Part shown: positions 1-64,000 of the stretch, one piece after another
Layout: each line of letters starts with the position of its first letter
Position numbering within the stretch: position 1 is the first letter of the stretch
Assembly: GCA_018263335.1 (NCBI GenBank)
Contig: JADFCY010000009.1
Location: 20,554-84,553, forward strand
DNA: 64,000 nt
Source of the DNA: Methanolinea sp.
Lineage (GTDB): Archaea; Halobacteriota; Methanomicrobia; Methanomicrobiales; Methanospirillaceae
Reading direction: 5' to 3'
The notes under the pieces: model-generated
Database searches by the model: none
What the model saw: the letters and a program-made list of their open reading frames with translations, nothing else
Told to the model about the DNA's origin: nothing
Made by a program: the position numbers and the translations under genes

Positions 1-145
1 GTTCGCGGGCCCTCCGGGTATATCGCATGATGCGGTGTATGGCACGCTTGCAGGGAGAAAGGGAACCATTATTGCATATGCAGCCCACTCCTCATCTACG
101 CCCCAAAAACCGGGAAAAAAGAGTGAGAAGAGGAGAATTGCGCAG

Positions 146-673
146 ATGGACCAGATTGAGAAGGGATACAGGGAACTTTTGAAGAAGATCGACGAATTCA
201 ACTCGAAAAGAGACGAGCTCTCAGAAGAGGTCCGTGCCCGCGAGGCAGCCCTGATGGCCCGCATGGGCGAGATGACCGCACCCCTTGTCGCAAGGATTGG
301 GATGAATATGCTGAAGAGGGGAAAGGCGGACACCAAAGGCGAGATGTACGACACGGTGTATTATCAACAGAAGATGATAGTCCTTGGAAAGACCGATCCT
401 GTTGCCCACCGCCCCGACAACATCAGCAAGAAGGTTGACGACCAGTTCTGCGTCCTCGCCGAGGACGGCAGGTTTTACGAGATGATGTACAGCACCGGGG
501 GTATCGTCGTCGATTCCTACCAGAACCCCCTCTCACCGGAAGACGCGCTCCAGATCTACGGCCATGAGATCATGGTGATGCTGTACCGGGCGATGCGCGA
601 TTACCTTGAGGGGCAGAAGGAACTCCTGGATGCACTTGAGAAGACCCTCGCGTTCGTGCTTGCAGAAAAGTGA
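146..673 (+). CDS. conserved hypothetical, largely helical cytoplasmic protein
   Basis: Product of 175 residues that I do not recognise. The ORF is open from 35, but I chose the ATG at 146 because a GAGGAG-type ribosome binding site lies about 10 bases upstream and the protein then begins with a charged, heptad-like helix (residues ~3-40, rich in K/E/R/L). The middle contains a compact region with a 'YYQQKM' stretch, and the end is another helix rich in L/E/K. There is no signal peptide, membrane segment or cysteine motif. It converges on the small membrane protein at 689-1156 with only 15 bases between the stop codons. The composition is normal for the window, so a real gene is likely; function unknown. 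Confidence 0.7.
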   Translation: MDQIEKGYRELLKKIDEFNSKRDELSEEVRAREAALMARMGEMTAPLVARIGMNMLKRGKADTKGEMYDTVYYQQKMIVLGKTDPVAHRPDNISKKVDDQFCVLAEDGRFYEMMYSTGGIVVDSYQNPLSPEDALQIYGHEIMVMLYRAMRDYLEGQKELLDALEKTLAFVLAEK

Positions 674-688
674 GTGAGAAGAAAAGGA

Positions 689-1156
689 TCACTTCCACTT
701 GAAGAGGGGGAAGACGGGTTTCAGGAGGTCTTCGTCGGGTTTGTCGAATACCGAGATCTCCATGTTCTTCTCATATGCCTTCCCCTGCTCATTCTGGTAT
801 TTTACCCTGACCCTGGTCTTCTCGATCGTCATTTCAGAGGAGAGCATCTTCTCTGCATCCTCTTCAAGAGACGGGACGTGATACTTGACCTCCTGAGGCA
901 TCAGGGTGAGGAGTATCGAGACTGCCTTCGCATTCCCCTTGTTCCTGACGATAATTCCCCTGCCGTCCTCTCTCATGCGCACGGATATGTTGGGTGTCAT
1001 GGCACTGTCCTGCATGATAAAAAAAGACATCGCGAGTGCGATCACGAGGACGACCCCAATAAGGCTCGCATAAATGTCCACGAGGAAGTAAAGTGCCCCG
1101 CAGGCCACCAGTCCCAAAACCACCAGAATAATCTGGTTCTTTTCCATGGTATCCAC
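689..1156 (-). CDS. small membrane protein, hypothetical
   Basis: 155-residue protein with two closely spaced hydrophobic segments near the N-terminus (about residues 8-27 and 30-48), then a soluble C-terminal domain of about 100 residues with beta-rich alternation ('MREDGRGIIVRNKGNAKAV'). The track start is a GTG at 1156. An ATG three codons later (1147) is an equally possible start, since the purine-rich stretch upstream (GGAG, then GAGTGG) fits either. This looks like a hairpin membrane anchor with a cytosolic or external domain. I do not recognise a family. The gene sits between a convergent neighbour and a tRNA-Ile gene on the same strand. Confidence 0.7.
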   Translation of the reverse strand: MDTMEKNQIILVVLGLVACGALYFLVDIYASLIGVVLVIALAMSFFIMQDSAMTPNISVRMREDGRGIIVRNKGNAKAVSILLTLMPQEVKYHVPSLEEDAEKMLSSEMTIEKTRVRVKYQNEQGKAYEKNMEISVFDKPDEDLLKPVFPLFKWK

Positions 1157-1188
1157 TCAGCTCCGATCGGTAATAAGAAGGTATGAAG

Positions 1189-1262
1189 TGGGCCCGATGT
1201 GATTCGAACACATGACCTCCCGGTTATCAGCCGGGCGCACCACCGGGCTATGCTACGGGCCC
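1189..1262 (-). tRNA. tRNA-Ile(GAT)
   Basis: Read on the minus strand the acceptor arms GGGCCCG/CGGGCCC pair, the anticodon stem CCCGG/CCGGG encloses loop CTGATAA (anticodon GAT), and the T arm ATGTG-TTCGAAT-CACAT is intact. Discriminator A; CCA is not encoded. No intron is seen. Confidence 0.95.
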
Positions 1263-1290
1263 CTGATGTCCCAATAAGTTAAACCCCCGA

Positions 1291-1302
1291 CCCTTTTATA
1301 GG
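1291..1302 (-). promoter_or_regulatory. box A promoter of tRNA-Ile
   Basis: On the minus strand CCTATAAAAGGG is a strong archaeal TATA box about 35 bases upstream of the tRNA-Ile 5' end, which suits a transcript starting a few bases before the mature tRNA. Confidence 0.6.
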
Positions 1303-1392
1303 TTTTGAGTCGCTCCCTTCGTTCTCTCGTGACCGTCATATTATTTGTACCTGCGCAGAGTAACTGTGACAGGAACATGTTGGTGGAGGATA

Positions 1393-3162
1393 ATGACGAC
1401 ACAGTATCTGCTTGGCAATGAAGCAATCGCAAGAGGGTGCCTCGCATCACCCGTCCATTTCGTGACCGGGTATCCCGGGACGCCTTCCTCGGAGGTGATC
1501 GACATACTCCGTTCCCTCCCTGAACGGGACTTCTACGTCGAATGGTCGGTGAACGAGAAGGTGGCACTCGAGAATGCCCTGGCCGCGGCGTGGTGCGGGC
1601 TCCGGGCGCTCTGCACGATGAAGCACGTGGGCCTCAACGTCGCCGCCGACCCGCTGATGACAAGCGCCTATACCGGGGTCACGGGGGGCCTCGTGATCAT
1701 GAGCGCGGATGACCCGTTCGCGCACAGCTCCCAGAACGAGCAGGACAGCCGCTGTTATGCGCTCTTCTCGCGCCTCCCCTGCCTTGACCCCTCCACCATC
1801 CAGGAAGCCCACGACATGGTCAGGGACGCCTTCGCACTCTCTGAAGAGTTCTCCCTCCCGGTCATCTTCAGGCCGACCACACGGATCTGCCACTCCAAGG
1901 GGGACACGGTGACAGGGGACCCTGCCCATGTCAAAAGGAAAGGAGAGTTCCAGCGAAACCCCCAGCAGTACGTGGTGATCCCCGCGCACACACGGGTTCT
2001 CCACCGGAAACTGAACCAGAAGCAGCCGCTGGTAAAGAGAGCACTGGTTGAGAAGGGGTATAACCATGCGGTGGTGCGTGGTCCCGTGGCCGTCGTGGCA
2101 AGCGGGATTGCGGCGTCCTACGTCCAGGAGGTGCTTCCCGACAGTGTCTCCTTCATGAAGATAGGGGCATATCCGATCGACGAGGAGTGGCTTGCGGCGT
2201 TTGTCCAACAGCACGAGATGGTCCTCGTCGTCGAGGAGCTTCACCCAGTGGTGGAGGATGCGGTGCGGCAGGTGGCGGGCTGCGTGGCCGTGCATGGAAA
2301 GAAGGACGGCATGGTCCCGTACGAGGGGGAGCTCTCCACCGTGGCGGTGGCAAAGATCATGCAGGCCTGTGGCATCGCACCTTCCAGGGTGTTCTCAGAA
2401 CCCAGTCCGGCCGGGGATGTCCCCGGCCGTCCCCCCATCCTCTGTGCAGGGTGCATGCACCGGCCGGTCTTCTATGCCATGCGGAGAGTCTTCAAGGACG
2501 GCATCTTCCCAAGCGATATCGGGTGCTACACCCTCGGGCTCCAGCTTGGTGCCGTGGACACCACGATCTGCATGGGGGCATCCGTCACGGTTGCCAGCGG
2601 TATCGCCCAGTCGGGGGAGGATCGGGACGTGGTCGCAACCATCGGCGATTCGACGTTCCTGCACACCGGCATCCCGGGCCTCCTGAACGCGGTCTACAAC
2701 GGGGCGAAGATGATCCTTGTCATCCTCGACAACAGGGTGACAGCCATGACCGGCCACCAGCCGAACCCCTCCAGCGGGATGACTGCCTGCGGCACCCCTG
2801 TCCCCCCGGTCTCCCTCGAGGCCATCTGCAGGGCATGCGGCGTCAGTTACGTGGAGACAGTGGACCCCTACGACCTCGTCTCCCTGATCTCCGTCCTGAA
2901 GGAAGCACGGGAGCGCCCCGGCGTGAAGGTCATCATCGCCCGCCAGCCGTGCGTCATCACCGCACGCAGGGCAGGCATACGACGCGGCAGGTATCAGGTA
3001 GACCCCGAGACCTGCACGGCATGCGGTCTCTGCATCAAGTTCGGGTGTCCTGCCATCGAGAAGGCCGGCGAGAAGGCGTTCATCAATGACCTGTGCAGCG
3101 GCTGCGGGGTGTGCGTCCAGATTTGCCCTGCAGGTGCAATCGGCAGGGAGGTGAAGAGATGA
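1393..3162 (+). CDS. iorA: indolepyruvate:ferredoxin oxidoreductase, alpha subunit
   Basis: Large subunit (589 residues) of the thiamine-diphosphate enzyme that oxidatively decarboxylates aryl-pyruvates to aryl-acetyl-CoA with reduction of ferredoxin, or works in the reverse direction for aromatic amino-acid synthesis in methanogens. The N-terminal pyrimidine-binding domain ('GNEAIARG', 'GYPGTPSSE') and the TPP-binding domain ('GDSTFLHTGIPGL...N', residues ~420-460) are present. The C-terminus carries two [4Fe-4S] motifs, CxxCxxCx4CP and CxxCxxCxxxCP. I placed the start at ATG 1393, behind GGAGG, instead of the upstream in-frame start at 1345. The stop overlaps the iorB start by four bases (ATGA), so the two subunits are translationally coupled. 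Confidence 0.93.
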   Translation: MTTQYLLGNEAIARGCLASPVHFVTGYPGTPSSEVIDILRSLPERDFYVEWSVNEKVALENALAAAWCGLRALCTMKHVGLNVAADPLMTSAYTGVTGGLVIMSADDPFAHSSQNEQDSRCYALFSRLPCLDPSTIQEAHDMVRDAFALSEEFSLPVIFRPTTRICHSKGDTVTGDPAHVKRKGEFQRNPQQYVVIPAHTRVLHRKLNQKQPLVKRALVEKGYNHAVVRGPVAVVASGIAASYVQEVLPDSVSFMKIGAYPIDEEWLAAFVQQHEMVLVVEELHPVVEDAVRQVAGCVAVHGKKDGMVPYEGELSTVAVAKIMQACGIAPSRVFSEPSPAGDVPGRPPILCAGCMHRPVFYAMRRVFKDGIFPSDIGCYTLGLQLGAVDTTICMGASVTVASGIAQSGEDRDVVATIGDSTFLHTGIPGLLNAVYNGAKMILVILDNRVTAMTGHQPNPSSGMTACGTPVPPVSLEAICRACGVSYVETVDPYDLVSLISVLKEARERPGVKVIIARQPCVITARRAGIRRGRYQVDPETCTACGLCIKFGCPAIEKAGEKAFINDLCSGCGVCVQICPAGAIGREVKR

Positions 3163-3764
3163 CCCGGAGTTTCGACATCCTGATGGTGGGAATCGGCGGG
3201 CAGGGGATCATCCTCGCCTCGAATATCCTGGGGGAGGCATGCCTGATCGAGGGGAGGAGCGTCCGCGGAGCAGAGACCCACGGCATGGCCCAGCGGGGAG
3301 GCTCTGTCGAGGGGCACATCCGCATTGACGGGAAGTTCGGGCCACTCATTGCACCCGGCACCGCGCACCTGATGATCGCCTTTGACATGCTCGAGGCGCT
3401 GCGGTATGCCCATTTCCTTATGCCCGACGGGCACATGGTCGTAAACAGCCACATCGTCATCCCCACGTCAGTATTCATGCAGGGGGCCGCGATACCGGAC
3501 AAGGAGGCGGTGCGGGAGCGCCTGGAGGGGTGGCCACTCTGCCTCGTGGACGCGGATGTGCTCGCCGCGGAAGCGGGCAGTCCCCTGTCGCAGAACGTGG
3601 TGATGATCGGCGCGGCATCGTGGTTCATGCCCTTTGCACCCTCCTCGCTTCTCACCGCGGTCGAGCGACTGGTCCCAAAGAAGACGGTCGCGATCAACAG
3701 GAACGCATTCGAACTCGGCAGGGCGGCCGGGGAGAAGTGCAAAGAAGGGAGCAGGAACGCGTGA
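3159..3764 (+). CDS. iorB: indolepyruvate:ferredoxin oxidoreductase, beta subunit
   Basis: 201-residue gamma/beta-type subunit of the keto-acid:ferredoxin oxidoreductase family, partner of IorA. The glycine-rich N-terminus 'DILMVGIGGQGIILAS' and the 'RGAETHGMAQRGGSVEGHIR' segment (residues ~40-60) are diagnostic for this subunit. The ATG at 3159 overlaps the iorA stop and the stop overlaps the GTG start of the downstream methyltransferase, so three genes read as one transcriptional and translational unit. Length is normal for the family. Confidence 0.93.
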   Translation: MTRSFDILMVGIGGQGIILASNILGEACLIEGRSVRGAETHGMAQRGGSVEGHIRIDGKFGPLIAPGTAHLMIAFDMLEALRYAHFLMPDGHMVVNSHIVIPTSVFMQGAAIPDKEAVRERLEGWPLCLVDADVLAAEAGSPLSQNVVMIGAASWFMPFAPSSLLTAVERLVPKKTVAINRNAFELGRAAGEKCKEGSRNA

Positions 3765-4546
3765 GATCCCCCGATCTCGGCCCGTTCTCCCCGGACACAC
3801 TCTACCACGGGGACGCCCTGGACCTCCTGCCGCTCCTCGGTGCGGGGAGCATCGATCTCATCGTCACGGATCCCCCGTTTGCCATCGACTTTAGGGCCAG
3901 GAAGATGAATTACCACCGCACCGGTTCGCGGGTACTCGAAGGGTACCGCGAGATCCCGGGACACGAGTACGGACAGTTCACTAAACAGTGGATGGAGGAG
4001 GCATTCCGGGTGCTCTCGCCGACGGGAAGCATGTATGTCTTCTCAGGGTGGAACCGGCTGAAAGATGTCCTCTGCGGCCTGGACGACGCAGGGTTTACGA
4101 CAATCAACCACCTGATCTGGAAGTACCAGTTCGGGGTGTTCACCCGGAAGAAGTTCGTCACCAGCCATTACCATATCCTTTTTGCGGTAAAAGATCCCGG
4201 GAATTACGTCTTTCACAAGGTGGAACATTATCCTGAGGACGTCTGGGTGATCAACCGCGAATACTGGAAGGGCAGGAAGAAGACACCCACGAAGCTCCCC
4301 TCCCAGCTTGTGCGCAGGATACTTGCGTTCTCGAGCAACCCCGGGGACATGGTGCTTGACCCGTTCATTGGATCGGGTACCGTTGCGGTGGTGAGCCGGG
4401 AGATGGGGAGGCACTTCCTCGGGTTCGAGGTGGTCGACGAGTATTTCCGTTTCGCGCAGGAGCGGCTGGATGGGGGCGTGCCCGCAGGCGCACGGGAAAG
4501 AGACGGCAGTGGCGAGAGAAAAGAGCACGCTGAGGGGGAGAATTGA
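3761..4546 (+). CDS. orphan DNA methyltransferase (N6-adenine/N4-cytosine type)
   Basis: 261-residue AdoMet-dependent DNA methyltransferase. The catalytic motif IV is 'TDPPF' near residue 40 and the AdoMet-binding motif I is 'DPFIGSGTVA' near residue 205. The order IV before I marks the beta class, typical of adenine-N6 or cytosine-N4 enzymes. GTG at 3761 is the start that overlaps the iorB stop (GTGA); the ORF is open further upstream, but only as a shadow of iorB. No restriction endonuclease or specificity subunit is nearby, so it looks like a solitary methylase. Its last 19 bases overlap the tRNA-Ser gene on the other strand. The target site cannot be read from the sequence. Confidence 0.88.
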   Translation: MRSPDLGPFSPDTLYHGDALDLLPLLGAGSIDLIVTDPPFAIDFRARKMNYHRTGSRVLEGYREIPGHEYGQFTKQWMEEAFRVLSPTGSMYVFSGWNRLKDVLCGLDDAGFTTINHLIWKYQFGVFTRKKFVTSHYHILFAVKDPGNYVFHKVEHYPEDVWVINREYWKGRKKTPTKLPSQLVRRILAFSSNPGDMVLDPFIGSGTVAVVSREMGRHFLGFEVVDEYFRFAQERLDGGVPAGARERDGSGERKEHAEGEN

Positions 4547-4611
4547 ACTCCCGAGGGGCAGAAGCCCCACAGGCTCTCCAGGCCTGCGCCGTACCGCTAG
4601 ACTACCTCAGC
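4528..4611 (-). tRNA. tRNA-Ser(GGA)
   Basis: Minus-strand reading gives acceptor GCTGAGG/CCTCAGC, anticodon loop CTGGAGA (anticodon GGA) and the long class II variable arm (GGGGC-TTCT-GCCCC) expected of serine tRNA. The T arm is GGGAG-TTCAATT-CTCCC. Discriminator G, no encoded CCA. The 3' third lies inside the 3' end of the convergent DNA methyltransferase gene. Confidence 0.93.
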
Positions 4612-4742
4612 AAAAAGGTGTATCCATACTATGGGGCGGGTCTTTTTTTAATGGTATCTCATCGAGAGGGCAGGAGAGATGAGATCCCAGGCGACTGAGG
4701 GATGAGCGGGAACGTTTTTTTAAAGGCTCTTCTCCCCGCCCC

Positions 4743-5636
4743 TCATCGCTTCTCCTTCGTTTTCCAGCCCTTTTGGTATGTCCCGGGCCGCATGAAGACG
4801 GTCCGCGGCGCCGCCACGAGCCCTGTCTGTCCCGGTGCGACCTGCGCAGACGAGACGATAGCCTCGCCGATGCAGACCAGTTGTCCCTTCTCCGTCAGGA
4901 CCGCAACCGCCTCGCCTCTCGTAAATGCATCCTGGCGGATGACCCCCACCCCTGCAAGCGCCGCGCCGTGGCAGAGCGCGTCCACGGCGGTGTCCCGGAT
5001 GACAAGGGAAGGGAGTCCTCCCGCAATCGTCTCTGGAGGGAGGATCATCTCTGCGAGGTGACGGAGGTTCCCGTCACCGGCACGCACCGCCGCGTCTTTG
5101 AGGTCGTGGAGCGTATGTGCGTGTTCCTCTGAGAAGACCCCTGACCTCACCCGCCGGAGCTCCTGCATGTGGGCACCGCAGCCGAGTGCAAGCCCCAGGT
5201 GGTGGCAGAGCGAGCGGATGTACGTCCCGGCGTCGCAGGTGATGCGGAGGACCGCCAGGCGCTCACTGGCCTCGAGGACATCGAGCGCTTTCACGGTCCT
5301 GATGCGCAGGTTGCGGGCGACCGCGCTCCTTCTGGGTGGCCGCTGGTAGATCCGCCCGCAGAACTCTGCGGCCGCCCGCCTCAATGCCTCTTCCCGCACA
5401 TCGCCGTGGAGGCGGATGGCCGCCACGTACTCCTTCTCCTCCGAGAGGAGGATCGGGGCGAGCCGCACGGCGTTACCGATCATCACGACGAGGACCCCTG
5501 AGACCCCGGGGTCCAGCGTTCCCGCATGGCCGACCCTCGCGCCGAGGATTTTGCCGGCCCAGGCCGTCACCTGGTGGCTGGAAGGCCCCCTTGGCTTGTC
5601 CAGGACCAGCAGCCCGTGTTCCGGGATCGTGGTCAT
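4743..5636 (-). CDS. truB: tRNA/rRNA pseudouridine synthase Cbf5 (TruB family)
   Basis: 297-residue archaeal Cbf5, the catalytic subunit of H/ACA ribonucleoprotein that isomerises uridine in rRNA and also U55 of tRNA. The catalytic aspartate sits in 'HAGTLDPGVSG' (residues ~37-47). The 'GTYIRSLCHHLG' motif and a C-terminal PUA domain (about residues 210-285, 'RGEAVAVLTEKGQLV') are present. Start ATG overlaps the hemD stop (ATGA), so both are one unit. In many archaea cbf5 follows cmk in the ribosomal superoperon; here it is about 32 kb away from cmk. The C/D-box RNP genes nop5 and flpA lie only 3 kb downstream on the other strand. Confidence 0.93.
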   Translation of the reverse strand: MTTIPEHGLLVLDKPRGPSSHQVTAWAGKILGARVGHAGTLDPGVSGVLVVMIGNAVRLAPILLSEEKEYVAAIRLHGDVREEALRRAAAEFCGRIYQRPPRRSAVARNLRIRTVKALDVLEASERLAVLRITCDAGTYIRSLCHHLGLALGCGAHMQELRRVRSGVFSEEHAHTLHDLKDAAVRAGDGNLRHLAEMILPPETIAGGLPSLVIRDTAVDALCHGAALAGVGVIRQDAFTRGEAVAVLTEKGQLVCIGEAIVSSAQVAPGQTGLVAAPRTVFMRPGTYQKGWKTKEKR

Positions 5637-6340
5637 CCCCCTCCGGGCCGCCGCGTGCCGGGATTCCCTTCCAGGTAGCGGTTCAGCGCATCAAGCGTCC
5701 CTTCAAGCGAGCCGTCCCCCACGACCACGGGGTCGTGCCCGCCGCCCCTCATGGCCCCGGCGGTGACCTCGCCGATTGCCACCAGCAGGAGGCCGGGACG
5801 GTCTTCCCACCGTGCCTCCCGGTACGACATGGCGCTCGTGAAGAGGAGGGCGTCTGCATCCCCGAGAGGGAGGGGTTCCCCCGTGGGTATAAGGGAGTAG
5901 CATGCGACCTCTGTCACCCGTCCCCCTGCATCCCTGATGGAGGAGAGGAGTCCGGGGTTCGGGACGTCTGCCCGGGGGATCCCGATATGTTTCCCCTCGA
6001 TCCACGGCCCGAGGAACCGGACGAAGTCGCTGCTGTAGAAGCGGGGAAGCACCTCTGCCTCGATGCCGTACGCTTCCAGTTCCCTCCGCGTCTGGGGCCC
6101 GATTGCCACCACCCTCGGCCAGCGGGAGAGGCGCGGCCCGATCAGGCGGGCGGGAAGTGCGCTCGTGAAGAAGATGCAGTCGAAGGTGCTTTGGTCAGTA
6201 TCATCGACGAACCGGGCGATCTCCTCCATGTTCACCCTTGCCCGGAGCGGCGAGACGGAAAAGCACCGGTGCCCGAACCGGGCACAGCGCGCCCCGTCGT
6301 CACAACTCTTCTCCTGCAACCTGGTGATCGCGATCAGCAT
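5633..6340 (-). CDS. hemD: uroporphyrinogen-III synthase
   Basis: 235-residue enzyme that closes hydroxymethylbilane to uroporphyrinogen III with inversion of ring D, the branch point to cobamides, sirohaem and coenzyme F430, all needed by this methanogen. The family is poorly conserved; the recognisable features are the N-terminal 'ITRLQEK', 'FDCIFFTSALPA' (residues ~50-65), 'VVAIGPQTRREL' and the C-terminal half 'DALLFTSAMSYRE' / 'LLVAIGEVTAGAM', i.e. the two alternating alpha/beta domains. It overlaps truB by four bases downstream and starts 82 bases from the divergent TctA-like gene. Confidence 0.85.
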   Translation of the reverse strand: MLIAITRLQEKSCDDGARCARFGHRCFSVSPLRARVNMEEIARFVDDTDQSTFDCIFFTSALPARLIGPRLSRWPRVVAIGPQTRRELEAYGIEAEVLPRFYSSDFVRFLGPWIEGKHIGIPRADVPNPGLLSSIRDAGGRVTEVACYSLIPTGEPLPLGDADALLFTSAMSYREARWEDRPGLLLVAIGEVTAGAMRGGGHDPVVVGDGSLEGTLDALNRYLEGNPGTRRPGGG

Positions 6341-6422
6341 ACGGAGGCTCCCGGCATTATGGAGAGTGGTGTTCTATCTGTTTCGATTCCTTTATCTTAA
6401 TTCCCCTCCATCCTAGGCGAGG

Positions 6423-7634
6423 ATGATAGAGATCCTGGCAGGGACCGCGGCTGGAGTGGCACTCGGGCTCCTCTCAGGCCTTCTCCCAGGGGTCCATGTC
6501 AACACGATGGCCGCGATCATGCTTGCGTCCCTCGCGATTCTCCTCCCCCTTTTTGGTCCGTTTTTCCTTGCGGCAGCCCTCTTCTCGGCCCTTATTACCC
6601 ACTGCTTCCTCGATGCCGTCCCGAGCACGTTCCTTGGCATCCCCGATGCCGATACTGCGCTTGCGGTGCTGCCGGCCCATGCCCTCTGCATGGAGGGGAA
6701 GGGGGAGGAAGCGGTCCGGATCTCTGCACTCGGGAGCGCAACGGGCCTTGCGCTCGCCGTACCAGTCACCGCCGCACTGCTCCTTGTCATGCCACACCTC
6801 CAGTCATCCCTCGACTGGGCGAGCGGTGTCATTCTGGTCGCGGTGATCGGCTTTCTGCTGGTGCAGAGCGAGGCCCCGGGGTGGGGCCTTCTCGTCTTCT
6901 TCGCATCAGGGATTCTCGGGGTATTTTCGTTCCGGTACGCGTTTCTTGCCCCGCCGCTCCTTGGGGAGAGCGCGGTGCTGATGCCGCTCCTCTCCGGCCT
7001 CTTTGGCATATCCATGCTCCTTTATTCGGGGAGGGGGGCCATCCCGCCCCAGCGTTTCTCCGGGCTTGCAATCGGGAGAGAGGGGGTCCTGAAAGGGACG
7101 CTGCTTGGGGGTGTGGCAGGGCTTGTGGTCGGGTGGCTCCCCGGCCTCTCCAACGCGACGGCGAACGGGGTGCTCGCATCGGTGGTGAATTACACCCGCG
7201 ACCGCAGGGGGTACCTCCTTGCCACAAGCGCGGCCAATACGATGAACTCTGTCGTGGGCCTGGCAGCATTCTTCGCCGTCGACCGCATGAGAAACGGCGT
7301 GGTGGCAGCCCTCTCCCTGCTTGAGATACCCTCCCTCCCGCTCCTCCTCTTCTCGGGGACACTTGCAGCACTCGCGGCGTATCTCCTCACCATCCGCCTT
7401 GCGGGGATGGCATACCTCCTGGAAGGGGTGGACCGGACCCTCATGAACAGGGTGGTGATGGTGTTCGTGGCGGCGGTCTCTCTCGTCGGCGCAGGCATCT
7501 TCGGGCTCATGCTGCTTGCACTTGCCACCGCCGTGGGCTGTATCCCCCGCCTCGTGAACGTCCCGCAGGTCTTCTGCATGGGAGCAATCATGCTCCCCGT
7601 CATGCTCTATTCATTCGGCCTCGGCGGCATCTGA
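6423..7634 (+). CDS. TctA/DUF112-family membrane permease
   Basis: 403-residue polytopic protein with about ten hydrophobic segments. The N-terminus has the 'GLLSGLLPGVHVNT' motif, repeated in degenerate form halfway as 'GLVVGWLPGLSNATANG' (residues ~230-246), which is the internal two-fold repeat of tripartite tricarboxylate transporter large subunits (TctA) and archaeal DUF112 proteins. No periplasmic binding protein (TctC) or small subunit (TctB) is encoded beside it, so substrate and energy coupling are unknown. It is divergent from hemD and stands alone, with 64 bases before nop5. Confidence 0.8.
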   Translation: MIEILAGTAAGVALGLLSGLLPGVHVNTMAAIMLASLAILLPLFGPFFLAAALFSALITHCFLDAVPSTFLGIPDADTALAVLPAHALCMEGKGEEAVRISALGSATGLALAVPVTAALLLVMPHLQSSLDWASGVILVAVIGFLLVQSEAPGWGLLVFFASGILGVFSFRYAFLAPPLLGESAVLMPLLSGLFGISMLLYSGRGAIPPQRFSGLAIGREGVLKGTLLGGVAGLVVGWLPGLSNATANGVLASVVNYTRDRRGYLLATSAANTMNSVVGLAAFFAVDRMRNGVVAALSLLEIPSLPLLLFSGTLAALAAYLLTIRLAGMAYLLEGVDRTLMNRVVMVFVAAVSLVGAGIFGLMLLALATAVGCIPRLVNVPQVFCMGAIMLPVMLYSFGLGGI

Positions 7635-7698
7635 TTCTGGCCCGGAAGTGAGGAGACTACAGGTGAGATTAATACCGCGCCCGGCACCAGAGTAACTG

Positions 7699-8559
7699 AT
7701 GGCATCCTACTGGTTCGGCGATGTGGAAGGCGGAGTATGCAGGCCATTCCCTGGCCGCGAACCGGACGCACTCTCGGAGCGCCTGGATCTCCTCATCGAA
7801 AAGGACGATCCTTACGTCCCTTTCACCTGGGAATTCGCACGGGAGTGTGGTTTCGTTCATTCGAGGGAAGAATACGTCGGGGTGCTGCGATCGCTCTGCA
7901 CCATGCGGGCGGAGAAGGAACTGGGCCGGATAGCCGGGACGCCCGAGATGGAGCTTGTGTACATGGTCCGGATGCTTGACCAGATCGACGAGGCGGCAAA
8001 CCTCCTCACGGGACGGGCGCTCGAATGGCACGCGGCAAAGGACCCTGCCTTCTCGAGGAAGTTTCGCGAACTGCGGGGACAGAAGGCCAGGGAGGTGCTC
8101 GCGGGGAGCAAAAACCCTGTTCTCTCTTCGATTGCGACGGAGATGGCGCATCTCTCGGAGGTCAGGTCAGCACTCTCCCGCGAGATCACGGCCCTCGCCG
8201 CCGACGTGATGCCCAACACCAGCGGACTGGTCGGCGGCGTGGTGGCAGCCCGGCTCCTCTCCGGGGCAGGGGGACTGTCCCGGCTGGCACGCCTCCCCGG
8301 AGCGACCATCCAGGTCATGGGCGCCCGGATTGCGCTCTTCTCACACCTGAGATCGGGGACTCCTCCCCCAAAGCACGGCATCATCTACCAGCACAGGCGG
8401 GTGCATGCGGCGGGAAAGGCGCGGAGAGGGAAGGTTTCAAGGACGCTCGCCGCAAAACTGGCGATTGCGGCGAGGATAGACTACTACCGCGGCCGGCCGG
8501 ACCCCGGCTTCCTCGAGTCCGCAGGGCAGGCGATTGACCGCGCCGGGGGCAGGAGATGA
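7699..8559 (+). CDS. nop5: C/D box RNP scaffold protein Nop5 (Nop56/58 family)
   Basis: 286 residues. Nop5 bridges L7Ae-bound box C/D guide RNA and fibrillarin for 2'-O-methylation of rRNA and tRNA. The Nop domain (residues ~160-240) shows the expected 'PNTSGLVGGVVAARLLSGAGG', 'LPGATIQVMGA' and 'PPKHGIIYQHRRV' motifs, and the N-terminal half is the fibrillarin-binding and coiled-coil region. The 3' end overlaps the flpA start by four bases, so the two partners are made in a fixed ratio. Length is short compared with eukaryotic Nop58, as usual in archaea. Confidence 0.93.
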   Translation: MASYWFGDVEGGVCRPFPGREPDALSERLDLLIEKDDPYVPFTWEFARECGFVHSREEYVGVLRSLCTMRAEKELGRIAGTPEMELVYMVRMLDQIDEAANLLTGRALEWHAAKDPAFSRKFRELRGQKAREVLAGSKNPVLSSIATEMAHLSEVRSALSREITALAADVMPNTSGLVGGVVAARLLSGAGGLSRLARLPGATIQVMGARIALFSHLRSGTPPPKHGIIYQHRRVHAAGKARRGKVSRTLAAKLAIAARIDYYRGRPDPGFLESAGQAIDRAGGRR

Positions 8560-9182
8560 TCTGGGTAGACGGAGTCCTCGTCTCGATCGGCGAGGGCGGG
8601 GTCTACGGAGAGCGCACCCTCTCTGGTAAGCGGGTGTGGAACCCGTACCGGAGCAAGCTTGCGGCATATTATCACCTGGGGGGAGACGTGGAGATAGACC
8701 GCTTGACGCGGGTCCTGTACCTCGGCGCAGCCCATGGCACCACCGTATCGCATGTCGCCGATTATGCGGAGATCGTGTATGCCGTCGAGAATGCCTGCAT
8801 TCCGATGCGCGACCTCCTTGCGGTCGCGGCAAGGAGGAGGAATATCATACCCCTTTTTGCAGACGCCACCCGGCCGCGTGAATATGCCCCCCTGGTGGAG
8901 ACCGTGCATCTGCTCATAGAGGATGTTGCTCACCCCGACCAGGCAGGCATTGCGATTGCCAACTCGGTCTTCCTTGAGGCCGGGGGAGCCGCGATCCTCG
9001 CGATCAAGGCCAGGAGCATCGACGTCTCCCGCAGCCCCCGCGAGGTGGTGGACGAGGTATGCAGGACACTCAGCGGGTCACCGCTCGTGGTCGGGAAGGT
9101 GATCTGGCTCGAACCGTACCACCGTGACCATGCCATCATGGTCTGCAGGAAGATCGGACCGTGCACAGAAGAGAAGGAGTAG
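8556..9182 (+). CDS. flpA: fibrillarin-like rRNA/tRNA 2'-O-methyltransferase
   Basis: 208-residue AdoMet-dependent methyltransferase of box C/D ribonucleoprotein. The AdoMet-binding motif I is 'VLYLGAAHGTTVSHVAD' (residues ~50-65), followed by 'VYAVE' and 'DLLAVAARRRNIIPLFADATRP', then the catalytic-core 'EDVAHPDQ' segment. ATG start overlaps the nop5 stop (ATGA). The TAG stop lies inside the 3' end of the tRNA-Gln gene on the opposite strand, leaving no room for a separate terminator before the tRNA. Confidence 0.95.
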   Translation: MIWVDGVLVSIGEGGVYGERTLSGKRVWNPYRSKLAAYYHLGGDVEIDRLTRVLYLGAAHGTTVSHVADYAEIVYAVENACIPMRDLLAVAARRRNIIPLFADATRPREYAPLVETVHLLIEDVAHPDQAGIAIANSVFLEAGGAAILAIKARSIDVSRSPREVVDEVCRTLSGSPLVVGKVIWLEPYHRDHAIMVCRKIGPCTEEKE

Positions 9183-9252
9183 CCCGGAGCAGATTCGAAC
9201 TGCTGTCGCGGGATCCAGAGTCCCGCATGATTGACCGCTACACTACCGGGCT
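9180..9252 (-). tRNA. tRNA-Gln(CTG)
   Basis: Minus strand: acceptor AGCCCGG/CCGGGCT, anticodon stem CGGGA/TCCCG with loop CTCTGGA (anticodon CTG), T arm AGCAG-TTCGAAT-CTGCT. Discriminator A, no CCA. Its last three bases are the flpA stop codon on the other strand. Confidence 0.94.
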
Positions 9253-9333
9253 ATCGCACCTCACATTATCTGTCCTTTTCCATAATTAACCTGACTGATT
9301 CTGGAAAAAAACTGCATGCGGGCCGACACCCGT

Positions 9334-10050
9334 TCAAAGAGGACACTTCCCACAGGCCCTGCATACCGGGGGAACCGGCCGGAACCGTTCTCCCCGGGCG
9401 CAGAATGGCTCGATGTCGTCTGCGTCCCTCCGGTAATAGATGTGGGGGACAAGGGAGATGTGCGTATAAGACCCGCAGTCCAGGCAAAGCGACTTTGCGA
9501 TCTCCTTCTGCAGCGAGACGAGGGCATACATGTTCGCACCCGCAGCCGTCAGCATGTCATTGCTCCGGAAGACCACCTTCATGTGCAGCAGCCCGTCCCG
9601 CGAGACGCACTGCACCAGCTGGAGGCAGGGACAGTCATCAAGGTGCTCGTCAACTACCGGGTTCCAGGTGATGGCGATGGCCCTCCTGCTTGAGGGGGCC
9701 TTCTTGAGCTTATGCACGATGTAGGCGACCTGGTCCACGTGGACGTCTTCCCCGTGCTCATTCCGGAGCCCCCCGCCCCAGTTGAAGAGACGGTCGTGGT
9801 AGTCATACTCGAAGACGGAATCAGATCCCTCGATCAGGTCGCGTGCGTACTTCTCCATGAACCGCTGCTGGAACCGTGAACACGGGCTGACCATGGGCGG
9901 GCTGTCCGGGCGCTCCACCCGCATCGTCACCTCCTCGAACTCGATGGTACCTTCCTGGTCCTCTGTCTCGAGGACCCACCCCTTCTCGAGGATCATCCTC
10001 ACCACCTGTTCGTGGGCCGATGCCAGTGTGGGTGCCTTGATGATACGCAT
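9334..10050 (-). CDS. thyA: thymidylate synthase, archaeal ThyA type
   Basis: 238 residues. Makes dTMP from dUMP by reductive methylation; in methanogens the carbon donor is thought to be methylene-tetrahydromethanopterin. The nucleophilic cysteine lies in 'DDCPCLQLVQC' (residues ~138-148) and is followed by 'VVFRSNDMLTAAGANMYAL', matching the RSxD and N motifs of ThyA. The C-terminus ends with a CxxC pair ('CRACGKCPL') plus an upstream 'CLDCG', seen in the methanogen form. A TAATTTAACT box A about 30 bases before the ATG suggests a leaderless or very short-leader mRNA. Confidence 0.85.
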   Translation of the reverse strand: MRIIKAPTLASAHEQVVRMILEKGWVLETEDQEGTIEFEEVTMRVERPDSPPMVSPCSRFQQRFMEKYARDLIEGSDSVFEYDYHDRLFNWGGGLRNEHGEDVHVDQVAYIVHKLKKAPSSRRAIAITWNPVVDEHLDDCPCLQLVQCVSRDGLLHMKVVFRSNDMLTAAGANMYALVSLQKEIAKSLCLDCGSYTHISLVPHIYYRRDADDIEPFCARGERFRPVPPVCRACGKCPL

Positions 10051-10345
10051 ATATCATTATAGCATACCGAATGATAGTTAAATTACTGCCAGGAGCGCTG
10101 AAGGGGATGTGCAAGTGCAGAGATTCCTCAAATCTCCGGGTTCTCACAGCCTTCCCGCCTTCAGTACCCGGGGCTGTTATTTCAGGCGCTGGAGCGGTGC
10201 GCGTGGGAATGAAGGGGGTCTGGCAAGTGCGACGATGGCAGATCCTTGTGGGGGATGGCAATGAACCCAGAAAACCGGCGATCTCATACTCTTTGCCGGA
10301 TTCAGCGCCTGCTCACCGATTTATTCCCCCTGAATCGACCAAAAA

Positions 10346-10357
10346 GGATATATTAAG
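10346..10357 (+). promoter_or_regulatory. box A promoter of the S-layer gene
   Basis: GGATATATTAAG preceded by an A-rich BRE-like stretch (AAAAA). A start about 25 bases later, near 10380, would give a 5' leader of roughly 120 bases, long for an archaeal mRNA. Confidence 0.6.
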
Positions 10358-10408
10358 TGTTCCACAAATATTGAATCATATTCCGTTATTCGGAGTATGG
10401 AGCATGGT

Positions 10409-10443
10409 GGAATTGCCGTTCGACACCTGTCGATGGCAGTTCT
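10409..10443 (+). promoter_or_regulatory. hairpin in the S-layer mRNA leader
   Basis: AATTGCCGTTCGAC / GTCGATGGCAGTT pair around an ACCT tetraloop, about 15 pairs including G-U pairs and one bulged T. It lies between the predicted start site and the AAGGAGG ribosome binding site (10490-10496). Such leaders could stabilise a very abundant mRNA. Confidence 0.55.
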
Positions 10444-10501
10444 GACGTGTGCAATGGATTCGAACGTTCAGGATTTGGACATGAGTTAAGGAGGACAAAA
10501 G

Positions 10502-13045
10502 ATGATTAAGCGTTTTAGCCTTGCACTGATCGCCTTGGTCGCGCTGGCAGTGCTGATGCTTCCCGCATCCGCAGCCACGATCAAGAACATCCCTGCAGGC
10601 GGAGATGTGTTCATCGGTGAAGAGGGTCTTGACATATCTGCCGGACTCGGAGCCGCAACCCAGATTGCATACTGGGCATCCGGGACCTCGACAGGTGACC
10701 AGCCCACCAACATCATCACCGTTGGAACCCCCACCAGCTACTACATTTCCCCGCAGATCTTCGTAGGGAAGACAGGTACCTGGTACCAGTGGACCGGCGC
10801 GAGGGGACCCGCCGTAATGAACGTCGTTGACCCCGCACTGACCGTCAAGGTATGGGACAACACTGCAGGAAAGGACGTGACCGGCAAGTCCGTGCCGCCG
10901 GGCAACTACCTGAACTTCAGGATTGAGACCAACACCTACTCGGCCACTACCAGGTCTGACGCAACGGGCCAGGGGTTCGTGAACATCCGCGTGAAGACTG
11001 CCGATGGTGCGACCTACACTGCACTGTTCCAGACCACGACGGTTTCCCGTTCGCTTACCAACCAGGCACCCAACAGCGACCTCTGGTACTGGGCACCCCA
11101 GGTAACCAACCAGGGATGGAACACCGATGTCCTTGATGCAAACGGCGCAAGGATGTACAAGTCCGGGACCTACACCGTCTATGCCGAACTTGACCTGAAC
11201 AAGATCAAGGACAACTACAAGGCACCCGACGGCACCGACTACACCGGTAAGACCATCTCGGCAACCCAGACCGTGATCATCGCGTCTGACACCGTCAAGA
11301 TCGAGGCCAGCAAGGATGTAGTCGTCCGCGGCAACCCGTTCTCTGTGACTGTCACCGGCAGGCCGAACACCTACTACGTGCTGTGGGTGAAGGGAACTGG
11401 CCAGATGGCCGGAACCGCACTTGACCAGCCCCCGCTGCTTGTTGCAAGCCAGAAGGATGTCGAGTCCAACGCCTTCATCGGCCAGTATGCCTATGAGGGT
11501 GGCGCAGGTCGCACCGTAGCAGATGACGTTCCGGCCCAGCCGGCAAAGACCAGCTACTACGCCGCGGCAAAGACCTCCAACAGCGGTACCATCACCGTAG
11601 GATGGGTCACCTCCCAGGCAACCAAGGACAAGAAGTACACCTTCCGTGTTGAGAGGGGTCCCGGCGCAGCCGTCATCACCGACCCGACCTGGCGCGACCG
11701 TCTCTATGCAGACCAGTTCAAGTCCGATGAAGTCGACGTGAAGGTCGAGAAGGGAACCGTGACCGTAGTCGCTGCAGGCGACCAGAGCTACTTCCTGGGC
11801 CAGGAAGTCAAGCTGACCGGAACCAACTCCGAGACTGACACCGTGTACCTCTTCATCACCGGGCCGAACCTCCCCTCGCAGGGTGGCAGGCTGACTGACC
11901 CGAGGACCGGTGTTGTGAACGGCGTTACCACCACCTTCACCACTGCTGACGTCCTCGACGACAACACGTGGGAGTACAAGTGGCAGACCGCCAACCTGAA
12001 CATCGACGCGGGTACCTACACCATCTACGCAGTGGCAACCCCATCTGACAAGAACACCCTCGCCGACACCCAGTACGCAACCGTCTCCATTATCATCAGG
12101 AAGCCGTTCGTGACCGCAGTTGCATCCCAGTCCACCGTCGCCCAGGGTGACAAGTTCTTCATCCGCGGCGTGGCCGAGGGCCAGCCCTCCCAGGGTGTCC
12201 AGGTCTGGATCATGGGTAAGAACTACGTGCGGGTTGACACCGAGAGCGTCAACAACGACGGAAGCTTCGAGAAGGAGATCAACCAGGGAATCACCGCCAA
12301 CATGGCACCCGGGCAGTACTTCGTGGTCATCCAGCACCCGATGTACAACGACAGGCTTGATGTGAACCCGAGGGCAGTCGCTCCGTGGCCCTACCGCGAG
12401 GTCGTCGGACCCTACCCCGTAGCCAACTCCGTGCTCTTCCTCCTTGAGGGGCCCGGCAGCCTGCAGGGATCTGACGCTGCAGAGGCACTGGTCGTGGCAC
12501 TCGACAACGCAGCCGTTGACGATACCTACACCAAGCTCCAGTTCCTGATCGAGGCACCCACCATCAAGATCACCCCGATCACCGAGAAGCAGGTAGGCGA
12601 GAAGTTCGAGATCAAGGGCACTACCAACCTTGCCGTCGACGACGAGCTGCTGGTTGAAGTCGTCTCCTCGTCCTTCTCCCCGACCCAGAAGACCCAGAGC
12701 GGTGAGTTCAGTGGCGCAACTGGAACGGTAAAGGTCCAGAAGGGAACCGAAGGCTTCAACACCTGGTCCTTCCCTGTCGACACCACCACCTTCAAGCCCG
12801 ATGAGTACATCGTGCAGGTCTCTGGCGTGACCGTGGACGTGACCTCGACTGCACTCTTCAACGTTGTCGCAGTCAAGCCGACCACGATCCCGACCACCGC
12901 CCCGCCGACCACGGTGACCACTGTTGCAACCCCTGTGCCGACCACCCCGACCCCGACCCCGACCCCGACAACTCCGGGATTCGGTGCCCTGGTTGCCCTG
13001 ATCGGCCTTGGTGCAGTGGCCTTCCTCATCGTGCGCAAGCACTGA
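10502..13045 (+). CDS. major S-layer glycoprotein, DUF3821 type with PGF-CTERM tail
   Basis: 847-residue exported surface protein, probably the subunit of the S-layer. It has a Sec signal peptide (residues 1-24, ending 'LPASAA'), a long beta-rich ectodomain of repeated Ig-like strands typical of the Methanomicrobiales DUF3821 family, a Thr/Pro-rich stalk (residues ~800-822) likely to be O-glycosylated, then 'TPGFGALVALIGLGAVAFLIVRKH', a PGF-CTERM sorting signal processed by archaeosortase A and replaced by a lipid anchor. The perfect AAGGAGG ribosome binding site, strong box A, hairpin leader and very uniform C/G-ending codons all point to very high expression. A T-run follows the stop. Confidence 0.85.
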   Translation: MIKRFSLALIALVALAVLMLPASAATIKNIPAGGDVFIGEEGLDISAGLGAATQIAYWASGTSTGDQPTNIITVGTPTSYYISPQIFVGKTGTWYQWTGARGPAVMNVVDPALTVKVWDNTAGKDVTGKSVPPGNYLNFRIETNTYSATTRSDATGQGFVNIRVKTADGATYTALFQTTTVSRSLTNQAPNSDLWYWAPQVTNQGWNTDVLDANGARMYKSGTYTVYAELDLNKIKDNYKAPDGTDYTGKTISATQTVIIASDTVKIEASKDVVVRGNPFSVTVTGRPNTYYVLWVKGTGQMAGTALDQPPLLVASQKDVESNAFIGQYAYEGGAGRTVADDVPAQPAKTSYYAAAKTSNSGTITVGWVTSQATKDKKYTFRVERGPGAAVITDPTWRDRLYADQFKSDEVDVKVEKGTVTVVAAGDQSYFLGQEVKLTGTNSETDTVYLFITGPNLPSQGGRLTDPRTGVVNGVTTTFTTADVLDDNTWEYKWQTANLNIDAGTYTIYAVATPSDKNTLADTQYATVSIIIRKPFVTAVASQSTVAQGDKFFIRGVAEGQPSQGVQVWIMGKNYVRVDTESVNNDGSFEKEINQGITANMAPGQYFVVIQHPMYNDRLDVNPRAVAPWPYREVVGPYPVANSVLFLLEGPGSLQGSDAAEALVVALDNAAVDDTYTKLQFLIEAPTIKITPITEKQVGEKFEIKGTTNLAVDDELLVEVVSSSFSPTQKTQSGEFSGATGTVKVQKGTEGFNTWSFPVDTTTFKPDEYIVQVSGVTVDVTSTALFNVVAVKPTTIPTTAPPTTVTTVATPVPTTPTPTPTPTTPGFGALVALIGLGAVAFLIVRKH

Positions 13046-13060
13046 AAACACCAAAACCTA

Positions 13061-13070
13061 CCTTTTTTCT
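13061..13070 (+). terminator. T-run terminator of the S-layer gene
   Basis: CCTTTTTTCT lies 15 bases after the TGA stop; oligo-T tracts are the usual archaeal termination signal. Confidence 0.45.
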
Positions 13071-13281
13071 CGCACGCCTCCTCTGCCAGGGGGGTCATTT
13101 GCCGGGCCGCGGGTGACCGTGGTGCGTCCAATCACCGACGCAAGAGAAATCACTAATACCATGCGGCCGAAAACCTAAAAAGCAGGTATCAGGCGCGGAT
13201 TTCACGCTCTTCGCCCACGTCCGACAGGACCGGGCGGCAAAGACGACGGGTTTTCCCGCTGCCTGCCCGGAGAAGGACCAC

Positions 13282-14808
13282 ATGAAACTGACTGCAAAGC
13301 TCGTTGACATCGGCACACGGGAAGTCCTCCTGCATATCGACGATTCGAGGAATATCGGGGTACTGCCGGGAGACCGCATCCAGATACTCAACGAGGTGAC
13401 AGGGGTTTCCGTTGCGGCCTTCATCGGCACCACCAGCACGCTCCTGCCCAAGGGGACGATCGGGATTTACAAGGTCACCAACGAACGACTTCAGCTCGAA
13501 GACGGGGTACCCGTGGAGGTCAGGAAAGCCGAGAGACCGGTCACCCTCGACTACATCAAGAAGAAGATGGACGGCCAGCACCTCACAAAGGAAGAGACGT
13601 ATGCCGTGATCAGGGACGTGGTCTCCGACAACCTCTCTCCTGCCGAGCTGACCGCGTTCATCACTGCCTGCTACATAAACGAGATGGACATGGACGAGGT
13701 GGAGCACCTTACCAGGGCGATGGTAGACACCGGCGAGCGGCTCACGTTCCATGCCCACCCAATCGTTGACAAGCACTCGATTGGCGGGGTGCCGGGGAAC
13801 AAGATCTCCCTCCTTGTTGTCCCCATCATCGCCGCGAGCGGTCTCAAGATCCCAAAGACCAGCTCACGGGCAATCACCGGTGCGGGTGGGACGGCCGATC
13901 TCATGGAGGTCCTCGCGCCGGTCGATTTTTCGGCATCCGAGGTCCAGAGGATGACAGAGAGGGTAGGTGCCGTGATCGTGTGGGGCGGCGCCACAAACAT
14001 CGCTCCCGCAGATGACAAGATCATCATCCAGGAGTACCCGTTCCGTATCGATGCCAGGGGACAGATGCTGGCGAGTGTCATGGCCAAGAAGTATGCGGTG
14101 GGTGCCGACCTTGTCGTGATCGACATCCCGGTGGGAGCCCACGCCAAGGTGGCAACAATCCAGGAGGGAAAGAAGCTTGCCCGCGACTTCATCGAGCTCG
14201 GGGACCGCCTCAACATGCAGGTTGAGTGTGCGCTCACCTACGGGGACTCTCCCGTCGGGCGGAGCATCGGGCCGAACCTCGAAGTGATGGAGGCGCTGCG
14301 GATCCTCGAGGGGGGAGAGAGCCCGGGCTCTCTTTTGCAAAAAAGCGTCGCCATCGCGGGCATGGCGCTCGAGATGTCGGGGAAGGCTGCAAGGGGAATG
14401 GGAGCGCAGATGGCCGAGGATATCCTCAAAAAAGGCGATGCACTGAAGAAGTTCCGCCAGATCATCGAGATCCAGGGAGGAGACCCGAAGATCCGGTCTG
14501 ATGACATCGAACCCGGGAAGTACCAGTTCGTTGTCAACGCTCCCACGTCGGGGTATGTCATCGAGCTGAACAACCGATCCCTCATCAGCCTGGCAAGGAC
14601 TGCCGGAGCGCCCCATGACCGGGGGGCGGGCATTCTCCTCCATGCCAAGAAAGGGAGCCGCGTCGAGAAAGGCCAGCCCATCTTCACCATATACGCCGAC
14701 CGCAACTGGAGGCTGCAGAAAGCCCTGGAGGAAGGGAGGCAGCTGATGCCAGTGGTCGTCGAAGGGATGCTCCTTGACCGGGTGCCGCACGACACCCGGT
14801 GGAGCTGA
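13282..14808 (+). CDS. deoA: AMP phosphorylase (archaeal DeoA family)
   Basis: 508 residues. Phosphorolyses AMP (and other NMPs) to the base and ribose 1,5-bisphosphate, the first step of the archaeal nucleotide-degradation pathway that continues through R15P isomerase and form III RuBisCO where these are present. An N-terminal extension of ~85 residues with a double-psi-type beta fold ('LPGDRIQIL') distinguishes the archaeal enzyme from bacterial thymidine phosphorylase. The family signature is '[18 protein letters not shown]' (residues ~193-210), and phosphate-binding '[11 protein letters not shown]' is intact. GGAG lies about ten bases before the ATG; a possible box A (ACCTAAAAAGC) is at ~13171. 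The partner isomerase and RuBisCO are not in this window. Confidence 0.9.
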
Positions 14809-15092
14809 TCGCCTCTTCAATCCCCTTCACCACCCGTTTTTTTTCGGGCTATCAATTAGCATTGCGCCCATTCCCTTGGCCGGCAAGAGGACTGCGACGG
14901 GGAGACTCGTGGATTGAATAGCCACCCGAAGTGTCCAGTGGAACAGCGTGTGCGGAGAACATGAACATGACCGCGGAATCTCCACCCTGCAGGCACGCGT
15001 CACAACGCAGGTCCCGAGATTTTTTGCCATTTGGAACCTTTCCTGGCCGTTCTACCAATGAGAAGATATAGAGAGAGCGCCGATATCAGAAT

Positions 15093-16484
15093 ATGCAAAG
15101 GACTGGAACCTGTGTTGCATGCGTCCTTCTCCTGACACTTCTCTGCGCTTCCCCGGTCCTGGGGGTGACGGTGCTCGTGAACGTGTACGAGCACGAGGAA
15201 AACATCACCCCTCTCCAGGGGGCATCGCTGTTTGCGAACGGTGCAAGGGTTGGCAAGACCGACAGCAGCGGGAACATCGAGTTCTCCCACCCGGGAACAG
15301 GGATCATACAGGTCATGGTCGAGAAACCCGGCTATGATCCCTGGTCGGGTGACATCGGGGTCAACACGACTACGCTCCTTGTCGAGATGCAGAGGAAGAA
15401 AGTGCCCCTCCTCGTACAGGTATTTGATGCTGACACCCTTGCGCCAGTCGCCGGGGCCACAGTCAGCCTAATCGAGAGAGTGACCAGGCAGACGGCCAGG
15501 ACAGAAGAGAACGGGACAGCCTCCTTTTCCGTTACTGGCGATTCGATGTACACCCTCGAGGTCACCGCCCCCGACTACAGGGCGTATTCTGCAACAGTCG
15601 AGACGGGGCTCGAAGCAAAGACTGTCCAGGCATTGCTCTTTCGTGACGACCGGTTCTCGGTGCTTGTCAGGGACGAAAGTTCCGGCAACCCTGTTCCCGG
15701 CGTGGCAATCCTCGTCGACGGCGAAGCCCGCGGGATCACGGACCAGAAGGGTGCGGTCACGCTGAACCTTCCCCGCGGAAAGGTCTATTCGTTCCAGGCA
15801 AAATTGGAGGGATATGAGGACTACCGCGAGCGGATCATCGTGGACGAGGACCAGGCCCTCGTTGTCCTCACGCTCAATAAGTCTCCCTACAGTGTATTCG
15901 TCTCGGTGTACAGCGAGGAAAAGGCCCCTGTCGAGGGGGCACTTGTCCTTCTCGACGGTCAATCCCATGGGACTACCAACAGGTACGGGAGGGTGCAGCT
16001 TGCGGACCTTAGGCTCGGCGAATACCTGCTCGAAGTCAGGCACCCTGCCTTTGTCAGCCATTCCCAGGTATTGCCGGTCCGCACCCAGGGAGAAGATGTG
16101 GCCGTCGAACTCGAATATCCGGGAGTAAATGCCACCATATCGACCATGGAGGAAGACAAGGTCGCGGTCCCTGGTGTCGTGATACGGATCGACGGGAAAG
16201 AGCAGGGAGTCACGGGGGAAGATGGCACGCTCTCCCTTCGCATGAGGCTGAACACCTCGTACGTGATCACGACGGAAAAAGAGGGGTACGACCCGGCAGA
16301 GATAAAGAAGACGTTTGCGTCACTGAACGAGACTGGCCTTCTTCTCATCCCCATGAAAAAAAGTTTCAACTGGCTTGGAGTGGGCGTGTTGATTGCGGTG
16401 GCGGCAGCACTCTCAATTGCCGCATTCGTGGTTTTGAAGAAGAGGAGACCCGGGAACCTACGCCGCAGGGGAAAAGGCCTGTAA
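15093..16484 (+). CDS. membrane-anchored surface protein with tandem carboxypeptidase-regulatory/PEGA-like repeats
   Basis: 463 residues. It has a signal peptide (1-24), five successive beta-sandwich repeats of about 75-85 residues each, and a C-terminal membrane helix (~425-447) followed by a basic 'KKRRPGNLRRRGKG' stop-transfer tail. Each repeat carries the motif pattern 'PV.GA.V.L.....G.T...G' and ends with a 'Y.V......GY' strand (e.g. 'MVEKPGYDPWSG', 'AKLEGYEDYRE', 'TEKEGYDPAE'), as in CarboxypepD_reg and PEGA domains. These are extracellular scaffolding or binding modules; no enzyme domain is present. A GATATAGAG box A only ~26 bases before the ATG suggests a leaderless mRNA. The 284-base gap before it shows only a T-run after deoA. 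Confidence 0.75.
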   Translation: MQRTGTCVACVLLLTLLCASPVLGVTVLVNVYEHEENITPLQGASLFANGARVGKTDSSGNIEFSHPGTGIIQVMVEKPGYDPWSGDIGVNTTTLLVEMQRKKVPLLVQVFDADTLAPVAGATVSLIERVTRQTARTEENGTASFSVTGDSMYTLEVTAPDYRAYSATVETGLEAKTVQALLFRDDRFSVLVRDESSGNPVPGVAILVDGEARGITDQKGAVTLNLPRGKVYSFQAKLEGYEDYRERIIVDEDQALVVLTLNKSPYSVFVSVYSEEKAPVEGALVLLDGQSHGTTNRYGRVQLADLRLGEYLLEVRHPAFVSHSQVLPVRTQGEDVAVELEYPGVNATISTMEEDKVAVPGVVIRIDGKEQGVTGEDGTLSLRMRLNTSYVITTEKEGYDPAEIKKTFASLNETGLLLIPMKKSFNWLGVGVLIAVAAALSIAAFVVLKKRRPGNLRRRGKGL

Positions 16485-16578
16485 CCCCATGGAGGGGCAT
16501 TCCCCTCAAAATCCACTCATCCGGGAAGTGAGGCACACCGCACCCGCCAGTATGAAGCACTCACCGATTCAGGAAAAG

Positions 16579-16650
16579 CGGACCCAGCGGGAATCGAACC
16601 CGCGTCCTTGGGTCCGAAGCCCAAGAGGATATCCTCTACCCCATGGATCC
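16579..16650 (-). tRNA. tRNA-Arg(TCG)
   Basis: Minus strand: acceptor GGATCCA/TGGGTCC (one G-T pair), anticodon stem TTGGG/CCCAA with loop CTTCGGA (anticodon TCG), T arm GCGGG-TTCGATT-CCCGC. Discriminator G, no CCA. Confidence 0.94.
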
Positions 16651-16671
16651 GTCACAGGCGTTGGCAGGACA

Positions 16672-16682
16672 ACCTATTAAGC
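16672..16682. promoter_or_regulatory. near-symmetric box A shared by tRNA-Arg and the dcd-like gene
   Basis: ACCTATTAAGC reads as GCTTAATAGGT on the other strand, both acceptable TATA boxes. Its centre is ~27 bases from the tRNA-Arg 5' end and ~32 bases from the dcd-like ATG, and no other box A is visible in the 58-base gap. Confidence 0.5.
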
Positions 16683-16708
16683 ATTTTCTGTAGTATTGAT
16701 CTGTAACA

Positions 16709-17146
16709 ATGATCCTGTCGTCGTCAGAGATCGCCAGGCGCCTCCGGGGATGTGAAGGTGAGGGCGACCTCGTCATAGAACCCTACAGCGAAGAATGCCA
16801 GCAGCCCGCATCGTACGATCTCAGGGTGGGTGGCGATTTTGTCCTGCCACCGGGGATATGTACACTTGTGAGCACCCTTGAAAGGGTAGAGCTGCCTTCG
16901 GACCTTGCAGCAACGCTCAGGTGCAGGTCATCCTTCGGGAGGAGAGGCATCGTGCTCACCGCGGGCTTCGTTGACCCGGGTTTCAGGGGCCAGCTGACTC
17001 TCTGCCTGGTCAACATGGGGGCAGAACACCTCACCCTGCGAAAGAATGACCGGGTGGTCCAGATGATATTCCACCAGGTCACCGATGGCAGGAGCATGTA
17101 TTGCGGGCGATACCAGGACAGCACAGGCGTCATACAGGCGAGATAA
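16709..17146 (+). CDS. dcd: dCTP deaminase/dUTPase-family nucleotide hydrolase (Dcd-like)
   Basis: 145-residue trimeric beta-barrel enzyme of the Dcd/Dut superfamily. 'QPASYDLRVG' (residues ~30-39), 'RSSFGRRG' and 'AGFVDPGFRGQLTL' are the family motifs, and the tail 'GRYQDSTGV' resembles the KYQxQxG end of archaeal Dcd. The position of the deaminase glutamate (E138 of E. coli Dcd, usually in 'TLE') is a cysteine here ('LTLCLVN'), while the dUTPase aspartate ('VDPGF') is kept. It may therefore be a dUTPase only, supplying dUMP for ThyA. It is also shorter than usual Dcd (about 185-205). No ribosome binding site is seen, so translation is probably leaderless. nrpR starts one base after its stop. 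Confidence 0.8.
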   Translation: MILSSSEIARRLRGCEGEGDLVIEPYSEECQQPASYDLRVGGDFVLPPGICTLVSTLERVELPSDLAATLRCRSSFGRRGIVLTAGFVDPGFRGQLTLCLVNMGAEHLTLRKNDRVVQMIFHQVTDGRSMYCGRYQDSTGVIQAR

Positions 17147-18094
17147 ATGATACGAACAGAGCGGAAATACATCGAGATCCTGCGCATACTCAAGGAACAC
17201 CGGGAGCCAATGGGCGCAAAGCGGCTCTCGGAACTGATGGCCGAGAGGGGTTTTGTCTTAAGTGACCGCGCGGTCCAGTATTACCTGCGTTACCTCGATG
17301 AGATGGGGTTTACCGAGAAAGTCGGGAACATGGGCCGCATCCTCACCCCCTACGGCAAGGAGGAGACCGAAAGCGCCCTCGTCGGGGACAGGATCGGCTT
17401 CATCATCTCCAAACTCGAGCGGCTGGCCTTCCGGAGCACGTTTGATCCCGAAACCGGCACAGGAGACGTGGCCTACAACCTCTCGATAGTCCACGAAGAA
17501 CGGCTTTCCGATGCAATGAAGGCCTTCGACGAGGTTATTGCGGCGAGGTGCGGTTTTTTCCCGCGCTACCGGGTCGTTGACCGGGACCCGCGGGTCCCCT
17601 CCGGGAGCGCAGGGATCATGAGCATCTGCAGCATCACGATGGACGGAGTATTCCAGCGCCACGGCATCCCTGTGAGGATGGCATACGGAGGACGCCTGGA
17701 CATCCAGCACGGGGAGGCGACCCGGTTCGTGGACCTCATCGGGTACCGCGGGACGACCATCGACCCGCTCCAGCTCTTCATCTCTGCAGGGCTCACCTCC
17801 CTTTCTTCCCTCGTCTCGACCGGGACCGGCACGGCCCTCGCGAACGTCAGGGAGATCCCGGCACTTGCGGAGCAGAGAGCACGCGAAGTGGTCGCGCAGA
17901 TGAAGAAAGCAGGGTTTATCTTCCCTGTCGCGATGGGAAACTCGGTCTTTAACCTGGTCGCCGATCCATACCGGCTCTCCATCGTTGCATTCTCCGGGAT
18001 GAACTTTGTCGCAAACACCGTCGAGAAGGGAATTCCGATCAGGACCGAGATCGGTGCAGGAAACATCCCCTTCTCAAAGATACACCGGGACTGA
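17147..18094 (+). CDS. nrpR: NrpR-type transcriptional regulator of nitrogen assimilation
   Basis: 315 residues. NrpR represses nif and glnA operons in methanogens and is released by 2-oxoglutarate. The N-terminal winged helix (residues ~5-65, 'RILKEHREPMGAKRLSELM', 'VQYYLRYLDEMGF') is followed by one NrpR/DUF128 effector domain (residues ~80-310) with the conserved 'LSIVHEERL', 'GIMSICSITMDGVFQRHGIPV' and 'GAGNIPFSKI' segments. This is the one-domain form with DNA-binding domain (NrpRI-like), not the two-domain form of Methanococcus. It directly abuts the Dcd-like gene and is probably co-transcribed with it. No nif genes are in the window. Confidence 0.85.
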   Translation: MIRTERKYIEILRILKEHREPMGAKRLSELMAERGFVLSDRAVQYYLRYLDEMGFTEKVGNMGRILTPYGKEETESALVGDRIGFIISKLERLAFRSTFDPETGTGDVAYNLSIVHEERLSDAMKAFDEVIAARCGFFPRYRVVDRDPRVPSGSAGIMSICSITMDGVFQRHGIPVRMAYGGRLDIQHGEATRFVDLIGYRGTTIDPLQLFISAGLTSLSSLVSTGTGTALANVREIPALAEQRAREVVAQMKKAGFIFPVAMGNSVFNLVADPYRLSIVAFSGMNFVANTVEKGIPIRTEIGAGNIPFSKIHRD

Positions 18095-18168
18095 CAGGAG
18101 AGGCGTTCGGCCGGGAGCCTCGAGTCGCGAGGCGGCCTTCAGAAAGTGTGCAGGAGAGTCTTCGCAGT

Positions 18169-19359
18169 TCAGGTGCCGGCGTCCTGCGCCGCCGTATCAG
18201 GGCCCCTGCCCCTCACCCTTTCCCTGACCCGCCTCAACTCCTCCACCCGTGGCAGCGTCTCCATGCCTGCAAGGATGATGAATATGCCAAGGAACCGGGT
18301 GCCGCTGACGGGATAATCCCCTGACCGGAGTTCGAGCCCCCTGATGGTCCGGTCAATCCACTTTCTTACTGTCATAAAACCCCTCATGCTCATCTCATGG
18401 GAGGGGCCTGCGATGAGGATGAGGGCTTTTTGTGCCTCCTCGAGTTCGGTGGGCGTTGAAATCTCCTCGAATATTGCCTTCTTTGCAAGCTCCACGACAC
18501 GGGATGCCTTCAGGTGGCCATCCTGAACCGCGGGGGCGCCAGGACGGAACCGTGAGAGCAGTTCGATGGGGCGCTCCGAGGCAACCTCCTCGCGTGCATA
18601 CCCCATGGTGATGAATCCCATTCCCCGGATAGTGTTTAAGATCTCTCCGGCATCAAGGACCACTTCAGGCAGCTCGTCGGGCGATCGTTCGGAGAATTCC
18701 CCTGCCCTGAGCAGCAGGGTGAAACGCCGGCCGATAAGGTCATTGTAGTCGCGGTAGAACCTCTCCATCCCTGTGAGGGGGACGGGTTCTCTCTGGCGCC
18801 GGCCGATCAGGGCGCCAAGGTCGCCCTGGCGGGAGGTACCCGCGTCAACCGTCGCGGGTGGCACTTTCCCGCGCCACGACTCGTTGTCATAAAGGACGAT
18901 TCCTTCAAGGAGGCCTTGCAGGCTCTCAAGCTGATCAGCTGCAGACGAGGAGCGGTCCTCTCCCTCATCACTGCACGGGAGGGTGAAGAGGCCGAAGACC
19001 GGCTCGGCAATGCTTTTTTTCAGGCAGGTGACGAGCGCAGGGGCAGTTGCAGCCATGGCGCCGCCAAGGCCTGCACAGACGAAGAGGGCGTCGATATCGC
19101 CGTCGTCAAGGGCCTGGAGTCGGGAGAGGGCCTCCTCGGAGGGCAGGTGAGCTGCCAGGTCTTTTGGATGGGCAGGGTCGAGCGGCTGAAAGAAGAGCCT
19201 CTGGTCTACCGGCACATTCTGAAGGGAGTTCAACTGTTCGGCGTCGCAGTCGATGGCAATCCCGAAGACACAGTGAACGGGGGCCTTCCGGTCGTGGGCG
19301 AGGAGGCGGTCCACTATCCTGCAGCCGGCTCCGCCGAGACCTACAGTGAGAATTCGCAT
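18169..19359 (-). CDS. divergent FtsZ/CetZ (tubulin superfamily) protein
   Basis: 396 residues with a recognisable but degenerate tubulin/FtsZ fold. The T1 nucleotide loop 'VGLGGAGCRIVDRLL' (residues ~6-20) is intact. The T4 signature, normally GGGTGSG, reads 'AGLGGAMAATAP' (~95-106). 'FTLPCSDEGEDRSSSA' (~127-142) matches the FtsZ P-F-x-x-EG-x-R region. The catalytic T7 loop, normally NxDFAD, reads 'VLDAGEILNTIRGMGFITMG', so the asparagine is lost and the second aspartate is a glutamate. GTP binding is plausible but hydrolysis and polymerisation are doubtful. It might be a regulator of the main FtsZ or a structural cytoskeletal paralogue. The gene is monocistronic and convergent with nrpR. 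Confidence 0.7.
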   Translation of the reverse strand: MRILTVGLGGAGCRIVDRLLAHDRKAPVHCVFGIAIDCDAEQLNSLQNVPVDQRLFFQPLDPAHPKDLAAHLPSEEALSRLQALDDGDIDALFVCAGLGGAMAATAPALVTCLKKSIAEPVFGLFTLPCSDEGEDRSSSAADQLESLQGLLEGIVLYDNESWRGKVPPATVDAGTSRQGDLGALIGRRQREPVPLTGMERFYRDYNDLIGRRFTLLLRAGEFSERSPDELPEVVLDAGEILNTIRGMGFITMGYAREEVASERPIELLSRFRPGAPAVQDGHLKASRVVELAKKAIFEEISTPTELEEAQKALILIAGPSHEMSMRGFMTVRKWIDRTIRGLELRSGDYPVSGTRFLGIFIILAGMETLPRVEELRRVRERVRGRGPDTAAQDAGT

Positions 19360-19813
19360 GATATCGTGTGGTTCCTGTGCATTCTACGGGTATGCGTGGG
19401 TAAGGAGAGGAGGGAATGGGAAAGACCCGCCCCTCCAACGGCGAGGCGGGGACAATCACAGCGTACAGCGCGTCTCATCGCGTATCTCCTCACACATTCT
19501 CTTTATCAGGATTTTTCCCTGTGATAATAAAGCACTTCTCCTCTCCCCTTCCTGGAATGGAAGGAAGATCCCTTGCAGGATCTTTTTTGGGCACGCGATG
19601 CCTGGTGCAGGTGCTGTCCCATCGCAGGGTATTCCTTTTCCCTAAAGATGAAATCTCTCTGCGTCTTGGATAAAATGATGAATGCCAATGGGAATCCGGG
19701 GCCGTACAGGGAGTATTTTTCGGGGAATCGGGGGTTATCCCTACATTCCTGCAATAAAAAATGATAATGTATTTAAATCTTCGTTCGATAATACTCCATG
19801 AGGTGAAGTTACC
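19360..19813. other. 454-base intergenic region upstream of mer, with two hairpins
   Basis: No gene seen. It contains TTATCA...TGATAA (19503-19527, with inner GG/CC pairs) and AGATCC-CTTGCA-GGATCT followed by TTTTTT (19566-19588), which looks like an intrinsic terminator with no protein gene in front of it. A short RNA between ~19500 and 19588 is possible. The mer promoter is at the right end. Confidence 0.4.
19769..19779 (+). promoter_or_regulatory. box A promoter of mer
   Basis: GTATTTAAATC is a near-consensus archaeal TATA box 35-45 bases before the mer start codon, giving a leader of ~15 bases that includes the GAGGTGA ribosome binding site at 19800. Confidence 0.7.
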
Positions 19814-20803
19814 TTGACAACCTATGGAATAGAATTTGTGCCTGGCAACGTGAATGTCAAGCAGGTGGTCAATTTCTGCAAGCTCGCAGAGTCGAAGGAC
19901 ATTGACTACGCGTGGATCACCAACCACTACAACAACCGCCACTGCTACCCCACCCTTGCCATGATCGCCGCCGCCACCACCACCCTGAAGATGGGGCCGG
20001 GGATCATGAACTCGTTCACCGACACGCCCGCCGCAATGGCCTCGTTTGCGTGCACGCTGAACGAGATCTCGGACGGCCGTGCGGTGCTCGGCATCGGGCC
20101 CGGTGACCTGTCCACCCTCCCGAAGCTTGCCATCAAGCCCGAGAAACCGGTCGCACGGCTCGGAGAGGCGATCGCCCAGATCCGCAAGCTCTGTGCCGGA
20201 GAAGAGGTCAAGAAGTCGGGGATGCAGTTCTTCGACTACGACGGTGCCAAGCTCACGGGAGTAAACCTCCCTGGCAAGAAGGGCATCCCGATCTACGTCG
20301 GCGCGCAGGGGCCAAAAGTCCTCGAGCTTGCCGGGACTGTAGGAGACGGTGCACTGATCAACGCATCCAACCCGAAGGACTTCGCCGTGGCAATCCCGAT
20401 CATCAAGGCAGCCTGCGACAAGGTTGGCAAGAAGGGCTTTGACGTCGGTGCCTACACTGCAATGTCCATCGACATGAACGAGAAGAAGGCCCGGAACGCT
20501 GCCAAGATCGTCGCTGCCTTCATCGCCGCAGGCTCCCCGCCCGAGCTCCTCCAGCGCCACGGTCTTGACGCCGCAAAGGTGGCAAACATCAAGGCCGCGC
20601 TCGCCAAGTTTGACTTCAAGACCGCCGGAGAAAACGTCGATGACAAGACCATCGATGCCTTCACCATCGCCGGAACCCCCGACACGGTCAAGCAGAAGTG
20701 CGAGGACCTGGCAAAGGCCGGTGTCACCCAGATCATCTTCGGGTCCCCACTCGGGCCTGACATGACCAACTCGATCCGCCTCCTCGGCAAGTACATTGTC
20801 TAG
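19814..20803 (+). CDS. mer: F420-dependent methylene-tetrahydromethanopterin reductase
   Basis: 329 residues. Reduces methylene-H4MPT to methyl-H4MPT with F420H2, step 5 of CO2 methanogenesis; a cytoplasmic TIM-barrel of the bacterial-luciferase family. The N-terminus 'YGIEFVPGN', 'WITNHYNNRHCYPTLAMIAA' (residues ~38-57), 'LGIGPGDLSTL' and 'PIYVGAQGPKVLELAG' are typical of Mer, and the length is exactly as in other methanogens. The start is a TTG at 19814: the ribosome binding site GAGGTGA is spaced 7 bases from it and no ATG gives the conserved N-terminus. A strong box A just upstream suggests high expression. The gene stands alone. Confidence 0.96.
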   Translation: MTTYGIEFVPGNVNVKQVVNFCKLAESKDIDYAWITNHYNNRHCYPTLAMIAAATTTLKMGPGIMNSFTDTPAAMASFACTLNEISDGRAVLGIGPGDLSTLPKLAIKPEKPVARLGEAIAQIRKLCAGEEVKKSGMQFFDYDGAKLTGVNLPGKKGIPIYVGAQGPKVLELAGTVGDGALINASNPKDFAVAIPIIKAACDKVGKKGFDVGAYTAMSIDMNEKKARNAAKIVAAFIAAGSPPELLQRHGLDAAKVANIKAALAKFDFKTAGENVDDKTIDAFTIAGTPDTVKQKCEDLAKAGVTQIIFGSPLGPDMTNSIRLLGKYIV

Positions 20804-20886
20804 GCCTGGCGCATTCGAGCACCGGTAACACTCCCTTTTTTTCAGACTGGTCCGGGACCTTTCGTCCTGAGATACCCAGGAGACCA

Positions 20887-21816
20887 ATGTTTCGCATCAC
20901 CAGGGTCCGATCAGGGGACAGCTCGATCGAGTACCGCGAAGAGCACATATCAGGGCTCCGGTGCAGGATCGCTCCAGGGCGGCTCAACCGAAGGCTCGAC
21001 GTGGCCTACACTCCGCCGGAACAGACCGCGCTTTGCCCGTTCTGCACCGGCCGGGTTGAGGAGACGACCCCCTGCTTTTCGGACGGGACCCGGATCGTAC
21101 GGGGAGAGAGCGTCACGTTCCCGAACCTCTTTCCCTATGCAAAGTGGCACACGGTGACAGTCATCACCAGGGCTCATCACGTCGAAGCATTCACTCCCGG
21201 ACAGGTAGGGGATGCGCTTATGGGGATGATGGAATCACTCGCCGGCCAGCCAGGGTTCCCGTCCATCAACTGGAACTATCTCTCCTCGGCAGGGGCTTCG
21301 ATTGTCCATCCCCATCTCCAGGGGCTGGCGGACCCCGTACCCCCGCCACTGGTGGAACGGTACCTGCGGGGCGGCGCTTCCCACCTCAGCCGTCATGGGC
21401 GCAGTTACTGGGATGACCTCCTGAAAGAGGAGCGATCCGGCCCGCGGTTCCTCTTTGGCGACGAGGTCTGCTGGCTGGCCCAGGCGGTGCCGCTCGGCGA
21501 GCGGGAGGTGCGGGCCATCCTCCCGATATCGTCCCTGCCTGATTTCGAGCCGTATGTCGAGACATTCGTTGAGGGGCTCCTCTCGGTCCTCTCGATGTAC
21601 CGGAGTCTTGGGACTCATGCATTCAACATGTCCCTCTTCTTTGACCGGCCGGGAGCACCCCGCGGGTTCTCTGCGTTCTGCTCTCTTATCTCGCGCATGA
21701 ACCCGAACGCATCTTCCACGAGCGATTCTGCATTCATGGAACGCCTCCACCTGGAACCGGTCATTCTTACCCTTCCCGAGGAATTGGCCGCCTATTTTAC
21801 AGAATCGAGGACCTAG
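20887..21816 (+). CDS. galactose-1-phosphate uridylyltransferase-like HIT-superfamily protein
   Basis: 309 residues. The 'CPFCTGRVEE' zinc-type motif (residues ~51-60) and the active-site 'SIVHPHLQG' (H-P-H-x-Q, near residue 140) identify the GalT branch of the HIT superfamily, which transfers nucleotidyl groups through a nucleotidyl-histidine. 'FPNLFPYAKWHTVTVI' just before is the usual GalT strand. No galE or galK gene is beside it, so the true sugar or nucleotide substrate is uncertain; archaeal homologues are often annotated as UDP-glucose/hexose-1-P uridylyltransferase. A second GalT half is present but weak at the C-terminus. Monocistronic, between mer and the convergent mtd. Confidence 0.75.
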   Translation: MFRITRVRSGDSSIEYREEHISGLRCRIAPGRLNRRLDVAYTPPEQTALCPFCTGRVEETTPCFSDGTRIVRGESVTFPNLFPYAKWHTVTVITRAHHVEAFTPGQVGDALMGMMESLAGQPGFPSINWNYLSSAGASIVHPHLQGLADPVPPPLVERYLRGGASHLSRHGRSYWDDLLKEERSGPRFLFGDEVCWLAQAVPLGEREVRAILPISSLPDFEPYVETFVEGLLSVLSMYRSLGTHAFNMSLFFDRPGAPRGFSAFCSLISRMNPNASSTSDSAFMERLHLEPVILTLPEELAAYFTESRT

Positions 21817-21872
21817 AAAGGTATCGCCTTGAGGTAATCCGGGCGATTAAGTCGCGCACTTTCGCGAGGGTA

Positions 21873-21881
21873 TAAAAAAAA
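21873..21881 (-). terminator. T-run terminator of mtd
   Basis: On the minus strand an unbroken run of eight T follows the mtd stop by ~10 bases. Confidence 0.45.
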
Positions 21882-21890
21882 GGAAGATGT

Positions 21891-22730
21891 TTACTCGGGC
21901 TTGCTGATCAGCTTGGTCTTTGAGACGATCACGCCGTCTTTCTTGTGGGGTTTGCGGATGACCCCGTCACATGCCTTCTCGAGTTCACGGGCCTCGTCGC
22001 AGAGCACCGCGGCGACCCTCATCATCTCATGGGCACTGGACACGATCGGGATGTACTTCTCCCACTCCTTGGTCATGAAGCAACCCTTGACGTTGACCAT
22101 TGCCACCGACTGGGCGATCTCGTACGCGGCGCGTGCCTTCGCGAGCGCGTAGGGGTTGGTGAACTCTCCGTCGACTGCCTTGTCAGAGGTGACCACGAGC
22201 TTGGGGAGTGCCAGTTCGGCGCCCTTCTTGCCTGCCTTTACCTGGTTAATGACCTGGTCGAGGGCCATCTGCAGCTTGCGGAATGCTCCGGTGATGGAGA
22301 GCACCTTCACCAGGTTGCCGTTATAGTCTGCCATCTCGATGGGGTCCAGGAACTCCCTGCGGGCGCCGATCATCGCATCGCCCTTCATGATGATGTACCC
22401 GAACTTGCCGTCCTTGATCTCTGCCCACTCCTTCTTGGTGGTCACATCGTCGGTGATGAAGACGGTGGGGATCCCGGCTGCAAGGAGCCGCTCGCGGGCA
22501 CCGGTGGGGCCGGGAAGGACACCGTTGGGGGAGACCACGATGGCAAAGTCAGGTTTCCAGGCCACCATGTTGTTCACGACGCGGTCGATGTCCTCGGGCT
22601 GGAGCTTGGTCCCGCTCGTGGCCATGAATGTCTGCATGTCCTCTCGGTCGGCTCTCTCATCAAGAAGAAGCTCGGCCATCACACCACTGGCGATATTGCC
22701 CAGTTTTGCAACTCCTACTTTCACAACCAT
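21891..22730 (-). CDS. mtd: F420-dependent methylene-tetrahydromethanopterin dehydrogenase
   Basis: 279 residues. Reversible hydride transfer between methenyl-/methylene-H4MPT and F420, step 4 of the pathway and immediate predecessor of Mer. The N-terminus '[29 protein letters not shown]' and '[20 protein letters not shown]' are characteristic, and length matches the family. I start at the ATG at 22730 because GAGGTG lies six bases upstream; the track start at 22739 is a GTG that overlaps this ribosome binding site. The promoter region is shared, divergently, with the Tfx-family regulator gene. Confidence 0.96.
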
Positions 22731-22778
22731 GTAATACACCTCATTTTTGGTGATAACAGGTTACTATTCGCCGGTGCG

Positions 22779-22790
22779 AATATAAACGTT
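22779..22790 (-). promoter_or_regulatory. box A promoter of mtd
   Basis: Minus-strand CGTTTATATTCG about 50 bases before the mtd ATG, with an A-rich BRE-like sequence upstream; predicted leader ~25 bases. Confidence 0.65.
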
Positions 22791-22916
22791 TTGAAATCTT
22801 TTTTTTTGCGAATAATGGCTAATTCTTCGTTTAACGATGAATTCACGGGAGGACATCCCCTGCAACGCCCGGGCCTCCTCCTCGCGGGGGTGAGACAGGG
22901 AAAAGTTAACGAAAAG

Positions 22917-22925
22917 TGTTTAAGT
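22917..22925 (+). promoter_or_regulatory. box A of the tfx-like gene (leaderless)
   Basis: TGTTTAAGT is centred 26 bases before the ATG at 22947, the normal TATA-to-start distance, and no ribosome binding site is present, so transcription probably starts at the ATG. Confidence 0.55.
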
Positions 22926-22946
22926 CTACTGATCGTATCCAGTAGC

Positions 22947-23351
22947 ATGAAAGACGGGCTGCTGACGGATCGGCAGAAGGAAGTCCTGCGATACAGGAAG
23001 CAGGGGCTTACCCAGCAGCAGATTGCAGATATCATTCACACTTCGAAGGCAAACGTCTGTACCATCGAGAAATCGGCAGTGGAGAACATCAACAGGGCGA
23101 AAGAGACACTGGAGTTCCTGTACACGCTGGATGCCACCCACCTCTGCAATATCCCCGCAGGGACAGACCTTCTTGATGTCGCAACCCTGATCTACCAGGA
23201 AGCGGAGAAGATGGGCATCAAGGTGAAGTACGATACCATCTCGCTTATCAACAAGATGCGGGATTCTGCACCGGAACGCTTCAAAGCCCGTTTTGTGAAG
23301 GAAAATATCGCGGTATACATCAACGAGGACGGGGAGTTGTACTTCGGATAA
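22947..23351 (+). CDS. tfx: Tfx-family DNA-binding regulator
   Basis: 134 residues. Tfx of Methanothermobacter binds downstream of the fmdECB (molybdenum formylmethanofuran dehydrogenase) promoter. The helix-turn-helix is residues ~5-45 ('LTDRQKEVLRYRKQGLTQQQ', 'IHTSKANVCTIEKSAVENI') and the remaining ~85 residues form the acidic/mixed Tfx C-terminal domain. The ORF track runs far upstream from 21945, but that part is the antisense shadow of mtd; the real start is the ATG at 22947. Divergence from mtd suggests it may control mtd or itself. A TTCGTT-TAACGA near-palindrome at about 22826 lies in the shared region. Confidence 0.82.
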   Translation: MKDGLLTDRQKEVLRYRKQGLTQQQIADIIHTSKANVCTIEKSAVENINRAKETLEFLYTLDATHLCNIPAGTDLLDVATLIYQEAEKMGIKVKYDTISLINKMRDSAPERFKARFVKENIAVYINEDGELYFG

Positions 23352-23378
23352 CCGCGCACCCCTCCCGGACTGGAACAA

Positions 23379-23390
23379 GATTTATATTCA
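23379..23390 (+). promoter_or_regulatory. box A upstream of the structured region before rpl3
   Basis: GATTTATATTCA is a good archaeal box A, predicting a start near 23411. It is the only convincing TATA box I see in the 584 bases before rpl3. Confidence 0.55.
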
Positions 23391-23410
23391 TTTCCCTCGT
23401 ATAATAAAGG

Positions 23411-23900
23411 AAGCCTATATGAGGTTCCATATGCGCCCCGGCACCAGGTGCCAGGAGATGGAGGCTCATCAAAGGTCGGGGGCACGAGTCCTTCTGGGCC
23501 CGTGCCTTTGTATGAGTATGTGGTGAGCAATCACCACCGGATGACACGGTGGATCTGAAAGAGGCGAGAAGGGCGGACGTATCCTCTGGGATATGAGCCC
23601 GGTACCGGGCCCGGGGTGGCCGGTACACGCCCGTTTCAGGATCTCTTTCGCGAGACAGGTCACAGGGGAGACGGCCAGGAACCAGAGAAAAGGCCGCCTT
23701 TCCGGGGTACTGCACCAAAAGAGGGGATCTCCCTCTTCGCACCGCTGCGGCGATGCCCCGGGTGCCCGGACAGATTCCAGGCATCCTTCTTTGGGCACCG
23801 GCATGCCAGCGGCCCGGAAACATCACTCATATCCGGTGTACAATCGGCCGATATTAGGCGAGTGAAACCGATTAGGTTCGGTTCAGGCCATGAAATGGCC
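23411..23900 (+). ncRNA. candidate structured RNA or long leader of the ribosomal-protein operon
   Basis: A ~490-base stretch without a credible ORF but full of inverted repeats. They include GGCACC-A-GGTGCC (23440-23452); a long stem CTCAT/CAAAGG/CACG with CGTG/CCTTTG/ATGAG (23465-23516, bulges of 6 and 1); GTGGTGA-GCAA-TCACCAC with a GNRA loop (23520-23537); AAGAGGG-GATCT-CCCTCTT (23719-23737); GGTGCCC...GGGCACC (23761-23799); AACCGA...TCGGTT (23866-23883); and GGCCAT-GAA-ATGGCC (23886-23900). It could be a free RNA or an untranslated leader. I found no SRP RNA helix 8 motif and no RNase P core motif. Confidence 0.45.
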
Positions 23901-23935
23901 AACGTTCCAGTCATTAGTGCAGGATTGATTGAACC

Positions 23936-24949
23936 ATGCCAAAGATAAACCAGCCAAGAAAAGGATCCCTTGCCTTCAGTCCCCGCAAGAGGGCCAAGAG
24001 CCCGGTACCGAAGTACCAGTCCTGGCCTTCCTACCAGGGGAACCCGATACTGCAGGGCTTTGCCGGCTACAAGGTAGGCATGACCCACGTGATCATGGTC
24101 GACGATCACAAAAACAGCCCGACCGAGGGCAAGGACATCATGGTCCCTGTCACGGTCGTGGAGATCCCGGCGATGAAGGTCGCCGCGATCAGGGCATACG
24201 GCAGGGACTCCTACGGCAAGCACCCCATCATCGAGGTGTGGGCAGGGGACCTTGACCGCGCCCTGGAGAGGCGGATCACGCCACCGAAGCAGTATGACGG
24301 AGAAACCGCAAAAGCGGTGATAAAGGACGCGATTGCGAGGGGCATCGTCGCAGAACTCTTTGCAGTGATGCATACCCTTCCACACGAAGTATCAGGCGTT
24401 CCAAAGAAAGTGCCCGAGATCATGGAGATCAGGGTTGCCGGGGGTTCGGCCGAGCAGCAGTTCGCGTTCCTCGAGGGCCTGCTTGGAAAAGAAGTCGACT
24501 TAAAGAGCGTGATACAGCCCGGTGCATACGCGGACATCACGGCCATCACCACCGGAAAGGGGACCCAGGGCCCGGTGAAGCGCTGGGGGATAAAACTCCG
24601 GAAGCGCAAGCATTCCCGTGGCGGGAAGAAGCGCCACGTGGGCAACCTGGGGCCATGGAACCCCCACCACGTGCGCTGGCAGGTCCCCCAGATGGGACAG
24701 ATGGGGTACCAGCAGAGGACCGAGTTCAACAAGCGCATCCTCAAGATCGGGGAGAATGGAGCCGAGATCAGCCCGGCAGGCGGATTCATGCACTACGGTG
24801 TGCTGAAGAACCCCTATGTCCTGATCAAGGGCTCGATCCCCGGCCCGGTCAAGCGCCTGGTGCGCATCCGCCCCGCCATGCGGCAGGGCGAGCACGTGGT
24901 CAGGCAGCCATCGATTGAGTTCGTGAGCGTGGAGAGCAAGCAGGGGTGA
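23936..24949 (+). CDS. rpl3: 50S ribosomal protein L3 (uL3)
   Basis: 337 residues, first gene of the S10-type ribosomal operon. The basic N-terminal '[15 protein letters not shown]' and the loop '[28 protein letters not shown]' (residues ~203-230), which reaches the peptidyl-transferase centre, are typical of archaeal uL3. No strong ribosome binding site or close box A precedes the ATG; transcription may begin ~525 bases upstream, ahead of the hairpin-rich region. It is followed after 7 bases by rpl4. Confidence 0.97.
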
Positions 24950-24956
24950 GAGAGCG

Positions 24957-25703
24957 ATGAAAGCACAGGTATTTTCACTCGACGGATCGGTCGCAGGGGA
25001 GATCGAACTCCCGCCGGTGTTCACTGAAGAGTTCCGGCCTGACCTGATCAAGAAGGCGGTCATCGCCCTTCAGAGCACACGACGCCAGCCCCACGGGACA
25101 TACCCCTATGCCGGCATCCTGTCCTCTGCGGAGAGCTGGGGATCAGGGCGCGGCGTGGCGCAGCTCCCGAGGATCAAGGGAGGTTCCCGGGCCGCGAAGA
25201 TCCCGCAGGCCAAGGGTGGCCGCGAGGCGCATCCCCCAGTAATCCAGAAGGTCCTGGCCCGCCAGATCAACAAGAAAGAGAAGCAGAAGGCATTCCGCTC
25301 GGCGCTTGCCGCAACGGTATGCGAAGACCTGGTAAGGTCCCGCGGGCACGCCTTCTCATGCCCCGTACCCCTCGTGATGGAGGACCGCTTCGGCGAGCTC
25401 GGCAAGACGAGCGAGATCATCTCGGCCCTGGCCGCGGTGGGCGCACTCCAGGACGTGGAGCGGGCGAAGGCGAGCAAGAAGGTCCGTGCAGGACGCGGAA
25501 AGATGAGGGGCCGCCGCTACAAGCAGAGGAAGAGCCTCCTGATCGTGACCGCGGACGCGCCCCTTCGGGCGGCAGGGAACCTTGCCGGAGTGGATATCGC
25601 GACGGTTGACCAGTTGAACTGCGAGCTCCTTGCACCGGGGACTCAGGCCGGCAGGCTTACCCTCTGGACAGAGAGCGCGCTCAAGAGGCTGGGAGGGCAG
25701 TGA
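24957..25703 (+). CDS. rpl4: 50S ribosomal protein L4 (uL4)
   Basis: 248 residues. Archaeal L4/L1e: N-terminal 'AQVFSLDGSVAGEIELPPVF', the tunnel-lining loop 'RGVAQLPRIKGGSRAAKIPQAKGGREAHPP' (~residues 60-92), and a basic C-terminal half. GAGAG-type purines precede the ATG. Second gene of the operon, 7 bases after rpl3 and one base before rpl23. Confidence 0.97.
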   Translation: MKAQVFSLDGSVAGEIELPPVFTEEFRPDLIKKAVIALQSTRRQPHGTYPYAGILSSAESWGSGRGVAQLPRIKGGSRAAKIPQAKGGREAHPPVIQKVLARQINKKEKQKAFRSALAATVCEDLVRSRGHAFSCPVPLVMEDRFGELGKTSEIISALAAVGALQDVERAKASKKVRAGRGKMRGRRYKQRKSLLIVTADAPLRAAGNLAGVDIATVDQLNCELLAPGTQAGRLTLWTESALKRLGGQ

Positions 25704-25704
25704 C

Positions 25705-25953
25705 ATGGTGCTCCGTTACCCGTTCGTCACAGAGAAGGCCATGATGATGCTCGAGAACCAGAACAAGCTGCAGTTCATGGTGGACAGCAACGCCACAAAG
25801 AACCAGATCAAGCGGGAGATCGAGCGAACTTTCGAACAGGAAGTCACCCATGTGTCCACCATGATGGCCATGGATGGCAGGAAGAAGGCGGTAATCAGTT
25901 TCGCGAATGAGAAGGCGGCCGAGGAGATCCTCAGCCGGCTTGGCATCATGTAG
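25705..25953 (+). CDS. rpl23: 50S ribosomal protein L23 (uL23)
   Basis: 82 residues, normal for the archaeal protein. It sits at the exit tunnel and is part of the docking site for SRP and chaperones. I start at ATG 25705 ('VLRYPFVTEKAMMMLE'); the longer track ORF starts inside rpl4. The stop is followed directly by the rpl2 ribosome binding region. Confidence 0.96.
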   Translation: MVLRYPFVTEKAMMMLENQNKLQFMVDSNATKNQIKREIERTFEQEVTHVSTMMAMDGRKKAVISFANEKAAEEILSRLGIM

Positions 25954-25962
25954 GTGGGGAAG

Positions 25963-26679
25963 ATGGGACATCGCATTACCACACAGAGCCGGGGGAAAGG
26001 AGGTCCGACCTACCGGGCTCCCTCCCACCGGTACAAGGCCGCACTGCGGCACGTGAGCAGCGGCGAGAGCACGGTGCGCGGCCGGGTCGAGGATATCGAG
26101 CATGACCCGGCAAGGCACGCCCCGATAGCCCTGGTGAGGCTCGAGACCGGGAGCAAGGTCTACATGCTGATCACCGAGGGAATGGGCGTCGGCGACAGGG
26201 TCGCATGGGGACCGGAGGCCGAGATAAGGAACGGGAACACCCTTCCCCTGGGCGAGATCCCGACCGGGACCTACGTCTGCAACATCGAGGCGCAGCCAAA
26301 CGACGGAGGCAAGTTCGTCCGTTCTGGTGGCGTCCAGGCGGTCGTCGTCGACAAGAGCGAGGGCCGCGTGGGTGTCACCATGCCGAGCGGCAAGACCAAG
26401 TGGTTCAACGATCGCTGCCGGGCGACGGTAGGGATCGTTGCCGGCGGAGGCCGGGGAGAGAAGCCCTTCGTCAAGGCTGGAAAGAAGTACCACAAGATGC
26501 GGAACACTGCATCCAACTGGCCCCGCGTCAGGGGTGTTGCCATGAACGTGATCGACCACCCGTTTGGCGGTGGAGGACATCAGCACCCTGGGCGGCCGAA
26601 GACGGTCGCAAGGGGCACCTCCCCCGGACGGGCGGTAGGGCACATGGCAGCAAGGAGAACCGGGCTTTCGAAGAAGTGA
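25963..26679 (+). CDS. rpl2: 50S ribosomal protein L2 (uL2)
   Basis: 238 residues. Binds 23S rRNA domain IV and is needed for subunit association and peptidyl transfer. Conserved 'GHRITTQSRGKGGPTYRAPSHRYK' start and C-terminal 'NVIDHPFGGGGHQHPGRPKTV' are seen. ATG 25963 was chosen over the GTG at 25954 because the family begins M-G-H-R and GGTGGGGA sits just upstream. Confidence 0.97.
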   Translation: MGHRITTQSRGKGGPTYRAPSHRYKAALRHVSSGESTVRGRVEDIEHDPARHAPIALVRLETGSKVYMLITEGMGVGDRVAWGPEAEIRNGNTLPLGEIPTGTYVCNIEAQPNDGGKFVRSGGVQAVVVDKSEGRVGVTMPSGKTKWFNDRCRATVGIVAGGGRGEKPFVKAGKKYHKMRNTASNWPRVRGVAMNVIDHPFGGGGHQHPGRPKTVARGTSPGRAVGHMAARRTGLSKK

Positions 26680-26688
26680 GGGAAAAAC

Positions 26689-27102
26689 ATGGCAAAGAAG
26701 ACACAGAAGAGACTTCCAAGGCGGCGCGAGGAGTTCACCTACAGGGGATTCCGGCTTGATGACCTTCGCGCGATGGGAAGATCCGAGCTGATCCCGCTGA
26801 TGCCCTCCCGCGCCCGCCGCAAGGTGATTCGCGGCCTGACCCGAGGCGAAGAGCACCTCCTCACCCAGTTCCGGAAAGGCGACGGGGCCATCCGGACCCA
26901 CCTGCGTGACATGATCATCATGCCCGAGATGGTGGGAAGTGCGGTGGAGATCCACAACGGCAAGGAGTTCGTGAAGGTCGAGCTGCAACCCGAATCCCTC
27001 TTCCATTACCTGGGCGAATTCGCCCTCACGAGGAAGAAGGTGAGCCACGGGAGCGCCGGTATCGGTGCAACCCGGTCGAGCAAGTACGTGCCGCTGAAGT
27101 GA
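26689..27102 (+). CDS. rps19: 30S ribosomal protein S19 (uS19)
   Basis: 137 residues, the longer archaeal/eukaryotic form. The core motif '[26 protein letters not shown]' and the tail '[25 protein letters not shown]'-like segment are typical; it binds near the decoding head and contacts the A-site finger. Ten bases separate it from rpl2 and seven from rpl22. Confidence 0.97.
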   Translation: [137 protein letters not shown]

Positions 27103-27109
27103 TTGAACA

Positions 27110-27571
27110 ATGGCAAGAACACATTATTCCCAGGAAATCGGGGGCGACAACGTGGCGCGGGGGAAGGCAAACGAGCTCCCCATCTCCCCCAAGCACGCCA
27201 TGGAGATTGCCAGCTTCATCAAGTTCAAGCGCACGGGAGAGGCCATCTCCTACCTCGAGCAGGTCATCGACCAGAAGAAGGCCATCCCATTCCGGAGGTT
27301 CAACCGGAAGGTGGCCCACAAGCGCGGCCTGCCCGGCTGGGACGCGGGGCGCTACCCAAAGAAAGCGTCCCACGCCTATATCAGGCTCCTGCAGTCAGTC
27401 GTAAAGAATGCCGAGTACATCGGTCTCGATACTGAGAACCTGGAGATCGTGCATGTCTCGGCAAACCGCGGCCGCGGCTTCCGGGGCATGTTCCCCAGGG
27501 CCATGGGCAGGGCGACTCCCAAGCGCAGGGAGACCGTGAACATCGAGATAGTGGTCAGGGAAGTGCAGTAA
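27110..27571 (+). CDS. rpl22: 50S ribosomal protein L22 (uL22)
   Basis: 153 residues. Tunnel protein with the long beta-hairpin ('[31 protein letters not shown]', C-terminal third) that helps line the exit tunnel. Archaeal N-terminus '[32 protein letters not shown]'-type is present. Stop codon TAA shares its last base with the rps3 ATG. Confidence 0.97.
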
Positions 27572-28284
27572 TGGCAGTAGAGAGAAAATTCGTGGCTGAA
27601 GGCGTACGAAAGGCCCGCGTGGAGAAGCACTTAAAGAAGGAGCTGAAAAGGGCCGGGTACGGAGGCATGGACCTGCAGCGCACTCCCCTCGGGACCCAGG
27701 TCACCATATTCGCGGAGAAGCCCGGTATCGTGATCGGAAAGGGAGGGAAAGTGGTACGCCAGCTCACCCAGGACCTCGCAACCGATTTCGCGGTCGAGTC
27801 CCCCCAGATCGAGGTGCAGCAGGTTCCAAATCCCAGTTTCAATGCCCAGATCATGGCAGAAAGGCTGGCAAACGCGCTGGAGCGCGGCTGGTACTTCAGG
27901 AAGGCCGGCCAGAGCATCATCCGCAGGGTGATGGAGGCCGGTGCGCTCGGCTGCGAGGTGGTCATCGCCGGGAAGCTGACTGGTGCACGGGCACGCGTCC
28001 AGAAGTTCTCGGACGGCTACATCAAGCACTGCGGTGAGCCTTCGAACACCATCGTCGAGAAAGGATACGCCGTTGCGGTCAAGAAACTGGGGGTAATCGG
28101 TGTGCAGGTCAAAATCATCCCTGCCGGTGCAAAGATACCCGACCACTTCGAGGTGACTGCAAAGCGTGAGAAGCCACGGGTGACCGAGGAGATCGCCGTC
28201 ACCGCGGTAGGCGAAGAGATCATCGACGACATCCCGGAAGGGCCCGACGACTTCGACGAAGAGAAGCTGCTGGGGAGGAAGTAG
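27571..28284 (+). CDS. rps3: 30S ribosomal protein S3 (uS3)
   Basis: 237 residues. The KH RNA-binding domain ('KPGIVIGKGGKVVRQLTQDL', residues ~50-70) and the S3 C-terminal domain ('VIAGKLTGARARVQKFSDGYIKHCG') are intact; an acidic tail ('IPEGPDDFDEEKLLG') follows. Lies at the mRNA entry. Overlaps rpl22 by one base and abuts rpl29 without a gap. Confidence 0.97.
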   Translation: MAVERKFVAEGVRKARVEKHLKKELKRAGYGGMDLQRTPLGTQVTIFAEKPGIVIGKGGKVVRQLTQDLATDFAVESPQIEVQQVPNPSFNAQIMAERLANALERGWYFRKAGQSIIRRVMEAGALGCEVVIAGKLTGARARVQKFSDGYIKHCGEPSNTIVEKGYAVAVKKLGVIGVQVKIIPAGAKIPDHFEVTAKREKPRVTEEIAVTAVGEEIIDDIPEGPDDFDEEKLLGRK

Positions 28285-28488
28285 ATGGCGATATTCCGTG
28301 CTCAGGAAGTACGGCAGCTCTCCGACGTGGAGCTGCAGGAGCAGATGGAGAAGCTCAGGATGGAGCTCATCCAGCACAACGGGAAGGTCAGCGCAGGGGG
28401 TTCCACCGAGAACCCGGGCAGGATCAGGGAACTGCGCCGGACCATTGCCCGGATAAAGACCGAAGCGAACAGCAGGAGACGCGGGTGA
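28285..28488 (+). CDS. rpl29: 50S ribosomal protein L29 (uL29)
   Basis: 67 residues, two-helix protein next to L23 at the tunnel exit. 'FRAQEVRQLSDVELQEQMEKLRMELIQ' and the basic 'GRIRELRRTIARIKTEAN' helix are characteristic. The gene starts the base after the rps3 stop and is followed two bases later by rnp1, with no eIF1/SUI1 gene in between, unlike many euryarchaea. Confidence 0.96.
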   Translation: MAIFRAQEVRQLSDVELQEQMEKLRMELIQHNGKVSAGGSTENPGRIRELRRTIARIKTEANSRRRG

Positions 28489-28489
28489 G

Positions 28490-28774
28490 ATGATCTCCCC
28501 CCAGAACATCCTCAGGCACGAACTCATTGGCCTGGATGTCGCGGTGGTGGAGGCAAGCAACCCTGCGCTGACTGGCCTCTCGGGGCAGATTATCGATGAG
28601 ACCAGGAACACACTGGTCATCCGGTGTGACCGTGGGGACAAGAGGGTCCAGAAACACAGGACCCGCTTCCGCGTCACCCTTCCGGATGGCGTCCTGGTGG
28701 AGATAGACGGCTCCGCGCTGGTCATGGCACCAGAGAGGCGGATCAGCGCATTGCACAAGACCAGAGGGAAATAA
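28490..28774 (+). CDS. rnp1: ribonuclease P protein component 1 (Rpp29/Pop4)
   Basis: 94 residues. Archaeal Rpp29 homologue, Sm-like barrel, that pairs with Rpp21 to support the specificity domain of RNase P RNA in tRNA 5' maturation. '[37 protein letters not shown]' is the family hallmark. Position between rpl29 and rps17 is the conserved archaeal location. Overlaps the rps17 ATG by one base. Confidence 0.92.
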
Positions 28775-29100
28775 TGGCAAACAACATCGGATTGAGCGTC
28801 AGGCAGCCCGAAAGGGACTGTAACGACGCAAATTGTCCGTTTCACGGCACTTTGCCGGTGCGCGGCCAGGTGATCACCGGCAAAGTCGTGAGCGACCGGA
28901 TGATTGGAACGGTGGTGGTAGAGCGGGCATACCTGCACTACGTGGGCAAATACAACCGCTACGAGAAGCGGAACAGCAAGATCCATGCCCACAACCCACC
29001 CTGCATTCAGGCGAAGACCGGTGATACCGTGCGCATCGCTGAGTGCAGGCCGCTCTCTAAGACTACCACCTTTGTCGTGGTGGAGGTGCAGCCATCATGA
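28774..29100 (+). CDS. rps17: 30S ribosomal protein S17 (uS17)
   Basis: 108 residues. Archaeal S17/S11e: '[31 protein letters not shown]' N-terminal half and '[42 protein letters not shown]' core. An OB-fold primary binder of 16S rRNA. Two cysteines near the N-terminus ('[10 protein letters not shown]') are common in archaeal S17. Overlaps rpl14 by four bases. Confidence 0.96.
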
Positions 29101-29495
29101 AGGCGAAGCAGTCGAACATCCCGAGGGCACTCTCCACCGGGACCCGGATGATCTGCGCAGACAACACCGGGGCCCGGGAGGTGCAGATCGTCTCCGTATT
29201 CGGGTACCACGGGGTGCGCAGGCGCCAGCCCAAGATGGGACTTGGCGACATCGCGACCGTCAGCGTCAAGAAAGGCACCCCCGACATGCGCCGCAAGCTC
29301 GTGCGGGCGGTAGTGATCCGCCAGAAGAAGGAGATGCGCAGGCCGAGCGGGCTTCGGGTCAGTTTCGAGGACAACGCCGTCGTCGTCGTGGACGAGAAGA
29401 ACGAGCCACGCGGGACGGAGATCAAGGGCCCGGTCGCCAGGGAAGTGGCGGAGCGGTTCCCGAAGATCGGCTCCATGGCCACCATCATCGTGTGA
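29097..29495 (+). CDS. rpl14: 50S ribosomal protein L14 (uL14)
   Basis: 132 residues. '[42 protein letters not shown]' and the '[28 protein letters not shown]' strands are the family pattern. Lies at the subunit interface. The ATG overlaps the rps17 stop (ATGA). Confidence 0.97.
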
Positions 29496-29505
29496 GGGAT
29501 CGGCC

Positions 29506-29871
29506 ATGGCAAGGATCGAGAGTACACAACCAAGGAAGCAGAGGAAGGCAAGGTTTACCGCATCGTTACACGTCCGTGGCCGTTTCCTCCACGCACCGCT
29601 TGCACCTGACCTCCGGAAGCAGTACCGGACACGGAGCGTGCGCGTCGTGGTGGGAGACACGGTCAAGGTGCTCCGGGGCGAGGCGGCCGGGACCGAGGGG
29701 CCTGTTGACGAGGTGGACACCAAGATGTCCCGCATCGTTGTCCAGGGGGTCTCCATTCCCAAGGCTGACGGGACCGAGATGCCAAGGCCTGTCTCCCCTT
29801 CCAACGTGCAGATCACCAAACTGAACCTGAAGGATCCGCGGAGGGCCGCGTCCCTGGGGGAGAGTGAATAA
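29506..29871 (+). CDS. rpl24: 50S ribosomal protein L24 (uL24)
   Basis: 121 residues, with an SH3-like KOW motif ('VRVVVGDTVKVLRGEAAGTEGPVDEVDT', residues ~42-70) and the archaeal/eukaryotic N-terminal 'QPRKQRKARFTASLHVRGR' extension. Early assembly protein of the large subunit. Stop and the rps4e start share one base. Confidence 0.97.
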   Translation: MARIESTQPRKQRKARFTASLHVRGRFLHAPLAPDLRKQYRTRSVRVVVGDTVKVLRGEAAGTEGPVDEVDTKMSRIVVQGVSIPKADGTEMPRPVSPSNVQITKLNLKDPRRAASLGESE

Positions 29872-30596
29872 TGTCAGACCACCTCAAGAGGCTCAATGCC
29901 CCGAAGTCCTGGCACGTAGCCAGGAAGACGGAGAAGTTCATCACCAGGACCTGCCCTGGCCCGCACAATGCCAATGCCATGCCGGTCGCGGTGTGGCTCA
30001 GGGACCACATGCACTTTGCCTCCAACATGAAGGAGGTCAAGCAGATCCTGGTCCAGAAGGATGTCATCATCAACGGAAAACCCTGCCGGAATCCCCGGAT
30101 GGGGATCGGGATCTTCGACATCATCTCCATTCCCCGGATCAACAAGCACTACAGGATCCTGCGCGACAAGAGGGGCAGGCACAAGACCATTGAGATCGAT
30201 GCCGAGTCGGCAAAGAGCCGCCTGGCGAAGATCAAAAACAAGACGATCCTCCCGGGAGGAAAGGTACAGCTCAACCTCCGCTTCGGCGCAAACGTGCTCG
30301 CAGACAACACCTACAAGCCCGGCGACTCGGTGGTCATATCCCTTGAACCCGAGAACCGGTTCGCAATCCTTGACCACTTCCCGTTCGCGGTCGGCAACAT
30401 GGCAATGGTCATCGGGGGCAAGCACTCCGGCATCATTGCCCGCGTCGTCGGGATCGAGGTAGTGCCAGGGAGCGTACCGAACCGGGTGATCCTGGAAGAC
30501 CAGGAGCGCAACGCGCGTTTCGAGACCATCGACGACTATATCTACATGGTGGGCCGCGAACAACCGGCTCTCAAAGAGTGGGGGATCGAGGAATGA
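29871..30596 (+). CDS. rps4e: 30S ribosomal protein S4e (eS4)
   Basis: 241 residues, archaeal/eukaryotic-specific protein with S4-like ('WLRDHMHFASNMKEVKQILVQKDVIINGK') and KOW ('NMAMVIGGKHSGIIARVVGIE') domains. Presence of a eukaryote-type ribosomal protein between L24 and L5 is the archaeal spc order. Overlaps rpl5 by four bases. Confidence 0.97.
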   Translation: MSDHLKRLNAPKSWHVARKTEKFITRTCPGPHNANAMPVAVWLRDHMHFASNMKEVKQILVQKDVIINGKPCRNPRMGIGIFDIISIPRINKHYRILRDKRGRHKTIEIDAESAKSRLAKIKNKTILPGGKVQLNLRFGANVLADNTYKPGDSVVISLEPENRFAILDHFPFAVGNMAMVIGGKHSGIIARVVGIEVVPGSVPNRVILEDQERNARFETIDDYIYMVGREQPALKEWGIEE

Positions 30597-31099
30597 ACCC
30601 CATGCGCAATGTCTACGTGGAGAAGGTCGTGGTGCACATGGGGGTCGGCGAGGCCGGCGACAAGCTGACCAAGGCAGTCGACCTGATGAAGACCATCACG
30701 GGAGGTACCCCGGTGCGAAGCAATGCCAAGCAGACGAACACCACGTTCGGGATCCGCAAAGGCGCCCCCATCAGCTGCAGGGTCACGCTCCGCGGCGACA
30801 AGGCAGAGACCTTCCTCAACACGGCGCTCGGGATTGTGGAGAGGAAGATCAGCGAAAACCAGATCGACCAGCGTGGGAACTTCTCGTTTGGGATCGAGGA
30901 GCACACCGATTTCCCCGGCATGAGCTACGACCCCCAGATAGGCATCTACGGCATGGACATCAACGTCGTCCTCGCCCGCCCGGGCATCCGCATCTCGCGC
31001 AGGTCAATCGAGCAGCGCAGGCTCCCCAGTAAACAGCAGGTAGGCCGGCAGGACGCCGTTGCCTTCCTCAAGGCGAGCCACCAGGTGGAGGTGCTCTGA
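30593..31099 (+). CDS. rpl5: 50S ribosomal protein L5 (uL5)
   Basis: 168 residues. Binds 5S rRNA and the tRNA T-loop. '[31 protein letters not shown]' and '[35 protein letters not shown]' are typical. I use the ATG at 30593 that overlaps the rps4e stop; the track ORF begins five codons earlier at a GTG. Confidence 0.97.
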
Positions 31100-31100
31100 A

Positions 31101-31256
31101 ATGGGCGGAGAGAAGGTCAAAAAGTACGGCCGCGGTGCACACGAATGCAAGATGTGCGGCCGGAAGCAGGGCCTGGTGCGGCGTTACAATATCATGTTCT
31201 GCCGCCAGTGTTTCAGGGAATGGGCGCAGAAGATGGGCTTTAAAAAGATGAACTAG
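31101..31256 (+). CDS. rps14: 30S ribosomal protein S14, zinc form (uS14)
   Basis: 51 residues, too short to stand out in the ORF track, where it is fused to an upstream shadow. Zinc ribbon CxxC...CxxC ('CKMCGRKQG', 'FCRQCFREW') and basic 'KYGRGAHE' and 'GFKKMN' ends are all as in archaeal S14. Starts one base after the rpl5 stop. Confidence 0.96.
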
Positions 31257-31272
31257 AGGGAGCGTCAGGCAA

Positions 31273-31665
31273 ATGGCAAGACTTAATACAATCGCAGATG
31301 GCATGTGCGCCCTCAAGAACGCGGCAGACGGAGGCAAGTCCGACGTGATCATCGAGCCGGCAAGCAAGCTGCTGGGCGCGATGTTCCGCATCATGCAGGA
31401 GGCCGGGTACATCAGCGGCTTCGAGTTCATCGAGGATGGGAGGGGAGGCCAGTTCATGGTTCACCTCAATGGCAGGATCAACCGATGTGGCGCCATCTCT
31501 CCCAGGTACTCGGTGAAGACTTCCGAACTGGAATACTGGGAGACCCAGTTCCTCCCGGGGAAGAACTTCGGGATACTGCTCCTCTCAACCTCAAAAGGCG
31601 TGATCACTCATGAACAGGCCCGCCGCGAGGGTGTGGGCGGGGAGCTCCTGGGGTATGTCTACTAG
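31273..31665 (+). CDS. rps8: 30S ribosomal protein S8 (uS8)
   Basis: 130 residues, the archaeal/S15a form. '[43 protein letters not shown]' and the C-terminal '[30 protein letters not shown]' RNA-binding segment are conserved. Central-domain 16S rRNA binder. GGGAG-type purines precede the ATG. Confidence 0.97.
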
Positions 31666-31683
31666 AGGGGGTGCGAAGAGATT

Positions 31684-32208
31684 ATGGCAACAGAACGAAC
31701 CGTGACCATCCCCAAGGGTGTGAACGTAGAGATACAGGGCTCCCTGGTCAGGGTGAAAGGCCCAAAGGGGCAGCTCGAGCGGGTCTTCCGGTTCCCCCAG
31801 ATCGCCATGAGCGTTGCAGGGGATGAAGTGGTCATCTCCACCGCGGCAGACAGGAAACGGGTCGTCGCAATGGTGGGGACCATCCAGGCACACGTGGCAA
31901 ACATGTGCAGAGGGGTCTCGGAAGGGTTCGAGTACCGCATGAAAGTGGTCTACAGCCACTTCCCGATCCAGCTCAAGCTCTCGGGCAACCGGCTCGAGAT
32001 CAACAATTTCCTCGGTGAGAAGAAGCCGAGATATGCGCTGATAAGGGACGGTGTCACCGCCAAGGTGGGCAACGACGAGATCGTCCTCTCCGGGATAGAC
32101 CGGGAGATGCTCGGGATCACCTCGGCAAATATCGAGGACGCGACAAGGATCCGGAACCGTGACCCCCGTATCTTTCAGGACGGCATATACCGGGTTCTGA
32201 GGGGATGA
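31684..32208 (+). CDS. rpl6: 50S ribosomal protein L6 (uL6)
   Basis: 174 residues, two related alpha/beta domains; the second ends with 'GVTAKVGNDEIVLSGIDREMLGITSANIEDATRIRNRDPRIFQDGIYRV', a sarcin-ricin-loop-proximal region conserved in archaea and eukaryotes (L9). 'VTIPKGVNVEIQGSLVRVKGPKGQLERVF' opens domain 1. Confidence 0.97.
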   Translation: MATERTVTIPKGVNVEIQGSLVRVKGPKGQLERVFRFPQIAMSVAGDEVVISTAADRKRVVAMVGTIQAHVANMCRGVSEGFEYRMKVVYSHFPIQLKLSGNRLEINNFLGEKKPRYALIRDGVTAKVGNDEIVLSGIDREMLGITSANIEDATRIRNRDPRIFQDGIYRVLRG

Positions 32209-32213
32209 GGATC

Positions 32214-32660
32214 ATGGCTGACGAAAAAATCCGACGTATTCGTGTCAGGGCAGAGAAGTCCGCCCGTTTCAGGAGAGACGGGGAAGGAAAGAAGGAGCGT
32301 CTCGCCGACACGTGGAGGAGGCCCCGCGGGCTTCACAACAAGCAGCGGATCCAGAAGAAGGCCAAAGGCCCCATGCCCACGCCCGGCTACGGAAGCCCGG
32401 CCGACATCAGGGGACTGCACCCAAGCGGATACCGCGACGTGCTGGTCCACACTCCCGGAGATCTCGAAGGACTCGATCCTGCGCTCGATGCAATCCGCAT
32501 CGCGGCCCAGGTGGGTGCCAGGAAGAGGGGCATCATTCAGGAGAAAGCCCTCGCCGCAGGACTCAAAGTCCTCAATGCAAAGGATCTGTCCGCAAAGAAA
32601 GAAGCAGAAGCCGCCGGGGAGGAGCCGGTGAACGACGAGGAGGGAGAAGAGAATGACTGA
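32214..32660 (+). CDS. rpl32e: 50S ribosomal protein L32e (eL32)
   Basis: 148 residues. eL32 core 'ARFRRDGEGKKERLADTWRRPRGLHNKQR' and 'GYGSPADIRGLHPSGYRDVLVHTPGDL' are present, flanked by an acidic C-terminal tail ('[16 protein letters not shown]'). The ATG at 32214 has GATGAGG just upstream; an earlier in-frame ATG (32205) overlapping the rpl6 stop is possible but has no spacing for a ribosome binding site. The 3' end overlaps rpl19e by 8 bases. Confidence 0.95.
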   Translation: MADEKIRRIRVRAEKSARFRRDGEGKKERLADTWRRPRGLHNKQRIQKKAKGPMPTPGYGSPADIRGLHPSGYRDVLVHTPGDLEGLDPALDAIRIAAQVGARKRGIIQEKALAAGLKVLNAKDLSAKKEAEAAGEEPVNDEEGEEND

Positions 32661-33105
32661 TCTCTCCACCCAGAGGAGGTTATCCGCCTCGATCCTGAAG
32701 TGCGGTGTCCACAGGGTCTGGTTCGACCCCGACCGGACCACAGACATCCAGAACGCGATCTCCCGCGAAGACCTCCGAGGTCTCATCGACGAGGATGCCA
32801 TCAGGGCGCTCCAGCCCAGGGGCAACAGCAGGGGGAGAGCGAGGGAGAAGATGGCAAAGCGCTCGTACGGGCACCGCAAGGGCCCGGGGAGGCGCAGGGG
32901 AGCGGCAGGGGCACGGAGCCCCCGGAAACGTGAATGGATCAAGAAGATCCGGGCGATCCGAAAGACTCTCGCGGAACTCCGCGACACCGGGGAGATCAAT
33001 CCCCACCTGTACCGCACGCTCTACCGCCAGGCGGCCGGGGGGCAGTTCAGGAGTGTCGCGCACCTCAAAGCGCACCTTGCGCTTATCGTCGGGAGGATGA
33101 AGTAA
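32653..33105 (+). CDS. rpl19e: 50S ribosomal protein L19e (eL19)
   Basis: 150 residues. '[42 protein letters not shown]' and the long basic helix '[45 protein letters not shown]' are diagnostic; eL19 makes intersubunit contacts. Archaeal/eukaryotic-specific. Overlaps rpl32e by eight bases and abuts rpl18 with one base between. Confidence 0.97.
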
Positions 33106-33106
33106 C

Positions 33107-33634
33107 ATGGCGACAGGACCACGCTACTTCGTTCCCTTCCGCAGGAGGAAAGAGGGCAAGACCAACTACTATGCCAGGGCAAAGCTGGTGGTATCGGACC
33201 GGCCCCGCATGGTGGTGCGCCGCACGAACAGGCACATCATCATCCAGCTGGTCACCGCGGAGATGGACGGGGACCGGACGCTGGTCTCCGCTCACTCGGG
33301 CGAGCTCGCAGGGTTTGGGTTCGCAGGGTCCACCTCGAGCACCCCTGCAGCGTATCTCACCGGTGCGCTCTTTGCGGTCAAAGCCCTGAATGCGGACTAC
33401 GAGTCTGCAATCCTTGACATCGGACTGCACCGTGCGACCCGGGGGGCCCGCGTCTTCGCAGCCCTGAAAGGGGCGGTGACTGCAGGTCTCGATATCCCGC
33501 ACGGCGAGGAGATCCTCCCTGACGATGACCGGGTGAAGGGTGCGCATATCGCCGCATACGCACCTGACCGCGCAGGCGGACTCGTGCAGAACGTGGAACA
33601 GACATTGGACGCCATCATGAAGGAGCTGGAGTAA
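33107..33634 (+). CDS. rpl18: 50S ribosomal protein L18 (uL18)
   Basis: 175 residues, archaeal/eukaryotic L5-type L18 that carries 5S rRNA into the large subunit. '[43 protein letters not shown]' and '[28 protein letters not shown]' are conserved. One base separates it from each neighbour's stop or start region. Confidence 0.97.
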
Positions 33635-33635
33635 T

Positions 33636-34253
33636 ATGGCATATGAGAAAGAGGAATGGATCCCGCTGACCGGCCTTGGGAAGATGGTGGTATCGGGCCA
33701 GCTGACCAGCATCGACCAGGTGCTGGAGAGCGGTCGCCCCATCAAGGAGCCGGGCATCGTCGACGCCTTCCTCCCCGACCTCGAAGACGAGGTCCTTGAC
33801 ATCACCATGGTGCAGCGGATGACCGACTCCGGCCGCCGGGTGAAGTTCCGCGCCGTCGTGGTGGTCGGGAACAGGAACGGGTACATCGGGTTTGGCCAGG
33901 GCAAGGACTCCCAGGTAGGAGACGCCATCAAGAAAGCAATCGTGGATGCCAAGACCAACCTTATCAAGGTCCGGAGGGGCTGCGGCAGCTGGGAATGCGG
34001 CTGCGACACCGTCCACTCAATCCCCATGATGGTGGAAGGGGCGGCAGGCAGCGTCAGGGTCACCCTCAAGCCGGCGCCCCAGGGTATCGGCCTTGTGACC
34101 GGAGAGATCAGCAAGAAGGTGCTGGAACTTGCCGGAATCCGTGACGTGTGGACATTCTCCCGCGGCCAGACCCGGACCACCATCAACTTCGCCAAGGCCA
34201 CCTTCAACGCCCTGAAGGCGACCAACATGATCCGCACGGGAGGCCAGGAATAA
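33636..34253 (+). CDS. rps5: 30S ribosomal protein S5 (uS5)
   Basis: 205 residues, archaeal/S2 form. dsRNA-binding-like N-terminal domain ('[42 protein letters not shown]', residues ~48-90) and C-terminal '[31 protein letters not shown]'. Takes part in decoding fidelity and mRNA entry. Stop base shared with the rpl30 ATG. Confidence 0.97.
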
Positions 34254-34714
34254 TGTACGCAATCGTGCAGGTCCGCGGGGTGGTGAATACCCGGCGGGAC
34301 ATCAAGGATACCCTAAAGATGCTCCGCCTGCACCACATCAACCACTGTGTCCTGGTCCCGGACACCCCCGAGTACCTCGGGATGATCCGCAAGGTCAAGG
34401 ACTTCGTGGCCTATGGCGAGGTGGATGTCGAGACGGTCGAGACGATCCTCCGCACCAGGGGCAGGGTTGAGGGGAACAGGCCCCTCACCGATGAATACGT
34501 GAGGGAGAACTCGACATACCCGGGCATCACTGACTTTGCCAGGGCCCTGGCATCAGGAGAGGCCCGGCTGTCGGATATCCCCGGCGTAAAACCGGTGCTC
34601 AGGCTCCATCCTCCCAGGAAAGGATACCGGACCATCAAGAGGACCTATCCCCAGGGGGGAGCCCTCGGGTACTACGGAAAGGAGATCAACGAGCTCCTGC
34701 ACAAGATGAGGTGA
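34253..34714 (+). CDS. rpl30: 50S ribosomal protein L30 (uL30)
   Basis: 153 residues, the long archaeal form (bacterial L30 is ~60). 'YAIVQVRGVVNTRRDIKDTLKMLRLHHINHCVLVPDTPEYLGMI' is the L30 fold; the archaeal extension ends 'HPPRKGYRTIKRTYPQGGALGYYGKEINELLHKM'. ATG 34253 overlaps the rps5 stop by one base; the longer track ORF is a shadow of rps5. Confidence 0.97.
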   Translation: MYAIVQVRGVVNTRRDIKDTLKMLRLHHINHCVLVPDTPEYLGMIRKVKDFVAYGEVDVETVETILRTRGRVEGNRPLTDEYVRENSTYPGITDFARALASGEARLSDIPGVKPVLRLHPPRKGYRTIKRTYPQGGALGYYGKEINELLHKMR

Positions 34715-34718
34715 AGCG

Positions 34719-35144
34719 ATGCCAGTGAACAAGAGATCAAAATTCCGCGGCTCGAGGACGTGCGGCGGAGGCACTCACAAGAACAGGAGAGGTGCGGGTA
34801 ACCGTGGCGGCAGGGGCCGTGCCGGACACCGCGACCACCGGTTCTCCCATTTCCTCGTGTACGGGGAAGTCCACAACGGCAAGCACGGGTTCTTCAACCA
34901 GACGTCGGCCGAAGTAAACGTGCTCTCGGTGGGCAGGCTCTCAGAGATGGTCGAGGAGCTCATCGCTGCCGGGATGGCGTCCAGGGAGGGTGACGCAGTC
35001 GTCATCTCCGCGGATCAGATCGGTATCGATAAGATACTTGGCAACGGAAAAGTCACACAGAAGATGCACGTCTCAGCACGTGCATTCTCAGGACAGGCAA
35101 AACAGAAGATAGAGGCGATGGGTGGCCAGGCCCTGGTTATCTAA
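34719..35144 (+). CDS. rpl15: 50S ribosomal protein L15 (uL15)
   Basis: 141 residues, archaeal/L27a form: basic Gly/Arg-rich N-terminus 'KFRGSRTCGGGTHKNRRGAGNRGGRGRAGHRDHRFSHF' and a C-terminal L18e/L15 domain. Last ribosomal gene of the spc cluster, followed after 20 bases by secY. Confidence 0.97.
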   Translation: MPVNKRSKFRGSRTCGGGTHKNRRGAGNRGGRGRAGHRDHRFSHFLVYGEVHNGKHGFFNQTSAEVNVLSVGRLSEMVEELIAAGMASREGDAVVISADQIGIDKILGNGKVTQKMHVSARAFSGQAKQKIEAMGGQALVI

Positions 35145-35164
35145 TCCCTTTTTGTGGTGAAAGA

Positions 35165-36598
35165 ATGGGAGAACTTCTGGACCGAATGGAACCGCTGCTC
35201 GCAGCGATGCCCACCGTAAAAGGACCTGAAGGCCACGTCCACTTCAAGAACAAGCTGGTCTGGACCGCAGGGATCCTCATCCTGTATTTTGTGCTTACCA
35301 ATATCCCATTGTTCGGCCTTGACCCGGGCTCCCAGGACATATTCTTCTACTGGCGCGCCCTCCTCGCCGGTGCCAGCGGGTCCCTCGTGCAGCTTGGGAT
35401 CGGCCCGATCGTGACCGCGTCCATCGTCCTGCAACTCCTGAAGGGTGCGGACCTCATCCATATCGACACGAGCGATATGAGAGGGCAGATCCAGTACATG
35501 GGCCTGCAGAAACTCCTGATCTTCGTGATGATCATCGTCGAGGCGGCACCAAACCTCGTGGGCGGCTTCCTGATGCCGGACCCCGCCATCGCGAATGCAT
35601 TCTTTGGAGGAAACCTGTTCCTGGTCTCGTTTATCATCTTCCTCCAGGTCTGCATCGGTGGGGTGCTGATCGTCTTCATGGACGAGGTGGTCACCAAGTG
35701 GGGTATAGGGTCCGGTGTCGGCCTCTTCATCATCGCCGGGATATCCCAGGCAATTATCAACGGGTTCATCAACTGGGCGCCGGTGAGTGACCAGTATCCC
35801 GTCGGGTTCTTCCCCCGCATCGCGGCTGTCATTATGGACGGGGCAAACTTCCTGCAGTACATGGGCACCGACATGATCGCGTTCATCACCACGGTCGTCA
35901 TCTTCCTGGTCATCGTGTACGTGGAATCGACCAGGATCGAGATCCCGCTTGCGCATGCGCAGGTCCGTGGTGCACGGGCGAGGTTCCCGGTCAAGCTGAT
36001 CTACGCGAGCGTGCTGCCGATGATCCTCGTCCGGGTGCTGCAGGCAAACATCCAGATGATCGGTCTCTTCCTGAACAACGTCGGGATCACCATCCTCGGC
36101 GCATTCCAGGGTGCCACCCCCGTCAGCGGGCTGATGTGGTACCTTGCGCCCATCAACGGTCCCGATGACTGGATGTGGTGGCTGTATGACCTCGGGCATG
36201 CGCCCTGGGAGGTGCTGGTCAGGATGGGGATCGATATCTTCGTCGTGGTCGTGGGAGGCGCCATCTTTGCCCTCTTCTGGATCAAGACCGCGGGAATGGA
36301 CTCAAAGGACGTGGCACGCCAGATCCAGCACTCGGGGATGTCCATCCCGGGATACCGGAGGAATCCCCAGGTGCTGGAGAAGTACCTTGACCGTTACATC
36401 CCCAGGGTCACTGTCATCGGCGGTGTGTTCATCGGCGTCCTCTCGGTCTTTGCCAACCTCTTCGGCGTGATCGGGGCGGTGAGTGGCACGGGGCTCCTGC
36501 TCACGGTGTCCATCACCTACCGGCTCTACGAGGAGATCGCGAGCCAGCAGATCATGGAGATGTACCCGTTCATGCGGACATTTTTCGGAAAGGAGTAA
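35165..36598 (+). CDS. secY: preprotein translocase subunit SecY
   Basis: 477 residues, ten membrane segments. Forms the SecYEG/Sec61 channel that exports the S-layer and other proteins. Plug and pore-ring region near 'DPGSQDIFFYWRALLAGASGSLVQLGIGPIVTASIVLQLL' (residues ~50-95), and cytosolic loop 'YVESTRIEIPLAHAQVRGARARFPVKLIYASVLPMILV' are typical of archaeal SecY. It ends the classical spc order and leads into adkA after two bases. Confidence 0.97.
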   Translation: MGELLDRMEPLLAAMPTVKGPEGHVHFKNKLVWTAGILILYFVLTNIPLFGLDPGSQDIFFYWRALLAGASGSLVQLGIGPIVTASIVLQLLKGADLIHIDTSDMRGQIQYMGLQKLLIFVMIIVEAAPNLVGGFLMPDPAIANAFFGGNLFLVSFIIFLQVCIGGVLIVFMDEVVTKWGIGSGVGLFIIAGISQAIINGFINWAPVSDQYPVGFFPRIAAVIMDGANFLQYMGTDMIAFITTVVIFLVIVYVESTRIEIPLAHAQVRGARARFPVKLIYASVLPMILVRVLQANIQMIGLFLNNVGITILGAFQGATPVSGLMWYLAPINGPDDWMWWLYDLGHAPWEVLVRMGIDIFVVVVGGAIFALFWIKTAGMDSKDVARQIQHSGMSIPGYRRNPQVLEKYLDRYIPRVTVIGGVFIGVLSVFANLFGVIGAVSGTGLLLTVSITYRLYEEIASQQIMEMYPFMRTFFGKE

Positions 36599-36600
36599 GT

Positions 36601-37173
36601 ATGACAGGAAGGAGAGTGATCGTGACCGGGGTCCCGGGGGTTGGCAAGACCACCGTCGTGACCGGTGCACTGAAAGTCCTCGAAGCGGAGGGGATCTCTT
36701 ACCGGTCCCTCAACTTCGGGACTTACATGTTCGAGACCGCCCAGAAGGAGGGGCTCGCAAGGGATCGCGACGAGATGCGCCGGCTTCCCGGTGATGTCCA
36801 GAAGACGCTCCAGCAGAGCGCCGCACGTGCGATGGCACGGGAGAGCGGAAACATCCTCGTCGATACGCATGCATCCGTCAAGACGCCCAGGGGATTTTTG
36901 GCCGGCCTGCCCGAGTGGGTGCTCCGTGAACTGATGCCGGACACTCTCATCCTTGTGGAGACCGACGAGGACCAGATCCTTATGCGCCGGCTATCGGACG
37001 AGACGCGGACGAGGGATATGGAGGGGTCCGGGGCGATTGCCGATCACCAGCAGTTCAACCGTGCAATCGCGGCATCCTATTCCATGCTCACCGGGTGCAC
37101 CATCAAGTACATCACCAACGCGGATTTCCTGCTCGACCGCGCAGTGGAAGAGATGGCCGCAGTCCTCAGGTGA
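36601..37173 (+). CDS. adkA: adenylate kinase, archaeal AdkA type
   Basis: 190 residues. Converts AMP + ATP to 2 ADP. P-loop 'GVPGVGKTTV' at residues 10-19; 'SLNFGTYMFETAQKEG' and 'NILVDTHASVKTPRGFLAGLP' fit the archaeal trimeric AdkA family, which differs from bacterial Adk. Position directly after secY is the conserved archaeal arrangement. Five bases later comes the EMC3-like gene. Confidence 0.95.
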   Translation: MTGRRVIVTGVPGVGKTTVVTGALKVLEAEGISYRSLNFGTYMFETAQKEGLARDRDEMRRLPGDVQKTLQQSAARAMARESGNILVDTHASVKTPRGFLAGLPEWVLRELMPDTLILVETDEDQILMRRLSDETRTRDMEGSGAIADHQQFNRAIAASYSMLTGCTIKYITNADFLLDRAVEEMAAVLR

Positions 37174-37178
37174 GTGGA

Positions 37179-37775
37179 ATGAAGAAGAAGAAGTTCGGGG
37201 GCTTTATCGCCCTGCTGGTGGCCATGGCCATGATCCTCTCCTACAGTATCGCGCCCATCAGGGACGGGGTAGGGGAGGCCCTTGATGTGGTCCTGGGGCC
37301 GCTTGCAGGGATGATGCCATTCTACATCCTGATCATCATCCTCTCCGCAGCCACCGGGCTCTATTCATCAATCATCCAGAAGTATACGATAGACTACGAG
37401 AGGATGACCGAGGTGCAGGAGAGGATGAAGGTCTTCCAGAGAGAGTTTCGCGAGGCCCAGCTCTCCGGGGATGAGAAGAGGATCAAGAAGATGGACGCAA
37501 AGAGGGACAAGGTGATGAAGGAGCAGATGGAGCTCTCGCAGCAGCAGTTCACCCCCATGGCCTACATTTTGATCATCACTGTCCCGATCTTCTTCTGGCT
37601 CCTCTTCAGGCTGGGAGTCGCACCTGATGCGACCGTGGTTATGCCATTCTTTGGGTCCCATACGCTCACCGATGCGGTGCTTGGCCCTGTCCCGGCCTGG
37701 ATCCTCTGGTACATGATCTGCTCGCTCTCCATCAGCCAGGTGGTCAGGAAGTCGCTGAACATCGGGGGCATCTGA
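37179..37775 (+). CDS. EMC3/TMCO1-family (DUF106) membrane protein insertase-like protein
   Basis: 198 residues. Archaeal DUF106 proteins are Oxa1-superfamily homologues (with YidC, Get1, EMC3, TMCO1). Membrane segments at residues ~8-28 and ~45-65, a charged cytosolic coiled coil (~70-110, 'QERMKVFQREFREAQLSGDEKRIKKMDAKRDKVMKEQ'), and two further membrane segments (~118-138, ~165-185) give the expected topology. Role: insertion of membrane proteins, in keeping with the secY neighbourhood. ATG 37179 was chosen (MKKKK start); the last base is shared with the cmk ATG. Confidence 0.85.
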   Translation: MKKKKFGGFIALLVAMAMILSYSIAPIRDGVGEALDVVLGPLAGMMPFYILIIILSAATGLYSSIIQKYTIDYERMTEVQERMKVFQREFREAQLSGDEKRIKKMDAKRDKVMKEQMELSQQQFTPMAYILIITVPIFFWLLFRLGVAPDATVVMPFFGSHTLTDAVLGPVPAWILWYMICSLSISQVVRKSLNIGGI

Positions 37776-38320
37776 TGCGTATCACGGTGAGCGGGCTTCC
37801 CGGGAGCGGGACCACCTCGCTCGCCCGCCACCTTGCAGCGACCAGGAATTATACCCTCATATCAGCCGGAGAGGTATTCCGGCAGATGGCAGCCGAGAAA
37901 GGCCTCGATATCGCGGAGTTCGGAAGGCGTGCAGAGCAGGACCCCTCGATCGACCGGGAGATCGACGCCCGGCAGCGCGAGATTGCCGAGTCCCGTGACG
38001 AGATCATCGCCGAGGGGCGGCTCTCGGGATGGTGCGTGCGCAATGCTGACCTGAAGATCTGGCTCCAGGCTTCCATGGAGTGCAGGGTTGCACGGATATT
38101 CTCCCGGGATACGCTCGAGGATATCGATACCGCCCTCCTCCTCACCCGGGAACGGGAGGCATCGGAGGCACATCGCTACCGGGAATACTACTCGATCAAC
38201 ATCAATGATCTCTCCCCCTACCACCTGATCCTCAACTCAGAGAAGTTCGGGGTGGAAGACCTCTCCTCCATCGTTGAGGCGGCGATCGAAAGGGTTGAGC
38301 GGGCGCATCCTCTTCACTGA
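37775..38320 (+). CDS. cmk: cytidylate kinase, archaeal type
   Basis: 181 residues, (d)CMP kinase. P-loop 'SGLPGSGTTSLARHLA' (residues 5-20); 'LISAGEVFRQMAAEKGLDIAEFGRRAEQDPSIDREIDARQ' and 'IAEGRLSGWCV' are typical of archaeal Cmk. Last gene of the superoperon: rpl34e, rpl14e and cbf5, which follow in many euryarchaea, are missing here. T-runs in the next 70 bases probably end the transcript. Confidence 0.95.
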   Translation: MRITVSGLPGSGTTSLARHLAATRNYTLISAGEVFRQMAAEKGLDIAEFGRRAEQDPSIDREIDARQREIAESRDEIIAEGRLSGWCVRNADLKIWLQASMECRVARIFSRDTLEDIDTALLLTREREASEAHRYREYYSININDLSPYHLILNSEKFGVEDLSSIVEAAIERVERAHPLH

Positions 38321-38510
38321 CCCTGGCGGATACTGCCGCTCCCTCCCATCTTTTTCTCGTCCCGTCATGCGAAGCCGGGCTTTTTTTTCGTTCTCCCGCA
38401 TCAGGCCACGGCACACCCGATGGTGGCCCATTATCGTCTCGGAAAGAAATACTGTTGTTCCAGGAGGATTCGGAACGCGTAGTGTTCATGCAAGGAGGGG
38501 GCTTCCCACG

Positions 38511-39350
38511 ATGAGGCTCTCGGTGCTGACGGACAATTCAAGCCTGACGGACCGGTATTACCTTGCAGAGCCAGGGTTCTCGGTACTTTTGGAGGAAGGG
38601 GTCCGAAAGGTGCTCTTTGACCTGGGATACTCCGATGTCTTTGTGAGGAATGCCATGAAGATGGGACACTCCCTTCTTGACCTCGAGTACGTCGTCCTCT
38701 CGCACGGGCACCTCGACCACACCTGGGGCCTGGTGCACCTCGTGATGGCGCTCACAGAGGCAGAGATCGAGAAAAGAGACTTCAGGAGACCCACACTTGT
38801 CGCACACCCGGACGTCTTCCTGACCAAGCAGTCGGGAAAGGTCCCCGAGTCGGGCGCGCTCTTCTCTGAAGAGAAGTGCGGGGAGCACTTCAGACTCACA
38901 CTCTCCAGGCGCCCGGTCTGGCTCTCAGACGACCTCGTCTTCCTGGGCGAGATCCCCCGGAGGTTTGGATTCGAGCTCCCCGAAGGCGGCAGGCGAAGGA
39001 AGCGGGGTGGGACCATAGAAAACGACGAAATGGCCGATGACAGTGCGCTCGTGTGGAGGGGAAGAGACGGCCTCGTCGTGATCACCGGGTGCTCTCACAC
39101 AGGCATCTGCAACATCGTGGCATATGCCCGGGAAGTCTGCGGTGAAGAGCGCGTGCAGGATATCATCGGCGGCCTCCACCTGATGAAGGCGCCGGAGAGC
39201 CGACTCGATGCCACGGCTGCAACCCTGAAAAGCATGGGTGTGGTGCGGATGCATCCCTGCCACTGCACCGGTTTTACGGCGGTCCACCGCTTTGCCAGGG
39301 AGTTCATCGTGGAAGAGACGGGATCAGGCCTGGTGTGCGAGTACTCCTGA
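38511..39350 (+). CDS. MBL-fold hydrolase, dihydropterin-phosphate synthase-like (methanopterin pathway family)
   Basis: 279 residues. Metallo-beta-lactamase fold with 'VLSHGHLDHTWG' (HxHxDH, residues ~64-75), a second ligand region 'VITGCSHTGICNI' (~195-207), 'IIGGLHL' and a late His in 'MHPCHCTG'. This pattern is that of the archaeal family annotated as 7,8-dihydropterin-6-methyl-4-(ribofuranosyl)-aminobenzene-phosphate synthase, an early H4MPT biosynthesis enzyme, but the family also contains unrelated phosphodiesterases. ATG 38511 is used, with AAGGAGG ~12 bases upstream. The upstream part of the track ORF is non-coding. Confidence 0.8.
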   Translation: MRLSVLTDNSSLTDRYYLAEPGFSVLLEEGVRKVLFDLGYSDVFVRNAMKMGHSLLDLEYVVLSHGHLDHTWGLVHLVMALTEAEIEKRDFRRPTLVAHPDVFLTKQSGKVPESGALFSEEKCGEHFRLTLSRRPVWLSDDLVFLGEIPRRFGFELPEGGRRRKRGGTIENDEMADDSALVWRGRDGLVVITGCSHTGICNIVAYAREVCGEERVQDIIGGLHLMKAPESRLDATAATLKSMGVVRMHPCHCTGFTAVHRFAREFIVEETGSGLVCEYS

Positions 39351-39410
39351 CCATATATTTTCAGTGTGAAGGGAACAATTATTCCTCATTCTCCGGGAAG
39401 GTGGGATAGC

Positions 39411-39851
39411 ATGGTGACCTTGGGGGGCGACATCGATATCTTCGCAGTGAGTGAATGGGATGCCGAGGCGCTTCTTGCGCTCTACCGCGCGGGGGGATGG
39501 TGGAAGGAGGAGTGGGACCCATCCCACATCCCTGTCCTGGTCAGGTCTACCTTCTCATTCGTGGTAGCCGTGCACCGGCAGAGCGGGCGGACGGTCGGGA
39601 TGGGGAGGGCAATATCAGACGGTGTATCGGACGCGTACATACAGGACCTCGTTGTCCTCCCCGAATTCAGGAACCGGGGTGTCGGAAAGGCGCTCCTTAT
39701 GAGGCTGGTTGAGATCTGCAGGGCCAGGGGGATCTCCTGGATCGCGCTCGTTGCCGAGCCGGGAACGTCCGACTTTTACCGGGAGTCGGGGTTCGTGGTC
39801 ATGGAAGGGCATATTCCCATGCGTTACCAGGGAGGGGAGCGCAGGTGCTGA
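39411..39851 (+). CDS. GNAT-family N-acetyltransferase
   Basis: 146 residues. Acetyl-CoA site 'DLVVLPEFRNRGVGKALLMRLVEICRARG' (residues ~82-110, the RxxGxG/A motif) and the C-terminal 'FYRESGFV' strand are clear GNAT signatures; substrate unknown. ATG 39411 has AAGGTGGG upstream and a CATATATTTT box A ~55 bases before. The stop lies 7 bases inside the next gene, which starts with GTG, so the pair is co-translated. Confidence 0.85.
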   Translation: MVTLGGDIDIFAVSEWDAEALLALYRAGGWWKEEWDPSHIPVLVRSTFSFVVAVHRQSGRTVGMGRAISDGVSDAYIQDLVVLPEFRNRGVGKALLMRLVEICRARGISWIALVAEPGTSDFYRESGFVVMEGHIPMRYQGGERRC

Positions 39852-40753
39852 AATTCTCCCAGTTTCGTCCCGTCACCTTCCGGGAGCAGGCGCTCTTCCG
39901 GGACCATTACCGCCTTTATCCCCAGGTGCACAGTGACAACCTCTTCTCCAACATGCTCTGCTGGAACCATTACGCCAATTATGCATTCCTGCAGGTGAGG
40001 GGATCGATCGTGCTCTGCAGCACCATCCAGGGAAAGACCCGGTTTCGCCCCCCCATCGGCCCACGGGACCCGGATATCCTCGAGGATGTGATACGCCTTG
40101 CCGTGGAGGAAGGGGATGAGGCGCCGCTGGTCCTTGTCGATACGCCCACGAGAGAGTGGATGGAGTACCTGTATCCTGGCATTGTCCTCCATGAGGACCG
40201 CGATCACTTCGAATACGTATACCGCGCAGAAGACCTCGCCCGCCTTCCGGGGGGGGAATACCTGACGATCCGCCGGCAGCTCAACCGGTTCAGGAAGCAG
40301 TGCAGACCGCAACTTGAGGAGATCGGGACCCGGAACCTCTCCGAAGTGGAGACTTTCCTCCACGAGTGGTGCGAGTGGAAGCAATGCAACGAACACCCGT
40401 TCCTCTCTGCCGAGAAGGATGCAGTGATGTATGCGATCTCGCATTTTCGCGAACTCGGTCTCCTGGGGCTCCTCATCAGGGTCAATGGCAAGGTGGGAGC
40501 AATCGCGGTCTTTGAGGAACTGAACCGCGAGACGGCGGTGGTCCACTTCGAAAAAGGCCTTCCCGAATGCGAGGGGATCTACAAGGCCATCAACGCCGAG
40601 ACCGCGGCATTCCTCGAAGAGCGGTATACCTACATCAACCGGGAGAGCGATATGGGAGTCCCTGGCCTCAGGGAGGCAAAGATGCGGTACCACCCCCATC
40701 ACATGGTAGAGGTCTCCTATGCCCTCCGTGATGACCTCGCGAGGCTGGTGTGA
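39845..40753 (+). CDS. DUF2156-family protein (lysyl-PG synthase C-terminal/aminoacyl-transferase-like)
   Basis: 302 residues, GTG start at 39845 overlapping the GNAT gene. 'LRVNGKVGAIAVFEELNRETAVVHFEKGLPECEGIYKAINAETAAFL' (residues ~205-255) and 'YINRESDMGVPGLREAKMRYHPHHMVE' near the end are the typical conserved blocks of DUF2156, a GNAT-like fold shared with MprF catalytic domains and Fem transferases. There is no membrane flippase part, so it is a soluble enzyme that could move an aminoacyl or acyl group to a lipid or other acceptor. Likely one operon with the GNAT gene. Confidence 0.75.
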   Translation: MLKFSQFRPVTFREQALFRDHYRLYPQVHSDNLFSNMLCWNHYANYAFLQVRGSIVLCSTIQGKTRFRPPIGPRDPDILEDVIRLAVEEGDEAPLVLVDTPTREWMEYLYPGIVLHEDRDHFEYVYRAEDLARLPGGEYLTIRRQLNRFRKQCRPQLEEIGTRNLSEVETFLHEWCEWKQCNEHPFLSAEKDAVMYAISHFRELGLLGLLIRVNGKVGAIAVFEELNRETAVVHFEKGLPECEGIYKAINAETAAFLEERYTYINRESDMGVPGLREAKMRYHPHHMVEVSYALRDDLARLV

Positions 40754-41095
40754 ACGCGCTGAAACGCGCGTTCTCCCCCCTGCGCGGCGCAATCAGACTT
40801 CTTTTTTAAAATAAAGGATATAATATTATTTTTCGTAATATACCACGAAAAAATATGACCATTAAGGCCTTATTTTTCCCTCAAAAATAGGACGTGCGCG
40901 TTCGGAATTGAAGCAATTCTGTGCCATTTTTCAATAATGACCGATTTTGCCAGATTTAACCGAAAAAGGCTCATTATTTACCTAGATTATTGAAAAAGGA
41001 GAGCGTATCGCGTGTGGAACAAGGCAAAGCTTTAAAATAGGGAAATTTAACCTCTAAGATAGTAGTTCCATGGGAACTATGGTGGGAGAATTCAA
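40754..41095 (+). other. AT-rich intergenic region with dense inverted repeats
   Basis: Unlike the GC-rich surroundings this ~340-base stretch is markedly AT-rich and has no ORF. Perfect inverted repeats: TTTTTCGT/ACGAAAAA (40829-40852), TATTTTT/AAAAATA (40871-40889), GAATTG/CAATTC (40905-40919), TTTTTCAATAAT/ATTATTGAAAAA (40927-40997, 12 bp) and TAGTTCC-ATG-GGAACTA (41063-41079). A box A, CTTTAAAATAG (41030-41040), should start transcription about at the last hairpin. Confidence 0.6.
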
Positions 41096-41521
41096 ATGCT
41101 TGAGATGAAGCGTGAAGCAGTTGTCCGGAATATGAAGGACAATGACGTGATAAAGAAGTTCCAGACAGACAAGGCGTGGGGTTTGTGCACGATGGTGGAC
41201 CTGAAGCACTGCAACCCGGAGACCATCAGGGACCCGGAGAAGATCCAGGAATTCATCATCCAGCTCTGCGATCTCATCGATATGAAGAGATTCGGCGACC
41301 CCACTATAGTCCACTTCGGCCCCTGTGCCAAGGTAGCAGGCTACTCCATGACCCAGCTGATCGAGACCTCGCTGGTATCCGGGCACTTTGCCAATGAGAC
41401 CAATTCGGCATACCTGGATATCTTCAGCTGCAAGGAGTATGGCCCTGAAAAGACCGCGAAATTCTGCAAGGAGTTCTTCGGCGCGCAGTCGATGAACTTC
41501 ACTGTGGCATTCAGGTACTAA
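41096..41521 (+). CDS. S-adenosylmethionine decarboxylase-related protein
   Basis: 141 residues. The C-terminal half aligns with archaeal/bacterial AdoMet decarboxylase: 'ETSLVSGHF' at the place of the 'ESHISIHTW' self-cleavage site (residues ~90-98, the serine that would become pyruvoyl is kept, the next His is Leu) and 'AYLDIFSC' for 'AALDVFTC' (donor Cys kept). Canonical enzymes are ~120-130 residues and make the propylamine donor for spermidine. The altered processing site leaves the activity open; it could be a non-catalytic relative. The ribosome binding site GGTGGGAG lies two bases after a 7-bp hairpin that probably forms the 5' end of the mRNA. T-rich terminators follow. Confidence 0.65.
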   Translation: MLEMKREAVVRNMKDNDVIKKFQTDKAWGLCTMVDLKHCNPETIRDPEKIQEFIIQLCDLIDMKRFGDPTIVHFGPCAKVAGYSMTQLIETSLVSGHFANETNSAYLDIFSCKEYGPEKTAKFCKEFFGAQSMNFTVAFRY

Positions 41522-41719
41522 AAGGCAGGCAGATAGTTCCCGGAACACTCCACTGCCGTTGGGCAGGGGAGATGCGGAATCCTTTTTTTTCAAAATCCCT
41601 ACATGATACTGCCCGGGTCGATCCGGGCGGGACGAGGGAGGCAGTCTTTTTTTACCGCCCCCAGAATCAGCAAAGTTCAAAACTCCTGGTCGACCAGGAG
41701 GTTTCGGACATGAGATCTC

Positions 41720-42307
41720 CTAGAAGAGACCGATGATCCCATCGGCGATGATCTTCACCGCGATGGCCGCAACCAGCATCCCGAGGACTTTTGCCATGAT
41801 ATCGATGACGGTTTCGCCAACGATCCGCTGGAGGTGGGATGAGAACCGGAGGATGACCCACGTTGCCACGAGCGAGAGCGTGATCGCAATGGCCGGCACA
41901 AGGATCCCGTATTCTTCGGAGAGGAGAATGACGGTGGTGATGGCACCGGGCCCGCAGAGGAGGGGGGTTCCGATCACCACCCCCGCCACTGACTGGGAAG
42001 GGCCCCTTGATCTCCCGATATCGAGCCCGAGCGCCATCTGCATCCCCAGGATAAAGAGGAGGATGCCCCCTGCGACCTGGAAGCTTGGCATGCTGATCCC
42101 GAGGATATTGAAGATAAAGAAGTTGAAGAAGAGGAATATGTAGAGGAGAAAGCCGGCCACCGCGACGGCAATGAGTGCCTGCTTGTTGATCTCAGATGAA
42201 GACTGTCCCTTGGTCATCGAGGTGAAGATCGGCACGCTGAGTATTGGATCCAGGATGACGAAGAGCGCCGAGAAGGCATATATCACAGACGAGAGCATGT
42301 CCGGCAT
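41720..42307 (-). CDS. MarC-family (UPF0056) membrane protein
   Basis: 195 residues with six hydrophobic segments and the MarC hallmarks 'FVILDPILSVPIFTSMT' (residues ~17-33) and 'GTPLLCGPGAITTVILLS' (~112-130), the two related half-repeats. MarC proteins are inner-membrane proteins of uncertain function, distantly related to amino-acid exporters. The start may be either the first ATG or the one three codons in. The promoter GCTATTAATTG on the minus strand at ~42343 implies a very short leader. It stands alone. Confidence 0.85.
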   Translation of the reverse strand: MPDMLSSVIYAFSALFVILDPILSVPIFTSMTKGQSSSEINKQALIAVAVAGFLLYIFLFFNFFIFNILGISMPSFQVAGGILLFILGMQMALGLDIGRSRGPSQSVAGVVIGTPLLCGPGAITTVILLSEEYGILVPAIAITLSLVATWVILRFSSHLQRIVGETVIDIMAKVLGMLVAAIAVKIIADGIIGLF

Positions 42308-42643
42308 ACAACCGCTGGATCAATATTCTTCTCCCGGACAATTAATAGCGTGGATGGAAATCCAAGGAACAATGTACAGGGAACGACCTTCCGAGAAAAA
42401 TCAGATGCTCCCCTGGTATGGTCCTGATCGATAGGGGGGTTGATGCCAGATTCTGGGGGTGTCCGGCAAAATGAAAAAAACCAGGTGACATAGCCAGGGA
42501 GAGCAATATCATATCCACTTCCTGGTTTAAAAATTTTCATGTTTATCATGGGCAGGGGAGGAAAAACCGGGCAGGGCGGGGCGTTTTCCACGAATTGCCA
42601 CGCACACCCCCGCATTCCTCCCCTGCGTGCCGGGATTGGGCGT
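42308..42643. other. 336-base gap with marC promoter and a terminator-like hairpin
   Basis: ATGAAAAAAACCAGG (42471-42485) and CCTGGTTTAAAAATTTTCAT (42521-42540) form a long inverted repeat with a 5-base insertion in one arm; on the minus strand the second arm ends in a T-run, so it probably terminates the ligase gene upstream. The rest shows no gene. Confidence 0.45.
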
Positions 42644-43996
42644 TTAACGGCGGTCTACCAGTCGTTTCGGCCGCCCTTTCACGCGGGAGAGTTCAAGACC
42701 ACCCGGCGGGGTGAACTTGAAGAGGACGTGGAAGTCTTCTGATATGGCCGGTGCAAGGCCTGGTTTCGCGCGGAGGAACGAGGCAATGAACCGCTCGCCG
42801 ATCTCCTCTCCGGGCAGGTGCGCGGGGTCAAGCGCCTCCATGCTCACCCGGAGGACGACTCCGCCATTCTCGCCGTGGTACACAAATGCCTCGTATTCAC
42901 CGGTCAGGTACTCTATGTTCCCCCGCTGGAAGACCCCTCGCTCGATATCCACCCGGTTCACCGGAGTCCCCATGATCCAGAGGGTCTCAGCCTCTCGCTG
43001 GGGGGAGTAGATCTTCATGTGTGTTCTGCCGCATGCGCACGGCTCGCGGGTCATCACGACGGTCGTGTCCTCCGTGTCGTAATTAATAAGCAGCGTGCCG
43101 CACCGGCCGCCGGGAGGGACGAGGGTGGTGAGCACCGCCCGCCCGCATTCGCCGTCAGGGACAAACCCGCCCATCGAGGGATCATACACGTCAAGGTGGA
43201 CGAGGTCTTCGGGCACGTGGAGCCCTGAGCGTTCGCGACACTCCCCGCACATGGTCCCCTCAGTGCTGCCGTACGTGTTGAAGACCTCGCGGTCCCACAC
43301 TTCGGCGAGGTACGCTCTCGATTCGTCGGCAAAACTCTCGCCGCCGACGATGAGCCGTTCAAGCGAGGTCTCCCTGGGGTCAAGGCCCTCTCCTTCGAGC
43401 TGCCGTGCGAGTCTCAGCAGCTTAAAGACGCTTCCCACGATCCCCGTGGGTTGGTAGCTCTCGAGGATCCTCCGGGGGAAAGTGCACTTGCCGATCGGGA
43501 TGATGGTCATCCCGATCCCCCGCGCCGCAAGCGTCATGGTATTGGCCCCGACGTTCATCCCGTAGGAGGCACAGATCACCACCCTGTCACCCTTTCCAAA
43601 GCCCTGGGATGCAAATATCCGTGCATACTTTGCGGCATAGCGTTCCCAGTCCTCCCAGGTGAGGAAGAAACTCTTGGGCGTGCCTGAGGTCCCGCTGGTC
43701 TCGTGAACGGTAAAGATCTCCTCCCATGGCACGCTCCTGAACAGGAACTCGCTCTTCTGCGGGGGCTGGTGTTCGCGGATTGTCCTCCCGGATATGATGG
43801 GGAGGGACTTCAGGTCGTCATGGGACTTGATATCCTCCGGCCGGATGCCATGCTCGCGGAACCAGTTCCGGTAGAACGGGGAATGGTCCCGCGCGTACCT
43901 GGCGGTATATTGTATCCTCTCATCCACCAGGGCATCGAGTTCACCACGCGGGAGCGTCTCCATCTGGCGGTCGAAGAATGAAGCGGCTGACATCAT
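42644..43996 (-). CDS. phenylacetate-CoA ligase / coenzyme F390 synthetase family AMP-forming ligase
   Basis: 450 residues. ANL-superfamily enzyme with the P-loop 'TVHETSGTSGTPKSFFLT' (residues ~93-110), 'YGSTEGTMCGE' (A5 motif, ~238-248), 'INYDTEDTTVVM' (A7) and C-terminal domain end 'GGLELSRVKGRPKRLVD' with the catalytic lysine region. In methanogens this family contains coenzyme F390 synthetase, which adenylylates oxidised F420 under oxygen stress, and true aryl-CoA ligases; the sequence alone does not decide. 'CRERSG' and 'CACGRTH' are cysteine pairs common in PaaK-type zinc sites. IorAB, which produces arylacetyl-CoA, lies 40 kb away. Box A GATTTATTC lies ~30 bases before the ATG. Confidence 0.8.
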   Translation of the reverse strand: MMSAASFFDRQMETLPRGELDALVDERIQYTARYARDHSPFYRNWFREHGIRPEDIKSHDDLKSLPIISGRTIREHQPPQKSEFLFRSVPWEEIFTVHETSGTSGTPKSFFLTWEDWERYAAKYARIFASQGFGKGDRVVICASYGMNVGANTMTLAARGIGMTIIPIGKCTFPRRILESYQPTGIVGSVFKLLRLARQLEGEGLDPRETSLERLIVGGESFADESRAYLAEVWDREVFNTYGSTEGTMCGECRERSGLHVPEDLVHLDVYDPSMGGFVPDGECGRAVLTTLVPPGGRCGTLLINYDTEDTTVVMTREPCACGRTHMKIYSPQREAETLWIMGTPVNRVDIERGVFQRGNIEYLTGEYEAFVYHGENGGVVLRVSMEALDPAHLPGEEIGERFIASFLRAKPGLAPAISEDFHVLFKFTPPGGLELSRVKGRPKRLVDRR

Positions 43997-44204
43997 GTGA
44001 TGATCTGTACGGGGGATGAATAAATCTCCCTTCAGGGCTTTTCTGTCACTGGGGCAAAGACCCCGAAAATCCCCGAAAAATCGGCCCGGCTCCCCCTCCC
44101 TTGCGGCATGGGTTGCGGAGGAGAGGGTGTGCGAAAGATTCCGTTAAAAATAGTATTAAATCCTCCAGGGGCATCACATTGCACTATAAAGAAGGTGAGT
44201 GATC

Positions 44205-44591
44205 ATGACTGGAACGAAACGCTATAAATGCAAGGTCTGCGGCTATATCTACTCCCCGCTGCGTGGAGAGCCGCACAACGGCATTCCCGCAGGGACGGCC
44301 TTTGAGGACCTTCCGGACAGCTACATCTGCCCCATCTGCGGCATGGAGGGCAAGGGAAAGATCGGAAAGTGGGGATTCGAGGAGTGGGCTCCCACCAAGT
44401 GGCTCTGCTCGGTCTGCGGGTACGTCTATGACCAGAAGCGCGGAGAACCTCACCGTGGTATCAAACCCGGGACGGCATTTGAGGATCTCCCTGAAGATTA
44501 TACCTGCCCGGTCTGCAACCTCGACCCAAAGATCTCCAAGCAATTCGGAAAGGTCTTCAAGCAGGGGTTCGACCCTCTGGACATCCCCTGA
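44205..44591 (+). CDS. double-domain rubredoxin
   Basis: 128 residues made of two complete rubredoxin domains in tandem. Domain 1 has 'CKVCGY' and 'CPICGM' (residues ~9-47); domain 2 has 'CSVCGY' and 'CPVCNL' (~67-105); each gives four cysteines for one iron. The linker '[17 protein letters not shown]' is new. Two-domain rubredoxins act as electron carriers to rubrerythrin or peroxide/O2-reducing flavodiiron proteins. Single gene; GGTGAG upstream of the ATG at 44205 decides the start (the track begins two codons early at a GTG). A TATTAAAT box A is ~50 bases upstream. Confidence 0.9.
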
Positions 44592-45025
44592 ACCATCACT
44601 TTTTTCTCCTCTCGTCAGTCTGACGAGGGAGAGGTGCTCGATTCCGTGGGGTCTATTCCCGCACCCCGCTCCTGCTCCCTCTTCCCACCTCCAAAAAAAG
44701 TTGTGCGGAGGGAGCGATGCATCCCGCACGCAATATGTGGGATGCGACCAGTCGCAATCTGATGAATTTGGGTTCACCCCTATCTCCGAATACCAGAACC
44801 GGTTACACAAAGGCGGGAGCGTTCACTGCCGAAGGGTGGGATACCGGAAAACCCCCCTCCCCCTGTATTGCATCATGCGGTATATACCGAAAAATACTCC
44901 AGGGGGATTGGCAGAGCGCCGCCATATGCGACACGAGACAGCGAACCCAACGCTGATGTACAAATTAATACGTCATCGCTGCAACACTCTTACCAGACCA
45001 ACTCTGCAAGGGTGAATTTTTCAGC
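44592..45025. other. 434-base intergenic region with inverted repeats
   Basis: No ORF is convincing. CTCGTCAG-T-CTGACGAG (44611-44627, flanks CTCC/GGAG) follows the rubredoxin gene and may be its terminator; GCATCCC...GGGATGC (44719-44745) is another stem. A box A CAAATTAATA at 44961 probably drives the Usp-GNAT gene. Confidence 0.4.
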
Positions 45026-46348
45026 ATGTGTGAGCGAATCCTCATCCCCACCGACTTCTCGTGGTATGCCCAGAGGACGATCCGGTACGCAACGGAGATA
45101 CCTGGGGCCACCGCGGCCATTCTCCTGCACGTCACTGAAGAGGCAACGGAGTGCATGACCTGGCACTCATCCGCAGAGGCGAGGAATTCACCGAGCACGC
45201 CCGCCAATGCCCTTGCATACGCGGGTGAAGCGCTCGAGAAGGCCGGGTTCTCCGTCACCTACGAGGTTGCCCCCCCGAAGAGTGCCGGCATCCATGCCGC
45301 GATCCTCGAGTCAGCGGAGAGGAACGGGGCGGATCTCCTCCTGATCGGGGGAAAGGGCAGGGGTTTTTTGAGGGACGTTCTCATGGGACATGTCTCAAAA
45401 AGAGTCGTGGAGGAGGCCAGGATCCATGTCCTTGTCACCCATTTTCCAGAGGAACCCGGCCCGGGGAGTGAGGCTGCCGGTGTTGCCGCTTCCCGGGAGA
45501 GGCCGCTCTTCTCACGCATACTCGTTCCGGTGGATTTTTCCCGTACCACCTTTGAGACCATAGAGTTCCTGGGCGACCTGGATGGATACGAAGAGATCAT
45601 CCTCATGCATGTCATTGGCTCGGTCAATGACCGGCATGACCTGCAGAAGAAACTCCAGCACTCCATTGAGGCGCTCTCCTTCCTCCAGCGTGACCTTGCG
45701 CCCCGTGGAGGGAGGGTAAGCCCTCTCATCAGGTTCGGAGACCCCGCCGGGGAGATCTGCAGGATGGCCGAAGAGGAGCAGGCAACCCTGATCCTCGTCT
45801 CCAGGTTTGGCGCATCAGGTTACCTGAAGGAGGGACCCATCGGCAGCATTGCCGCGGAGGTCGCAAAGCGCGCCCGCATCCCCGTCCTCATCCGCTTCCC
45901 CGGGTCATCCCGTGAGGTCCAGGTCAGGGAGATCGGTACTGCCGAATTTTCACGTGCAGAAGAGACGTGGTCTCATTACCGTCAGCAGCGTGCAGATCCC
46001 TCTGTGGATCGCATATTCGGCGTGTTTGTCGACGGAGACCTTGTATCCCTCGCCCGCTGCAGGAGGTATCCCGATGGTCTGGAGATCGACGGGGTGTTCA
46101 CGCAGGAAGGATTCCGCCGCAGGGGATACGCCAGGAGCGTGGTCTCTCTCCTGGTACACGAGTGCGGTGCAGAGACCCTGTACACCTTATCCACCGGGGA
46201 GATGATCGAGTTCTTCAGGTCTTTTGGGTTTACTCTGGTCCCGGAGAAGGAGATGCCCGAATCCATCCGGGAACGGTATGGGTTTGCCCTGGGAGACCTT
46301 GCGGGGGCGGACCTCTACCCCATGAAGAGGAGCAGCAGGGAGTCATGA
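45026..46348 (+). CDS. two universal-stress-protein domains fused to a GNAT acetyltransferase
   Basis: 440 residues in three domains. Usp 1 (residues ~1-135) has the ATP motif 'IGGKGRGFLRDVLMGHVSKRV' (G-x2-G-x9-G, with H for the usual S). Usp 2 (~157-295, 'RILVPVDFSRTTFETIEFL') ends with 'SRFGASGYLKEGPIGSIAAEVAKRARIPVLIRFPG', where the first glycine is Ser. The C-terminal GNAT domain (~300-440) has 'VFTQEGFRRRGYARSVVSLLVHECG' as acetyl-CoA site and 'FFRSFGFTLVPEKEMP'. This suggests an acetyltransferase whose activity responds to ATP or to Usp ligand binding. The weak GGGTGA ribosome binding site is ~10 bases before the ATG. Confidence 0.85.
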   Translation: MCERILIPTDFSWYAQRTIRYATEIPGATAAILLHVTEEATECMTWHSSAEARNSPSTPANALAYAGEALEKAGFSVTYEVAPPKSAGIHAAILESAERNGADLLLIGGKGRGFLRDVLMGHVSKRVVEEARIHVLVTHFPEEPGPGSEAAGVAASRERPLFSRILVPVDFSRTTFETIEFLGDLDGYEEIILMHVIGSVNDRHDLQKKLQHSIEALSFLQRDLAPRGGRVSPLIRFGDPAGEICRMAEEEQATLILVSRFGASGYLKEGPIGSIAAEVAKRARIPVLIRFPGSSREVQVREIGTAEFSRAEETWSHYRQQRADPSVDRIFGVFVDGDLVSLARCRRYPDGLEIDGVFTQEGFRRRGYARSVVSLLVHECGAETLYTLSTGEMIEFFRSFGFTLVPEKEMPESIRERYGFALGDLAGADLYPMKRSSRES

Positions 46349-46551
46349 GAGCCCGTCGGCATGGGATGAAACAGACACGGGGGGGACCCCCCGGCGGGGA
46401 CGAGGAGGGGGGATGAGGGTACAGGTGTGCGGGAGACGCTTCCAGGAGGAACGTGCGTCTTGCCACGGGAACCTGCAGGGATAAAACGGGAAAACCCCCA
46501 TCCTCCATAGTTATAGGGCACATTCGTGCCCGTCGTCCCCTGCGGGAGAGA

Positions 46552-46806
46552 CTACTCCCCCCTGTGCGGTTCTTTTACCAGCTCGACAAGCAGAGAGAAC
46601 ATCGCCGCTTCTAGGGGGTCCTCGATCGCGGAAAGGCGGTCGGTAGCGTGGGCCCGGATCATCTCTGCCAGCCGCTCGGCATAGGGCTGGTCTGCTGCCG
46701 GGACCGCCCGACGGGCCCGGAGCCAGCGGTCAGCGGTCTCGTGGAGGTCCAGGCGCCCGTTCCGGGGCATTCCCGGTGCGGATGGTTCATGCATTCCCTG
46801 TCTCAT
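46552..46806 (-). CDS. small helical hypothetical protein
   Basis: About 84 residues if started at the ATG at 46806 (80 from the ATG at 46794). The part from 'LDLHETADRWLRARRAVPAADQPYAERLAEMIRAHA' onward reads like a real helical protein, while the first 64 residues of the track ORF are low-complexity shadow. No ribosome binding site is evident. A GGGCAC-ATTC-GTGCCC hairpin 21 bases after the stop (46516-46531) could terminate it. Function unknown; it is divergent from the CGGC gene. Confidence 0.45.
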   Translation of the reverse strand: MRQGMHEPSAPGMPRNGRLDLHETADRWLRARRAVPAADQPYAERLAEMIRAHATDRLSAIEDPLEAAMFSLLVELVKEPHRGE

Positions 46807-46997
46807 GGCAGGTATCTGGATCACCGGCAGGTATGAATGGAGTGGCAGGGGGAGTGAAAGTGAGGGGGCCTGATGCAGAAGGCTCGCCCGGCGGGAGCGG
46901 GGCGCCCAGGCGGGACGTATTGCAATCCTATTTCTGCAATGGCGGCCAAACTCGCACATACCGTGATTGGAAAGGGGAAGATGGGAGGGGAGAGACA

Positions 46998-47375
46998 ATA
47001 AAACTGGGAATCATCATCTGCGACCGCTACCGGACCTGTGCGGGGGGAAAATGCCTCCGTGCGTTGCGCAACCGGGAGGGTGCATTCGAACGGTACAAGG
47101 GCAGGGATGTTGAACTTGTCGGGTTTGCCACCTGCAACGGGTGTCCCGGTGGAAACGTCGAATACGTGCCCCAGGAGATGAAGAAGAACGGGGCAAAGGT
47201 CGTCTTCCTCTCGACCGGAATGGTGGTCGGATATCCACCCTGCCCGCGCATCGGATACTTCTCGCGGTTCCTCCGTGAAAAATACGGCATTGACGTGGTT
47301 GTCGGGACCCACCCGATCCCTCAGAACTACTATGCCACCCATGCGAACCTTGGCACCTGGGATTCCGCGGTGTAA
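46998..47375 (+). CDS. CGGC-domain protein
   Basis: 125 residues. Small alpha/beta protein with 'IIICDRYRTCAGGKCLRALRNREGAF' at the N-terminus and 'GFATCNGCPGGNVEYVPQEMKKNGAKVVFLSTGM' (residues ~42-75), the cysteine-rich CGGC family, proposed to bind metal. The reading frame is open to 46776, but the conserved N-terminus begins exactly at an ATA codon (46998) placed five bases after a strong GGGAGGGGAG ribosome binding site, so this may be a rare AUA start; a TTG at 46920 is the alternative. It precedes the radical SAM/SPASM gene by 152 bases and is likely functionally linked. Confidence 0.75.
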   Translation: MKLGIIICDRYRTCAGGKCLRALRNREGAFERYKGRDVELVGFATCNGCPGGNVEYVPQEMKKNGAKVVFLSTGMVVGYPPCPRIGYFSRFLREKYGIDVVVGTHPIPQNYYATHANLGTWDSAV

Positions 47376-47527
47376 AAAAGATCTGCTCGCGCCAACGCTC
47401 ACCGATGAGAAGACGCGACTCTCGTATGATTCACGTCCAGGATCTGCCGGACGCTGATGGGTCTCATAGGGTCCAAGGGTGCAGGAAAGGCAACCCTTAC
47501 CACCCATGGGGATAAAACTCTCCTCTC

Positions 47528-48703
47528 ATGAAGAATGCCTTCCACGTGATGATCGTCCCCACTCTCGGCTGCCCTGCCAGGTGCAGGTACTGCTGGAGTT
47601 CAGACCCCGCGTCTCCACGGATGGGCATGGGGACCCTCAGAGAGGTGGTGGACTGGCTGAAAGGCATCGAGAAGGAGCGGGTGACATTCACTTTCCACGG
47701 CGGCGAGCCGCTCCTTGCAGGCGCCGGGTTCTACCGCGAGGCGCTGCCCCTCATCTCGCGCGAGCTTGCGCACCTGGAGCCCGAGTTTGCCATGCAGTCC
47801 AATCTCTGGCTGATGACCCCAGAGATCGCGGATGTCCTGGCAGAATACCATGTTCCCATAGGGACGAGCATCGACGGCCCGGAGGATCTCAACGACACCC
47901 AGAGGGGAGAAGGCTACTTCCAGAAGACGATGAAGGGGTACGCGATCGCGCGGGAGCACGGGCTGAAGGTGAGTTTCATCTGCACCTTCACGTCGCGGTC
48001 CTTCCACGAGCGGGAGAAGATTGTCCGTTTCTTTAGGGAGAACGGCTTTACCCTCAAGCTGCACCCGGCACTCCCGTCGCTTCGAAACGATAACCCAGAG
48101 CCCTGGACACTCGATCCCGCCGATTACGGGGAGCTGCTCGTCTATCTCCTTGATACGTCCCTTGAGCACCTGGGGAGAATGGAGATCATGAATATCAACG
48201 ACCTGTGCAAGTGCGTCTTCTTCCGGCACGGAACTGTCTGCACCTTCGTCGACTGCATGGGGAGCACCTTTGCGATCGGTCCTGACGGCGGCATCTACCC
48301 CTGCTACCGGTTCGTGGGGATGCCGGAGTACGTGATGGGGAACGTGGCCGACCGTCCGACGCTCGATTCGCTCGCGGACTCTCATATCGGGCGGCTCATG
48401 AGGGATTTCCGGGCCTTTGTCAACCGGGCGTGTGCCGGGTGCGCCCATATCCGGTATTGCCGGGGAGGGTGCCCCTACAACGCCATGGTCCCGCATGGCG
48501 GAGAGATAAAGGGGGTGGACCCCTACTGCACCGCGTACAGGCGCATATTCGACGAGATCACGGGCCGCCTTGACCGCGAGATGGCGGACTCCCTGCCGTT
48601 CGAGATGGGACCGTTCCCGCCGGCCCGGCAGAAGGGGAGGAAGCCAGGCATCATGGCGCTGATGCGGCACCAGGCGATGAAGATGCGGATGCAGATGCCG
48701 TAA
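47528..48703 (+). CDS. radical SAM/SPASM enzyme, putative peptide-modifying, methanogen type
   Basis: 391 residues. The radical SAM cluster motif CxxxCxxC is 'CPARCRYC' (residues ~15-22), then 'TFHGGEPLLAG' (GGE motif). The C-terminal SPASM domain carries auxiliary-cluster cysteines: 'CVFF', 'CTFVDC', 'YPCYRF', 'CAGCAHIRYCRGGCPY', 'YCTAY'. The arrangement resembles anaerobic sulfatase-maturating enzymes and the methanogen-restricted peptide-modifying family typified by Mhun_1560 (from memory). The substrate is not identified; a cysteine-containing peptide or the CGGC neighbour are candidates. A 72-bp tandem repeat region follows the stop. Confidence 0.85.
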   Translation: MKNAFHVMIVPTLGCPARCRYCWSSDPASPRMGMGTLREVVDWLKGIEKERVTFTFHGGEPLLAGAGFYREALPLISRELAHLEPEFAMQSNLWLMTPEIADVLAEYHVPIGTSIDGPEDLNDTQRGEGYFQKTMKGYAIAREHGLKVSFICTFTSRSFHEREKIVRFFRENGFTLKLHPALPSLRNDNPEPWTLDPADYGELLVYLLDTSLEHLGRMEIMNINDLCKCVFFRHGTVCTFVDCMGSTFAIGPDGGIYPCYRFVGMPEYVMGNVADRPTLDSLADSHIGRLMRDFRAFVNRACAGCAHIRYCRGGCPYNAMVPHGGEIKGVDPYCTAYRRIFDEITGRLDREMADSLPFEMGPFPPARQKGRKPGIMALMRHQAMKMRMQMP

Positions 48704-48779
48704 GGTATCTCTCATTCGGATGCAGCTTCAGGGATAAAGCGCACTTTCTCAACAGAACCGGGTAGTGGAGGAGCGTACC

Positions 48780-48975
48780 CCAGGCAGGGTGGGTTCCGCG
48801 AATGCATACAGATTCGGCGTGTGCAAGGAGTGAGGACCAGGAAAAGGGTACCCTGGCAGGGTGCGTTCCGCGAATGCATACAGATTCGGCGTGTGTAAGG
48901 AGTGAGGACCAGGAAAAGGGTACCCTGGCAGGGTGCATTACCCCAATGCACACGCCTCTGGCGTGTGCATGCATG
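48780..48975. repeat. 72-bp tandem repeat, ~2.7 copies, each with a hairpin
   Basis: Units start CCC(A/T)GGCAGGGTG at ~48778, ~48850 and ~48922; copies 1 and 2 differ at only a few positions. Each unit holds TGCATAC...GTGTG(C/T)A, a 7-bp hairpin, and ACCCT-GGC-AGGGT. In the third, diverged copy the same place becomes ATGCACACGCC-TCT-GGCGTGTGCAT, an 11-bp perfect stem (48945-48969). 72 bp equals 24 codons, so a 60-residue ORF (48802-48984) shows a repeated 24-residue peptide. Confidence 0.8.
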
Positions 48976-48982
48976 TGCATCT

Positions 48983-48989
48983 AAAAAAA
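48983..48989 (-). terminator. T-run at the end of the mtr operon
   Basis: Seven T on the minus strand directly after the mtrH stop codon, followed by the 11-bp stem of the tandem repeat region. Confidence 0.45.
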
Positions 48990-48990
48990 G

Positions 48991-50028
48991 TTAAATGAGT
49001 TTGAATATGGGGTGGTTCTCGGCCTTGCACTCGATTCCCATCTGCCGGGTGGCTTCCAGCACGACCATGTCGGTGTATGCCTGGGCAGTGATCATGGCCT
49101 CCACGTTCTCGATGGGGCCGTACATGATCAGGTCGGCACCAAGGGTGCTTGCGATCATGTTGCAGCCGATATCGGGTGCGGACCATGCCGCCTGGATGAC
49201 CCCGTCGAGGCCGCCCTGGTAGTGGTGCAGGAGCTGCTCGAGGTAGGCGTCCTTGCCCTTCAGGGACTCGGCGAGCTTGGACGGGTTCTTCTTTGAGCCC
49301 TTCCAGCGCTTCAGCCAGGTCCAGGAGACGGTCATGTTGTGGTACGCGCCGCCCGTGGGGTAGCCGTGGATGGCCTTGCAGGCCAGGATCTCGCGGTATG
49401 CGCCACCCGAGCCGAGGCCGAGGGGTGTTGCCGCAGTGTCGAGGATGGGCCTGGTGATTCCTGCCTCCTCGGCGATCTGGATCATTCCCTTGGTCTGGCC
49501 GGCGACACCGCCCTCGACGAGGGTCTTCTCCCTGCCTGCGACCGAGGGGTCGGCGGGGTTGAAGGCCAGCACGATTGCGGCGTCGACGTCGCTGTTCTTG
49601 ATTGCCTCGACGTTCTCCGGCGGGATGGACCCGTTAATGGAGTTGTAGATGGCCCTCTTCGCAAGCCCGACTTCCGTCACGTACTTGCAGGCGTGCGCGA
49701 GCGCAGCCGGCACCGACGAGTCCATCAGGAACGCGGTCTTGTTGTCGATCTTGTCAAACCAGGTGAAGTAGCTCTCGAACGCTTCCCCGAACTCCGCAAT
49801 GATCTGGATAAAGTGGGGGATCCCGGTCATGTCGGAGAGTTCCTGGCAACGGTTCCAGAGCGCCTCCGCCTTCTTCTCATCGATCTTGCCCTTGTGGTCA
49901 TCAAGCACTACCTCATGCTTGTTGTAGAAGATTGACGCACCGAGCACAGTCGGGTATTCTCCAGGCTGGCCACCGATCTTGGTGCCATTGAAGTCCCAGA
50001 CTTTCTGTTCTTTCTCAAACCTGAACAT
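48991..50028 (-). CDS. mtrH: tetrahydromethanopterin S-methyltransferase subunit H
   Basis: 345 residues. MtrH is the peripheral TIM-barrel subunit that transfers the methyl group from methyl-H4MPT to the Co(I) corrinoid on MtrA. 'FEKEQKVWDFNGTKIGGQPGEYPTVLGASIFYNKHEVVLD' at the N-terminus and 'NGSIPPENVEAIKNSDVDAAIVLAFNP' are typical. Last gene of the operon, 17 bases after the mtrG-position gene with GAGGTGTG upstream. Confidence 0.97.
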   Translation of the reverse strand: MFRFEKEQKVWDFNGTKIGGQPGEYPTVLGASIFYNKHEVVLDDHKGKIDEKKAEALWNRCQELSDMTGIPHFIQIIAEFGEAFESYFTWFDKIDNKTAFLMDSSVPAALAHACKYVTEVGLAKRAIYNSINGSIPPENVEAIKNSDVDAAIVLAFNPADPSVAGREKTLVEGGVAGQTKGMIQIAEEAGITRPILDTAATPLGLGSGGAYREILACKAIHGYPTGGAYHNMTVSWTWLKRWKGSKKNPSKLAESLKGKDAYLEQLLHHYQGGLDGVIQAAWSAPDIGCNMIASTLGADLIMYGPIENVEAMITAQAYTDMVVLEATRQMGIECKAENHPIFKLI

Positions 50029-50045
50029 CTGAATTCACACCTCCT

Positions 50046-50783
50046 TCACATCATCACATTCAGCTTCGGGAGCAGGACCAGCAGCATGACGAATACCATC
50101 AGTCCGGCGACCAGTCCATAGAGGATGCCTATATCCCGGCCGATCTTCCTGCCCACACGCTGGGCTATCTCTGCATCGGCGAACTCGATCTGCTTCTCGA
50201 CCTTGTCCAGCCGCTTCTCTATCTCCAGGAATTGCGGGTTGACCCCTGCCGCGGCGACCTCGACGCCGCCAGCGGCCTCCTTGACCTCCACGACCATGGG
50301 GTCTGCGGCGAATGCGCCCGGGTCGCGTCCCTTGAGCTCGTTGATCTTGGCCTTGATGGCGCCGAGGTCCTCGGCCTCCATGATGTTGACCACTTCAACC
50401 TGCTCCTGGAAGCGCTTGATGGCGGCATCGTTGAGGTTCTCGATGAAGGGGATTGCACCCTCAGCACCGACGACCCTGCCGTCCTTGACCCCGCCCTTGT
50501 GGAGGGCGGCCATGGTCTGGCCTGCGAGGTGACCCTTGACCTCGGTCCCGCAGAGCAGGAGGAACCGGATGTTGGGGTTGGAGATGATGTTGGCGATGAC
50601 CTTCTCGAGACCGAGGTTCTCGGTCTTGCAGGACCCTGCGATGGCGGCCCCGCCGTCGCAGATACCCTTCTCGTCGAGGTGGGACCCGCAGGTCATGACG
50701 GCCACGGGGCTGTTTGGGTCGCCTGCGTGGAAGTCTCCCTGCACGATCGGCCATCCGCTTGCTGGTGATTTCTTGTCTGCCAT
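50046..50783 (-). CDS. mtrG: MtrA-MtrG fusion: second MtrA corrinoid domain joined to MtrG
   Basis: 245 residues. Residues 1-175 are identical to the MtrA encoded 944 bases upstream, including the corrinoid-ligating histidine region '[12 protein letters not shown]'. From ~180 on the sequence is MtrG: '[46 protein letters not shown]', one stalk helix plus one membrane segment. Canonical MtrG is only ~70-85 residues and no independent start codon for it is present, so the mtrG gene of this operon exists only as a fusion. It has its own GAGGTGA ribosome binding site. If expressed, each Mtr protomer would carry two corrinoid domains. Confidence 0.88.
50259..50783 (-). repeat. 525-bp direct repeat, copy 2 (within mtrG fusion)
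   Basis: Matches 51203-51727 at a constant offset of 944. By eye I find only two substitutions, both silent, in ~525 bases, which suggests recent duplication or continuing gene conversion. Confidence 0.9.
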
Positions 50784-50795
50784 TTCTCTTTCACC

Positions 50796-51008
50796 TCACA
50801 TGACCACGGCAGGCACGACGATCAGGATCAGTGCGGTCAGTACTCCTGCGGCAAACCCGATGATACCGGAGCCCAGGAGTGCCGAGTCGTACTTGTTCGA
50901 TCTCGCCAGTATCTGCGCCTTGTAGCGGATGTTCTCCACCATGTTCTCGATGGCAACCATCCTGATAGGTCCTGCCATCTTCTGTCCTTCTTCTGCCATT
51001 TTGTTCAC
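50796..51008 (-). CDS. mtrF: tetrahydromethanopterin S-methyltransferase subunit F
   Basis: 70 residues, helical stalk plus one C-terminal membrane segment ('[25 protein letters not shown]'). '[37 protein letters not shown]' is the MtrF pattern and resembles the C-terminal part of MtrA. Overlaps mtrA by four bases; lies between mtrA and the mtrG fusion in the standard EDCBAFGH order. Confidence 0.93.
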
Positions 51009-51727
51009 CCCATCAGCATGAACCCGAGGACGGCGAACGACACGATGAGACCGATCATGATACCCTCGATCTTACCTGAGTAGACACCGGCCGCAAACTT
51101 GTCGCGGTACCCGATGTCTGTCACCATCTTCTCGATCACTTTCATTCGCGCGTGGATGAGGGCCAGTTCGCCGGACATGGGCTGGACGACCCCTCCGGTC
51201 TCTTCCACCCCGCCAGCGGCCTCCTTGACCTCCACGACCATGGGGTCTGCGGCGAATGCGCCCGGGTCACGTCCCTTGAGTTCGTTGATCTTGGCCTTGA
51301 TGGCGCCGAGGTCCTCGGCCTCCATGATGTTGACCACTTCAACCTGCTCCTGGAAGCGCTTGATGGCGGCATCGTTGAGGTTCTCGATGAAGGGGATTGC
51401 ACCCTCAGCACCGACGACCCTGCCGTCCTTGACCCCGCCCTTGTGGAGGGCGGCCATGGTCTGGCCTGCGAGGTGACCCTTGACCTCGGTCCCGCAGAGC
51501 AGGAGGAACCGGATGTTGGGGTTGGAGATGATGTTGGCGATGACCTTCTCGAGACCGAGGTTCTCGGTCTTGCAGGACCCTGCGATGGCGGCCCCGCCGT
51601 CGCAGATACCCTTCTCGTCGAGGTGGGACCCGCAGGTCATGACGGCCACGGGGCTGTTTGGGTCGCCTGCGTGGAAGTCTCCCTGCACGATCGGCCATCC
51701 GCTTGCTGGTGATTTCTTGTCTGCCAT
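51005..51727 (-). CDS. mtrA: tetrahydromethanopterin S-methyltransferase subunit A
   Basis: 240 residues, normal length. The cytosolic corrinoid-binding domain (1-175) carries 5-hydroxybenzimidazolyl-cobamide with the axial histidine in '[12 protein letters not shown]'. A linker leads to '[49 protein letters not shown]', a stalk helix and membrane anchor. It is the canonical copy; its N-terminal 525 bases recur in the mtrG-position gene. GAGGTGA ribosome binding site six bases before the ATG. Confidence 0.97.
51203..51727 (-). repeat. 525-bp direct repeat, copy 1 (within mtrA)
   Basis: See the copy at 50259-50783. The identity begins at the start codon and ends where MtrA changes from 'EAAGGVE' to its own linker, so the repeat is exactly the corrinoid domain. 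Confidence 0.9.
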
Positions 51728-51738
51728 CTCTTGTCACC

Positions 51739-52020
51739 TCACATCAGATGGAACGCATACACCCCTGCGATGAAGAGGCCGACTGCCAGTCCGTACCAGT
51801 AGGCGGTTGCCGCTCCCGCGGTTGGAAGGGCGTTCTCCCTGTTCGGGAACGAAGCGAGGAAGTTGCCTTTTCCGGAGAGCATGTTCACGATATCGTTGGC
51901 GACGGCTTCCATGTCGGCGACCTTCTCGATCACCGGTGCAAGCGACTCGCCCGCGGTGGTCACGACACCGACCATCGGGTCGACCACGAGTCCGTATTCC
52001 GGAAGAACCTGGACGTACAT
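51739..52020 (-). CDS. mtrB: tetrahydromethanopterin S-methyltransferase subunit B
   Basis: 93 residues. Short N-terminal domain, amphipathic helix ('APVIEKVADMEAVANDIVNMLSG') and C-terminal membrane helix ('AATAYWYGLAVGLFIAGVYAFHLM'), as in MtrB, one of the stalk subunits. One base after the mtrC stop; 11 bases before mtrA. Confidence 0.95.
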   Translation of the reverse strand: MYVQVLPEYGLVVDPMVGVVTTAGESLAPVIEKVADMEAVANDIVNMLSGKGNFLASFPNRENALPTAGAATAYWYGLAVGLFIAGVYAFHLM

Positions 52021-52021
52021 A

Positions 52022-52870
52022 TCAGTGTCCCTCCAGTTCCGGTATCGGTTTTGCGTCGAGCCAGGCTGCGGCGTCGCGCTTCGAGAGCTCGATGTACTTC
52101 GTGTAAGTGTAGTACCACCCCACGAGTGCCACGATGACCGAAACCAGTGCTGCGGTCATGCTGACAAGGGCCATCGACATCACTGCGACGGCGATCATGG
52201 AGAGGAACCCGCACTCCTGCGCGAGCGTGAGCATCCTGTCCTGGGTCCAGTTGGGGCCAAGGCACGCGTTGAACGGGTGCTGGATTGCAATCCCGCCGAG
52301 CATGAACGCCACCGCGATGAGACCCCCTCCGATGAAGGATGCCTGGTAGCTCGGGAGCGAGAGCCCGAGAATCGTCACGGTGCCCGAGGTCAGCGGTGAG
52401 AACTCAAACGATCCAGACATCATTGCGGCAAATCCCATAAGGACAAGGGCACCGATGATGGCCATCTCGATGAGAGACTGGATCATGACCGGGATGCGCA
52501 TGTTCAGCACGTTGTTGGACAGGAACCCAAGAATTGCACCGATGATTGCGGCCAGGACGACTGCGACGATCGGTGCGGCCACTCCGTACTTGGTGGCAAA
52601 CAGCATGGCGATCACGCCGGAGCCGAATGCCATCATCCCTGCGGAAGGCACACCGGTACCGATACCGTAGCTGCACAGGTGCTTGATGGCATGGCTTCCC
52701 CATACGATGGCGGCGACCGCGCCCAGTCCACCGAAGAACGAGAAGAGCTGGGTCCCGGTAAGGACGTTCGCATACGTCAGGTAGATGAGTACCAGCGACG
52801 CGACAAGGCCTGCTGCCAGGATGGTGTTGTGGGGAACGCCTCCCTCGATTACTTCAACCTTTACTGTCAT
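52022..52870 (-). CDS. mtrC: tetrahydromethanopterin S-methyltransferase subunit C
   Basis: 282 residues, multi-spanning membrane subunit (about 8 segments), one of the three (C, D, E) that build the sodium-translocating core. 'GVPHNTILAAGLVASLVLIYLTYANVLTG' and 'YGIGTGVPSAGMMAFGSGVIAMLFATKYG' are typical. Nine bases after mtrD with a good ribosome binding site. Confidence 0.96.
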   Translation of the reverse strand: MTVKVEVIEGGVPHNTILAAGLVASLVLIYLTYANVLTGTQLFSFFGGLGAVAAIVWGSHAIKHLCSYGIGTGVPSAGMMAFGSGVIAMLFATKYGVAAPIVAVVLAAIIGAILGFLSNNVLNMRIPVMIQSLIEMAIIGALVLMGFAAMMSGSFEFSPLTSGTVTILGLSLPSYQASFIGGGLIAVAFMLGGIAIQHPFNACLGPNWTQDRMLTLAQECGFLSMIAVAVMSMALVSMTAALVSVIVALVGWYYTYTKYIELSKRDAAAWLDAKPIPELEGH

Positions 52871-52879
52871 TTCTGCACC

Positions 52880-53716
52880 TCACATTGCCACGATCAGGAT
52901 GGCGACCATCCCGCAGAGTGCGGATGCCACTGCAGAGGCCACGAGTGCCCGGGGGAACCGCTTGAACTTGGGGTCATGCGGCCCTTCGATGGTCCCCGTG
53001 ATGTTGTATGCGGTGAGCACGGCGTTCACCAGGAACATTCCGATGGCGAATATGCCCGCCAGGCTTACCGCGATGGGAAGCACCTGTGCCGGCAGCGCCT
53101 GCATCATGCCGGGGAGTGCCTCCTTGTACACGTCCAGGAGCATGATGTAGATGAGCGTCCCGCCGCCGCCACCGAGGAGACCTCCAATGACGCCTCCCAC
53201 GTAGGAGACGAATGGCAGTCCGTGACCTTCAGTACCCTGGGACTTGAACTCGGCCTGGGTGTCCCCGCTGATGGGGTCCTTGGCGACTTTTCCCGAGGCA
53301 CAGGGGATACCCATGCCAAAGACATAGATGAAGGTGACGAACATGCAGGTGATGGCCATCATCAGGCCGCCACCGACCGCGCCTGTGACAACTGCGACCA
53401 CGATGCCCTGTTCTGCGGCCCATGCGCCCCCGAAGAGGCCTGCAAGTCCTGCACCGGCAGCAAGCATGGCGACACCGGTGGCGATACCGGGTGCCTGCCC
53501 CATGGCTGCGGGTGCGCCGCCGACCGGGACGAAGTGGACGCCGAAGGCGATGGCGAGTCCGCCGATGATGATCCCGATGAGTGCCATGAACATCAGGCCC
53601 GGCCCTACCATGAAGTAGGTGGCGCCGATGATCACGAGCAGGAGAATGATGCCTGCGATGGTGGCAGGCATGTCCATTGCCCCTCCTGCCTGTGGTTTTG
53701 CTCCGACAGCGCTCAT
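52880..53716 (-). CDS. mtrD: tetrahydromethanopterin S-methyltransferase subunit D
   Basis: 278 residues, membrane subunit with ~6-7 segments. 'GVHFVPVGGAPAAMGQAPGIATGVAMLAAGAGLAGLFGG' and 'GMGIPCASGKVAKDPISGDTQAEFKSQGTEGHGLPFVSYVGG' are hallmark loops of MtrD. Two bases separate it from mtrE. Confidence 0.96.
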   Translation of the reverse strand: MSAVGAKPQAGGAMDMPATIAGIILLLVIIGATYFMVGPGLMFMALIGIIIGGLAIAFGVHFVPVGGAPAAMGQAPGIATGVAMLAAGAGLAGLFGGAWAAEQGIVVAVVTGAVGGGLMMAITCMFVTFIYVFGMGIPCASGKVAKDPISGDTQAEFKSQGTEGHGLPFVSYVGGVIGGLLGGGGGTLIYIMLLDVYKEALPGMMQALPAQVLPIAVSLAGIFAIGMFLVNAVLTAYNITGTIEGPHDPKFKRFPRALVASAVASALCGMVAILIVAM

Positions 53717-53718
53717 CT

Positions 53719-54618
53719 TCAGGATCCCTCCTCAGCAGGCTTTCCATAGGGTCCGTAGTTCTTGCGGGCCCAGACCTCGATATAGCGGTCGATGACCGCG
53801 AAGATCAGGATGATGATGATCCCTACAATGATCGCTCCCCAGCCGGCACCCACGTGCTCGAAGAGCACGGTACGCCAGATCTCGAGGAATACGATCAGCC
53901 CGAAGCAGAGCCCTGATGCGGGGCCGCCGAGCTTTGCAGAGAACCAGCCGTTGTCAAGAGAGTTCCTCTCACCCGCTTCGGCATAGCGGACGATGTTTCC
54001 GGATGCGGCGATGGGCACACCGGCGCCGAATTTCTGGGACTGGTACTGCCGCTCCTTTCCATAGAAGGGGTTTCCAGTCGCGGATCCGGCAGCGCCGAGG
54101 GCAATACCCCACACAAGCCCCAGCAGGGGCAGTGGGAAGGGATGGCCGAGCGCGGCGTTGATCAGGTGACACATGGTCACCGTGGTGAAGATGGCGACAA
54201 ATGCATGTGCCATGGTCACCGTGGTCATGGACTTCAGCACGTCTACAAAGACGGGCTGGCCAAACTTCGCGAGACTTGCAGTCCTGCCGAGGTATGCGGT
54301 GGTCGCATACACGCCCTGGATGAATACGGCCAGGGCGCTTCCCAGCACGAGTGCAAGTATCGGATTGATCTGCATCGCCATGAATGCCCAGGCAATACCG
54401 GCGCCCAGGCATACCCACAGCCCATAGGCGGGGGGCTCACCGGCAATGGCCTTATTGAAGATGCGGTGAAGGTACCCCATCTGGGGGGCGAGCTGAACCT
54501 GCGAGTTCGGGTCACCCTGTGAACCGATATCAGATTCAGTGTTCTCCGCAGCACCGGCCACTGTGGCAAGAGCTCCTGCCAATGCAGTTATTCCAATGCC
54601 AAACGCAATACTTTCCAT
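53719..54618 (-). CDS. mtrE: tetrahydromethanopterin S-methyltransferase subunit E
   Basis: 299 residues, first gene of the operon; proposed together with MtrD to hold the Na+ and coenzyme M sites. 'SDIGSQGDPNSQVQLAPQMGYLHRIFNKAIAGEPPAYGLWVCLGAG' (residues ~30-75) and 'ASGNIVRYAEAGERNSLDNGWFSAKLGGPASGLCFG' are conserved. GGAGGAGG ribosome binding site precedes the ATG; a leader of ~105 bases separates it from box A. Confidence 0.97.
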   Translation of the reverse strand: MESIAFGIGITALAGALATVAGAAENTESDIGSQGDPNSQVQLAPQMGYLHRIFNKAIAGEPPAYGLWVCLGAGIAWAFMAMQINPILALVLGSALAVFIQGVYATTAYLGRTASLAKFGQPVFVDVLKSMTTVTMAHAFVAIFTTVTMCHLINAALGHPFPLPLLGLVWGIALGAAGSATGNPFYGKERQYQSQKFGAGVPIAASGNIVRYAEAGERNSLDNGWFSAKLGGPASGLCFGLIVFLEIWRTVLFEHVGAGWGAIIVGIIIILIFAVIDRYIEVWARKNYGPYGKPAEEGS

Positions 54619-54751
54619 TTAGCCTCCTCCCTCCGTGCGTAGAAGAGTGCACGAGAGTGTTCGATACACATTGCCACTCACATCGAGTACAAACCCTTTG
54701 TGGTTCATCTAACAGTCGATGATGGAAGAGTTAAAGGTTTCGAAATTTTTG

Positions 54752-54761
54752 CTTATATACG
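54752..54761 (-). promoter_or_regulatory. box A promoter of the mtr operon
   Basis: Minus strand GCGTATATAAGC, an excellent archaeal TATA box ~140 bases before mtrE. A second weaker T/A-rich candidate, CCTTTAACTC, lies 20 bases closer. Confidence 0.65.
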
Positions 54762-54845
54762 CGGTTAATGTGCCGGAATCGCCAAAAAAACGGGTTTTCA
54801 GGATTTTTTATCATCTGGATTTTAGTTAAAGAAAATTAAATTGTA

Positions 54846-56174
54846 TTATTCACAATCTGGCTGTAGATTGGAACCGTAATACCTGTAGAGCAGGTCCGTG
54901 ACTGCACGGATCTCGGCCCCCTGTTTCCTTGCTTCCTTCAGATAGAGGTCAAAGACCTGGTCGGTAATGACATGGAGGCGTGGCTTGTACATGTCTGCAT
55001 CCATCATCATCCCAAAGCAGCGTGCTTCGGCGATTGAGAGGCCAAATGAACGGTATTCTCCCTTGTCCGGCCTGAAGAGGGGGTTCTCGTCCCTCTGTGT
55101 GCGAAGGACAAGGCGGGCCAGGGGAGTGCCGGGGATAGGTTCGGCAATGCTGACGAAGACGTCGTCCAGGCACTGTTCCGCGATGAATTCCCTGCTCGCT
55201 GCATAGTCTTCATCGGTCTCGGTGGGATACCCGACGATGAAACTTCCCGCAACCTTCAGGCCGTGGCTCCTGCATGCCTCAACCGCGTCGCGGGCCTGCG
55301 AGACGGTGACGCCTTTGCCCATCTGGGAGAGGATGCGGTCGCTGCCTGATTCGATTCCGAAGAAGACCCATCCGATTGTGTACTTCCGTATCGCATCCAG
55401 GATCTCATCCGTGATGCAGTCCACCCTGATATCGGGTGCAGAGACATTTGCGCTGCCCATGATTTCAGCCATGCCCGACAGGAGATCGATAAAAGCCCCG
55501 GGATTCAGCTTCCCGTTATGGGAGCAGTAAAGTGACCCGGTCCCCCCCGAGATGGAGATACGCCTCGCACCTTTCTCTCTGAATGCCCTGACCTCTCTCA
55601 AGACTTCGCCGATCTCACGGGAACGTATCTCGCGGCCAAAGAACCGCGGGACCTGGCAGAAGGTGCACCCCCCAAGGCATCCCCGGTGGCTCTCGATATA
55701 TGCGTTGGCACCCCTTATACTCTGGCTCCCGATATCGTCAGGAATGAGGGGAAGTGGCCTGCGAAGGTTCGCAGGGGGAACCGGTGCCTGTATCACGATA
55801 CGGTCCCCGTCACGATACGCGATTCCCGGGATTTCAGCCGAGACCCCTTGTCTGACGAGTGGAACGATGGCATTCTCCCCCTCCCCCACTACGACGGCGT
55901 CGACTCCGAGCTCGCCGAGCACCATTTCAGGTGCCGTGGAGGCAGGTCCTCCTGCATAACAGAGTCCCCCGTTCTCCCGGTGCTGCTTGACGCAGTCCCT
56001 GATTCGGCGGTCCAGGAGGTGCTGCGTGGAATAGAGCGAAAGGAGAAGGATCTTCTCTTCGCATGGCCCAGCCGACCGTGCCAGGGTCACCTCCATCCCC
56101 GCGTCCTGCAATATCCCGCCGATCAGCATGGCGCCGTAAGTGTAGAGATCGGGGGAGAGAATGCGGACGTTCAA
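54846..56174 (-). CDS. B12-binding radical SAM enzyme, candidate MCR glutamine C-methyltransferase
   Basis: 442 residues. N-terminal cobalamin-binding Rossmann domain (residues 1-140, 'CYAGGPASTAPEMVLGELGVDAVVVGEGENA'), then radical SAM core with CxxxCxxC ('CLGGCTFC', ~167-174), 'SISGGTGSLY', 'FGIESGSDRILSQMGKG' and 'FIVGYPTETDEDY'. Class B radical SAM methyltransferases of this type methylate unreactive carbons. Its place between mtr and mcr fits the enzyme that C-methylates the active-site glutamine of McrA (known for Methanoculleus), whose target '[11 protein letters not shown]' is present in McrA here. The Arg methyltransferase Mmp10 has a different N-terminus and is not this gene. Assignment is inference from position and family. 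Confidence 0.72.
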   Translation of the reverse strand: MNVRILSPDLYTYGAMLIGGILQDAGMEVTLARSAGPCEEKILLLSLYSTQHLLDRRIRDCVKQHRENGGLCYAGGPASTAPEMVLGELGVDAVVVGEGENAIVPLVRQGVSAEIPGIAYRDGDRIVIQAPVPPANLRRPLPLIPDDIGSQSIRGANAYIESHRGCLGGCTFCQVPRFFGREIRSREIGEVLREVRAFREKGARRISISGGTGSLYCSHNGKLNPGAFIDLLSGMAEIMGSANVSAPDIRVDCITDEILDAIRKYTIGWVFFGIESGSDRILSQMGKGVTVSQARDAVEACRSHGLKVAGSFIVGYPTETDEDYAASREFIAEQCLDDVFVSIAEPIPGTPLARLVLRTQRDENPLFRPDKGEYRSFGLSIAEARCFGMMMDADMYKPRLHVITDQVFDLYLKEARKQGAEIRAVTDLLYRYYGSNLQPDCE

Positions 56175-56523
56175 CCCTGCGGTGCCTCCTTGGTGCTCGT
56201 GACAGTCATTTGATCTGAAACACTGATAAATGGTGATGATTTCACCGCCATTGGCATCGCGGCCGGATACCTCGTCGAATCGCTGCGGGCCGGGAGCAGT
56301 GAGGGGCTCGTCAAGGGACAGGCCCGGCCGGCGTGGATCATTGCAAAAGAATCACAGGATTCGCATCAGTGCAGTAGCACAGAGAATTCTCAATGCGGAT
56401 GCACGCGGTTATCAACACTGCCCCCATATAATTCCATCACGAGGGGATTGTGACCTTCGTGACTCGTCCGTTCCTCCTCAAAAGGAAAATTGAAGGAAGT
56501 TCCCGCGGCATTCAGATTTCCGG
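56175..56523. other. 349-base gap with possible decayed coding remnant
   Basis: No complete gene. On the plus strand a stop-flanked open stretch (~56230-56450) reads 'DDFTAIGIAAGYLVESLRAG' and onward in a protein-like way but has no start codon. The promoter of the radical SAM gene should be at the left. Confidence 0.3.
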
Positions 56524-56880
56524 TCACTCGTGGTCGCAGGAATGGCCTTCGGTATGATGGCAGCTCGAGACACCAGGGACGATCCGGCCCGCGATGAACT
56601 TCTGGGCGACGAGGTCGACAGGACCGCTGATCCCGAGGATCACCTGGATACCGTGCTGCTGGAAGAGTTCGACCGCCCTTGGCCCCATGCCGCCCGCGAT
56701 CACGTGGGTCACGTCACGGGAGGCAAGGAACGGCGGGAGCATGCCAGGCTGGTGGCCGGGACTCTCCAGCACCTCCCGGTGGAATATCACGCCGTTCTCA
56801 ACCGAGTAGAGGGTATACTTGCTGCAGTGGCCGAAATGCTCGGAGACCCTCGACCCTTCGCTTGCAATCGCAATCTTCAC
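56524..56880 (-). CDS. NifX/NafY-like (dinitrogenase FeMo-cofactor biosynthesis family) protein
   Basis: 118 residues from the GTG at 56880, which has GGAGGTGA a few bases upstream (the longer track start at 56916 lies in the upstream gene). 'KIAIASEGSRVSEHFGHCSKYTLYSVENG' and 'VTHVIAGGMGPRAVELFQQHGIQVILGISGPV' mark the Nitro_FeMo-Co fold, which binds Fe-S/metal clusters. The C-terminal 'CHHTEGHSCDHE' is a His/Cys-rich tail likely to bind metal. In archaea such proteins occur outside nif clusters, often with DUF5320 partners as here; no nif genes are near. Confidence 0.85.
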   Translation of the reverse strand: MKIAIASEGSRVSEHFGHCSKYTLYSVENGVIFHREVLESPGHQPGMLPPFLASRDVTHVIAGGMGPRAVELFQQHGIQVILGISGPVDLVAQKFIAGRIVPGVSSCHHTEGHSCDHE

Positions 56881-56884
56881 CCTT

Positions 56885-57154
56885 TCACCTCCAGGACCCC
56901 TGGCGGTTGAGTGCACTCATACACCTGCCGTGTCCATATCCTCTTCCACACCCGCGGGCAATGCCGCCCCTTCCCAGGCCGTACACAGCGGCTTTTCCTT
57001 GAACAGGCTTTTCGGTCTCCTGACCTGAAAGGTCCTTCCCTGCGTCCTCTTCGTCTGCAGCAGGAGAGGGCATTGTACCACAGCGCCCAAACCCCCTCCC
57101 GGTCATTGCCCCTCTTCCCCGGGGCCCGCTTCCGTCAAATCCAGGCATACTCAT
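56885..57154 (-). CDS. DUF5320-family small Gly/Arg-rich protein
   Basis: 89 residues (or 87 from the second ATG). The start 'MPGFDGSGPRGRGAMTGRGFGRCG' is the DUF5320 signature; the C-terminus 'YGLGRGGIARGCGRGYGHGRC' is Gly/Arg-rich with cysteines. GAGGAGAC stands before the ATG. Four bases separate it from the NifX-like gene, forming a two-gene unit with its own box A and palindrome. Function unknown, but the co-occurrence with FeMo-cofactor-family proteins suggests Fe-S or metal handling. Confidence 0.8.
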   Translation of the reverse strand: MSMPGFDGSGPRGRGAMTGRGFGRCGTMPSPAADEEDAGKDLSGQETEKPVQGKAAVYGLGRGGIARGCGRGYGHGRCMSALNRQGSWR

Positions 57155-57187
57155 GTCTCCTCACGCACGGGATCGCGCGTGTAATAA

Positions 57188-57203
57188 TTACTCATATGAG
57201 TAA
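57188..57203 (-). promoter_or_regulatory. 16-bp perfect palindrome, putative operator
   Basis: TTACTCATATGAGTAA, directly downstream of the box A at 57207-57216 and covering the predicted start of transcription, the normal place for an archaeal repressor operator. Confidence 0.65.
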
Positions 57204-57206
57204 AAA

Positions 57207-57216
57207 TCTATTTAAA
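57207..57216 (-). promoter_or_regulatory. box A of the DUF5320/NifX-like unit
   Basis: Minus strand GTTTAAATAG is a near-perfect box A about 55-60 bases before the ATG. Confidence 0.7.
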
Positions 57217-57270
57217 CCTGATGAACCTGGCACGCGGGGAGTACACCGTCTGTAAACTCACAAACCGGCG

Positions 57271-57287
57271 GAAAAAAGAAAAAGGGG
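57271..57287 (-). terminator. terminator of the mcr operon
   Basis: Minus strand CCCCCTTTTTCTTTTTTCC begins ~14 bases after the mcrA stop; a double T-tract, strong by archaeal standards. Confidence 0.6.
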
Positions 57288-57300
57288 GTGGTTTCTGACC

Positions 57301-59007
57301 TTACCGCGCGGGTATGATCAGCGAGCGCTCTCCGGCGGGCATGAACTCGCGGATTGCACCCTTGGCGAACTCGCGCCTGGGCTCGGCGAAGTCGAACTTG
57401 AGCGAGGGGTCGGCGAAGGCGACTTTGATCAGCGCGTTGAGTGACCAGGCATCTCCGCGTCCGTAGTGAGCACCTCCGACGATAGCGGCGTACTCTCCCT
57501 GGTGCCCCACGTTCATGGCGTAGTTCGGGTAGTTGGGTCCACGGAGTTCTCCGACTGCACCCTCGTCGGGTCGAATCGCGAGCGAGTTTGCGGAACCGCA
57601 CTGGTCCTGCAGGTCGTAGCCGAAGAACCCGAGACGGGACCAGCCTTCCTTGTGCATCAGCATGCACAGGTACCAGGCGTTCAGCCCTGCATTCGAGTTT
57701 CCTGTGGCGATAGAAGTGGACAGACCGCAGGCAGCGGCGAGCACACCGGCACGCTGGGAACCGCCGAAGTGGTCCTCCATCATGGTCGGGAACTGCTCGT
57801 ACTGCTCCATACCGTTCAGGCACACTTCAGTCGCGATGTCGTTGACGATCTCCTGGGTGGGCTTGACCTTGTCCTTTTCGCTCGGGTTCTGCCAGTCGAC
57901 TTTGTATTTCTGCTTGATGTAGTCCATCCCATAATAGGTGAACTCGTCAAGGATGTTGTCGGTGTAGGCAGCGGTTGCGTACTGCGTGAACCCGACACCG
58001 CCGGACATGTAGGACCCGAGCCAGATCTGGTCGAAGAGCATCGTCCCTGCACCGACGACCTCGAGGGAGGCGCGGGCGGGGTCGTGCGGGTACTTCCTGT
58101 CGGCCTGGACCATGTCGGCAAAGTGTCCGAACTTGATGCCACCAGGCTCGTTCGGGCCACGGGCACGGCGGGCGGGCAGGATGTCGGCCATCTGGATCAC
58201 ACCGGCGTGCTTTGCGGCGAACGCCAGGTCGGCGACGGCGGCTTCTCCGGCGCACATGCGGTAGGCGCCGATGAACGACATGCCGAGCTGCATCGCAGAC
58301 CAGCGGGAGGTGGTGCCTCCGTCACAGGTCCTCGAGACGATGGTCGGGATGTGGATTGCCTGCCAGAGGGACTTGCCGAGTGCAGCTTTCAGCTGTGCAG
58401 CCTGCTTTGCGGGGAATAGCTTGTCGATGTTGATGACGAACTGGGGCTCGAGGTCGTCGACCATCTCGTCGTCGCCGGTATATACCTTACAGTAACAGTC
58501 GTCGACAAGGCCGGGGTGGGTCTCAACCATGTGCTCCTGGACGACGGCTGCGCCGGGCATCGCATGGTTCAGCACGTGCAGGTACTCGTTGATGGTCTCG
58601 GGGGTCACTTCCTTGCCCAGACGCTTCTGCAGGGTCTGGTGGGCAAGGTCCATGTTGACGAGGATGGTCCTGCGGATGTCGTCCCACATCTGCTGCATGG
58701 CAGCGTTGTTGACGAAGTGCAGGTCGTCGCCCTCCACGAATACGCCTGTCGTCGAGACCTCGTAGGTCATCAGCTGGCGCTGCCCGAGCGGGATACCGCC
58801 GAGGTGGCAGCGGACAGGGTCGTACATGGAAATGCCACGGGCCATCTCCATCTTCTTGCCGGACTCAAGGAACTCCCTCTTCCTGGGGGATTGCTTGAGA
58901 CCCTCGCGGGCGTAGACCACGTTCGTGGACTGGGGGTCCTCTGCGAATTTCCCCTTCAGTGCCTTTAAGAAGAGTTTCTGGGTCCTCTCGATCTTTGCTT
59001 TTGCCAT
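57301..59007 (-). CDS. mcrA: methyl-coenzyme M reductase I subunit alpha
   Basis: 568 residues, the catalytic subunit that, with F430, releases methane from methyl-CoM and CoB. The post-translational modification sites are visible: 1-N-methyl-His in 'AAKHAGVI', methyl-Arg in '[13 protein letters not shown]', methyl-Gln in '[11 protein letters not shown]', thioglycine and the following Asp/Cys in '[10 protein letters not shown]'. '[21 protein letters not shown]' is the classical mcrA typing motif. I take the ATG at 59007, with GGAG eight bases before, instead of the GTG at 59016 that overlaps mcrG. Last gene of mcrBDCGA, followed by a T-rich terminator. Confidence 0.98.
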
Positions 59008-59012
59008 GTCAA

Positions 59013-59777
59013 TCACTCCACCGGCATGAAGCCGTACTTGGTCCTCAGCGAGTGGATACGCTGAACATATTCGACGTACTCTGCGTCGTCACGGAAGGCT
59101 ACCCCGCCGAGCGAGTGGTAGATGGTGGTGTGCGCCTTGAGCCACTTCTCGTCCATCGGCTTGCCGACCTTGACTTCCTTGTCGAGCGGCTCGCCGATCT
59201 GGTTCTTGACGTACTTGACCATGTTGCTCTTCTTGTCGAGGATGCACCTCTGGAGCATGTCGAACATCATCCCGTCCTCTGCAAGACGGAGGGAGTGCCC
59301 GTGCACGGTCGCGCCCCTGATACCAGTGCGGGCCGGGTCGAAGAGCTCAGTGCTGACGAGTTCCTTTGCATATTTCTCAAGGTCACGCTCGCGGCACTCT
59401 ACGATCTGACGGCCGGAAAGGGTTCCCGGGTCGACGCCGCGGTAGCGGTAGGCCTGGAGGTAGGACCTCTCGTATGGGTGGGTGGGTGCAAAGAACATCG
59501 AGTCTGCGAACTGGATGTAGCGGATGCGGTCCCCGTGCTTGGCCCCGTCGGTGGGGGTGACAAGCTTCCGGATGGGGCAGTCGGGTTCCTTCTGCTCTGC
59601 GAGCGGCGGGTGGGCAGTCGGGTAGGCTGCACCGGGCGCCCTGTGGCCCATAAGCAGAACGATGTCCTCATCCGAGATGTCCCGGACCTTCTCCAGCTTG
59701 TGGCCGGGGTCCATGTACTTGCGCCTGTTCTCGGCGACTACAGTGGATCCGGGCCCATACTGTGGTTTGTAAGCCAT
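59013..59777 (-). CDS. mcrG: methyl-coenzyme M reductase subunit gamma
   Basis: 254 residues. '[47 protein letters not shown]' and '[22 protein letters not shown]' are conserved McrG blocks, the latter lining the F430 pocket. Start set at ATG 59777 with AGGAGTGAG upstream; the track GTG at 59789 overlaps that ribosome binding site. Confidence 0.97.
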
Positions 59778-59791
59778 ATTTTTACTCACTC

Positions 59792-60412
59792 CTAATTCTT
59801 AATCAATCTCATCACTGCATGAATGACTTCCGCCATCTTCTCCCGGGTGGGTGTCTGGCCGCGGGTTACCCCGCTCACGATGGCCATGACAGTGCCCCTG
59901 GTTTTTATCCTCTCCGGGGATGGCATCACCAGGGCGGTCTTCACACCTTCCCTGGCCAGGTCCTCGAAGTCTATCGGGGCCTGCGAGACCACGACTGCCT
60001 TCACGTCACAGGCTGCGAGGATATAGCGGACCTTGTGGACCACATGGGATGTCACGTTCCCGTGGTGGAGGATGGCAATCCGGTGCTTCTCTATCTGGTG
60101 GATCTCCTTCTCCGTCAGGCCGAAGTATGCCCCGAGCACCGCACCACCGATATTGGTGGCGTCCGGGGGGACACCGGAGCCCGCGTTCAGGACCAGGGTG
60201 CTCACGCTGTACTCGATCCCCTGCTGCCGGAGGGCAGAGGTGATGTCACAGACGGGCTTTGTCACGTGGCGCCTTCCCGGGGACATTCCGACCACGATGA
60301 CATCGGGGTAGCGGCACTCTGATATCGTGCCCCTCTGGGCGATTCCGCCGCCTTTTCCCATGCCCATGGCCTCCCTGCAGTCGACTACCTGGGTGACTCT
60401 TCCCATTGGCAT
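59792..60412 (-). CDS. mcrC: methyl-coenzyme M reductase operon protein C
   Basis: 206 residues. McrC is not a subunit of the mature enzyme but belongs to the ATP-dependent MCR activation complex. 'GRVTQVVDCREAMGMGKGGGIAQRGTISEC' and 'VVGMSPGRRHVTKPVCDITSALR' are family features. ATG 60412 lies one base after the mcrD stop; the track extends nine codons into mcrD. Confidence 0.95.
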   Translation of the reverse strand: MPMGRVTQVVDCREAMGMGKGGGIAQRGTISECRYPDVIVVGMSPGRRHVTKPVCDITSALRQQGIEYSVSTLVLNAGSGVPPDATNIGGAVLGAYFGLTEKEIHQIEKHRIAILHHGNVTSHVVHKVRYILAACDVKAVVVSQAPIDFEDLAREGVKTALVMPSPERIKTRGTVMAIVSGVTRGQTPTREKMAEVIHAVMRLIKN

Positions 60413-60413
60413 A

Positions 60414-60881
60414 TTACTTGGTTCCCTGGAGGATGACAAGTCCGGACTTGCCCGGTTCCGTTAACCCGATGATAGTTTTGTCAGCATCGGGTCCATACTT
60501 TGCATAGTCCACAAGCGACGGCTCGGTCTTCATGTACCTGCCCTCCTGGAGGTACCACGGGAACTTTGTAATTCCCTTCTCGCAGGCCTCCTTTATAGCA
60601 GGAATAAAGTCCCTGCTCACCAGTTCGAGCACGATGGTCCCTACATGGACCTCAAGCTGCACATCCTGCCCCCCGATCTTGATGACCCTGCGAAGCTCGG
60701 TTGGGTTCGGCAACCCCTTCGCGGGACCATAGGGGACGGTAGCAGGGAGTCGGGGACCATTCAGGATGATCCTCCGCACCCCTGATGTTGCAACGATGAG
60801 GTTCATGACCTGCTCGACAGTGTCGGGGTTCATGAGCCGTTCCGATACGATCCTGACCTGAGGATATGTGGCGTCTGTCAT
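60414..60881 (-). CDS. mcrD: methyl-coenzyme M reductase operon protein D
   Basis: 155 residues. McrD associates with apo-MCR and has been proposed to be an assembly or F430-delivery chaperone. 'PQVRIVSERLMNPDTVEQVMNLIVATSGVRRIILNGPRLP' and 'VGTIVLELVSRDFIPAIKEACEK' fit the family. 15 bases after mcrB. Confidence 0.95.
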   Translation of the reverse strand: MTDATYPQVRIVSERLMNPDTVEQVMNLIVATSGVRRIILNGPRLPATVPYGPAKGLPNPTELRRVIKIGGQDVQLEVHVGTIVLELVSRDFIPAIKEACEKGITKFPWYLQEGRYMKTEPSLVDYAKYGPDADKTIIGLTEPGKSGLVILQGTK

Positions 60882-60896
60882 TCTTGTATGAGGACG

Positions 60897-62210
60897 TTAC
60901 ACCGCCTTTGCAATGGTCTGCAACGGCATCTTGAACTCGTCCAGCTGTCCGAAGGTGTCCTGGTAGACCTTTGAGGTCTGCTCGGGTCCGAACATCTGGG
61001 TTCCTGCATCCAGCGAACAGGCGACGCACACGCACGGGATACCCACACCGGCAGCGTGCCTGGTCACGACGTGGTTGCCGTTGAACACACCGGGGCCACC
61101 GCCACCATAGATCGAGTGGCTGAAGAAGGAGAACCCGACGGCGACTCCCATGACGCGGCCAAAGTCGCATCCGGGCAGACCGGTCTCGTGCTCAAGCAGG
61201 TCGTTGAAGTAGAGCAGGGTGGAGGATACCGCCTGTGCGAACCGCCCGGCACCGCAGTTGACCATGGTTGCAGCCATGGTTCCGGCGGCAGCGTACGCGT
61301 TCCACATCATGGGGTCCTTGGTGTCGTAGAAGATGTAGCCGCTCTTGCCCTTCTTTCCGGCCTTGATGACCTTGTCCTCGATTGCCCTCTCGACGAGGCT
61401 CTGGACAACGGTCCCAATGGTCCCGGTCTTTCCGTTCTTCTTCACGAGGTCGTAGACCATGTTGTTGGCATTCAGGCCCTGGTATGCATACAGCAGGAGC
61501 TGGGCGCGCTCGAACGGCCCAATCGCCATTCCCATCTCGAACTCTCCGGCCTGCTCGAATGTGGAAGAGAGTGCGGCGGTCTGCATGGCATTTTTGTGGG
61601 TCATCATTGCCACGTGGTTGGCGGGGATGTTCCGGAGCGCATAGCCAAGACCCTCGTTGTTCTGGGGGATTGACAGCACAGACACGACGTTGCCGCCCTG
61701 CATGTCCATAGTCTGGGGGTATGCACCCCATACTGCGGTCTTGACATAGGGAGCGTCGAACATGCCAATCTTGTACTGGTCAATAATGGCGTAGGTGGTC
61801 GCTGCGGCCACTGCGGTTGCTGCTGCATCGTAGGTCGCTGCGGCCTTCAGGCGGGCGCTCGGGACTTCGACGAGGAGCATCTTGCCGCCACCGACCTTGG
61901 TGATCTTGGTGTCATCCTTGTCGGCAACCGCAACCATCTTCTGGATCTTGTCAATCAGGGCGTCGCAGTCCTTGACGCAGTCTGCCTTGATCTTGTATCC
62001 AAGGATCTGGTTGTTCTTCCCGGCCATCATGCCGGTCTTGATCGCGTTGTCAATTCCGGCCAGGTTGACCGCTACCGTCCTCTTGGTGAGGTCGATGAGT
62101 TTCAGGGTCCCTGCATTGTTCAGGGGACTGACCTTGTCGAGTGCAACACCACTCTTCAGAACTTTCCCCTGGTCGTCATACAGGTCGACGGTGTCTTTGT
62201 ATTTTGCCAT
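60897..62210 (-). CDS. mcrB: methyl-coenzyme M reductase subunit beta
   Basis: 437 residues, structural/catalytic subunit B with part of the CoB-binding channel. '[30 protein letters not shown]' at the N-terminus and '[38 protein letters not shown]' near the C-terminus are diagnostic. First gene of the operon; GAGGATA before the ATG. Long AT-rich leader upstream (62211-62557). Confidence 0.98.
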
Positions 62211-62557
62211 AATTTATCCTCTTTTCGTCATTTCGTGTCGCGTTGCATTACAATAACTGAACGACGGCATTCGCTAATATGAACACTGATGCTGGATGAT
62301 GGTCACTACTGCACGTCCCCTCACGGGACAATCTACTATACTTATTCGCTTGATAAAAGGTTTCCGATTTAATTCTGGCATTCTATTTTATAATAATTAC
62401 CAGATAATTAACCATATTTGGGAAAAAGTTCAAATATTACAGGGTTTTTCGGTTTCCTTTTTTTAACCCATATTAAAAAAATTAAAAATTTTGTTACTTA
62501 TTATTACACATCTCTAAAAAATGTATGAAAATCTGGTGCGCTCCGTGCCCGGAAAAG
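62211..62557 (-). promoter_or_regulatory. mcr promoter/leader region
   Basis: 347 bases, AT-rich on the fwdC side. A box A candidate ACCTTTTATC (minus, ~62357-62366) would give a leader near 120 bases that contains the stem GTCCC-GTGAG-GGGAC (62315-62329). T-tracts around 62455-62520 probably end fwd transcription. No gene seen. Confidence 0.5.
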
Positions 62558-63358
62558 TTATATCTTGAGATATAACTTCCCGTACACGATTTGGCCCTTT
62601 CTCTTGGGGTGCCTCTCGCCGGTATCCCCATAGAAGAGCGAGAATTTTCCGCTCTCCCCGTCCACCTCGAGCTCCTCGTCATGGACGTACTTGAAACCGG
62701 GCATCATCACGTCGATTGCGCCGTAGACGTAGATCTCGCCTCCGACCATCTGGCCGCCCACCTTGCTCGGGGCATTGCCCTTGATGATGATCTTGCCTCC
62801 CTCCATGTGGGTGCCTACGTGGACATCGGTGTTGCCGTGCACGACGATGGTGCCGCCGTTCATGAAGTACCCGATGTCGCTGCCTGCATCGCCCTTGACG
62901 CGGATGAGGCCGCCCTGCATGCCCCTCCAGTCGCCGCGGTAGGCGGCCCCAAGGTAATTGCCTGCATTGCCTTCGATGACGAACTCTCCGCCCTTCATCC
63001 CGATGCCGGCAAACGCCTCGACACTGCCCTTCACGAGGAGCTTTCCGCCCTGCATCCATGCACCTGTGTACATGTCGGGGCTGTTCTCCACCACCACTTC
63101 TCCGGCAGTCATCTTCATGCCGATATACTTCACCCTGCTCACATCGCCCTTTACGACGATGCGGGTATCGGCGGCGGTCGCTCCGGCTTCGCCGGCGACC
63201 TCGAAGTACTTGCTGAGCGTGGTCTGGTCACGCCCCTCGTAGGCGTGGAGGGCGGCAATCTCTGACGCCTTCTTCCCGGCGAACTTGTCCGGCGAGATGT
63301 TGTCTGCCTCGAGATAGAGTTTGGGCTGGTTTTTCATGGTTAATGTGACAGTCTCCAT
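62558..63358 (-). CDS. fwdC: formylmethanofuran dehydrogenase subunit C
   Basis: 266 residues. FwdC/FmdC has a right-handed beta-helix of repeated 'GG.....G......G' motifs related to glutamate synthase domain 3 and joins FwdA and FwdB. At least seven repeats are visible from residue ~70 on ('KYIGMKMTAGEVVVENSPDMYTGAWMQGGKLLVKG' and so on). Whether the tungsten or molybdenum isoenzyme is meant cannot be told from subunit C alone. Ends the fwd operon; nine bases after fwdA. Confidence 0.95.
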   Translation of the reverse strand: METVTLTMKNQPKLYLEADNISPDKFAGKKASEIAALHAYEGRDQTTLSKYFEVAGEAGATAADTRIVVKGDVSRVKYIGMKMTAGEVVVENSPDMYTGAWMQGGKLLVKGSVEAFAGIGMKGGEFVIEGNAGNYLGAAYRGDWRGMQGGLIRVKGDAGSDIGYFMNGGTIVVHGNTDVHVGTHMEGGKIIIKGNAPSKVGGQMVGGEIYVYGAIDVMMPGFKYVHDEELEVDGESGKFSLFYGDTGERHPKRKGQIVYGKLYLKI

Positions 63359-63367
63359 TCCTCCACC

Positions 63368-64000
63368 TCACGCGGTTGCGTCCACCTCGATCACGTACGG
63401 ATTGGGGACGAAGTGCTTTGATACGTCGTAATTTGCCTGGGTGACGCTGTAGTAGCGCAGGAACTTGTCCTTGATGTCGCGCATCACCTGCGGGTTCTCG
63501 TTCACCTTGGCGTGGACCCAGATGGTGCGCTTGTTCCCGTTGCTGACGATCTCGCCGTCGATGACGACCGGAACGCCCGTCTTCATCACGTAGGCCGCCC
63601 GTGAGAACGCCTTCTCGATCTCGTCGGGCTTGTGCGATTTTTCGGGGTTGAAGTCGTAGACGACCACATCTGCGTCCATTCCGGGTTTAAGCCCGCCGTA
63701 GAGGTGTCCCATACCGAGCGACCTGGCCGGCCCTGCCCTGGTCATCTGGGCGATCTCGTAGAGGGTGAGCTCACGGTCGATCCCCGCGATATGGGTGGCC
63801 TCCACCATCTTCGCGCCGTGCTTGAAGGAGTCGATCTGCTGCTTCCTTGCCTCGGCGCTCATCAGCCACTTGATGATGCGCGGGTAACGGGTGAACGGAC
63901 CGGCGTTCGGGTGGTCGGTGGTGATGAAGGTGCGCATGGGATCCTTGGTAAAGAGCGCGATCTCAAGCCCGATTGCCCACTGGATCTCGCAGACCTTGAT
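63368..64000 (-). CDS. fwdA: formylmethanofuran dehydrogenase subunit A, C-terminal part (cut by window end)
   Basis: 210 residues of the amidohydrolase-fold subunit that condenses formate with methanofuran at its binuclear metal site. The frame is open to the last base of the window, so the track start at 63937 is internal. 'TTDHPNAGPFTRYPRIIKWLMS' and 'GLKPGMDADVVVYDFNPE' (the beta-sandwich return typical of amidohydrolases) are present. The catalytic N-terminal part lies beyond 64000. Co-transcribed with fwdC. Confidence 0.95.
   Translation of the reverse strand: MKVCEIQWAIGLEIALFTKDPMRTFITTDHPNAGPFTRYPRIIKWLMSAEARKQQIDSFKHGAKMVEATHIAGIDRELTLYEIAQMTRAGPARSLGMGHLYGGLKPGMDADVVVYDFNPEKSHKPDEIEKAFSRAAYVMKTGVPVVIDGEIVSNGNKRTIWVHAKVNENPQVMRDIKDKFLRYYSVTQANYDVSKHFVPNPYVIEVDATA

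Follow-up and report, generated by a model that had tools for sequence, protein, structure and literature searches.

A structured RNA core, embedded elsewhere in a methyltransferase coding sequence, lies in a probable regulatory leader of an archaeal ribosomal-protein operon

The window analyzed here, a stretch of 64,000 nucleotides from Methanolinea sp. (contig JADFCY010000009.1), contains a long gap upstream of its ribosomal-protein genes, and we consider it likely that this gap is a leader with a conserved, once dual-coding RNA core that controls the operon in cis. On this reading, the rpl3-rpl4-rpl23-rpl2-rps19 operon would have a 5′ leader of ~530 nt, in which the core occupies positions 23515-23656. 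In most of the other Halobacteriota sampled, the same RNA is embedded in the coding sequence (CDS) of a PF02598 gene located directly upstream of rpl3, where one sequence serves both protein and RNA. In Methanomicrobiales, the gene has largely been lost, and its promoter and 5′ end seem to have been kept together with the RNA core as a noncoding leader. If this is true, a regulatory RNA has outlived its host gene.

All the features described below are on the + strand of the window. The gap extends over 584 nt between the stop of the upstream neighbor tfx at 23351 (gene at 22947..23351; PF14601 TFX_C, E = 4.4e-33) and the ATG of rpl3 at 23936. Profile matches in the window give the order of the operon downstream of the core RNA, i.e., rpl3, the first gene after the leader (23936..24949; PF00297, E = 2e-89); rpl4, which encodes the ligand predicted in the literature (24957..25703; PF00573, E = 2.2e-37); and rpl23, rpl2, and rps19, the remainder of the operon examined (25702..27102; PF00276, PF03947/PF00181, and PF00203). 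No ORF with a homologue was found in the gap, where the PF02598 remnants are fragments below significance. The fold of the region 23405-23935 reaches −225.9 kcal/mol versus −202.0 ± 6.7 kcal/mol in dinucleotide shuffles (z = −3.59, 0/100). The description given in the original prediction, a 584-base gap without ORF and rich in hairpins, is confirmed. The same gap recurs across Methanomicrobiales, either flanked by tfx and rpl3 or simply located 5′ of rpl3. Four loci of a single genus (g6 of family f1; L070, L092, L104, and L105) have the core and rpl3, and no tfx was found adjoining the leader there.

The conserved core (23515..23656), homologous to RF03135 and to a segment of the PF02598 coding sequence, is made of five helices, P2 to P6. 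P2 (23520..23537) is the hairpin GTGGTGA-GCAA-TCACCAC, whose GNRA loop had already been spotted as a GCAA tetraloop and proves to be real, with compensatory change in 7/7 pairs. P3 (GATCTGA / TCAG-g-ATC; 23552..23643), which contains a bulged G and encloses P4-P6, is paired in 95.7% of the alignment cells, and its CTGA/TCAG part is nearly invariant. Inside P3, P4 (23563..23631) joins GGCG at 23563-23566 to CGCC at 23628-23631 and shows compensatory change in 7/7 pairs across the order; P5 (GGGC..CGTA / TATG.A.GCCC; 23571..23600) is paired in 99% and 92% of the cells, with compensatory changes in its inner helix; and P6 (23602..23626) is a variable hairpin (GTACCGG / CCGGTAC) in which 7/7 pairs are again compensated. 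Using a 141-position covariance model (R1) built from ten cores of family f1, we found exactly one match in each of 100 loci upstream of rpl3, from six Methanomicrobiales families (E from 3e-39 to 2e-3). In the R1 alignment, 93% of the cells pair, a share inflated by the fitting of the core alignment (A4) to the structure, so that the controls (75% when shuffled, 32-43% when the registers are slid) weigh more than the raw percentage. The covariation score of the core alignment is 0.43 versus 0.14 for shuffled and about 0.05 for slid alignments, and 29 of the 35 core pairs show compensatory change on both sides among the 100 loci. The stems, whose conservation had been set as a test of the original prediction, are thus kept in close as well as in distant relatives. 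RNAalifold applied to a plain MAFFT alignment (A1) gave only P5 because the variable P4 and P6 were misaligned, which was overcome by starting from a seed alignment whose structure was set by hand.

A further helix, P1, probably closes the structure at long range by pairing TATGAGT (23511..23517) with ACTCATA (23825..23831). Other pairs occupy this position elsewhere, namely CCGAGA/TCTCGG (about 37 loci), ATGTCGA/TCGATAT (7 loci), and GTATGAGT/ACTCATAT (3 loci). P1 is recurrent yet significant in no single locus and is hence termed probable only. Two clade folds also showed long-range pairing of the linker between P2 and P3 with a strand located downstream, a helix that was unsupported across the order (median p 0.46).

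What is this core related to? RNase P RNA (RF00373) and SRP RNA (RF01857) were rejected as candidates, both being located elsewhere in the genome. The Rfam search of the window, also proposed at the outset, gave no match even at E ≤ 10; in particular, the gathering score of RF03135 (L4-Archaeoglobi), 34.5 bits, is not reached, and relatives of the same genus score 32.0-33.9 bits against this cut-off. Since the RF03135 model misses the window core, the homology link runs through relatives and through a second model, R2, which was built from Methanomicrobiales cores including the window's own and with which we scanned 394 genomes of the phylum. R2 matches were found in 146 of them, many genomes being without a match, which the strict filters may not fully account for. 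The window core (G000:C47:44068-44209; E = 2.7e-18) is the sole match in its genome. Each of the 146 genomes has one match except G223, which has a second one at a contig end: the core and tfx are found there on two contigs, C65 and C67 (L148/L149), the second being cut at its end, and the second copy is probably an assembly duplicate. Seventeen R2 matches were fetched, 15 of them from outside Methanomicrobiales, and in 13 of these 15 loci RF03135 is placed on the same bases as R2. RF03135 itself matches 224 of the 394 genomes, among which are Haloferax volcanii and many Methanomicrobiales but not the window's genome, and its matches in Methanomicrobiales fall at the same places as the R2 core. 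At two loci (L136 and L145), the R2 match to the core falls within PF02598 and RF03135 stays below threshold; the family range is thus wider than Rfam's. Judged by these sequence comparisons, the window core is a homologue of RF03135, a distant version that lies beyond the reach of the Rfam model. The type of this RNA is therefore not wholly unknown, even though the Rfam model does not detect the window.

RF03135 was published for Archaeoglobi only and rated borderline (Eckert & Weinberg 2020, PMC7247131), and Rfam 15 then gave it three additional covarying pairs (PMC11701678). The present data extend this motif to much of Halobacteriota and give it strong support from covariation. The window RNA shares with RF03135 its position upstream of the rplC-rplD operon, the P3-P6 core, and overlapping matches. 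It differs from it in two ways: P2 and long flanking domains are added to the core, and it is a noncoding leader instead of being part of a coding sequence.

In the loci sampled outside Methanomicrobiales, the core sits within the ORF immediately upstream of rpl3. This ORF is PF02598, Methyltrn_RNA_3, a putative SPOUT RNA methyltransferase (E = 1.6e-65). The core is in frame within it in all of the 38 coding loci examined (35 outside the order and 3 inside), at nucleotides ~290-480 of the matched coding region, and it is homologous to the codons for V-G-S-D..W-V-D-V..V-R-I-S-S-R. We compared the pairing of these stems with that obtained when the codons of each gene are permuted among synonymous positions, the pairs being taken from one haloarchaeal sequence (L142) and placed via the protein alignment, not a structural one. 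Pairing amounts to 82.5% over all sequences versus 63.4% after permutation, and, with one sequence per family, to 82.0% versus 63.1% (sd 1.6, 0/1000; z = 11.7). Codon-shifted registers give z from −2.4 to +4.3, and some of them also beat their null (z 3.4-4.3), far less than the true register does. The non-haloarchaeal group alone gives z = 11.5. Synonymous codon choice in PF02598 thus favors the RNA stems, i.e., synonymous sites are under selection.

In Methanomicrobiales, the PF02598 gene is absent from 117 of the 119 genomes that are at least 90% complete, the two exceptions being G031 and G040; the window's genome has no PF02598 match at E ≤ 10. A further genome, G127, also has the gene. 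G031, G040, and G127 carry an intact gene at this very locus, with the core inside. Their three proteins form one clade (support 100/100) and share the P2-bearing stretch, which fits vertical inheritance of the gene. These genomes come from families f2 and f3, both of which include gene-less members as well; if the database families are clades, PF02598 would have been lost at least three times independently in the order, as read from the family labels.

The core, for its part, is retained in 97/97 gene-less loci from six families. Could it be a decayed remnant of PF02598 that no longer has any function and whose apparent structure reflects past coding conservation? A faint collinear protein similarity to PF02598 does persist at the core (HMM positions ~115-163), and the window core is homologous to codons of this gene. 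But the window reading frame is gone, and in the gene-less loci the frame is broken, with in-frame stops in 67/93 and with about half having their anchors out of frame. A core kept in every one of these loci, with compensatory changes in most of its pairs despite a broken frame, makes a functionless remnant extremely improbable. We rather lean toward an RNA regulator that arose, or was long maintained, inside the methyltransferase CDS and was freed several times as a noncoding leader. Nature has here run a rare experiment: the gene has disappeared repeatedly and the RNA structure within it has survived. The roles of the RNA and of the protein can thus be told apart, and the main ribosomal-protein operon emerges as the likely target of control.

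The same survival bears on a further reading, in which the methyltransferase encoded by PF02598 was the original target of regulation by the RNA, perhaps through resemblance to the enzyme's rRNA substrate, and the position before rpl3 is incidental. The element does lie inside the PF02598 gene in most of the phylum sampled, and the 3′ tail of the core, GCGAGACAGGTC, superficially resembles GUGAGACAGGUC of the 23S rRNA. However, the RNA is still there in genomes that lack the gene, and the core model gave nothing convincing in loci spanning 23S genes: the best R1 match, obtained with filters off, has E = 0.49, and no rRNA mimicry was seen. We thus regard regulation of the methyltransferase as a very unlikely origin of this RNA. 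The GAGACAGGTC tail also brought to mind the peptidyl-transferase region of the 23S rRNA; mimicry of this region was rejected, as local alignment, under scoring too lax to be informative, did not rise above shuffles and the core model gave no convincing match at 23S. Imitation of the rRNA binding site is frequent, and not obligatory, in ribosomal-protein leaders.

Where does transcription of the leader start? The box A TTTATATTC (23389..23397), which the original prediction had rightly singled out as a good one, is, from its sequence, the presumed promoter of the leader and of the ribosomal-protein operon. It is followed, at the expected transcription start, by a conserved 5′ element, GGAAGCCTATATGAGG (23409..23424), which is nearly identical just 3′ of box A over much of Methanomicrobiales, with clade-specific divergence in families f4, f5, and f6. 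In G040 and G127, this element also precedes PF02598 in its intact form; hence, the leader has apparently taken over both promoter and 5′ end from the dead gene. A TTTATA box is found upstream of the core in 80/97 gene-less loci and between the core and rpl3 in only 1/97. The window has none in the latter interval, in agreement with the early remark that no strong promoter is visible nearer rpl3.

The location of these boxes also helps to choose between the two options that had been left open, a free RNA and an unusually long regulatory leader. A free-standing noncoding RNA placed before rpl3 and acting in trans would suit a large, highly structured, single-copy RNA, and it could possibly be processed from the leader. 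However, in all the loci examined across the phylum, the core immediately precedes rpl3 and shares its strand, the promoter-like boxes are essentially only upstream of it, and, in the coding taxa, the element belongs to an mRNA. Moreover, T6 runs follow the core in only 2/97 loci and thus give no sign of a separate 3′ end. A trans-acting RNA is therefore unlikely, and it is the long regulatory leader, with a core linked to rpl3 and a box upstream, that comes out as the better supported option.

Indeed, rpl3 is the constant same-strand downstream neighbor of the core in every locus examined across the phylum. Taken with the boxes upstream of the core and with the survival of the RNA without the methyltransferase, this constancy points to cis control. 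By this leader mechanism, the core would bind a product of the rpl3 operon, L4 being the literature's guess, and the expression of the operon would be lowered when the bound protein is in excess. In the coding taxa, if this is correct, translation of the upstream gene would compete with the folding of the regulator. A leader within the CDS of an upstream gene is unusual for regulators of this class. Sequestration of the rpl3 start region was tried as a candidate and was no better than chance (median p 0.49). The assignment of L4 to RF03135 is a prediction, made because L4 is a known ligand of bacterial leaders (PMC7247131). Going by that description and by general background, the window RNA is comparable to the L4-binding leaders of bacterial S10 operons: a structured leader precedes an equivalent operon (L3, L4, L23, L2, and S19), which is probably controlled in cis by one of its own products. 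Known cis-regulatory RNAs are very few in archaea (PMC7247131).

On both sides of the core, the leader contains other structures. Within the genus clade, the consensus fold gives a 5′ hairpin domain (ATGAGGttcc .. ggagATGGAGGCTCAT; 23418..23467) with 6 covarying pairs and, at about 23477..23511, a long bulged hairpin, GGGGGCACGAGTCC-TTCT-GGGCCCGTGCCTTTG, with 15 bp and 8 covarying pairs in 11 genomes; the long bulged stem noted from the sequence at the start is thus a real one. Just 3′ of the core, many species of f2, f4, and f5 and part of f1 have a hairpin with a recurrent loop, GGTGCACACC (CCGG-TGCACA-CCGG), which is absent from the window's genus. At 23664-23739, the window has two more strong hairpins 3′ of the core, of the GGGGAGACGGCC../GGCCGCCTTTCC and GAAGAGGG/CCCTCTTC type, which show covariation within the genus and differ between families.
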